Source: Parafrankia soli (GTDB taxonomy: Bacteria; Actinomycetota; Actinomycetes; Frankiales; Frankiaceae). From it: 35,109 nt of DNA. Made by a program: the position numbers and the translations under genes. Shown piece by piece: positions 1 through 35,109 of this stretch. Within the stretch, counting starts at the first letter, position 1. Each line of letters begins with the position of its first letter. The stretch lies in contig NZ_MAXA01000223.1 of assembly GCF_001854695.1 (NCBI RefSeq), positions 30,833 through 65,941 of the forward strand, in the 5' to 3' direction. The notes under the pieces were generated by a model that did not search any database, was not told the DNA's origin, and saw nothing but the letters and a program-made list of their open reading frames with translations.

Positions 1-675
1 CACCAGCCGGTCAACCGCGGCGGCCGGGGCCGACCAGTCGACGCGGACGTCCTCGACGGTGAGCTTCGGGGCCAGCGAGACACCGTCGGACGGCTGCGGG
101 CGGGCCTGCAGGGTGCCGTTCTCGATGCCGTCCATGACGGCCTCCAGCAGCCGCGCGCCGGCGACGGCGAGGCGGTCGAGGAGATCTCCGGACGTGTCCG
201 TGGGACGGATCCGCTCGGTGAGGACCCCGTAGACCGGGCCGGAGTCCAGGGCGGGCTCGATCTCGAACACGCTGGCGCCGGTCATGTCCTCCCCGGCGAG
301 GACGGCGCGCTGCACGGGCGCCGCGCCCCGGTAGGCCGGCAGCAGCGAGAAGTGCAGGTTGACCCAGCCGTGCTTCGGGATCTCCAGGGCCGGCCGGGGC
401 AGCAGCGCGCCGTAGGCGACCACCGGGCAGCAGTCGGGGGCGATCTCACCGAGCCGGGCGAGGAAGTCGGGGTCACCGGCGCGGGCCGGGGCCAGCACCT
501 CGAGACCACGCTCGTCCGCCAGCTCCCGCACCGGCGAGGACCGCTGGTGCCGGCCCCGGCCGGCGGGCCGGTCGGGACGGGTCACCACCGCGACCACCTG
601 GTGGCGGGGACTGTCGAGCAGCGCGCGCAGGCTGGGCAGCGCGACCGCCGGCGTGCCGGCGAAGACAAGACGCAT
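1..675 (-). CDS. fmt: Methionyl-tRNA formyltransferase, 3' end outside the window
   Basis: Formylates the amino group of Met on initiator tRNA using 10-formyl-THF, allowing bacterial translation initiation in the cytosol. The visible 225 residues begin [16 protein letters not shown], typical of the family, and contain the catalytic-loop motif [18 protein letters not shown] (Asn and His of the active site) followed by the conserved LDSGPV segment carrying the catalytic Asp. The formyltransferase domain is nearly complete; the C-terminal tRNA-binding OB-like domain (family length about 310) runs off the left edge. The ATG at 675 has a strong Shine-Dalgarno (GAGGGAG, 8 nt upstream). It lies just downstream of def, a common functional pairing: one enzyme adds the formyl group, the other removes it. 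Confidence 0.96.
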
Positions 676-688
676 GACCACAGCTCCC

Positions 689-835
689 TCAGCGCCGATC
701 CCGGGCCGGATCCCCGGCCGCGGATCCGATCGTCCCGACCATCATCACGATCATCGACCCGGCGGCGGACCCGATCGTCGACCCTACCGCCGTGCCGATC
801 ACCGTTCCGGTGGCCATCGTGGCGAGGACGGCCAA
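689..835 (-). CDS. Possible 48-residue glycine-zipper membrane peptide between def and fmt
   Basis: A short open frame fills the gap between def and fmt. From TTG at 835, preceded by AGGGAAAG about nine bases upstream, it encodes 48 residues that are almost wholly hydrophobic and small. Gly recurs every fourth position (residues 10, 14, 18, 22, 26), the GxxxG glycine-zipper pattern of packed transmembrane helices. The tail is polar and charged (DPARDRR). Codons have mostly G/C at position 3 and purine at position 1, like real genes here. Its TGA abuts and overlaps the fmt Shine-Dalgarno, suggesting translational coupling. The frame stays open upstream into def, so the start is uncertain. I know no family for it; it could still be a chance frame. 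Confidence 0.4.
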
Positions 836-858
836 CGCGATGATCTTTCCCTGGCGAC

Positions 859-1410
859 TCAGCGCCCGCGGCCGAACAATGGGTGCGGCGATACCTTGAC
901 CACGGGCTTCGGCTCGTTCGACCACTCCGCCTCGCGGATCGCCTTCATGGCCGCCCGCTTCGTCTCCTTGTCGAGACGGTCGATGAACAGGATCCCGTCG
1001 AGGTGATCGGTCTCGTGTTGCAGGCATCGGGACAGGATGCCACTGCCCTCGACCGTGACCGGGTCACCGTGGGAGTTCTGGCCGACGGCGAGGACGCGTT
1101 CCGGACGGCGCAGGTCGAATGCCAGCCCCGGCAACGACAGGCAGCCCTCCTCGCCGTCCATCATCTCCTCGCTGAAGGGCCCCAGGACCGGGTTGATCAG
1201 GTGCCCGACCTCGTCCGAGTCATCGAGATACGTGAAGACACGCAGCGACACCCCCAGCTGCGGCGCGGCGAGGCCGACGCCGCCGGCGTCGCGCATGGTC
1301 TCAGCGAGATCGTCAACGAGGCGGCGCAGCTCCCGGTCGAAGGTCGCCACCGGGTCGGCGACCGTACGCAGCACCGGATCCCCGAGAAGGCGGATATCAC
1401 GGACGGACAC
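859..1410 (-). CDS. def: Peptide deformylase
   Basis: Metal-dependent hydrolase removing the N-formyl group from nascent proteins in the cytosol. All three family motifs are present: GVGLAAPQ (motif 1), EGCLSLPG (motif 2, metal-ligand Cys) and QHETDHLDG (motif 3, HExxH with two metal-binding His and the catalytic Glu). At 183 residues it has the usual length. Two in-frame GTG codons compete: 1416 and 1410. I chose 1410 because GGGAG ends 5 nt upstream of it and would overlap the 1416 codon; the product then begins MSVRDIRLLGDPVLRT. It is transcribed toward fmt, with about 180 bases between them holding a possible micro-ORF. A -10-like TAGCAT lies about 60 bases upstream. Confidence 0.95.
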   Translation of the reverse strand: MSVRDIRLLGDPVLRTVADPVATFDRELRRLVDDLAETMRDAGGVGLAAPQLGVSLRVFTYLDDSDEVGHLINPVLGPFSEEMMDGEEGCLSLPGLAFDLRRPERVLAVGQNSHGDPVTVEGSGILSRCLQHETDHLDGILFIDRLDKETKRAAMKAIREAEWSNEPKPVVKVSPHPLFGRGR

Positions 1411-1469
1411 GGTCACTCCCAGAATGTCGTCACCTGACCGACCTCGGTCCGGCGAGATCGGACGCTTTC

Positions 1470-1475
1470 ATGCTA
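1470..1475 (-). promoter_or_regulatory. Candidate -10 element for def-fmt
   Basis: On the minus strand this reads TAGCAT, matching the actinobacterial TANNNT -10 pattern, about 60 bases upstream of the def start. No convincing -35 was found at the expected distance. It lies downstream of the priA hairpin, so def-fmt may have its own promoter. Weak, motif-only evidence. Confidence 0.3.
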
Positions 1476-1530
1476 CGGGTCGCGCGGGAACCGGCGCCGG
1501 ATTGGACCGGCGGCCCCGCCCCGGTCCACC

Positions 1531-1562
1531 GGCTGACGGCTGACGGCCGGCAGCCGTCAGCC
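1531..1562 (-). terminator. Perfect 12-bp hairpin at the end of priA
   Basis: Arms GGCTGACGGCTG (1531-1542) and CAGCCGTCAGCC (1551-1562) are perfect reverse complements with an 8-base loop. The right arm includes the priA stop codon. There is no T-tract, as is common for actinobacterial hairpins at transcript ends. It probably terminates or stabilises the 3' end of the priA transcript. Confidence 0.6.
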
Positions 1563-4121
1563 GATCGTCAGCGGGTCGAGCTGGACGCGCACCCGACCCG
1601 CACGGCGGGCGTCGAGCACCCCGCGGGCGGCCCGCAGCGCGGCGGCGAGGTCCGCGCCCTGCTCCCGGCGCACCCGGATGATCAGACGCTCGGGCTCCTC
1701 CGCCGGCTCCGGTGGCTTCACCTGCTCAGGCGGCCCCCGGCGCCTCGGCTCGTTCGGATCTCCGGACCCCGCCCGCACCCGACCCAGCCCCCTGCCCTGC
1801 TCACGCCCCTGCGCCCGGCCCGACCCACGGCCCGGTGCGTGGCCCGGCCCGGGAGCCGGCTCCCCGCCGGCCCCGCGGCCCGGTTCCTGCCTCGGGACCG
1901 GCTCCCGTCTCGGGACCGGCACCGGGCCCAGGACCTCCGCGCCGGCCGGCAGCGTGGCGGCCGCCAGCAGGTCGTCGAGCGCCGCGGGGGTGCCCTCCAC
2001 CGCCGCCACCCGGCTCACCGGGGGGAAGCCGAGCTCGGCGCGCTCGTCCGACTCCCGGGCGACGAACAGCCCGGGATCCCAGCGCACCAGCGCCTGCACG
2101 GGCCCGAGCCCGAGATCCGCCGCCACGACCACCAGCCCACCGGCCGGCGCCGGCCGGGCCAGCGCGGACGCGGCCATCCACCGGCGCAGCGTCTCCTCGC
2201 CGGCTCGCAGATCGGGACGCCCGAGCAGCGCCCAGCCGTCGAGGAGCAGCACCGCCCCGTAGCCGGCCTCGGCGACCGGCTCCGCGCCCGGTGTCGCGAT
2301 CACGAGCGCCGGCGCGGCCGGCACCGTGGCCAGCACCGTGTCGCGCCCGGATGCCCGCACCGGGATGCCGGGAAACGCCCGCCCCAGTTCCTCGGCGGTG
2401 CGGCGGTCACCGGTCACCGACGCGCGCAGGCGCGTTCCGCCGCAGCCCGTGCACCGCCACCCACCCACGCCGCCCCCGGACACCGCGGAACGACCGGAGC
2501 CCACACCAGCGCCGAAAGCCCCGGCTCGCCCCGGGACGGGCTCCTGCCCAGACGCCGTCGGATGGCCGGTGGGTCGCGGCACCGGGCGCCCGCACCAGCG
2601 GCAGGCCAGTGCGGCCCCGGCGGCGGACCGGCCGAGCGGGCCGGAGCAGCTCCGGCACCGGGCCGGGCGGCGGCAGTCCGCGCAGGCGATGGACGGGTGA
2701 TATCCCCGCCGCGGCACCTGGACCAGCACCGGCGCGCCACCGGCCAGCGCGGCGCGCGCGGCACGCACGGCGAGCGAGGGCAGCCGGGCCGCCCGCGCGG
2801 CCGGGTCGATGGACGCCTCGAAGTCGGAGCCGACCGCCTCCACCCGGGGCGCGAGCCGCCGCACGGCGTCCCGGCCGGCCGCCAGCCGGCCGGCCCAGCC
2901 CACCCGGGCCAGGGCCTCGGCGTCCACCGACGGCGAGAACCCGCCGACCAGCACCGCGCAGCCCTCCTCCCGGGCCCGCAGGACCGCCACGTCGCGCGTG
3001 TGCGGGTAGGGCGCCCGGGGTTCGGAGTGCAGGTCGTCCCCGTCGTCCCAGACGACGAGCAGGCCGAGGTCGGCCACTGGCGCGAACACCGCGGCGCGGG
3101 TCCCCACGACCACCCGCGTCTGCCCGCGGCGGACCGCCAGGAAGCGCCGGTACCGCTCCGCCGGGCCGAGATCGGCCCGCAGCACGGCCGGGACGCCACC
3201 CGCCGCCGGCCCGGCCTCGGTCTCGGTCTCGGGAGGTGTCAGCGCCGCGGCGACCCGGTCGGCGTCCCGGTGGTCGGGAACGACGACGAGCGCGCCGCGC
3301 CCGGAGGCCACCGTGGCCGCGACCGCCACGGCGATCATCGCCGGCCAGGAGGGCCCCGGCGGCGCCCACCAGACCGCCCGCGGCGAGCGCCCGCTCGACA
3401 GCGCCGCCAGGAAGTCGGGGCCGTCGGGATAGATCGACCACCCCGCGCGGCCAGGATCACCGGACCGGCCGCCGCCCAGCTCGGCCGCGCCACCGCTCTC
3501 GGTAGCCGCCGGCGCCACGCCGATGCCGGGACCGGTGACAACCGGCTCAGCCTCGGCGCGGGCATGGCGCGGCGGGACGGCCAGGCGCAGCACGTCGGCC
3601 ATCGTCCCGGCGTATCTGTCGGCGACGGCGCGGGCGAGGCGGGCGACCGGCTCGGAGAGCACCGGCTCCGCCGACACCGACCTGGCCAACGGCGCGAGAC
3701 GCCCGGTGTGATCGGACCGCTCGGACCTCTCGAGGACGAACCCGTCCACCAGGCGCCCGCCGAAGCGGACGCGCACCCGCGAGCCGGGAACCGCGGCGGC
3801 GGCCATGGCGGCCGGCACGAGGTAGTCGAACGGGCGGTCAAGGTGGACGAGCGGGGTGTCGACCACGACCCGGGCCACCGGCAGCTCGTCAGCCGGAACC
3901 ACCGCGCCGGGCTTCTCGGAGCCGCCCGGCTTCGCGGCGACGGCACCTCGCTTCGCCGGAGCGACGCCAGACTTCGCCGCGCCGGCGGCGGGCCGCGCCG
4001 GGCGCCCGGCCGGTGCCGCGGAGGGCACACCGCCCGCGGGCGTCGGCCCCCCGGTGGACCGGGAGCCCGCGGCCACCACGGCGCCGGCGAGGCCCGGAAT
4101 CACCGCGCTCTCGTCGTCCAT
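1557..4121 (-). CDS. priA: PriA-like replication restart protein with degenerate helicase motifs
   Basis: Primosomal protein N' homologue, expected to recognise stalled forks and help reload the replisome. The 854-residue product has an N-terminal low-complexity stretch (1-75), a 3' DNA-binding-domain-like segment from about 83 (ARVVVDTPLVHLDRPFDYLV), a helicase-like core and a zinc region with four CxxC pairs (Cys480/483, 489/492, 507/510, 557/560). Where Walker A should be (about 251-261) it reads WAPPGPSWPAM, and the DEAH position (357-363) reads VWDDGDD, so it should not hydrolyse ATP; actinobacterial PriA is known for this. Pro/Arg/Gly-rich inserts lie within the zinc region (about 513-554) and near the C-terminus (about 735-810). 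I chose the ATG at 4121 because the longer frame to 4241 runs into the metK terminator. No clear Shine-Dalgarno is visible. Confidence 0.9.
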   Translation of the reverse strand: MDDESAVIPGLAGAVVAAGSRSTGGPTPAGGVPSAAPAGRPARPAAGAAKSGVAPAKRGAVAAKPGGSEKPGAVVPADELPVARVVVDTPLVHLDRPFDYLVPAAMAAAAVPGSRVRVRFGGRLVDGFVLERSERSDHTGRLAPLARSVSAEPVLSEPVARLARAVADRYAGTMADVLRLAVPPRHARAEAEPVVTGPGIGVAPAATESGGAAELGGGRSGDPGRAGWSIYPDGPDFLAALSSGRSPRAVWWAPPGPSWPAMIAVAVAATVASGRGALVVVPDHRDADRVAAALTPPETETEAGPAAGGVPAVLRADLGPAERYRRFLAVRRGQTRVVVGTRAAVFAPVADLGLLVVWDDGDDLHSEPRAPYPHTRDVAVLRAREEGCAVLVGGFSPSVDAEALARVGWAGRLAAGRDAVRRLAPRVEAVGSDFEASIDPAARAARLPSLAVRAARAALAGGAPVLVQVPRRGYHPSIACADCRRPARCRSCSGPLGRSAAGAALACRWCGRPVPRPTGHPTASGQEPVPGRAGAFGAGVGSGRSAVSGGGVGGWRCTGCGGTRLRASVTGDRRTAEELGRAFPGIPVRASGRDTVLATVPAAPALVIATPGAEPVAEAGYGAVLLLDGWALLGRPDLRAGEETLRRWMAASALARPAPAGGLVVVAADLGLGPVQALVRWDPGLFVARESDERAELGFPPVSRVAAVEGTPAALDDLLAAATLPAGAEVLGPVPVPRREPVPRQEPGRGAGGEPAPGPGHAPGRGSGRAQGREQGRGLGRVRAGSGDPNEPRRRGPPEQVKPPEPAEEPERLIIRVRREQGADLAAALRAARGVLDARRAGRVRVQLDPLTIG

Positions 4122-4239
4122 GCCGCATTCGTACCAGTCGCGGCGGACAGGATCGGCCCCCACTGCGCCCGCCCGGCGAACCGGATCACCGAACGGCCAC
4201 GGACCGTCGGAAAGCAGACCACCGCAAACAAACCGTCCC

Positions 4240-4293
4240 AAAAATGCGCAGGGGCGGAGCCGTCCCCGATGGGGGGTCGGCTCCGCCCCTGCG
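4240..4293 (-). terminator. Intrinsic terminator of metK
   Basis: A perfect 16-bp inverted repeat (4247-4262 with 4278-4293, 15-base loop) begins about 17 bases after the metK stop on the minus strand. Past the stem the minus strand reads CA and then five T residues (4240-4244). A GC-rich stem followed by a U run is the classic intrinsic terminator form. It separates metK from priA, which must therefore have its own promoter. Confidence 0.88.
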
Positions 4294-4309
4294 GGCGGAT
4301 CAGGTGGCG

Positions 4310-5506
4310 TCAGCCCTTGACGGCGGCCGTCAGGGCGTCGGCGCGGGAGGTCGCCTCCCAGGTGAAGTCCAGCTCCGGGCGGCCGAAGTGCCCGTAGGCG
4401 GCCGTCTGCGCGTAGATCGGGCGCAGCAGGTCGAGGTCCCGCACGATCGCGGCCGGGCGGAGGTCGAAGACCTGCGTGACGGCGTCCTGGATCTGCGCGT
4501 CCGGCACCTTGCCCGTGCCGAAGGTCTCGACGAACAGGCCGACCGGGTGGGCCTTGCCGATCGCGTAGGCGACCTGGACCTCACAGCGGCTGGCCAGGCC
4601 CGCGGCCACGACGTTCTTGGCGACCCAGCGCATGGCGTAGGCAGCCGAGCGGTCGACCTTGGACGGGTCCTTACCCGAGAAGGCGCCGCCCCCGTGCCGG
4701 GCGTACCCGCCGTAGGTGTCCACGATGATCTTGCGCCCGGTGAGGCCGGCGTCGCCCATCGGGCCACCGATCTCGAAGCGACCGGTCGGGTTCACCAGCA
4801 GGCGGCGCCCCTCGGTGCTGATCTCGAGGAGGGCGAGCTCCGGCTCCACGACGTACTCGGCGACGTCGGGCGCGAGCAGGGTGTCGAGGTCGATGTCGGC
4901 CGCGTGCTGCGAGGAGACCACAACGGTGTCCAGGCGGACCGGCTTGCCGTCCTCGTACTCGATGGTGACCTGCGTCTTGCCGTCGGGGCGCAGGTAGCCG
5001 ACCTGGCCGTCCTTGCGGACGGCGGACAGCCGCCGGGCGAGCCGGTGCGCCAGGGCGATCGGCAGCGGCATGAGCTCGGGAGTCTCGTCGCAGGCGAACC
5101 CGAACATCAGGCCCTGGTCGCCAGCGCCCTGACGGTCGAGGTCGTCCTCGGTGGAGCCCTCGACGCGCGCCTCGTGGGCGGTGTCGACACCCTGGGCGAT
5201 GTCGGGCGACTGCGAGCCGATCGAGACGCTCACGCCGCAGGAGGCGCCGTCGAAGCCCTTCTTGGAGGAGTCGTAACCGATCTCCAGGATCCGCTCGCGG
5301 ACCACCGAGGCGATGTCGACGTAGGTCTTGGTGGTCACCTCGCCGGCCACGTGCACCTGGCCAGTGGTGATCATGGTCTCGACGGCGACCCGGCTCTTCG
5401 GGTCGTCCTTGAGCATGGCATCGAGGATGGAGTCGCTGACCTGGTCAGCGATCTTGTCCGGGTGTCCTTCCGTGACGGACTCGGACGTGAAAAGGCGCGT
5501 CGCCAC
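4310..5506 (-). CDS. metK: S-adenosylmethionine synthetase
   Basis: Makes S-adenosylmethionine from ATP and methionine in the cytosol, feeding all methylation reactions. The 398-residue protein starts [22 protein letters not shown]; the GHPDK motif binds ATP and Mg. It also carries the GGGAFSGKD loop and the MetK segments [16 protein letters not shown] and [11 protein letters not shown]. The length is normal for the family. The start is GTG at 5506 with AGGGGG about 7 nt upstream. The coaBC stop is only 4 bases upstream, so the two are cotranscribed and probably coupled. A strong intrinsic terminator follows. The order gmk-rpoZ-coaBC-metK is conserved in actinobacteria. Confidence 0.98.
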
Positions 5507-5510
5507 TGGA

Positions 5511-6833
5511 CTACCCCCTGGGGAGATCAGGACTGATACCGGCGCAGTTTACCGAGGTTCGCTCAGGGGTATGCGCACCGGCCGGCTTCCGGTCGTGCAG
5601 CGCGTCGACGATCCGGTCGAGCACCTGGTGGGCAAGAAGATCCTTACTGGTCAGGGGGATCTCCGCGGCCCCGCCCGCACGGTCAAGGAGGACCGCGCTG
5701 TTCTGCTCCACCTCGAACCCCAGGCCGGACCCGACCCGGTTCACCACCAGCAGGTCCACCGGCTTGCGGGCGAGCTTCGCCCGGGCGAGGTCGAGGACCC
5801 CGGCGTCGGGTCCGCCCGTCTCCGCCGCGAACCCGACCAACACCTGGCCGGGACGGCGGTTCGCGACAAGCTCGGCCAGGACGTCCGGGTTGCGGATCAG
5901 CTCGATCGCGTCCGGCGCCGCGGACTCCTTCTTGATCTTGTACTTGTGCTCGGTGGCGGGCCGGAAATCGGCCACCGCCGCCGCCATGACCACGACGTCG
6001 GCGCGGGGGGCGGCGTCGTGCACGGCCGCCCGCAGCTGTTCGGCCGAGCCCACCGGCACCGTGGTCGCGCCGGCCACGTCGGGCAGGGCGACGTTGGCGG
6101 CCACGACGGTGACCGCCGCGCCGCGGGCCACCGCCGCGCGGGCCAGCGCGTATCCCTGCCGGCCGCTGGAGGCGTTACCGAGGAACCGCACCGGGTCGAG
6201 GTACTCGCGGGTGCCACCGGCGCTGACGAGCACGTGGCGGCCGGCGAGGTCGGGCCGCATGCCGTCACGCCCGCGGGCGAGAACCGCCCGGGCGACCGAG
6301 GCGATCTCGGTGGGCTCCGGCAGCCGGCCCGGCCCGGAGTCGGCACCGGTCAGCCGGCCGACGGCCGGTTCCAGCACGAGGGCGCCCCGCTCGCGGAGCA
6401 GGGCGACGTTGGCGCGGGTCGCCGGGTGCTGCCACATCTCGGTGTGCATGGCGGGGGCGAACAGCACCGGGCAGGTGGCTGTGAGCAACGTGCCGGTGAG
6501 CAGGTCGTCCGCCCGGCCCGCCGCGGCCCGCGCCATCAGGTCCGCGGTGGCGGGCACGATCAGCACCAGGTCGGCCTCGCGCCCGACCCGGACGTGCGCC
6601 ACGTCCTCGGCGTCGGTGAACAGGTCGGTCACCACCGGCTGGCCGGACAGCGCCGCCCAGGTGACCTCGCCGACGAAACGCAGCGCCGCAGCCGTCGGCA
6701 CGACGCGGACGTCGTGGCCGGACTCGGTCAGCTGGCGCAGCACCTCGACGGCCTTGTACGAGGCGATGCCGCCGGACACGCCGAGCACGACCCGCGGCCG
6801 CCGCGCCGCCCCGGCCGAACCACCGCCGCGCAT
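5511..6833 (-). CDS. coaBC: Bifunctional phosphopantothenoylcysteine decarboxylase/synthetase
   Basis: Performs two consecutive steps of coenzyme A synthesis: CTP-dependent coupling of cysteine to 4'-phosphopantothenate (CoaB), then FMN-dependent decarboxylation (CoaC). The N-terminal half is the flavoprotein domain ([20 protein letters not shown], then the PAMHTEMW motif with a nearby Cys in [10 protein letters not shown]). The C-terminal half has the synthetase motifs [33 protein letters not shown] and KIKK. At 440 residues it is near the usual 400-430. The start is ATG at 6833 after GGCGGGG; a longer frame continues upstream without further CoaBC homology. It sits between rpoZ (91 bases upstream) and metK (4 bases downstream). 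Confidence 0.96.
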
Positions 6834-6924
6834 CCCCGCCCCGCCGCCTGTCACGCGGAACAACCGAGGCGGGCAGGACGGGCAGGGCCGGCGAGACGGA
6901 CGCGAGCCGCGGAGGCCGCGTGGG

Positions 6925-7209
6925 TCAGGAGATCGGCGGCAGCGGGTCGGTGATCGTCTCGTGCGTGAGCAGACCGGAGTTGATCTCGCGGAGCGCGATC
7001 GACAGCGGCTTCTCCTGGGCGCTGGTCGTCTCCACCAGCGGGCCGACGTACTCCAGCAGGCCCTCGCCGAGCTGGGAGTAGTAGGCGTTGATCTGGCGGG
7101 CCCGCTTCGCCGCGTAGATGACGAGGCTGTACTTCGAGTCGGTGGCCTCGAGCAGCTCGTCGATCGGCGGGTTCGTGATGCCCTCGGGCTGGGCGACAGT
7201 ACCGGACAC
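6925..7209 (-). CDS. rpoZ: RNA polymerase omega subunit
   Basis: Small subunit that helps assemble and stabilise RNA polymerase by clamping the beta' subunit. The 94-residue product has the family core: [17 protein letters not shown], then [14 protein letters not shown], and [12 protein letters not shown] near the C-terminus. The N-terminal segment before it is the short form typical of actinobacteria. I chose the GTG at 7209 because AAGGA lies 6 bases upstream; a longer 120-residue frame has a non-conserved, proline-rich start. It lies between gmk (183-base gap) and coaBC. Confidence 0.95.
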
Positions 7210-7392
7210 GGTGTCCTTCCGGGGTGGGGCGGTCGGGCGGCTCCAGGCGCGCCGTGGGCGGCCTGGGCCGAGCCCTGTCCCGGACAACAGTACAGCCGCA
7301 ACCGGTACAGCCCGTCACCGAGCCGTTCGCCGCCGGGCCGTGGGTGCCCCGGAGATCGCGCGTCCCCGGGAGGTGGAGCGCCGAGCCGCCGG

Positions 7393-7971
7393 TCACGGGA
7401 CGTCCGCAGCGCGGTGCGCGTCCCGCGGGCGACCGGTCATCAGCCCCACCAGCTTCGCGGCGGCGGCCGTGACCTCGTCGTTCACGACGACCTCGTCGAA
7501 CTCCGTCTCGGCCGCCAGCTCGATGCGTGCCCGGTCGAGGCGTCGGCGGATCACATCAGGTGCCTCCGTGCCCCGACCGGTCAGGCGACGGACGAGCTCG
7601 TCCCAGGTGGGCGGGGCCAGGAAGACGAACCGGGCGCCCGGCATTGCCGACCGGACCTGCCGGGCGCCCTGCAGCTCGATCTCCAGCAGGCAGGGAACGC
7701 CCTGTGCCAGCCGCTCCTCGAGCGGTCCCCGAGGAGTGCCGTAGGCGTGCCCCGCGAACATCGCGTGCTCGACGAACTCCCCCACCTTGACCATGTGGGC
7801 GAACTCCTCCGCGTCGGCGAAGTGGTACTCGACGCCGTCCGTCTCGCCCGGCCGCGGCGCTCGCGTCGTCACGCTCACCGACACCCACACCTCGGGGTGC
7901 AGCCGGCGGACGGCGGCGACGACCGTGCCCTTCCCCACTCCGGACGGCCCCGACAACACGGTCAGTCCCAT
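7393..7971 (-). CDS. gmk: Guanylate kinase
   Basis: Phosphorylates GMP to GDP with ATP, feeding GTP, dGTP and (p)ppGpp pools. The 192-residue protein starts [17 protein letters not shown], with the P-loop GPSGVGKG, then the GMP-binding segments [20 protein letters not shown] and the Tyr-containing AYGTP, and the LID segment RLTGRGTEA. Length and motifs are normal. The start is ATG at 7971. There is no Shine-Dalgarno; instead a -10-like TAAGGT sits 6 bases upstream, the spacing of leaderless actinobacterial genes. Mycobacteria have the same mihF-gmk-rpoZ order, but here a 470-base gap separates mihF and gmk. Confidence 0.97.
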
Positions 7972-7977
7972 CCCGAC

Positions 7978-7983
7978 ACCTTA
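7978..7983 (-). promoter_or_regulatory. Candidate leaderless promoter -10 for gmk
   Basis: The minus strand reads TAAGGT, then GTCGGG, then the gmk ATG. A TANNNT box 6 bases before a start codon that lacks a Shine-Dalgarno is the usual arrangement for leaderless transcripts in actinobacteria. No -35 of good quality is visible. The rarA gene in this window shows the same spacing. Confidence 0.5.
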
Positions 7984-8237
7984 GAGCCCCTCCACCGGGT
8001 CACGCAGGTTCAGGCGGGGCGGGCGGGCCACGCCGGCGACGGCCGGCCCGGCGCCCCCCGGCGCCCGCCGTCCCCTACCGTCAGCCAACGGACCATCGTC
8101 ATCAGGATGCCATCAAAGGACGGGTTCCCCCGTTCACCCCGATGGTATGCGGCCGTCAATGGGAACCCGGTCGGGTGACCACACGGGTGGCCCCGGCCGG
8201 TGCACGCCAAACGGATCGGGATCGCCATCACCGAACC

Positions 8238-8257
8238 CCTGGGACTTTAGTCCCAGG
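8238..8257. promoter_or_regulatory. Palindrome matching the DosR/DevR box core
   Basis: The sequence CCTGGGACTTTAGTCCCAGG is a 9-bp perfect inverted repeat around TT. Its inner 14 bases match GGGACTWWAGTCCC exactly, the core of the mycobacterial DosR (DevR) hypoxia/dormancy box; the outer TT/AA flanks of the 20-base consensus are not matched. It lies about 270 bases upstream of gmk and 185 bases after the mihF stop. It could instead act as a hairpin at the 3' end of mihF mRNA, although no U-tract follows. Confidence 0.5.
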
Positions 8258-8441
8258 ACATTCGGCGAGAACTCCTCACGGCCCGCCGGCGATTGATCGA
8301 GTGACGCGAATCCGCGACGCAATGAACGCCGACGGCACCGGAACGTGTCGACGCCTCGCGGCCTCAACACCTTCCGGCGGCGCCCGTTACGGGCCGTTAC
8401 CAACGACCCGGCAATCGGAACGCCTATGCATCACGCCACAC

Positions 8442-8762
8442 TCAGGCGCCCGTGCCGAACTCCTCGAGGAGCGCGGCACGCTGCTTGGCCCCGAGCCCGC
8501 GCAAACGGCGGGTCGGGCTGATACCGAGACGCTCCCGGATCTTCTGGGCCCGAACACGGCCCACTCCGGGAAGCGACTCCAAGACCGCGGAAACCTTCAT
8601 CTTGCCGACGACCTCATCGCTGTCCGCCAGCTCGAGAACGGCGGCAAGACTGATCTCCCCCTTCTTCAACCGCTCCTTGAGTTCGGCGCGCTGCTTACGG
8701 GCCAGCGCGGCTTTCTCGAGGGCGGCGGCCCTCTGCTCGGGCGTCAGGGGCGGCAGGGTCAC
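8442..8762 (-). CDS. mihF: Actinobacterial integration host factor
   Basis: Small nucleoid-associated DNA-binding protein of the mycobacterial mIHF/streptomycete sIHF family, unrelated to enterobacterial IHF. The 106-residue product starts MTLPPLTPEQRAAALEKAA, has a long basic N-terminal helix, then the DNA-binding segment VSAVLESLPGVGRVRAQKI (helix-two-turns-helix) and RERLGISPTRRLRGLGAKQR. The length is typical. GTG at 8762 is supported by GGAGG 7 bases upstream. It lies between pyrF and gmk, its usual place in mycobacteria. A candidate promoter is just upstream. Confidence 0.95.
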   Translation of the reverse strand: MTLPPLTPEQRAAALEKAALARKQRAELKERLKKGEISLAAVLELADSDEVVGKMKVSAVLESLPGVGRVRAQKIRERLGISPTRRLRGLGAKQRAALLEEFGTGA

Positions 8763-8797
8763 GGGTACGCCTCCTCAATTCGGTGATCGCGCCGCGC

Positions 8798-8827
8798 AAA
8801 CTAGCGAGGAAGAGGCTCCTCGGTCCA
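8798..8827 (-). promoter_or_regulatory. Candidate promoter of mihF
   Basis: On the minus strand TGGACC (8822-8827) and TAGTTT (8798-8803) are separated by 18 bases, a good housekeeping -35/-10 pair. Transcription would start about 28 bases before the GTG, leaving a short leader with the GGAGG ribosome binding site. The spacer contains a 6-bp inverted repeat (CGAGGA/TCCTCG). Confidence 0.45.
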
Positions 8828-9008
8828 GCCGGAGCTGCATCACGGGGGTACCCCGCATTGTCCCCACAAGACACAGCCTTTGCCCGGATGAATGACCTGC
8901 GTCGCACGCGCCGGACGCATTCGGTCCGTAGCGGCCCCACCGTACCGGTACTCGGGCACCCAGAGCGGCCCAGATCCACCCGTAGTGGCGTTTGCGCAGG
9001 TCAAGGGC

Positions 9009-9848
9009 CTACCGGAGTGGAGTAACCCTGGTGGCGATAGTGGCGGCGGCCACGGCCCGATCGGCCGCGGAGGTGATCGGACGGCCGATCACGAGGAGGT
9101 CCGAACCGTCGGCGAGTGCCCGTTCCGGGGTGGCGACCCGGACCTGGTCAGCCCGCTCAGACCCCTCTGGACGCACTCCAGGCGTGACCAGAGTCACAGT
9201 TTCACCAAGCTCCGCGCGGACCACAGAGACCTCTTTCGGGCTGCAGACGAGTGCCCGCGCACCGGCCTCCACGGCGAGCACCGCGAGCCTGCGGACGGCG
9301 TCCGAGGGCGGTCCGGACAGCCCGACGGCGGCGAGCGTGGCGGCGTCCAGCGACGTCAGCACCGTGACCGCGGTTACATGAACATCGGGCCCGGCGTCGA
9401 CCGCGGCGCGCACCATGGCCGCGCCGCCGGCCGCATGCACGGTCACGAAGCGAGGTGCCAGCGTGGCCAGCGAGCGCATCCCGCCGGCCACGGTCGCCGG
9501 GATGTCGTGGAGCTTCAGGTCGAGGAAGAGCTCGGGCGCCGCGGAGCCGCGCGGCTCACTCCAGCCGTCCGCCACATCACCCCCCGTGACGGAACTCACC
9601 ACCCGAGCGGACGCCGCGGGCTGCGCCGGCCGAGCCGGAGCGAGCAGCCCTTCGTCACGCAGCGCAGTCACGATCGTCGGCCCGGCCCGGTAGAAGAGCT
9701 CCAGACCGATCTTCAGCACGGCGACGTGCGGCGCCACCTCACGGGCCCAGCCCAGTGCGGTGGCGGCGTCCGGAGCGTCGAGCGCGACCGCGATCGGGGC
9801 GCGACCCGCCGGTGGCGTCCACCGGCGGGGGGCGCCCGACGAGGTCAC
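9009..9848 (-). CDS. pyrF: Orotidine 5'-phosphate decarboxylase
   Basis: Decarboxylates OMP to UMP, the last step of de novo pyrimidine synthesis. The 279-residue protein has the N-terminal segment [28 protein letters not shown] (binding-site Lys), the catalytic motif [14 protein letters not shown] (Asp-Lys-Asp), [12 protein letters not shown] and the phosphate-binding end [13 protein letters not shown]. These are the signatures of the type 1 (Bacillus/E. coli-like) subfamily. A 35-residue Ala/Pro-rich segment before the catalytic motif (residues about 69-105) makes it longer than compact members. GTG at 9848 overlaps the carB TGA by 4 bases (GTGA), so the two are coupled. It is the last pyrimidine gene of the operon. 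Confidence 0.96.
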
Positions 9849-12800
9849 CGGTCCGCCACGGTCGAGGCGGGCGCCCCGCCGGCCGAGCCGGATCCCGACC
9901 CGGCGCCCGGCGCGGGTCCCGGCCGCGCCCCCCGCGCCCGGGAGCCCGAGCCGGAGGTCGCACCCGGCAGTCCCTCGGGGGTCGTCCCCCAGGTCGACCG
10001 CAGGGCCGCGTGGTACTCCTGCAGCGGCCGCACCCCCAGTTCGCCCCTTACGAGCGACTCGATACCCTGCACGCACGCGGCGGCGCCCTGAATGGTGGTG
10101 ATGCAGGGCACCCCGGCGCTGACACAGGCGGTGCGGATCTCGTATCCGTCCAGCCGTGGCCCGACACCCCACGGCGTGTTGATGACCAGGTCGATCTGGC
10201 CAGACATGATCATTTCGACGCAGTCGATGAGGTTCTCGCTGGGAGCCCGATGCTTGCCGAGAACCACGGCCTTGACCCCGTTGCGGCGCAGCACGTCGGC
10301 GGTGCCCTCGGTCGCGTAGACGACGAAGCCGAGGTCCGCCAGCCGTTTGATCGGGAAGATCATCGCACGCTTGTCGCGGTTGGCGACGGAGACGAACACC
10401 CGTCCGTAGGTCGGCAGCGACGCGTAGGCCGCGGCCTGCGACTTGGCGTACGCGGTACCGAAGCCGTCGTCGATGCCCATCACCTCGCCGGTGGAGCGCA
10501 TCTCCGGGCCGAGCACCGTGTCCACCCCGCGGCCGCCCGCGTCCCGGAACCGGCCGAAGGGCAGCACGGCCTCCTTGACCGAGATATGCGAGTCCAGCGG
10601 CAGGGTGGCGCCGTCGCCGTACTCCGGCAGCAGGCCCTCGGCCCGCAGCTCGGGCACGGTGGCGCCGAGCATCACCCGGGCCGCGGCCTTGGCCAGCGGC
10701 ACGGCCGTCGCCTTGGAGACGAACGGCACCGTGCGCGACGCGCGCGGGTTGGCCTCCAGCACGTAGAGCACGTCGGACTGCAGCGCGTACTGCACGTTGA
10801 GCAGCCCGCGCACGCCCACCCCCTCGGCGATCAGCCGGGTGGACTCGCGGATCCGGTCGAGCTCCGAGCGCCCGAGGGTGATCGGCGGCAGCGCGCAGGC
10901 GGAGTCGCCGGAGTGCACCCCGGCCTCCTCGATGTGCTCCATCACGCCCGCGAGGTAGAGCTCGGAGCCGTCGTAGAGCGCGTCCACGTCGATCTCGACC
11001 GCGTCGTCGAGGAAGCGGTCCACCAGCACCGGATGCTCCGGCGAGATCTGCGTGGCGCGCTCGATGTAGTCGCGCAGCATCGGGTCGTCGTAGACGATCT
11101 CCATGCCCCGCCCGCCGAGCACGTAGGACGGCCGCACCAGCACCGGGTAGCCGATCCGGTCCGCGACCGTGCGCGCCTCGGCGTAGGAGGTGGCCACCCC
11201 GTGCGGCGGCGAGGGCAGGCCGGCGGCGGCGAGCACCTGCCCGAACTGGCCGCGGTCCTCCGCGAGGTGGATCGCCTTCGGTGGCGTGCCGACGAGCGGG
11301 ACGCCGGCGTCGGCGAGCGCGGCGGCGATGCCCAGCGGGGTCTGGCCGCCCAGCGACACGATCACCCCGGCCAGCGGCCCCGCCTGCGACTCGGCGTGCA
11401 CGACCTCCAGGACGTCCTCGACGGTCAACGGCTCGACGTAGAGGCGGTCGGCGGTGTCGTAGTCGGTGGAGACCGTCTCCGGGTTGCAGTTGACCATCAC
11501 GGTCTCGTAGCCGGCCTCGGAGAGCGCCATCACCGCGTGGCAACAGGCGTAGTCGAACTCGATGCCCTGCCCGATCCGGTTCGGCCCGCTGCCGAGCACG
11601 ATCACCCGGGGCTTCTCGCTCGGCGCGACCTCGGTCTCGGAGTCGTAGGACGAGTAGTGGTACGGCGTCGCGGAGGCGAACTCGGCGGCGCAGGTGTCGA
11701 CCGTCTTGTAGACGGGACGGATGCCCGCCCGGTGCCGGAACGACCGGACCACGTCCTCCTTGGTGCCGAGCAGGCCCGCGAGCTGGGCGTCGGAGAACCC
11801 GGCGCGCTTGGCGCGGCGGATGCCGTCCGGGTTGCGGACCAGCGACGCGGCGATCTCGTTGATGAACACGATCTGGTCGACGAACCAGGGGTCGATGCCG
11901 GTGGCATCGGTCACCTCGGCGGGCGTCGCGCCGGCCAGCAGCGCCTGCTGGACGGTGTGCAGCCGCCCGTCGTGCGGGGTGCGGGCCGCGTCGAGCAGCT
12001 CCGCCGCGGACCGGCCCGGCGGGTCGAAGGTGAACGCCAGGCCCGACTGCTCCATCGAGCGCAGCGCCTTCTGCAGGGCCTCGGCGAAGCTGCGCCCGAC
12101 CCCCATCGCCTCCCCGACGGACTTCATCGTCGTGGTCAGCATCGTGTCGGCGCCCGGGAACTTCTCGAACGCGAAGCGCGGCACCTTCACCACGACGTAG
12201 TCGAGGGTCGGCTCGAAGGCCGCCGGGGTGGTGCGGGTGATGTCGTTGGGGATCTCGTCGAGGGTGTAGCCCAGCGCCAGCTTGGCCGAGATCTTCGCGA
12301 TCGGGAAGCCGGTCGCCTTCGAGGCCAGCGCGGACGAACGGGACACACGCGGGTTCATCTCGATGACGACGAGACGTCCGGTGGCCGGGTCGACCGCGAA
12401 CTGGATGTTGCAGCCGCCCGCGTCGACCCCGACGGCGCGCATGACGGCGATCGACATGTCCCGCATGCGCTGGTACTCGCGGTCGGTCAGGGTCATCGCC
12501 GGGGCGACGGTCACCGAGTCACCGGTGTGCACGCCCATCGGGTCGATGTTCTCGATCGAACACACGACGACCACGTTGTCGGCGCGGTCCCGCATGAGCT
12601 CGAGCTCGAACTCCTTCCAGCCGAGCACCGACTCCTCGACGAGCACCTCGGTGGTCGGGCTGGCCGCCAGCCCGTCCGCGGACATCCGGCGCAGCTCGTC
12701 GGGGTCGTGGGCGAACCCGCTGCCGGCACCGCCGAGGGTGTAGCTCGGCCGCACCACGACCGGGTAGGAGAACTCCTCGGCCGCGGCCAGGCACTCCGCC

Positions 12801-13255
12801 ACGGTCGTGCAGATCGCGCTGCGGGCCGTCTCGCCGTCGACGGAGGCGACGATGTCCTTGAAGGCCTGCCGGTCCTCACCGGAGCGGATCGCGTCGATGT
12901 TGGCGCCGATGAGCCGGACGCCGAAGCGCTCGAGCACCCCGGCGTCGTGCAGGGCGACCGCCGTGTTCAACGCCGTCTGCCCGCCCATGGTGGCCAGGAT
13001 GGCGTCCGGCCGCTCCCGCTCGATGATCTTCGTGACGATGTCCGGCGTGATCGGCTCGACGTAGGTCGCGTCGGCGATCTCCGGGTCCGTCATGATCGTG
13101 GCCGGGTTGCTGTTGACCAGGATCACCCGCAGGCCCTCGGCCCGCAGCACCCGGCACGCCTGCGTCCCGGAATAGTCGAACTCGCACGCCTGGCCGATGA
13201 CGATCGGCCCGGAGCCGATCACCAGCACGGAGCGCAGGTCCTCGCGCCTGGGCAT
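9845..13255 (-). CDS. carB: Carbamoyl-phosphate synthase large subunit
   Basis: Makes carbamoyl phosphate from bicarbonate, ATP and the ammonia delivered by CarA, for pyrimidines and arginine. The 1136-residue protein contains two homologous synthetase halves: the first opens [20 protein letters not shown], the second [20 protein letters not shown], each with an ATP-grasp fold ([17 protein letters not shown] and [19 protein letters not shown]). The C-terminal MGS-like regulatory domain contains [15 protein letters not shown] and INTPWG. About 35 extra Gly/Ala/Pro/Ser-rich residues follow the usual C-terminus. ATG at 13255 overlaps the carA TGA by one base (TGATG); its own TGA overlaps the pyrF start. 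Confidence 0.98.
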
Positions 13256-14448
13256 CAGCCTTCTCCCCGCTTCCGCCGGCCGGCCGCCATCAGGCCGCAG
13301 AACCGGTCGAACAGTCCCTGGGCGTCGTGTGGGCCAGGCGCCGCCTCGGGATGGAACTGGACACTGAACGCCGGCACGTCCAGGCAGGTCAGGCCCTCCA
13401 CCACGTCGTCGTTGAGCGCCACGTGGCTCACCTCGACCCGCCCGTAGGGGGTGTCGGTCGTACCGGTCAGCGGCGCGCGCACCGCGAAGCCGTGGTTGTG
13501 GCTGGTGACCGCGATCCGGCCGGTCCGGGTGTCGGCGACCGGCTGGTTCACGCCGCGGTGGCCGTAGGTCAGCTTGTACGTCTCGAAGCCCAGCGCCCGG
13601 GCGAGGACCTGGTTGCCGAAACAGATCCCGAAGACCGGGACACCGGCCTCCAGCACCCCGGTGAGCGTCTCGACCGCGTAGTCCGCGCGGGCCGGGTCAC
13701 CCGGGCCGTTCGAGAGGAAGACCCCGTCGGGCGAGAGGGCCAGCAGCTCGGCGGCCGTGCTGCGGGCCGGCAGCACGTGCACCTCGCAGCCCAGCGCGGC
13801 CATGGAGAGCGGGGTGTTCCGCTTGATGCCCAGGTCCAGCGCGGCGACGGTGAAGACCGGCAGGCCCGACCGCGCCTCGACGACATAGGGCTGGTCCGTG
13901 CTGACCTCCGGGGCGAGGTCCGCGCCGACCATCTCCGGCGACGCCCGCACCCGGTCGAGCAGCGAGTCGAGATCGGTGTCGGTGCTGCTGACCCCGCACC
14001 GCATCGCGCCGCGCTCGCGCAGGTGACGGGTCAGCGCGCGGGTGTCGACCCCGCTGATCCCGACCACGCCGGCGTTCTCGAGCTCGTCGTCCAGGGTGCG
14101 CTGGGCGCGCCAGTTCGACGCCAGCCGGCTCGGGTCCCGCACGACGAAGCCGGCCACCTGGATGCGGTCGGACTCGTAGTCGGTGTCGTTCACCCCGGTG
14201 TTGCCGATGTGCGGCGCCGTCATGATCACGACCTGACGGTGGAACGACGGGTCGGTGAGGGTCTCCTGGTAGCCGGTCATCCCGGTGGAGAAGACCGCCT
14301 CGCCGAACGCCTCGCCGACCGAGCCGAACGCGTCCCCGGCGAAGCTCCGGCCGTCCTCGAGCATGAGCACCGCGCGGCGGGGCGCTCCCGGCCCGCGCCG
14401 GGCCTGTTCCCGCTCCGGCGGAGCCGGCTGCCTGTCCAAGCCGGTCAC
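13255..14448 (-). CDS. carA: Carbamoyl-phosphate synthase small subunit
   Basis: Glutamine amidotransferase subunit that hydrolyses glutamine and channels ammonia to CarB. The 397-residue product has the CarA-specific N-terminal domain ([16 protein letters not shown], then [17 protein letters not shown]) and a class I glutaminase domain: FLSNGPGDP, the nucleophile motif GICFGNQ (Cys) and [13 protein letters not shown] (His and Glu of the triad). The chosen GTG at 14448 follows GGGGGTGAG; a downstream ATG just before LEDGRSF is an alternative. It lies 82 bases after the membrane protein gene and overlaps carB. Confidence 0.97.
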
Positions 14449-14530
14449 CGGCTCACCCCCGCATCGATCCGTCGTGCCCGGCCGCCGGCCAGGCCCCCTC
14501 CACCCCTGGCAGACCGCCAGGGCGCCGCTG

Positions 14531-16291
14531 TCACGGGTACTCCTCCCGTCGGTACGAGGCCTCACCAGGCGGTGCGGTGAACGCGTCGGTCCCCTGGTCG
14601 CGCGGCCGCTCCGCCGGGTCGGCGCCGGTCCGCCAGTAGTTCCCCTGGTCACCCGGCACGCCGCCGGCCGGCGGCGTGCCGGCCCGGCCGCGGGAGGCGT
14701 ACGCCTCCCGGTCGTATCCACCCTGGTCACGTCCGCCCGGGTCGCGCCGGCCCTGGTCATATGCGCCCTGGCCGTATCCACGCGAGTCGTGGGCACCCGT
14801 GTCGTTGGCACCGGAGCCGTAGGCGCCGGAGTTGTAGGCACCCGAGCTGTAGGCACCCGAGCTGTGGACGCCGGCGTCGCCGGCACCCAGGTGGTACGCG
14901 GCCGAGTCGAGCGCCCCCTGGTCGGGAGCGGCCGGCCCGGGGGCGCCGGGGCGCCCGTACCCGCCGGTGGCGTGGCCGCGCGCGTCCAGCCCGCCGGTGC
15001 CCTGGCGTCGCAGGTCGTAGCTGTCAGTCCCGTACCCGGCCGTGTCATAGCCGGCTGTGCTGTAGCCGGCGGTGTCGTAGCCGGCCGTCCCGCCGCTCAC
15101 GGCCTGGGAGCCCTGGGCGCCCACGTCGTGGGCACCTGGCCGGTAACCGCCGGTGTCGTACGCACCCGTCCGGTGCGAGCCCGTCCCGTACCCGCCAGCA
15201 CGATGGGAGCCGGTGTCGTACGCGGCGGCGCCGTACGCACCGGTGCCGTGGGCGCCGGTGCTGTCGGTACTGATGCTGTGCGCTCCGGTGACGTGGGCGC
15301 GGATGTCGTAGGCGCCCGTGTCCTGGGCACCCGTCCCAAGGGCACCCGTCCCGTGGGCAGCGGTGTCGTAGCCGCCGGAGGCGCCCGTGCCGGGCGCCTC
15401 CGCGCCGTATCCGCGCTGGCCGGCGTGGGTCTCGGCGGCGGCGCCCTGACTGGCCGCGGCGCCACCGCGGCGCCACCCGGCCCGCTCCGACCGGGGCTGG
15501 CGGCCGTTGACCGGGATCGGCATCGTCGCGGGCCCGCCCGGAGCCACCGCGGCGAGATCAGGACGCTGCCCGCGGGCGGGGGCCGCGGCGGCCGGCGCGC
15601 CGGGCTCGGCCGGGCGTGCCGGCGCCGGCACGCGGGGCCGCAGCCGGTTGCGCGGCCGGGGCAGGGCGTGCGGCGAGGTGATGTCGCCGGACATCGGCTG
15701 GGCGGGCGCCGGCCCGATGAGGTCGTGCACGGAGCGGACGACCTTCGGCTGGCGGGCCCGGTCCTCGCCGCGGAAGCCGGCCTCCAGTTCCCGGCCCTCG
15801 AACGACCACGCGACCACGATCAGCCGGCTCGGCGCGGCGACCTTCCCGGCGTGCGCCCGCTCGAGACGGGCGCCCCGCACGGCCTCCCGGGGGATCCAGA
15901 ACGCCTCGCCGTCCCGGTCGACCCGCACTCCAAGCTCGTAGACGGCGATGTAGTCGCCGTCGTGCCCGGCCAGGCCGCGCGCGGCGATCCACTCCCGCCA
16001 GTGGCCGGCGTCCACCGTGCCGAGGTAGCGCCCACGCAGCGGGGCGGCCAGCACGTTCCCGGTCTGCTCCGGCGGCTCGGGCAGGTCCGGCAGGTTCTCC
16101 TCCTGCTGTTGCGCACGGCCGCGCCAAGCCCGTCGCATCGCGCCCACGACTGCCACGACCAGCAGCAACAGGCCGAAGGCGAGGAGCAGGTGCAGGCCCG
16201 TCTGATCCTTGCCACCGGCGGCCAGCACGGGGCCGGCCAGCGCGAACGGGGTGATCCCCGGCAGGGATGTGGATCGTGAGGCGGAGGTCAT
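14531..16291 (-). CDS. Pyr-operon membrane protein with a long pentapeptide-repeat tail
   Basis: Occupies the slot held by Rv1382 in the mycobacterial pyr operon; the function is unknown. The 586-residue product has a single transmembrane helix (about 32-51, [18 protein letters not shown]), then a compact conserved domain (about 80-195, starting [20 protein letters not shown]) that looks like the PH-like domain of this actinobacterial family, then a Pro/Arg/Ala-rich linker (200-285). Residues 301-530 form about 46 five-residue repeats of the type GAYDT/TGAHG, rich in Gly, Tyr, His, Asp and Ser, and surely disordered. Mycobacterial relatives end after the PH-like domain (about 165 residues). 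ATG at 16291 overlaps the pyrC TGA (ATGA), so it is translated with the pyrimidine enzymes. Confidence 0.85.
14702..15391 (-). repeat. 15-bp-period tandem repeat encoding about 46 pentapeptides
   Basis: This codes for residues 301-530 of the membrane protein. Units 301-400 align in register as 20 consecutive pentads (pattern G-A/G-Y/H-D/G-T). The next block shifts phase to TAGYD-like units, and a third block reads [15 protein letters not shown]. The units have diverged from each other at DNA level, so this is an old repeat held by protein-level constraint rather than a fresh array. The pattern is not the A(D/N)LxX pentapeptide-repeat family. Confidence 0.85.
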
Positions 16292-17643
16292 ATGATCTTC
16301 CCGTCGAGCACGGTGGGCCGGCCTCGCAGGAACGTCGCCCGGATGGCACCGGGCAGCGTGCGGCCACCGTACGGAGTGTTGCTGCTCCGGCTGGCGACGG
16401 CGAGTGGATCGATCACCCGTCGCGCCTCCGGGTCGAGCAGGGTCAGGGTGGCGGGCACGCCCACCTGGGCGAAGCTCGCCGGGTCACGCGGCATGTCGGC
16501 GACGGCGCCGATCCGGGCCGGCGCCAACGCCATCCGGTCGGCGACACCGGCCCAGTCGAGCCGGCCGGTTTCGACCATGGTCTGGATCACGATGGACAGC
16601 GCCGTCTCGAGGCCGAGCATCCCGGGCCGGGCGGCGGCCCACTCCGTCTCCTTGTCCTCGGAGGCGTGCGGGGCGTGATCGGTGGCCACACAGTCGATCG
16701 TGCCGTCCGCGAGCCCGGCTCGCAGTGCCTCTGTGTCGGCCTCGGTGCGCAGCGGCGGATTGACCTTGTACACCGGGTCGTACGAGGCGACGAGCTCCTC
16801 GGTGAGCAGCAGGTGGTGCGGGGTGACCTCCGCGGTCACCCGCCAGCCCTTCGCCTTGGCCCACCGGATGAGCTCGACCGAGCCCGCCGTGGACACGTGG
16901 CAGATGTGCAGGCGCGACCCGACGTGCCCGGTCAGCAGGGCGTCCCGGGCGATGATCGCCTCCTCTGCGACGGCCGGCCAGCCGGGCAGGCCCAGCCGCG
17001 CGGCCATGGCGCCCTCGTTCATCTGCGCCCCGGCGGTCAGCCTCGGCTCCTCCGCGTGCTGCGCGATCACACCGTCGAAAGCCTTGACGTACTCCAGCGC
17101 GCGGCGCATGAGCAACGCGTCGGACACACAGTGACCGTCGTCGGAGAACATCCGGACCGCCGCCGCGGAGGAGGCCATGGCGCCCAGCTCGGCGAGCCGC
17201 TCGCCGGCGAGCCCCCTGGTCACCGCGCCGACCGGGCGCACGTCGCAGTGCCCGGCGTCCTGGCCGAGCCGCCACACCTGCTCGACCACCCCGGCGGTGT
17301 CGGCGACGGGGTCGGTGTTGGCCATCGCGAACACCGTCGTGTAGCCGCCGAGCGCCGCCGCGCGGGTACCGGAGTCGACCGTCTCGGCGTCCTCCCGGCC
17401 AGGCTCGCGCAGGTGGGTGTGCAGGTCGACCAGCCCGGGCAGCGCCACGAGCCCGGTGGCGTCGACGACCAGGGGGGCGGGACGGGTCCCGTCGGCGGAG
17501 CCCGCGGCGGCCTCGGCCACGACGCCGGTGCGCTCGCCGCCCCCGGCCGGCGCGACCGCGGCGATCGTCCCGTCGGCGATCACCAGATCCCGCGCGTCAC
17601 CACCCAGCGGACGGACGCCACGCACCACGATCACCGATGTCAT
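16288..17643 (-). CDS. pyrC: Dihydroorotase
   Basis: Zinc-dependent cyclisation of carbamoyl-aspartate to dihydroorotate, third step of pyrimidine synthesis. The 451-residue protein is a class I (amidohydrolase-superfamily) enzyme: [20 protein letters not shown] holds the HxH metal ligands and substrate Arg, [10 protein letters not shown] and TPHHLLL supply later His ligands, and [14 protein letters not shown] supplies the catalytic Asp. [13 protein letters not shown] near the C-terminus is also typical. An Ala/Gly-rich insertion near residues 30-55 slightly lengthens it. ATG at 17643 overlaps the pyrB TGA (ATGA); its own stop overlaps the membrane protein start. Confidence 0.97.
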
Positions 17644-18569
17644 GAGGACTCCCGTTCGGCGCCGCTGCCGCCGAGCAGCAGGTAGAGGACGGCCATGCGG
17701 ACGCTCACGCCGTTCGCGACCTGCTCGACCACCGTCGAGCGCGGCGAGTCGGCCACCGAGGAGGCGATCTCCATCCCGCGGACCATCGGCCCGGGGTGCA
17801 TGACCAGGGCGTGCTCGGGCATGAGCGCGGCCCGGTCCGCGTCGAGGCCGTAACGGCGGCTGTACTCCCGCTCGGTCGGGAAGAACGCCGCGGACATCCG
17901 CTCCCGCTGCACACGCAACATCATGACCACGTCGCTCTTGGGCAGGACCGACTCGAGGTCGTAGGACACCTCGACGGGCCACCCGGAGATACCGAGCGGC
18001 AGCAGCGTGGGCGGGGCGACCACGGTCACCCGCGCGCCGAGGGTCGTCAGCAGCCAGACGTTGGAGCGGGCAACCCGCGAGTGCAGGACATCCCCGACGA
18101 TCGTCACGGCCAGCCCGTCCAGCCGGCCGAGCCGGCGGCGGATGGTGAAGGCGTCGAGCAGCGCCTGGGTGGGGTGCTCGTGCGTACCGTCACCGGCGTT
18201 CACGACGCTGCCGCGCACCCAGCTGGCCAGCCGGTGCGGGGCGCCGCTCGCGGGATGACGACAGACGACGGCGTCCGCGCCCATCGCCTCGAGGGTCTGC
18301 GCTGTGTCCTTCAGGCTCTCGCCCTTCGACACGCTTGACCCCCGGGCCGAAAAATTGATCACATCTGCCGACAGCCTCTTGGCGGCGACCTCGAAGGACG
18401 TGCGGGTACGGGTGGAGTCCTCGAAGAACAGATTGACCACGGTCCGGCCGCGCAGCGTCGGCAGCTTGCGGACCGGCGCGTCCGCGACCCGCGCCATGCG
18501 GTCCGCCGTGTCGAGCACCAGTAGCGCGTCGTCGAGCTTGAGATCCGCGGTGGAAAGCAGATGGTTCAT
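17640..18569 (-). CDS. pyrB: Aspartate carbamoyltransferase catalytic subunit
   Basis: Transfers the carbamoyl group to aspartate, the committed step of pyrimidine synthesis. The product of about 309 residues has the carbamoyl-phosphate loop [13 protein letters not shown] (STRT), [12 protein letters not shown] (catalytic loop Ser/Lys), HPTQALLD and the aspartate-loop region [11 protein letters not shown]. No pyrI-like regulatory subunit is nearby; control is probably through PyrR. ATG at 18569 gives the usual N-terminus [10 protein letters not shown]; in-frame GTGs at 18572, 18578 and 18581 are alternatives. It starts 43 bases after pyrR and overlaps pyrC by 4 bases. Confidence 0.97.
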
Positions 18570-18612
18570 CACATTCACCACCTCGGGCGGCGGCGCGGGG
18601 TCGTGTGCGCGG

Positions 18613-19305
18613 TCACGGCGCGTCCGACGAGACGATGAGGACGGCGTCGGCGCCGTCTACCTCCCGGAGCCGGACGGCGACCGACTCGCGGCGCGAGGTG
18701 GGCATGTTCTTCCCCACGTAGTCGGCGCGGATGGGCAGCTCGCGGTGGCCCCGGTCGACCAGGACGGCGAGCTGCACAGCGCGGGGGCGGCCATAGGCGG
18801 ACAGTGCGTCGAGCGCGGCCCGGACGGTGCGCCCGGAGTAGAGGACGTCGTCGACCAGGACGACGACCATCCCATCGACCCCGCAGTCGGGGATCTCGGT
18901 CACCTCGAGCGGGCGCACGCCGCGCAGCCGCAGGTCGTCCCGGTACATCGTCGGGTCCAGGGAGCCCACGGGAAGGGTCACGCCCTCGACCGCGGCCACC
19001 CGGCGCGCCAGCCGCTCCGCGAGCGGCACGCCGCGGGTCGGGATGCCGAGCAGGACCACGCCGTCACCGCCGGAGGTCTTCTCCAGCACCTGGTGCGCCA
19101 TCCGGCTCACGACCCGGTTCATGTCGGCGGCGGAGAGCACGGTGCGGGTGATGCCGAGCCCCTCGGACCCGGTGAGCCCCTCGGACCCGGTGGGGGTGCT
19201 GCTCACATCGGCCGTCCCGGCACGGAGCTCGTCCCGTGGACGGGCGGTACGCCCGGTACGCCCGGTCGTGTTCCGGGCAGGGTCGCCTTGTGCGGCCGAG
19301 GCCAC
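18613..19305 (-). CDS. pyrR: Bifunctional pyr operon regulator/uracil phosphoribosyltransferase
   Basis: UMP/UTP-sensing RNA-binding protein that represses pyr genes, with some uracil phosphoribosyltransferase activity. The 230-residue product has a type I PRT fold: [33 protein letters not shown], the PRPP motif [13 protein letters not shown] (148-160) and [13 protein letters not shown]. About 50 non-conserved residues precede the core, including a fresh in-frame duplication of TGSEGL (39-50). GTG at 19305 has an excellent AAGGAGG 8 bases upstream, which supports the long start. That Shine-Dalgarno lies in a potential PyrR-binding hairpin, implying autogenous translational repression. It is the first gene of the pyrimidine operon. 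Confidence 0.96.
19156..19191 (-). repeat. 18-bp tandem duplication in pyrR
   Basis: The plus strand carries GAGCCCCTCGGACCCGGT twice in a row (19156-19173, 19174-19191) with no mismatch. In the protein this is TGSEGL repeated, in the N-terminal extension outside the phosphoribosyltransferase fold. Perfect identity suggests a recent slippage event that kept the frame. Confidence 0.9.
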
Positions 19306-19313
19306 GAGGTGTC

Positions 19314-19350
19314 CCTCCTTCCCCGCCTCACTGGACGGTCCTTAAAGGAG
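19314..19350 (-). promoter_or_regulatory. Candidate PyrR-binding RNA hairpin masking the pyrR ribosome binding site
   Basis: On the minus strand the leader contains GTCCAGTGAGGC (19325-19336), which agrees closely with the PyrR-binding loop consensus ARUCCNGNGAGGYU (12 of 14 positions). It is enclosed by a short CCG/CGG stem, and further out CTCCTT (19345-19350) can pair with AAGGAG (19315-19320), which is the pyrR Shine-Dalgarno itself. PyrR bound with UMP or UTP would stabilise the hairpin and block translation, the mechanism reported for mycobacterial pyrR. Confidence 0.7.
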
Positions 19351-19361
19351 CGGTCAACGCG

Positions 19362-19367
19362 ACGGTA
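19362..19367 (-). promoter_or_regulatory. Candidate -10 element for the pyr operon
   Basis: The minus strand reads TACCGT, fitting TANNNT. Transcription from about 19355 would give a leader of about 50 bases that starts just before the CTCCTT arm of the proposed PyrR hairpin, a sensible architecture. The -35 is poor. An alternative TACGGT at 19548-19553 would give a leader of about 235 bases and would touch the BldD-like site. Confidence 0.3.
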
Positions 19368-19535
19368 CCAGCCGCCTCCGGGCCCAAGGGACCGGTCGAG
19401 CAGGCCTGAGGGCCGGGGCCACGCAAGACGTCGGCCCGGTACGGACGGATTCCGCGGACGCTTCGACCAGCCCGCGAGAGCCGTTGCTGAGAGTGACACG
19501 GGTCACGATGCTCCGCATACCGAGCATCAAAATCG

Positions 19536-19548
19536 TCACTACACGTCA
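19536..19548. promoter_or_regulatory. BldD-like operator
   Basis: TCACTACACGTCA fits the two half-sites of the BldD consensus TNAC-N5-GTNA at all fixed positions; the preferred central bases (C, A/T, G) are not matched. It lies about 150 bases upstream of the candidate bldD promoter and overlaps a possible distal pyrR -10. BldD is known to bind its own promoter in Streptomyces, so autoregulation is the simplest reading. Confidence 0.45.
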
Positions 19549-19673
19549 CCGTAGATAGACGAAACGCACCGGCCGGCGCCCCATCCGGGAAGTACCAGCG
19601 GCGCTAATGCCAGCCGCAACCAGGAGGCTACAGAAAGTGGTACAAAGAAAGAGGCGACACGACCCCCCGGGTG

Positions 19674-19702
19674 TCGAGCCTCAACCTGGCGGGCACTACT
19701 AT
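19674..19702 (+). promoter_or_regulatory. Candidate bldD promoter
   Basis: TCGAGC (19674-19679) and TACTAT (19697-19702) are spaced by 17 bases. The -10 is good and the -35 weak. Transcription would begin about 58 bases before the ATG. The -35 overlaps the right arm of the CGACAC/GTGTCG inverted repeat, which could be an operator. Confidence 0.4.
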
Positions 19703-19767
19703 CGGTAACCGCCGGCGGCAAGAGCCCCGGTTCCAGCTGATCGACCACGACAGGAGTGGGCACTTCG

Positions 19768-20265
19768 ATGTCCGACTATGCGAAGGCGCTCGGTGCTCGG
19801 CTGCGCGCGATACGCACCCAGCAGGGGCTCTCGCTTCATGGCGTCGAGGAGAAGTCGCACGGTCGCTGGAAGGCCGTCGTGGTGGGCTCCTACGAGCGTG
19901 GAGACCGCGCCGTCACCGTCCAGCGCCTGTCTGAACTGGCCGAGTTCTACGGCGTGCCGGTAGGGGAGCTGCTCCCCGAAGGCTCCACCGTGGCGCCCCT
20001 CGAGCAGTCCCCGCGCATCGTCCTCGACCTTGAACGTCTCGCGCAGGTTCCCAAGGAGCAGGGCGGTCCGCTCGCGCGGTACGCGGCCACCATCCAGAGC
20101 CAGCGCGGCGACTACAACGGCCGGGTGCTCTCAATCCGTTACGAGGACCTGCGTTCCCTCGCGGTCATCTACGACACCTCCCCGAGCAAGCTCACCGAGC
20201 AGCTCGTGTCCTGGGGTGTTCTCTCACCGGAGCAGGGCAGCGAGCCGGCCGCGTCGGACGCCTAG
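19768..20265 (+). CDS. bldD: Developmental transcription regulator BldD
   Basis: Master regulator of actinobacterial development; c-di-GMP binding drives dimerisation and DNA binding, repressing sporulation genes during growth. The 165-residue product has an XRE-type helix-turn-helix (about 8-70, LGARLRAIRTQQGLSLHGVE then VVVGSYERGDRAVTVQRL), nearly identical to Streptomyces BldD. The C-terminal domain has the c-di-GMP signature RGD-X8-RxxD: RGD at 113-115 and RYED at 124-127 (Streptomyces has RQDD). The ATG at 19768 gives the family N-terminus; AGGAG lies 11 bases upstream, rather far. It is the only plus-strand gene: divergent from pyrR and convergent with nusB. Confidence 0.97.
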   Translation: MSDYAKALGARLRAIRTQQGLSLHGVEEKSHGRWKAVVVGSYERGDRAVTVQRLSELAEFYGVPVGELLPEGSTVAPLEQSPRIVLDLERLAQVPKEQGGPLARYAATIQSQRGDYNGRVLSIRYEDLRSLAVIYDTSPSKLTEQLVSWGVLSPEQGSEPAASDA

Positions 20266-20289
20266 TCCCGCTGTCGGCTGGTTCCACAC

Positions 20290-20314
20290 CCGGATGCCCG
20301 GCCCGGGCATCCGG
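20290..20314. terminator. Perfect hairpin after bldD
   Basis: CCGGATGCCCGG (20290-20301) and CCGGGCATCCGG (20303-20314) form a perfect 12-bp inverted repeat around a single C, 25 bases after the bldD stop. It lacks a T-tract. It probably marks the end of the bldD transcript. Confidence 0.65.
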
Positions 20315-20389
20315 ACGCACCAGGCACCACGGGCGGACGGTCACCGGGGGGTACCGTCGCTCCGCTCCACCACCCAGCGGTGGCACGCA

Positions 20390-20410
20390 CAGCACCAGCA
20401 CCAGCACCAG
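20390..20410. repeat. CAGCAC hexamer run
   Basis: Three and a half perfect copies of CAGCAC lie in the non-coding region between the two hairpins that separate bldD and nusB. It is a simple-sequence run without an obvious function. Confidence 0.85.
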
Positions 20411-20428
20411 GGATCTTCTGGGGGACGA

Positions 20429-20458
20429 CCCGGTACGTCACATCCGTGACGTACCGGG
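20429..20458. terminator. Perfect 13-bp hairpin between bldD and nusB
   Basis: CCCGGTACGTCAC (20429-20441) and GTGACGTACCGGG (20446-20458) are perfect complements with the loop ATCC. It lies 40 bases past the nusB stop and 163 past bldD, so it can serve as a terminator for either strand, most likely nusB. No T-tract. The centre GTCAC-ATCC-GTGAC also looks like a protein-binding palindrome. Confidence 0.6.
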
Positions 20459-20497
20459 ACACCGCGCAGACTCAGGCGCGAGCCTCGGTACGCGAGC

Positions 20498-20962
20498 TCA
20501 GGCCTCGGCCGACTCGCCGCCCACGGCCTCAGCCGCCCCAGCTGCCCGAGGGCTTCCCTCCGGCACCGGTTTCTCCTTGAGCAGGCTCGCCAGCAGGCCG
20601 TTGACGAATGCCGGCGACCGCTCGGTGGAGATCGTCTTGGCCAGCCGCACCGCCTCGTCGATCACGACCCGGTCCGGCACGTCGGAACGCCAGAACAGCT
20701 CCAGCACCGCGATCCGGAGGATGTTCCGGTCCACCGGGGGCATCCGGTCCAGTGTCCAGCCCTGGGCGAACCGGGCGATGTGCGCGTCTATCTCGGCCAG
20801 GTGGGCCACCACGCCCTCGACGAGGTCCGAGGTGTAGTCCGGCACCGGCGGGTCGGCCTGCGCCCGGTGCGCGGCAAGGGTCTCCATCGCCCGCACCGAG
20901 CGCATGTCCGCCTCGTAGAGGACGTCCAGCGCCCGCTTGCGGGCCTTGGACCTGGCGCTCAG
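20498..20962 (-). CDS. nusB: Transcription antitermination factor NusB
   Basis: RNA-binding factor that with NusE binds boxA and supports antitermination, chiefly of rRNA operons. From 20962 it is 154 residues. The NusB fold is clear: [18 protein letters not shown] at the N-terminus, then [45 protein letters not shown] and FVNGLLASL. The conserved first segment lies upstream of the first ATG (20905) and the frame has no ATG, GTG or TTG there. The only plausible start is CTG at 20962, overlapping the efp stop as CTGA, just as GTGA and ATGA overlaps join other genes here. Starting at 20905 would remove helix 1. The C-terminal tail is Ala/Glu-rich. Confidence 0.88.
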
Positions 20963-21522
20963 CTCGTCACCCGGCCCAGGTACCGGCCGTCGCGGGTGTC
21001 GACCTTGACCTTCTCGCCGGTGGTGATGAACAGCGGCACCTGGATGTTCGCGCCGGTCTCGAGCGTCGCCGGCTTGGTGCCGCCGGTCGAGCGGTCGCCC
21101 TGGACGCCCGGGTCCGTCGCGGAGATGGTCAGCTCGACGCTCGCCGGAAGCTCGACGTACAGCGGCGCGTCGTCGTGCAGCGCGACGGTGGCAATCGTGT
21201 TCTCCAGCATGTAGTCGGCAACCCCGCCGACCACTCCCGGAGGGACCGGGATCTGGTCGTACGACTCGCTGTCCATGAACACGAAGTCGGCGCCGTCACG
21301 GTAGAGGTAGGTCATCTCGCGGCGGTCGACGGTCGCGACGTCCACCTTGATTCCGGCGTTGAACGTCCGGTCGACCACCTTGCCGGTGAGCACGTTCTTC
21401 AGCGTCGTCCGGACGAACGCCCCGCCCTTGCCCGGCTTGACGTGCTGGAATCCGACGACGTTCCACAACACCCCGTCGATGTCGAGCGTCATGCCGTTCT
21501 TCAGGTCGTTCGTTGTCGCCAC
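20959..21522 (-). CDS. efp: Translation elongation factor P
   Basis: Binds the ribosome between the P and E sites and relieves stalling at polyproline stretches; this proline-rich proteome would need it. The 187-residue protein has the three-domain EF-P layout: [17 protein letters not shown], the domain I tip loop [10 protein letters not shown] with the Lys usually modified or contacting the t[18 protein letters not shown] and the C-terminal domain ending [16 protein letters not shown] at 21522 follows GGAGAG. It sits between aroB and nusB, a common actinobacterial arrangement, and its stop overlaps the proposed nusB start. Confidence 0.97.
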
Positions 21523-21542
21523 TGCGCGTGTCTCTCCGTTCC

Positions 21543-21602
21543 GGTCGCCGTCCGGCCGATCGCCGTAGGCCTAATCGCCGTATGACCGATCGCCGTGTTG
21601 TC
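21543..21602. repeat. Four 15-bp direct repeats in the efp leader
   Basis: The core TCGCCGT recurs at exact 15-base intervals, units starting at 21543, 21558, 21573 and 21588 (for example GATCGCCGTAGGCCT and AATCGCCGTATGACC). They lie 20-80 bases upstream of the efp GTG, between aroB and efp. The function is unknown. Confidence 0.85.
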
Positions 21603-21731
21603 GACCGACCGTCAGCTGGTCGATCGCCGGCCCGCCGCCCGTCACCGGGTCAGGCCGCGGCAAAGTCTACAGATCGAGGGCATGGCCGCCTCGCAGCCCA
21701 CGGCGGACCACGCGCGGTGCCAGCCGAACGG

Positions 21732-22847
21732 TCAGCTCCCGGTAGCGCTCACACCGCCCGCGGCGACCGAGCCGTACGCGGCCAGCAGCAGGCCGGGCTC
21801 GGGATCGTCGAATCCGCGCGGCCGGCCGAGCGCTTCGAGCACAACGAAACGCAACCGCCGGCCCCGGGTCTTCTTGTCGACCCGCATCGCGTCGAGCAAC
21901 GCCGGCCAGCGGTCCCCCCGGTACTCCACCGGCAGCCCGATGGCCCGCAGCAGCTCGCGGTGGCGATCGGCGGTCGCGCGGTCGAGCCCGGCGACGAGCC
22001 GGGAGAGCTCGGCGGCGAAGACCATGCCGACCGAGACCGCCGCGCCGTGCCGCCAGGAGAAGTTCTCGACCTTCTCGATCGCGTGGGCGAGGGTGTGCCC
22101 GTAGTTCAGGATCTCGCGCCGGCCGGCCTCGCGCGGGTCGCCGGACACCACCGCCGCCTTGACCCGGATCGACCGCTCGACGAGCTCGGGCAGCCGCGCC
22201 GACCCGGTCGGATCGGCCTCCAGCAGCTCGAGGATGCGCGGATCGGCGATGAACCCGGCCTTGACGACCTCGGCGAGCCCGGCCCGGACCTCGACCGCCG
22301 GCAAACTGGCCAGGGTCGACAGGTCACAGAGCACCGCCAGCGGCTGGTGGAAGGCGCCGACGAGGTTCTTGCCCGCCTCGATGTCGATACCCGTCTTGCC
22401 GCCGACCGCCGCATCGACCATCCCGAGCACGGTGGTGGGCACCTGGATGACGTCGACACCACGCAGCCAGCCCGCCGCGGCGAACCCGGCCAGGTCGGTC
22501 GTCGTCCCGCCGCCGAGCCCGACCACCAGGTCGTCGCGGGTGAAGCCGACACGGCCGAGGGCGTCCCAGCAGGCGCCCGCGACCCGCAGCTGCTTGGCCT
22601 CCTCGCCGTCCGGCACCTCGAACGCGTGCGTCTCGACGCCGGCACCGGCGCCGGCCCGCAGCTCGGCGATGACCGCCGCGGCGGTGGCCCGCAGCGCTCG
22701 CGGGTGAATGACCATGACCCGGGTGCGCCCCGCGGCCAGCGCCGGTAGCTCGCAGAGGGCGCCCTCGCCCAGCACCACGTCGTAGGCCCGGTCACCGGAC
22801 GGGGTGACCTGGATGCGGACCATGTCGGAAACCTTCATCGCGCACAT
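21732..22847 (-). CDS. aroB: 3-Dehydroquinate synthase
   Basis: Converts DAHP to 3-dehydroquinate, second step of the shikimate pathway, using NAD and a divalent metal. The 371-residue protein shows the NAD-binding glycine motif LGGGTTTDLAGFAA, the active-site segment VPTTVLGMVDAAVGGKTGID with the phosphate-binding Lys, a Glu in LAEVVKAGFI and the metal-ligand His in ILNYGHTLAHAIE. Length is normal. ATG at 22847 overlaps the aroK TGA by one base (TGATG). ATGs nine and 25 bases downstream are possible alternatives. Confidence 0.97.
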   Translation of the reverse strand: MCAMKVSDMVRIQVTPSGDRAYDVVLGEGALCELPALAAGRTRVMVIHPRALRATAAAVIAELRAGAGAGVETHAFEVPDGEEAKQLRVAGACWDALGRVGFTRDDLVVGLGGGTTTDLAGFAAAGWLRGVDVIQVPTTVLGMVDAAVGGKTGIDIEAGKNLVGAFHQPLAVLCDLSTLASLPAVEVRAGLAEVVKAGFIADPRILELLEADPTGSARLPELVERSIRVKAAVVSGDPREAGRREILNYGHTLAHAIEKVENFSWRHGAAVSVGMVFAAELSRLVAGLDRATADRHRELLRAIGLPVEYRGDRWPALLDAMRVDKKTRGRRLRFVVLEALGRPRGFDDPEPGLLLAAYGSVAAGGVSATGS

Positions 22848-23410
22848 CAGTGCCCCGCCCTCCCGGCGAGCTCGATCAGGATCGCGGCGACGACGTCGTC
22901 GATCCCGAGGGCGGCGGTGTCCACGGTGATCGCGGCCACCTCCTCGTACAGCGGACGGCGGGCCTTCAGCAGCGCGGCCAGCCGGGTCCGCGGGCCCTCC
23001 ACGAGCAGCGGCCGGTCGCGCGCGAGCCCGACCCGCTTCGCCGCGTCAGACGCGGTCACGTCGAGGTAGACGACCCAGTGCCGGGCCAGCTCCGCGCGGA
23101 CGCCGGCGTCCAGCACTGCCCCGCCGCCCAGGGCGAGCACACCCGGGTGCTCGGCCAGGGCGGTCAGCACCGCCGCCCGCTCCGCCGCGCGGAAGTACTC
23201 CTCGCCGTGCTCCAGGAACACGTCCGAGACGCTCATTCCGAGGTTCGACTCGACATCGGCGTCGGTGTCGCGGAAGGCCACCCCGAGGCGCGCCGCGACC
23301 GCCATACCGACGGTGCTCTTACCCGCCCCCGGCGCGCCGACCAGCACGGCGACCGGGCCGGACACAGCTGCCCCCGGCCCGTCGGCCCGCGCCCCGCTCT
23401 CCGCGCGCAT
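22847..23410 (-). CDS. aroK: Shikimate kinase
   Basis: Phosphorylates shikimate at the 3-hydroxyl with ATP, fifth step of the pathway. The 187-residue product has the Walker A loop GAPGAGKST (25-33), the shikimate/Mg-binding DTDADVE, FRAAERAAV (substrate Arg), the LALGGGAV glycine motif and the lid with RDRPLL. The first 17 residues are a non-conserved extension; a GTG at SGPVAVLVG is an alternative start. ATG at 23410 is 2 bases after the aroC stop, and its own stop overlaps aroB, so aroC-aroK-aroB are one unit. Confidence 0.97.
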   Translation of the reverse strand: MRAESGARADGPGAAVSGPVAVLVGAPGAGKSTVGMAVAARLGVAFRDTDADVESNLGMSVSDVFLEHGEEYFRAAERAAVLTALAEHPGVLALGGGAVLDAGVRAELARHWVVYLDVTASDAAKRVGLARDRPLLVEGPRTRLAALLKARRPLYEEVAAITVDTAALGIDDVVAAILIELAGRAGH

Positions 23411-23412
23411 GG

Positions 23413-24597
23413 TCAACGCACCGCCAGCGACTTCAGGTAGCCCTCGTAGTTGCGCCGGGTCTCCTCCACCGAGTCGCCGCCGAACTTCTCCAGCGCCGCG
23501 CCGGCGAGCACGAGGGCGACCATCGCCTCGGCGACCACGCCGGCCGCCGGCACCGCGCACACGTCCGACCGCTGGGCGATGGCGACCGCCGGGTCGCCGG
23601 TGGCGACGTCGATCGTGGCCAGCGGCTTCGACAGGGACGAGATCGGCTTCATCGCCGCGCGGACGCGCAGCGGCTCGCCCGTCGTCATCCCGCCCTCGAC
23701 GCCGCCGGCGCGATCGCTGGCCCGCCGGACCCGCCGGCCCGGCCCCTCGAGCGGCTCGATCTCGTCGTGGGCGACCGATCCGCGCCGGCGCGCGGTGCGG
23801 AAACCGTCACCGAACTCGACGCCCTTGATCGCCTGGATGCCCATCAGCTCGCCGGCGAGCCGCGCGTCGAGCCGGCGGTCGCCGTGGACGTAGCTCCCCA
23901 GCCCCGGCGGGCAGCCGTAGGCCAGCACCTCGACGATGCCGCCGAGGGTGTCCGCGTCGCGGTGGGCGGCGTCGATCTCGGCGACCATGAGCGCGCTGCT
24001 GGCCGGGTCGGCACAGCGCACCGGGTCGGCGTCGACGACGGCCAACGAGGTCGGCGGCGGCGTGCCGGGTGGCACCTCGACCGCGCCGATCGCGACGACG
24101 TGCGAGACCACCTCGATGCCGTACGCCTGGCGCAGCAGCGCCCTGGCGACCGTGCCCAGCGCGACCCGGGCGGCCGTCTCCCGGGCGCTCGCCCGCTCCA
24201 GCACCGGCCGCGCGTCGTCGAAGCCGTACTTCTGCATGCCGGCGAGGTCGGCGTGACCCGGGCGCGGGCGGGTGAGCGGGGCGTTGCGGCCCAACCCCTC
24301 CAGCTCCGCCGGGTCGATCGGGTCGGGCGCCATCACCCGCTCCCACTTCGGCCACTCGGTGTTGCGCACGACGACGCTCACCGGGCCGCCCAGGCTGACC
24401 CCGTGCCGCAGGCCGCCGAGCAGCTCGATCTCATCCTGCTCGAACTTCATCCGGGCGCCGCGACCGTGGCCGAGACGGCGCCGGGCCAGCTCGGCGCCGA
24501 TGTCCGCGCTGGACACCCGGATGCCCGCCGGCAACCCCTCGACCGTCGCAACCAGTGCGGGGCCGTGTGACTCCCCCGCTGTCAACCAACGCACCAT
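23413..24597 (-). CDS. aroC: Chorismate synthase
   Basis: Eliminates phosphate from EPSP to give chorismate, the last shikimate step; it needs reduced FMN. The 394-residue protein carries the family signatures [47 protein letters not shown] and [13 protein letters not shown], with the FMN-binding [15 protein letters not shown] near the C-terminus. Length is typical. ATG at 24597 gives [12 protein letters not shown]. It is 58 bases downstream of the prepilin peptidase gene and leads directly into aroK. Confidence 0.98.
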
Positions 24598-24655
24598 GCC
24601 TGCCAGTCTTTCACGGCCGGTCCGGTACGAGCCCCCGTCGCGGGCCGGAGATCGC

Positions 24656-25324
24656 TCAGCCGGCCGGCTCCCAGCCCACGCCGAGCACCGCGATCAGCGC
24701 CCCGAACAGCAGAAACGGGCCGTAGGCGATCGGATCACGGCGGGACACGCGGCGCAGCGCCAGCAGCACGAGGACCACCGCACCGGAGATCATGGTCGTC
24801 GCGACCAGCCACACCACGACGGCCGACCAGCCCAGCCAGCCCGTCGCCACGCCGAGCAGCCCGGCGAGCTTCACGTCCCCCCGCCCCAGCCCGGCCCCCG
24901 GCAGCAGGCGCAGACCCGCGTACAACAGCCAGGCCACGGCGCCGGCGAGCAGCGCCCGCGGCCAGCGGCCGGGCGCGCCCTCGGCCAGCGCGGGCACGGC
25001 GAGCAGCGCGGCCAGCACGGCGTACGAGGGCAGCACGATCACGTCCGGCAGGCGGTGCACCCGCAGGTCCACGGCGGCAAGCACGACCCCGACGACCGTC
25101 AGGTACAGGTACGCGGGCAGACGTCCCGGGTGCGGGTAGGTCGACGCGGCGACGGCGGCGATCAGGACGGCGGTGACGGCGCCGAGCACGGCCGGCGCGG
25201 GGGTCGCCCGGCGCGGCAAACGGCCGTCCACCGGATCGAAGGAGCCGACGACCCGGGGCAGCAGCGGGATCGGCAGCGCGGCGCAGACCGCGGCCGCCAC
25301 GGTGGCGGCGACCACCGTGTTCAC
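24656..25324 (-). CDS. A24-family prepilin peptidase (single-domain)
   Basis: Integral membrane aspartic protease that cleaves type IV pilin-like leader peptides on the cytosolic side. The 222-residue product is almost entirely hydrophobic, with about six transmembrane segments. Both catalytic Asp motifs are visible: [13 protein letters not shown] (first) and [14 protein letters not shown], the GxGDxK motif (second). It lacks the N-terminal methyltransferase domain with its Cys pairs, as is usual in actinobacteria. GTG at 25324 is chosen; a Shine-Dalgarno is weak. The gene between aroE and aroC matches the mycobacterial neighbourhood (Rv2551c beside aroE). No pilin gene is in the window, so the substrate is unknown. 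Confidence 0.88.
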
Positions 25325-25354
25325 CTGACCACCGTGCTCATCCGGCCGCCGGGC

Positions 25355-26251
25355 TCATCCGATCCGGCTCGCGACGCGGGCCGACAGCGCCGCGTGGCCG
25401 GCGGCGAGCAGGACCCGTTCGTCCACCGGGCGGCCGGTGAAGTGGCACACCTGGCCGACCGCCTGGCCGGCCAGCACCTCGAGGCCGCCGACCACCCGCG
25501 CACCGCCGCGGTAGGCGCAGGCCGCCAGCGCCGTGGGCCAGGGGTGGTAGAGGAGCTCCAGCAACGCGCAGGTCACCGGCCACGGGCGACGCGCGAGCTC
25601 GTCGGTCACCCCGGCGGGGGTCGTGGCGACCACCAGGTCCGGCCCAGCCGGCATCCCGCCGCTGAGGATGTCCCAGGGCAGCGCCGTGACCGAGACGCCG
25701 AGCCGGGCGCCGATGCCGACGAGCTCGGCGACCGCGTCGGGGCGGCGCGCCACGATCGCGACCCGGGTGGCACCGGCCCGGGCGAGCGCGGCGACCACCG
25801 CCCGCGCCGTCCCGCCGGCCCCGAGCACCAGCGGCTGGACCGGGGCCGCGCCGCCGGTGAGCCGCCGCAGCGCGTACCCGACGCCGTCGACGTCGGTGTT
25901 GAACCCGGCGAGCCGCCCCTCCTCCCGGACGACCACGGTGTTCACCGCGCCGAGCAGGGCCGCGGTGGGCTCGACGTCGTCAAGCAGGTCGACCGCGGCG
26001 GTCTTGAGCGGCATCGTCAGCGACACCCCGGCCCAGCCGGGCTCGTCGCGCAGGCGGTCGAGCATGCCCGGCAGGCCGGCCTCGTCGCACTCGATCGCCG
26101 TGTAGGTCCAGTCCAGGCCGAGCCGTTCGTAGGCGGCCGCGTGCAGCACCGGGGAGAGGGAGTGACCGATGGGCGAGCCGAGCACCGCCGCCCGCCCGGC
26201 GTGCGGACCCGGCCCGGCCGGCTCCGCACGGTCACGAGAGCTGATCACCAC
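25355..26251 (-). CDS. aroE: Shikimate dehydrogenase
   Basis: NADPH-dependent reduction of 3-dehydroshikimate to shikimate, fourth step of the pathway. The 298-residue protein begins its conserved part with AAVLGSPIGHSLSPVLHAAAY (shikimate-binding Ser pair), then VSLTMPLKTAA with the catalytic Lys, GFNTDVDGVGYA with the catalytic Asp, and the nucleotide-binding loop LGAGGTARAVVAAL. The first 25 residues are not conserved. GTG at 26251 follows GGAGGGG about 10 bases upstream and lies 2 bases after the mltG stop; a second GTG follows at once. Confidence 0.95.
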   Translation of the reverse strand: MVISSRDRAEPAGPGPHAGRAAVLGSPIGHSLSPVLHAAAYERLGLDWTYTAIECDEAGLPGMLDRLRDEPGWAGVSLTMPLKTAAVDLLDDVEPTAALLGAVNTVVVREEGRLAGFNTDVDGVGYALRRLTGGAAPVQPLVLGAGGTARAVVAALARAGATRVAIVARRPDAVAELVGIGARLGVSVTALPWDILSGGMPAGPDLVVATTPAGVTDELARRPWPVTCALLELLYHPWPTALAACAYRGGARVVGGLEVLAGQAVGQVCHFTGRPVDERVLLAAGHAALSARVASRIG

Positions 26252-26253
26252 GG

Positions 26254-27663
26254 CTACTCGGCCCCTCCCTGGCGGTGGTATTCGTCCAGCGCGTCCTGGA
26301 ACTCCGCGTCGGTGGTCGCGAAGACCGTCTCGTGCGTCTGGGGCATGGAGACGAAGTAGAACCACGAGCCCTGTGCCGGGCTGAGCGCGGACTCGATCGC
26401 CCAGGTACTCGGATTCGAGATCGCGCCGGGTGGGAGACCCTCGACCGCGCGGGTGTTGTACGGATTGTTCTGGCGGAGCTGGTCCTGGGTCAGCGGGCCC
26501 TCGTACTCGTCGAGGGCGTACCGGGTGGTCGAGTCCATGTCGATCCGCCGGAAGCGGCCCGAGGTGTCGTTCAGCCGGTTGTAGATGACCCGCGCCACCT
26601 TGGGCCCCTCGCCCTCGTTCGCCACCTCCTTCTCGATGATGGAGGCGATGATCACAACGTCCTGGGGCTTCACGTGCCCGGCCTCGGCGCGCCCGACGAG
26701 GTCGATCTCCTCGGCGTTGGCCCGGAACCGGGCGACGGCCTCCTTGAGCACGTCCACCGGGTCCGTGCCGGGCGCGACGTCGTAGGTCGACGGGAAGAGG
26801 TAGCCCTCCAGCCCCGTGGCGTAGTCGGGCAGGCCCAGCGTCGACGGCTTGCGCGCGATCGCCTCCAGGTCGGCCACCGGCGTGCCCGTACGTGTGGACA
26901 GCTCCTTGAACACCTGCCGGACCGTGTCCCCAGGGCTGATCGTGTAGCGGAACAGCGCGGAGGACGCGTCGTCGAGCAGCGCGTCGAGCGCCGCCGCCGC
27001 GCTCATCTTCGAGCGCAGCCGGTAGGTGCCCGGCTGGATCGACAGCGCGCGCTGGTCCCGCGACGCGAGGTTGACGAAGGACTGCCGGCTGGCGATCACG
27101 TCGGAGGCGGCCAGCCGGCCCGCGATCTCCGACGACGTGGCGCCGGCGGGAACCTGAACGACGACGATGCCCTCGCCGGACCCCGCGTAGTCGGCCGCGG
27201 GCTCCCCGCCGATCCGGCCGATGACCTTGCCGACACCGAAGATCCCCGCGCCGACCAGGACGGCGACCACGACCAGCACACCGATCAGCTTCGGCAGAGC
27301 CGAGCCCGGCCGACGTCCATCGGGCCGCCCCCGGTCGTCGTCACGCCCACGCCTCGGCGGGGCGGCCCCGTCGTCGGGGTCGCCATCGGCGTCGTCGTCA
27401 TAGGCGCCGCCGTAGGCCCCGTACGCGTCGGCCTCGTCCGGCTCGAAGCCGTCCTCGTAGCCGGCGGGCTCGCGCTCACCCGCGGCCAGGCCGGGCCGGT
27501 CGCGGCCGTCCACGCTCCCGGCGCGGCCGCGGCGGGAGCGCCGCGCACCCGCCGCGGCGCGGCGTTGCTCCTCGTACGCCCGGTCGTCGTAGTCCCGGTC
27601 GTCGTAGTCGTCGTAGCCCGCGCCGTCGAGCAGCTCGTCGAATCCGTCCCCGTCCCGGATCAC
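26254..27663 (-). CDS. mltG: Endolytic murein transglycosylase MltG (YceG-like)
   Basis: Membrane-anchored enzyme that cuts nascent peptidoglycan glycan strands, thought to terminate their growth. The 469-residue product has a long acidic, Tyr/Asp-rich cytosolic region (1-120, DDYDDRDYDDRAYEE), one transmembrane helix (about 124-146) and an extracytoplasmic YceG domain. The catalytic Glu is in IIASIIEKEVA (Glu344), followed by ARVIYNRL, NNPYNTRAVEGLPPGAI and SNPSTWAIESAL. The cytosolic extension is much longer than in E. coli (340 residues) but is common in actinobacteria. GTG at 27663 overlaps the ruvX TGA (GTGA). Confidence 0.95.
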   Translation of the reverse strand: MIRDGDGFDELLDGAGYDDYDDRDYDDRAYEEQRRAAAGARRSRRGRAGSVDGRDRPGLAAGEREPAGYEDGFEPDEADAYGAYGGAYDDDADGDPDDGAAPPRRGRDDDRGRPDGRRPGSALPKLIGVLVVVAVLVGAGIFGVGKVIGRIGGEPAADYAGSGEGIVVVQVPAGATSSEIAGRLAASDVIASRQSFVNLASRDQRALSIQPGTYRLRSKMSAAAALDALLDDASSALFRYTISPGDTVRQVFKELSTRTGTPVADLEAIARKPSTLGLPDYATGLEGYLFPSTYDVAPGTDPVDVLKEAVARFRANAEEIDLVGRAEAGHVKPQDVVIIASIIEKEVANEGEGPKVARVIYNRLNDTSGRFRRIDMDSTTRYALDEYEGPLTQDQLRQNNPYNTRAVEGLPPGAISNPSTWAIESALSPAQGSWFYFVSMPQTHETVFATTDAEFQDALDEYHRQGGAE

Positions 27664-28301
27664 GCCGAATCCAGGGGCCGCCCAGTGCCGCCCGAGGCGG
27701 CGCCGCCGGATCCCCCGCGTGCCCGGCGGACGTCCAGGTGGTGCTGCAGGATCTGCACTGCTGCCTCCTGATCCACGAGATCACGGCGGGCCCGGGAACG
27801 CAGTCCGCGCTCAGCCATTCTGCGATGCGCCACGACCGTGGTCAGCCGCTCGTCGACGAGACGGACCGGCACGGGCGCGACACGCGCGGACAACACCTCC
27901 GCGTACCGCCGCGCGAGCCGGACGGCCTCGCCCTCCCGGCCGGAGAGGTGACGCGGCAGACCGACGACAACTTCGACAGCGTGCCTGTCCCGGACGATGT
28001 CGGCAAGCTCGTCGACGTCCGCAAAGCCACGGCGAGACACATCTCGGCGCAGAGTTGTCACCGGCACGGCGAGCAGACCGTCAGGATCGCTCACCGCCAC
28101 ACCGACCCGCACCGACCCGACATCCACCCCGATCCGCACGCCGCGCCCCGCGTCCGCCTGCCCGCCGGCCGCGGAATCCGAACCGGCCGCGGAATCCGCG
28201 CCAGCCGCGGAATCCGGAGCGGTCACGGGGTCCGGGCCGGGCCGGGGCGACGCCGCGGCCGCGCCGCCGGTGTCCCCCCGGCCCACACCGGTGTCGTTCA
28301 C
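27660..28301 (-). CDS. ruvX: Holliday junction resolvase-like protein RuvX/YqgF
   Basis: RNase H-fold nuclease family linked to 16S rRNA 5' end processing and proposed as a Holliday junction resolvase. The 213-residue product has the conserved [17 protein letters not shown] (first catalytic Asp, residue 60), [26 protein letters not shown] (Glu) and [10 protein letters not shown] (final Asp). A 54-residue Ala/Ser/Asp-rich extension precedes the domain and includes three copies of an SAAGxD unit; mycobacterial proteins are shorter. GTG at 28301 overlaps the alaS stop (GTGA), and its own stop overlaps mltG. Confidence 0.93.
28158..28216 (-). repeat. 18-bp tandem repeat in the ruvX 5' region
   Basis: The sequence GCCGCGGAATCC recurs three times with an 18-base period. 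In the protein this gives [12 protein letters not shown] and SAAGGQ (residues 31-48) in the extension ahead of the nuclease domain. The unit contains the palindrome CCGCGG. Confidence 0.85.
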
Positions 28302-30940
28302 GCGCCCTGGTCGGCGACCAGCTCGCGCAGCCGGGCGAAGACCTTCGGGATCATGTCCGCGTCACCGCGTCCGCCCTGGGCGACGTCAGGTTTGCCGCCG
28401 CCCTTGCCGCCGAGCGCGGCCCAGGAGTGCCGGACCAGGTCGCCGGCCCGCAGGCCGCGGGTCCGCGCGGTCTCGTCGGTCGCCACGACGACTGCCGCGC
28501 CGGCGGCCTCGACGACCGCGACCACCGCCGGCCGGCCGGCGAGCCGGCCGCGCACATCCAGGGCGAGCAGGCGGACGTCGTCTGCCGGAGTGCCCGCGGG
28601 CACCTGCGCGGTGACCAGCGCCACGCCCCCCACGTCCTCGGCGCCGGCGGCGAGCGCCGCCGCGCCGGCCAGCACCGCCTGTGCCCGCAGCCGCTCCAGC
28701 TCCTTCTCCGCCTCGCGCAGCCGCCCGACGATGTCGGCGACCCGGTCGGCGAGCTCGTCCGGACGGGCCTTGAGCGCGCTGGAGAGCTGCGAGACGAGCA
28801 CGTGCTCGCGGGCCAGGAACCGGAAGGCGTCCATGCCGACCAGCGCTTCCACCCGGCGCGTCCCGGCCGAGATCGACGACTCGGACAGCAGCTTGATCGC
28901 GCCAAGCTGGGCCGAGCTGGCCACATGGGTACCACCGCACAGCTCGCGGGCGTAGTCCCCGACGTCCACGACACGGACCCGGTCGCCGTACTTCTCGCCG
29001 AACAGCGCCATCGCGCCCAGCCGGCGCGCCTCCTCCTGAGAGGTGACGTACCAGCGGACCTCCAGATCACGCAGGGCGATCTCGTTGACCTCGTCCTCGA
29101 CGTCGGCGAGGACGGAGTCGGGCACCGCGCCGAGCGCGTGGAAGTCGAAGCGCAGCCGGCCCGGCGAGTTCAGCGACCCGGCCTGCGTCGCCGACTCCCC
29201 GAGCGCCCGGCGGAACGCGGTGTGCACGAGGTGGGTGGCGGTGTGCGAGCGCGACACCGCGCGCCGGCGCTCGACGTCCACCTCGGCGAACACGTCCGCC
29301 CCGACGCGCAGCTCGCCGCCGAGCACCTTCACCCGGTGCATGACCAGGTCGGGCACCGGGCGCTGGACGTCGAGCACCTCGGCCTCGCCGCCGTCGAACC
29401 GGATCCGGCCCAGGTCGGCCTCCTGGCCACCGCTCTCGGCGTAGAAGGGGGTCGCGTCGAGCAGGATGCCGACCTCCTCCCCCTCGCCGGCCGCGGTCAG
29501 GCTGCCGCCGTCACCGATGCCGACGATGCCGACGATGCCCGACTCGCGCCCGAGCTCGGTGTAGCCGGTGAACGTCGTCGGGCCGGAGGCGGCGAGGATC
29601 GGCCGGAAGGCGGAGAGGTCCAGGTTGCCGATCCGCCGGGACGCCCGGTCGGCCTTCGCCGCCTGGCGCTGGCGCTCCATCAACCGGCGGAAGCCCGCCT
29701 CGTCCACGGTCAGGCCCGCCTCGGACGCCATGTCCATGGTCAGGTCGATCGGGAACCCGTAGGTGTCGTGCAGCCGGAACGCCGACTCGCCGCTGAGCTG
29801 GGACGACCCGCTGGACCGGGCCTGGGTGACCGCGGTGTCGAAGAGGGTGGTGCCCGTGCGCAGCGTCTCCAGGAAGGCCGTCTCCTCGGCGACCGCGACG
29901 GCCGTGATCGCCTCGGCCTGGTCGACCAGCTCCGGGTAGATCGGACCCATCGCCGCGCGGACCACACCGAACAGCTCGTCCATGACCGGCTCGCGGGCGC
30001 CGAGCAGCCGGGCGTCACGCACCGCCCGGCGCAGCATCCGCCGCAGGACGTACCCGCGGCCCTCGTTGGACGGTGAGACCCCGTCCGAGATCAGCATCGC
30101 CGCGGTCCGGGTGTGGTCGGCGACGACCCGCAGCCGGATGTCGGAAGCCGGGTCGGCGCCGTAGCGGGTGCCGGTGAGCCGGCCGGCCGCGTCGAGCACC
30201 GGACGGGAGATGTCGATCTCGTACAGGTTCTCGACACCCTGCAGGATGGTGGCCATCCGCTCCAGGCCCATCCCGGTGTCGATGTTGCGGGCGGGCAGAT
30301 CACCGACGATCTCGTAGCCGTACTCGCTGCCCTCGCCCCGCGCGAACTGCATGAAGACGAGGTTCCAGATCTCCAGGTAGCGGTCCTCGTCCGCCTCCGG
30401 GCCGCCCTCGCGCCCGTACGCCGGGCCGCGGTCGAAGTAGATCTCGCTGCACGGGCCGCACGGGCCGGGCACACCCATCGACCAGAAGTTGTCCTTCTTG
30501 CCGCGCCGCTGGATGCGCTCGGCGGGCAGCAGGGTGCGCCAGATCGCCTCGGCCTCGTCGTCGTCCAGGTAGACGGTGGCCCACAGATCGTCGGGGTTGA
30601 AGCCGTAGCCGTCGACGATCAGCTCGAAGGCGAACGGGATCGCCTCGGCCTTGAAGTAGTCACCGAAGGAGAAGTTCCCGCACATCTGGAAGAAGGAGGC
30701 GTGCCGGGCGGTGCGGCCGACGTTGTCGATGTCCACGGTCCGCACGCATTTCTGCACGCTGGTCGCACGGTTCCACGGCGCCTTCAGGTCCCCGAGGAAG
30801 TAGGGCTTGAAGGGAACCATGCCGGCGTTCACCAGCAGCAGGGTCGGGTCCTGCGCCACCAGGGACGCACTCGGGACCACGGTGTGACCCCGCTCGGAGA
30901 AATGGTTCAGAAAGCGGCGGCGGATCTCGGCCGTGTCCAT
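28298..30940 (-). CDS. alaS: Alanyl-tRNA synthetase
   Basis: Class II synthetase charging tRNA-Ala, with an editing domain that clears Ser- and Gly-tRNA-Ala. The 880-residue protein starts [20 protein letters not shown] and has the motif segments [39 protein letters not shown] and [10 protein letters not shown] of the catalytic core. The editing site is [12 protein letters not shown] with the second half [16 protein letters not shown] (zinc Cys/His). The C-terminal domain ends [14 protein letters not shown], typical of AlaRS. ATG at 30940 gives the expected N-terminus; a longer frame to 31006 has no homology. It is followed by ruvX with a GTGA overlap. Confidence 0.98.
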
Positions 30941-31033
30941 CGGTTCACGTCGTCCAGGGTCGTCGGGATAAGGCACCCGGCCACCCGGCCGACGCCGGGC
31001 GTGCACCCGGGATCGGCCGTGACCGGTCGGAGG

Positions 31034-31384
31034 TCATGGCCGGCGCGCGCCGGGGACCAGACGCATCGTCCGTTCCGGGTCGAACTCGTCAGGACCCGGG
31101 GCAGCGGTGTCCTGGTCGCTCGCGGCAGCCCCTGTGCTCGTGGCGGCGCCTGTACGCTCGCCGTCGCCGGAGCCGTCCGCGTCGTCGAGGCCGAGCGCGG
31201 AGCGGATCTCCTCCTCCCGCTCGGCCATCGCCTCGCCGACGTCGGCGGCGAACTCCCGCACCGACTGTACGAAAGACCCGGCCAGACTCGTCGGCGACAG
31301 CGAGGAGACCGCGCGGGCGACCTGACGCACCACCAGCACTCCGGTGGCCGCGCCGAGGGCGACGTAGAACATCCTCGTCCCCAT
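31034..31384 (-). CDS. Small membrane-anchored protein next to alaS (DUF6167-like)
   Basis: Function unknown. The 116-residue product has one N-terminal hydrophobic helix (about 5-20, MFYVALGAATGVLVVRQVA), a short amphipathic part (SFVQSVREFAADVGEAMAER) and an acidic, Ala/Gly/Asp-rich disordered tail ending FDPERTMRLVPGARR. Small proteins of this layout sit between alaS and a DUF948 gene in many actinobacteria, including Streptomyces. ATG at 31384 overlaps the stop of the preceding gene by one base (TGATG), so the pair is coupled. Confidence 0.8.
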   Translation of the reverse strand: MGTRMFYVALGAATGVLVVRQVARAVSSLSPTSLAGSFVQSVREFAADVGEAMAEREEEIRSALGLDDADGSGDGERTGAATSTGAAASDQDTAAPGPDEFDPERTMRLVPGARRP

Positions 31385-31878
31385 CAGCGACGACCCCGGC
31401 CGCCCGCGCCGGACGCGGTGACCTCGGGCGCGCGGCGCGCGGCCCGGCGCTGCGACTTCTCCGCCTTCATCTCGGCCGACACGCGCGCGGTGACATCCGC
31501 CTTCGCCCGCTTCGCGACCGCCTGGCGCACGCCGTAGCTGAACGCGGCGACCCGCACGATCGGCCCGCCCAGCGTGGCGGCGAACAGCGACGTCAGCGAC
31601 GACACGTTGGTGGTCACCGTCTGCACGTTCGCCGTGATCGCGTCGATCCGGTCGAGCTCCTTGTTGACGTGGGCGAGCGCGACGTTGACCTCGTCCACGG
31701 TCGCCCCCGCCTGCCGGACCCGGGCGGTGCCCTCGTCGATCACGATCCCGGTCTGCCGTACCCGGGCCGCGGCCTCGTCGAAGATCTTGCCGAGCTTGTA
31801 CAGGACGTAGCAGGCGAAGAGCACGAGCACCGCGAACGCCCCAGAGGCGATCAGGCCCGCGACCGCACCACCGGACAT
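31384..31878 (-). CDS. DUF948 family membrane protein
   Basis: Function unknown; the family is found next to alaS in actinobacteria and as a general stress protein type in Firmicutes. The 164-residue product has an N-terminal transmembrane helix (about 5-27, VAGLIASGAFAVLVLFACYVLY), then a helical region with heptad-like spacing (KIFDEAAARVRQTGIVIDEG, VNVALAHVNKELDRIDAI, NVQTVTTNVSSLTSLF) that should form a coiled coil, and a basic C-terminal tail. ATG at 31878 is supported by GGAGG 8 bases upstream; a longer frame upstream translates the 16-bp repeats and is rejected. Confidence 0.85.
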   Translation of the reverse strand: MSGGAVAGLIASGAFAVLVLFACYVLYKLGKIFDEAAARVRQTGIVIDEGTARVRQAGATVDEVNVALAHVNKELDRIDAITANVQTVTTNVSSLTSLFAATLGGPIVRVAAFSYGVRQAVAKRAKADVTARVSAEMKAEKSQRRAARRAPEVTASGAGGRGRR

Positions 31879-31900
31879 GTGCTTCGCCTCCATCGTTGTC

Positions 31901-31941
31901 GGTAACGCCAGTCGTAGGTAACGCCAGTGCCGGGTAACGCC
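31901..31941. repeat. Three direct repeats of GGTAACGCC at 16-bp spacing
   Basis: Copies start at 31901, 31917 and 31933, exactly 16 bases apart; the first two are GGTAACGCCAGT, the third GGTAACGCCTGG. They lie 23-63 bases upstream of the DUF948 gene, in its presumed promoter or leader. Confidence 0.85.
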
Positions 31942-32025
31942 TGGTGACACCGGCCACCGAGGCCGGCCGGACCACCGGGGCCGCCCTGCGCGGGCCGGGG
32001 CAGTCCCGCCGGGACACCGTTCCGC

Positions 32026-32087
32026 CCGTCACGCCGCACCGGCCGTCACGCCGCACCGCCTGCCACGGCGGCCGTCACGCCGTCCGG
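32026..32087. repeat. CCGTCACGCCG repeats
   Basis: CCGTCACGCCGCACCG occurs at 32026 and again at 32043; a third, shorter copy (CCGTCACGCCG) starts at 32072. They are non-coding, between the DUF948 gene and rarA. Confidence 0.8.
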
Positions 32088-32225
32088 TGCGGCGCCCTCG
32101 TGCGGTGGTCCGGGTGGTCTGCCGGTGCCGTTCGCCAGTGACCTTACCGACCGGTGTGCACGCACCACCGGTAACCCCCGGGCCGTCCGTGTCCGTCCCC
32201 GGCCGGACGGGCCGGCGCCGGGTGG

Positions 32226-33653
32226 TCAGCCGGAGGTGTCCGCCGGGGGGTCTGGCGGCTGTCCCCGCAGCACTCCGCGCAGCAGCAGGAGCCGCTCGCC
32301 CGCCCGCCGCTCGAACCCGTGCCCGGTCGGGTGGTAGTAGTCCGACCCGGCGAGGACGTCCGGCGCGTACTGCTGTCGGACCACCCCGTCCGGGTGATCG
32401 TGCGGATACCGGTACCGCTCGCCGTGACCCAGCCGCGCCGCGCCCCGGTAGTGCGCGTCACGCAGGTGCGGCGGCACCGGCCCGACCCGGCCCGACCGGA
32501 TGTCGGCCGTCGCCGCGTCCAGCGCGGTGATCACCGCGTTCGACTTCGGCGCCAGCGTCAGATGGATCACCGCCTGGGCCAGGGCGAGCCGTGCCTCCGG
32601 GAGCCCGACGAGCTCGAGGGCCTGGGCCGCCGACACGGCGACCCCGAGCGCCCCGGGATCGGCCATCCCGACGTCCTCGCTCGCCAGGATGATCATTCGG
32701 CGTGCGACGAAACGCGGGTCCTCGCCGGCCTCCAGCATCCTGGCCAGGTAGTGCAGTGCGGCGTCGACGTCACCGCCGCGCATCGACTTGATGAACGCGC
32801 TGACGACGTCGTAGTGCTGGTCGCCCTCCCGGTCGTAGCGGACGGCGGCGCGGTCCACCGCCCGCTCGAGGAGGTCGAGCTCGAGGCGGACGGGACCGGC
32901 TCCGTCCGGACCGGCTCCGTCCGGACCGGCTCCGTCCGGACCGGCTCCGTCCGGACCGGCTCCGTCCGGACCGGCCGCGGCGAGCGCCGCCTCCGCGCCC
33001 GCCTCGAGCGCGGTCAGCGCGCGCCGGGCGTCACCGCCGGCGACCCGGACCAGGTGCTCGCGGGCCTCCTCTGCCAGCACGAGGCGCCCGCCGTAGCCGC
33101 GCGGATCGGTCACCGCACGCTCCGCCAGCTCGGCGATGTCGGCGTCGGTCAACGGCTCGAGGGTCAGCAGCAGCGACCGGGAGAGCAACGGGGAGACAAC
33201 ACAGAAGAAAGGATTCTCCGTGGTCGCCGCGACCAGCGTCACCCACCCGCGTTCCACGGACGGGAGCAGCGCGTCCTGCTGGGTACGGGTGAACCGGTGC
33301 ACCTCGTCGATGAACAGGACCGTCCGTACACCGGACATCGACAACGTCTCGCGGGCCTCGTCCACCACCGCGCGGACGTCCTTGACACCCGCGGTGACAG
33401 CCGAGAGCTCGCGGAACCGGCGCCGGGTGGCCCGGGACACGATGTGCGCCAGCGTGGTCTTCCCGGTACCGGGCGGCCCCCACAGCACCACCGAGGTCGT
33501 CCCGCCGCCCTCCACCAGCCGGCGCAGCGGGCTGCCCTCCGCCAGCAGGTGACGCTGCCCGACGACCTCGTCCAGGCCGCGTGGGCGTAACCGGGCCGCG
33601 AGCGGGCCGGAGGAGGCGAGCGTCTCGGCCAGCTCCGCGTCGAAGAGACTCAC
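32226..33653 (-). CDS. rarA: Replication-associated recombination protein A (AAA+ ATPase)
   Basis: MgsA/RarA/WRNIP1 family ATPase acting at stalled replication forks. The 475-residue protein starts [20 protein letters not shown] and has Walker [10 protein letters not shown], Walker [11 protein letters not shown], the sensor segment AATTENPFF and Arg-finger region [13 protein letters not shown]. The C-terminal tetramerisation domain is recognisable ([49 protein letters not shown]). A run of five GPDGA repeats is inserted between the ATPase lid and the C-terminal domain. GTG at 33653 lacks a clear Shine-Dalgarno; a TACGGT -10 lies 6 bases upstream, as expected for a leaderless mRNA. Confidence 0.96.
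32893..32967 (-). repeat. Five identical 15-bp tandem repeats inside rarA
   Basis: GGACCGGCTCCGTCC is repeated five times without a mismatch, followed by a partial copy. It encodes (GPDGA)5 in a linker between the AAA+ lid and the C-terminal domain of RarA. Perfect identity and a unit divisible by three suggest a length-variable minisatellite that keeps the frame. Confidence 0.95.
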
Positions 33654-33659
33654 CCGACC

Positions 33660-33665
33660 ACCGTA
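33660..33665 (-). promoter_or_regulatory. Candidate leaderless promoter -10 for rarA
   Basis: The minus strand reads TACGGT, then GGTCGG, then the rarA GTG. The 6-base spacing is the same as for gmk. No good -35 is visible at the standard distance. Confidence 0.45.
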
Positions 33666-33726
33666 CGGCCGGGGTCCGACACCGATCCGAGAGCAGGCGG
33701 ACGGCGTCCGCGGGCACTGGCGGAGG

Positions 33727-34872
33727 TCACCGCCACCCATGGTGGGCGTCACCCGTCCAGCCGACCGGGTCGGCCGGGCCCCGCTGGTCCGGCGGATCGC
33801 GCCGGTCCACGGCGTCCCAACGGTCCGCGGCATCCGGCCGCTTCAGGGCATCCCGCCGGTTCGCCGGGCCGGCCGGGCCGGCCGGCCCGGGCCGGTGCCC
33901 CCGGTCCCGCGGCGCGTTCGACGTGACCGCTTCGAGGGGACCGCTCCGCTGCGCCGCCCAGGCGGCCCGCTCGTCGGTCCCGGACCGCTCGCCTCCGCCG
34001 ACCCGATCGGCCTGCTCCGGCCGCTCACCCCCACCGACCCGGCCGTCGCCACCGGGGCGCTCCCGGTGGGACGGGCCGCCCTCGACCCGCCCGGCGCCCG
34101 GCCGGGGCCCGCCGCGATGCCGGCTGCGCTCCTGGACCGGGGCGAACGGATCGGAATAGGTGACCCCGCCGAGCGCGGCGAAGATCACGACCGCGAGCAC
34201 GGAGAAGGCGATCACGCATACCAGCATCGCCAGGGTGATCGGGTCCGCCCCGGTGACCGGGGACAGCACGGCGGCCGTCTGGACCTGCGTCGCGGCCATC
34301 GCCGTGTAGTGCATCCCGCAGACGGCCACGGCCATGACCAGCGAGGCCAGCACAACGTGCAGCCCGGTGAGCACACGGAAGGCGATCCACAGCGCGGCCA
34401 GCGCGGCGACGATGGCGACGCCGACCGACAGGGCCACCAGCCCGTGCCGGTAGCTGATGTCACTTCCGACGTGCATCGCGGCCATGCCCGTGTAATGCAT
34501 CGCGGCGACGCCGAGCCCGGCGACGACGCCACCGGCGGCCAGCCGCACCGGGCTGTCCGGACGCCGGGCCACCAGCGACAGGCCCACCGCCGAGACAGCG
34601 ATCGCGATGAGCAGGGACAGCCCGGTGAGCGGCAGGTCGTACCGCACGTCGCGGTCGGCGACCTGGTAACCGATCATTCCGATGAAGTGCATGGACCACA
34701 CCGCGCCGCCACCGAGAGACACCGCGGCCAACATCGTCCACCGCAACCTCGCCCGCCCCTCGGCGGAAGGTATCCGCATCGCGCTCACCAGCGCCGCGAA
34801 GGAGCCGATCACGGCGAGCAGTACGGACACCGCGACGAACAGAAGATCCTGACTCGAATGTTGATGGGCCAT
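33727..34872 (-). CDS. MHYT-domain integral membrane sensor protein
   Basis: Seven transmembrane helices (about 9-31, 46-68, 80-102, 111-133, 144-166, 171-195, 212-234) with three MHYT-type motifs at residues 61 (MHFIGM), 125 (MHYTGM) and 187 (MHYTAM), spaced 62-64 residues. The MHYT family is proposed to bind copper through Met and His and to sense O2, CO or NO. In many proteins MHYT is joined to GGDEF/EAL c-di-GMP enzymes; here only a 140-residue Arg/Gly/Pro/Asp-rich disordered cytosolic tail follows, so any output domain must be another protein. ATG at 34872 is the first start in the frame; no clear Shine-Dalgarno. It lies 73 bases upstream of rarA, and a 25-base inverted repeat sits about 55 bases upstream. 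Confidence 0.92.
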
Positions 34873-34926
34873 CTACACCGTGATCAATTTCCCCCCAGAC
34901 CAGCCGAAAGACGCCCATTCCTAACA

Positions 34927-34951
34927 CAAGTTCTCAGCTAACGAGAACTTG
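34927..34951. promoter_or_regulatory. 9-bp inverted repeat upstream of the MHYT gene
   Basis: CAAGTTCTC (34927-34935) and GAGAACTTG (34943-34951) are perfect complements with a 7-base spacer (AGCTAAC). The surrounding 60 bases are AT-rich compared with the rest of the window, as a promoter would be. The geometry fits a dimeric repressor operator. It does not match CIRCE, HAIR or the LexA box. Confidence 0.5.
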
Positions 34952-35109
34952 CGCGCCGAATTACACCGGAGGAAGTAACAGACGCCGCACCGAGCCGTGG
35001 CGGCCCCGGTTCAGGACTTCGGTCCCTACGGTGACAGGCCAGAGACCCCTTGTGGCATGCGACGCTTACGTCACCGCGGAGCAATAAAATCACTCTGAGC
35101 AACCATTCG
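34952..35109. other. Non-coding right end of the window
   Basis: No gene is recognised here. CGGTGAC near 35029 and GTCACCG near 35069 form a distant 7-bp inverted pair. The last 30 bases are relatively AT-rich and may belong to the promoter of a gene outside the window. Confidence 0.4.

What the first reader, a model, noticed from the sequence alone, without database searches (positions are those of the whole stretch)
689..835. Glycine-zipper micro-ORF between def and fmt
A 48-codon frame between the deformylase and formyltransferase genes has gene-like codon use, a plausible Shine-Dalgarno before TTG, and a strict GxxxGxxxGxxxGxxxG pattern in a hydrophobic stretch. Its stop overlaps the fmt ribosome binding site. 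If real, it is an undescribed small membrane protein translated with the N-terminal formyl cycle enzymes, and might act as an oligomeric or pore-like peptide or as a translational coupling device.
Basis: partly seen in the sequence, partly recalled or inferred. Interest (0 to 1): 0.5.

Follow-up and report, generated by a model that had tools for sequence, protein, structure and literature searches.

The report
Parafrankia small membrane protein gene
A tiny open frame between two housekeeping genes looks like a real gene for a small membrane protein, because the six related species examined keep its reading frame and protein sequence under selection, but what the protein does is unknown.

Summary
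The micro-ORF is present as described (minus strand, 835 to 689, 48 codons, between def and fmt) and is very probably a protein-coding gene. The frame is intact in 6 of 6 held species of the genus (Parafrankia, named from relatives), with one whole-codon indel. Codon-model omega is 0.21 for codons 10-58 (2ΔlnL 36 against omega 1); all 15 pairwise dN/dS are 0.16-0.43. Four of five zipper glycines are invariant; the fifth position is G, S or T. One control spacer (priA-def) shows no such pattern. No convincing homologue appeared in 29 other Frankiaceae genomes, a class draw of 393 genomes (the six included), or plasmid, phage and viral collections. Profile libraries gave only weak matches. Best reading: a 48-58-residue helical membrane protein, perhaps self-associating through the zipper, co-translated with def and fmt. 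Pore, toxin or formyl-cycle roles have no support. It is a new member of a known kind: intergenic hydrophobic microproteins under purifying selection.

The parts
689..835 (-). micro-ORF as reported: TTG start at 835, 48 codons, TGA at 691-689
   Evidence: frame intact in 6 of 6 genus genomes
689..862 (-). longer reading of the same frame: CTG at 862 overlapping the def stop as CTGA, 57 codons; shared by 6 of 6 species
   Evidence: K6 and I7 invariant; codons 2-9 omega 0.28, 2dlnL 7.0, but the column-shuffle test is inconclusive (145 of 2000)
758..808 (-). glycine zipper GxxxGxxxGxxxGxxxG; the first four Gly invariant in 6 of 6, the fifth position G in 2, S in 3, T in 1
713..856 (-). predicted single long helix (residues 3-50 of the 57-aa reading), followed by a charged tail
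   Evidence: AlphaFold2, mean pLDDT 79.3, pTM 0.35, 5 sequences in the alignment
859..1416 (-). def, peptide deformylase, upstream neighbour; its TGA is 861-859
   Evidence: name from the finding and the protein sequence, no family search run
1..675 (-). fmt, methionyl-tRNA formyltransferase, downstream neighbour (runs off the window)
   Evidence: name from the finding and the protein sequence, no family search run
684..691 (-). TGAGGGAG: micro-ORF stop overlapping the fmt Shine-Dalgarno; 13 nt from stop to fmt ATG here (15 nt in 4 of 6 species)

Best explanation
The frame is a genuine small protein-coding gene, most simply gained once in the ancestor of Parafrankia, in the spacer between def and fmt. 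Shown: the frame and amino-acid sequence look to be under purifying selection in six species. Inferred: the product is a 48-58-residue, mostly helical membrane protein with a basic N-terminus in the longer reading and a charged tail (DPxRDRR in 5 of 6). Inferred: the conserved small-residue face (G19, G23, G27, G31, small 35) packs helices together, either with itself or with a membrane partner. Inferred: ribosomes finishing def restart at or just after the def stop (CTGA, or an NTG/ATG about 25 nt further on), read the small gene, and end 13-15 nt before fmt, so the three are probably co-expressed. My commitment: it works as a small membrane-protein partner or regulator, unrelated to the formyl cycle except for shared expression.
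For: Frame open in 6 of 6 species, one 3-nt indel only. Pairwise dN/dS 0.16-0.43 in 15 of 15 pairs. Codon model omega 0.206, lnL -471.5 against -489.6 at omega = 1. Column-shuffle test: sense frame 0 of 1000 shuffles as good, no stops. Negative control, the priA-def spacer of the same six genomes (80 ungapped columns): length 90-172 nt as cut, stops in each of six frames, no frame exceptional. No clear RNA-structure signal. Hydrophobic stretch with 19-residue mean hydropathy up to 1.94; AF2 one helix 3-50. The six form one clade, 100% support.
Against: No expression data of any kind. Six sequences represent about five lineages (L005 and L006 are near-identical), and pairwise counts reuse the same changes. 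Omega (0.206) is 2-5 times that of fmt (0.103) and def (0.043). The start codon is unsettled. The codon test assumes omega = 1 for non-coding DNA and models no position-specific GC bias; an antisense frame sharing third positions also scores well (0-1 of 1000 shuffles), though its ends differ between species. Only one control spacer was tested. The AF2 pTM is low, and a 48-residue helix is longer than one membrane crossing, so the topology is a guess. No partner was identified.
Confidence: 0.72

Rival explanations
1. Translational coupling element: the frame is read mainly to carry ribosomes from def to fmt across a spacer, and the peptide itself matters little.
For: CTGA overlap with the def stop in 6 of 6 and a stop overlapping the fmt Shine-Dalgarno in 6 of 6; spacer length held at 183-188 nt.
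Against: Selection acts on amino acids (omega 0.21), with four invariant glycines and a conserved C-terminus; fmt has its own good Shine-Dalgarno (-8.5 to -9.3); other genera do without it.
Confidence: 0.12
2. Pore-like or antimicrobial glycine-zipper peptide (holin-like, or bacteriocin-like as in Cdz).
For: Uninterrupted GxxxG run in a hydrophobic helix; weak holin match phrog_4237 at E 0.22; precedent of CdzC/CdzD (PMC5380434, passages seen) and of CDI ionophore toxins with a putative glycine zipper (PMC11630599, passages seen).
Against: No immunity or secretion gene next to it: its immediate neighbours are def and fmt in 6 of 6; 48-58 aa against 84-86; single copy in its genome.
Confidence: 0.07
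3. Conserved non-coding DNA or RNA (attenuator, promoter for fmt) that happens to be open.
For: 30 of 36 columns of codons 36-47 are invariant; RNAalifold predicts 54 pairs, 4 of them with a both-sided change that keeps the pair.
Against: Fold z-score -1.16, with 20 of 200 shuffles as good; covariation term unfavourable, +3.56; no Rfam match in the spacer up to E 1; changes concentrate at third positions of this one frame.
Confidence: 0.05
4. Chance open frame in high-GC DNA.
For: Long spurious frames are common here; the GxxxG regex hits 10 places in the window.
Against: Conserved frame, omega well below 1 and a negative control without the pattern.
Confidence: 0.04

Closest known systems
Intergenic small-ORF microproteins under purifying selection (Fesenko et al., 'The Cryptic Bacterial Microproteome', PMC11188072; abstract and outline seen)
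   Same: 15-70 codons, intergenic, purifying selection, hydrophobic and potentially transmembrane
   Different: That survey covered Enterobacteriaceae; this one is in high-GC Frankiaceae, between def and fmt, with a possible stop-start overlap
Pfam glycine-zipper families PF13488 Gly-zipper_Omp and PF05433 Rick_17kDa_Anti
   Same: GxxxG repeats in a hydrophobic segment; weak hits (15.9 and 11.5 bits for the 57-aa reading, 16.5 and 14.1 for the 48-aa reading)
   Different: All under the curated cutoffs (25 and 24.2 bits), and one relative given by itself had no Pfam hit up to E 10
Cdz glycine-zipper bacteriocin proteins CdzC/CdzD of Caulobacter (PMC5380434; passages seen)
   Same: Small, rich in Gly and small hydrophobic residues, extended GxxxG run
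   Different: 84-86 aa with N-terminal regions resembling secretion signals, type I secretion genes and the immunity gene cdzI; none lies next to the gene here
Romo1 (PF10247)
   Same: Small glycine-zipper membrane protein (recalled); the weak hit covers residues 12-44 of the 57-aa reading
   Different: E 0.28, 12.0 bits against a cutoff of 27.6: no membership

Membership tests
Intergenic microprotein genes under purifying selection | 15-70 codons in the space between two larger genes | tested here: met
   48 or 57 codons between def and fmt; the longer reading overlaps def by 4 nt
Intergenic microprotein genes under purifying selection | purifying selection on the amino-acid sequence | tested here: met
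   omega 0.206, 2dlnL 36
Intergenic microprotein genes under purifying selection | transcription and translation | not testable with these tools
   no expression data held
Pfam PF13488 Gly-zipper_Omp | score at or above the curated cutoff of 25 bits | tested here: not met
   15.9 bits (57 aa) and 16.5 bits (48 aa); 2 of 5 members hit at E <= 1
Pfam PF05433 Glycine zipper 2TM domain | score at or above the curated cutoff of 24.2 bits | tested here: not met
   11.5 bits (57 aa) and 14.1 bits (48 aa); 3 of 5 members hit at E <= 1, best E 0.081
Cdz-like contact-dependent bacteriocins | neighbouring type I secretion and immunity genes | tested here: not met
   immediate neighbours are def and fmt in 6 of 6 genomes; the wider neighbourhood was not searched for such genes
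Phage holin (phrog_4237) | significant profile match | tested here: not met
   E 0.22 and 0.39; no relative found in phages or viral contigs
Oligomeric glycine-zipper membrane protein | conserved small-residue face at i, i+4 spacing in a hydrophobic helix | tested here: met
   G19, G23, G27 and G31 invariant, 35 always G/S/T in 6 of 6
Oligomeric glycine-zipper membrane protein | demonstrated oligomer in membranes | not testable with these tools
   needs experiment

The most novel reading that the evidence does not exclude
A membrane microprotein gene born in the ancestor of one actinobacterial genus between def and fmt, translated by termination-reinitiation from a CTG that overlaps the deformylase stop codon, whose self-associating zipper helix acts on nascent-chain processing or membrane insertion at the point where N-terminal formyl groups are handled.
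Probability: 0.05. Interest if true: 0.7.

Novelty: new member of a known kind. Interest (0 to 1): 0.36.

Why it matters
It is a clean case of an orphan small, probably membrane-bound protein with measurable selection beside housekeeping genes. Six species keep it; in the other Frankiaceae genomes searched no copy was recognised. That makes it a tractable example for studying how small membrane genes arise in very high-GC genomes, and whether non-AUG starts at stop-codon overlaps are used. If ordinary, it still adds one gene to the annotation of six genomes.

Tried and rejected
Antisense frame: it shares third positions and scores second best (0-1 of 1000 shuffles). Rejected because its ends differ: in the two closest genomes a stop precedes it and it ends soon after the spacer, while in the other four it is open further on both sides. 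RNA element: rejected, although 4 of 54 predicted pairs show a both-sided change. Homologues: in 29 other family genomes (drafts included, one 63% complete) the best match is E 0.018. In the class draw of 393 genomes, 6 were true and 15 others lay at E 2.7e-4 to 0.0084; I judged these chance because they cover part of the query, 13 of the 15 inside open frames of 182 aa or more (where there were more, only 16 first-look candidates per genome were scored). None in plasmids, phages or viral contigs. PHROGs gave a weak match to a family of unknown function (phrog_17867, E 0.041), a holin at 0.22 and others weaker; NCBIfam's best was E 0.098. A weak hit upstream of fmt in one Frankia-like genome (L098, E 0.035) is an Arg-rich match to the tail and was dropped. 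DNA-level homology of the spacer in sister genera, which would show de novo origin: no nhmmer match better than E 0.97 outside the genus, so de novo birth and horizontal gain are not separated. Foldseek against the PDB: 0 matches; profile search of PDB sequences: 0. Literature: eight searches listed no paper on a small gene between def and fmt; several lists were capped (for example 10 of 5,276 papers), and the library holds open-licence papers only.

Rows dropped: the tree used 25 of 30 loci (L008 and L028 had no fmt match in the stretch; L010, L011 and L012 had incomplete fmt). The spacer length printed for L012 is not reliable (run of N). A1 holds 5 of the 6 genus peptides (L006 left out as near-identical to L005); all six were used. 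The gapped codon 48 was left out of the shuffle test; the control spacer was cut to 80 ungapped columns, and in four of six genomes its cut includes the 3-nt start codon of def. The upstream scan used 30 of the 31 fmt matches, 900 nt each (537 in L097).

Full report
What is there. The frame reported at 689-835 is on the minus strand: TTG at 835, 48 codons, TGA at 691-689. Upstream on the same strand is def (1416-859) and downstream fmt (ATG 675).

Is it a gene? In 6 of 6 genus genomes the frame is open from the def stop to a TGA 13-15 nt before fmt, the def-fmt spacer is 183-188 nt, and the only indel inside the frame is one codon. Identity of four relatives' peptides to the window copy is 70-91%. 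Pairwise NG86 dN/dS is 0.16-0.43 in all 15 pairs (codons 9-58), with dS of the same order as in def and fmt. A Muse-Gaut codon model on the def+fmt tree gives omega 0.206 for codons 10-58, 2dlnL = 36.1 against omega = 1; def gives 0.043 and fmt 0.103, so the small gene is less constrained than its neighbours. Shuffling alignment columns did not reach the score of the sense frame in 1000 trials. One antisense frame, which shares third positions with it, also scored high (0-1 of 1000), but its ends differ between the species. The priA-def spacer of the same six genomes, the one negative control, varies from 90 to 172 nt as cut and has stops in each of six frames and no exceptional frame. RNA structure is not supported (fold z -1.16; covariation term +3.56 with 4 of 54 pairs changed on both sides; no Rfam match in the spacer).

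Where it starts. A CTG overlapping the def stop (CTGA) is present in 6 of 6, but the end of def largely fixes those bases. Codons 2-9 give omega 0.28 with 2dlnL 7.0, while the shuffle test there is inconclusive (145 of 2000). Shine-Dalgarno strength is variable at both sites. I leave the start open.

What the protein looks like. A hydrophobic stretch from residue 7 to about 50 (57-aa numbering) carries G19, G23, G27 and G31, invariant in 6 of 6, and G/S/T at 35; the tail is DPxRDRR in 5 of 6 and NPARERR in one. AlphaFold2 gives one helix, residues 3-50, mean pLDDT 79.3, pTM 0.35. This is longer than one bilayer crossing, so a hairpin or a long tilted helix are both open. Pfam, NCBIfam and PHROGs give only weak matches: below cutoff for glycine-zipper families, Romo1 and MscL, and in PHROGs (no cutoff) a family of unknown function at E 0.041 and a holin at 0.22. 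PDB sequence and fold searches found nothing.

Who has it. A protein search of 35 family genomes finds the six and then E >= 0.018. A profile search of 393 class genomes finds the six at E < 1e-29 and 15 others at 2.7e-4 or worse. Scanning up to 900 nt upstream of fmt in 30 family loci finds only the six convincingly (next E 0.035 outside the genus). Plasmids, phages and viral contigs gave none. On a def+fmt protein tree of 25 loci the six form one clade with 100% support. No second long copy was found in its genome (the other DNA matches are 17-59 bases). In the other loci def and fmt are adjacent or separated by spacers of up to 1205 nt.

What it does. The best-supported account is a small membrane protein whose zipper face packs helices. 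It is probably co-translated with its neighbours, and I see no sign that it takes part in formylation or deformylation. Coupling as the sole purpose is disfavoured because the amino acids are selected. A pore or toxin role is disfavoured because no immunity or secretion gene stands next to it, in contrast to the Cdz system (PMC5380434, passages seen). These functional statements are inference.

Novelty. Intergenic, hydrophobic microproteins under purifying selection are an established kind (PMC11188072, abstract and outline seen); Streptomyces small proteins have been surveyed (PMC10654065, abstract and outline seen). This family passed no cutoff in the libraries searched, and eight literature searches, several with capped lists, listed nothing on it.

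Noticed in passing
L077, L081-L084, L087, L088, L093, L094, L097, L098 upstream of fmt: In the Frankia-like genus g5 the best-scoring matches to this def are only 44-52% identical, and in at least L087, L097 and L098 fmt is preceded by what reads by eye as the end of priA, so the def of this slot seems to be missing there.
   Followed up: partly
L010, def-fmt spacer (1065 nt): The spacer in this g6 genome is over 1 kb and appears by eye to carry antisense open frames like a small toxin-antitoxin pair; no family search was run on them. L013 seems to hold remnants.
   Followed up: no
L014, L019, L020, L076, L078, L080 upstream of fmt: A shared CGCCGCTAGGTTAG-like block roughly 75-110 nt before fmt in genus g6, possibly an fmt promoter that the Parafrankia spacers lack (by eye).
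   Followed up: no
L017, def-fmt spacer (193 nt): The spacer is built largely of about five tandem copies of a unit of roughly 27 nt (by eye).
   Followed up: no
window 722-757, minus strand: DNA of codons 36-47 is almost invariant (30 of 36 columns) even at many third positions; partly explained by Met codons, but possibly an added DNA or RNA constraint.
   Followed up: partly
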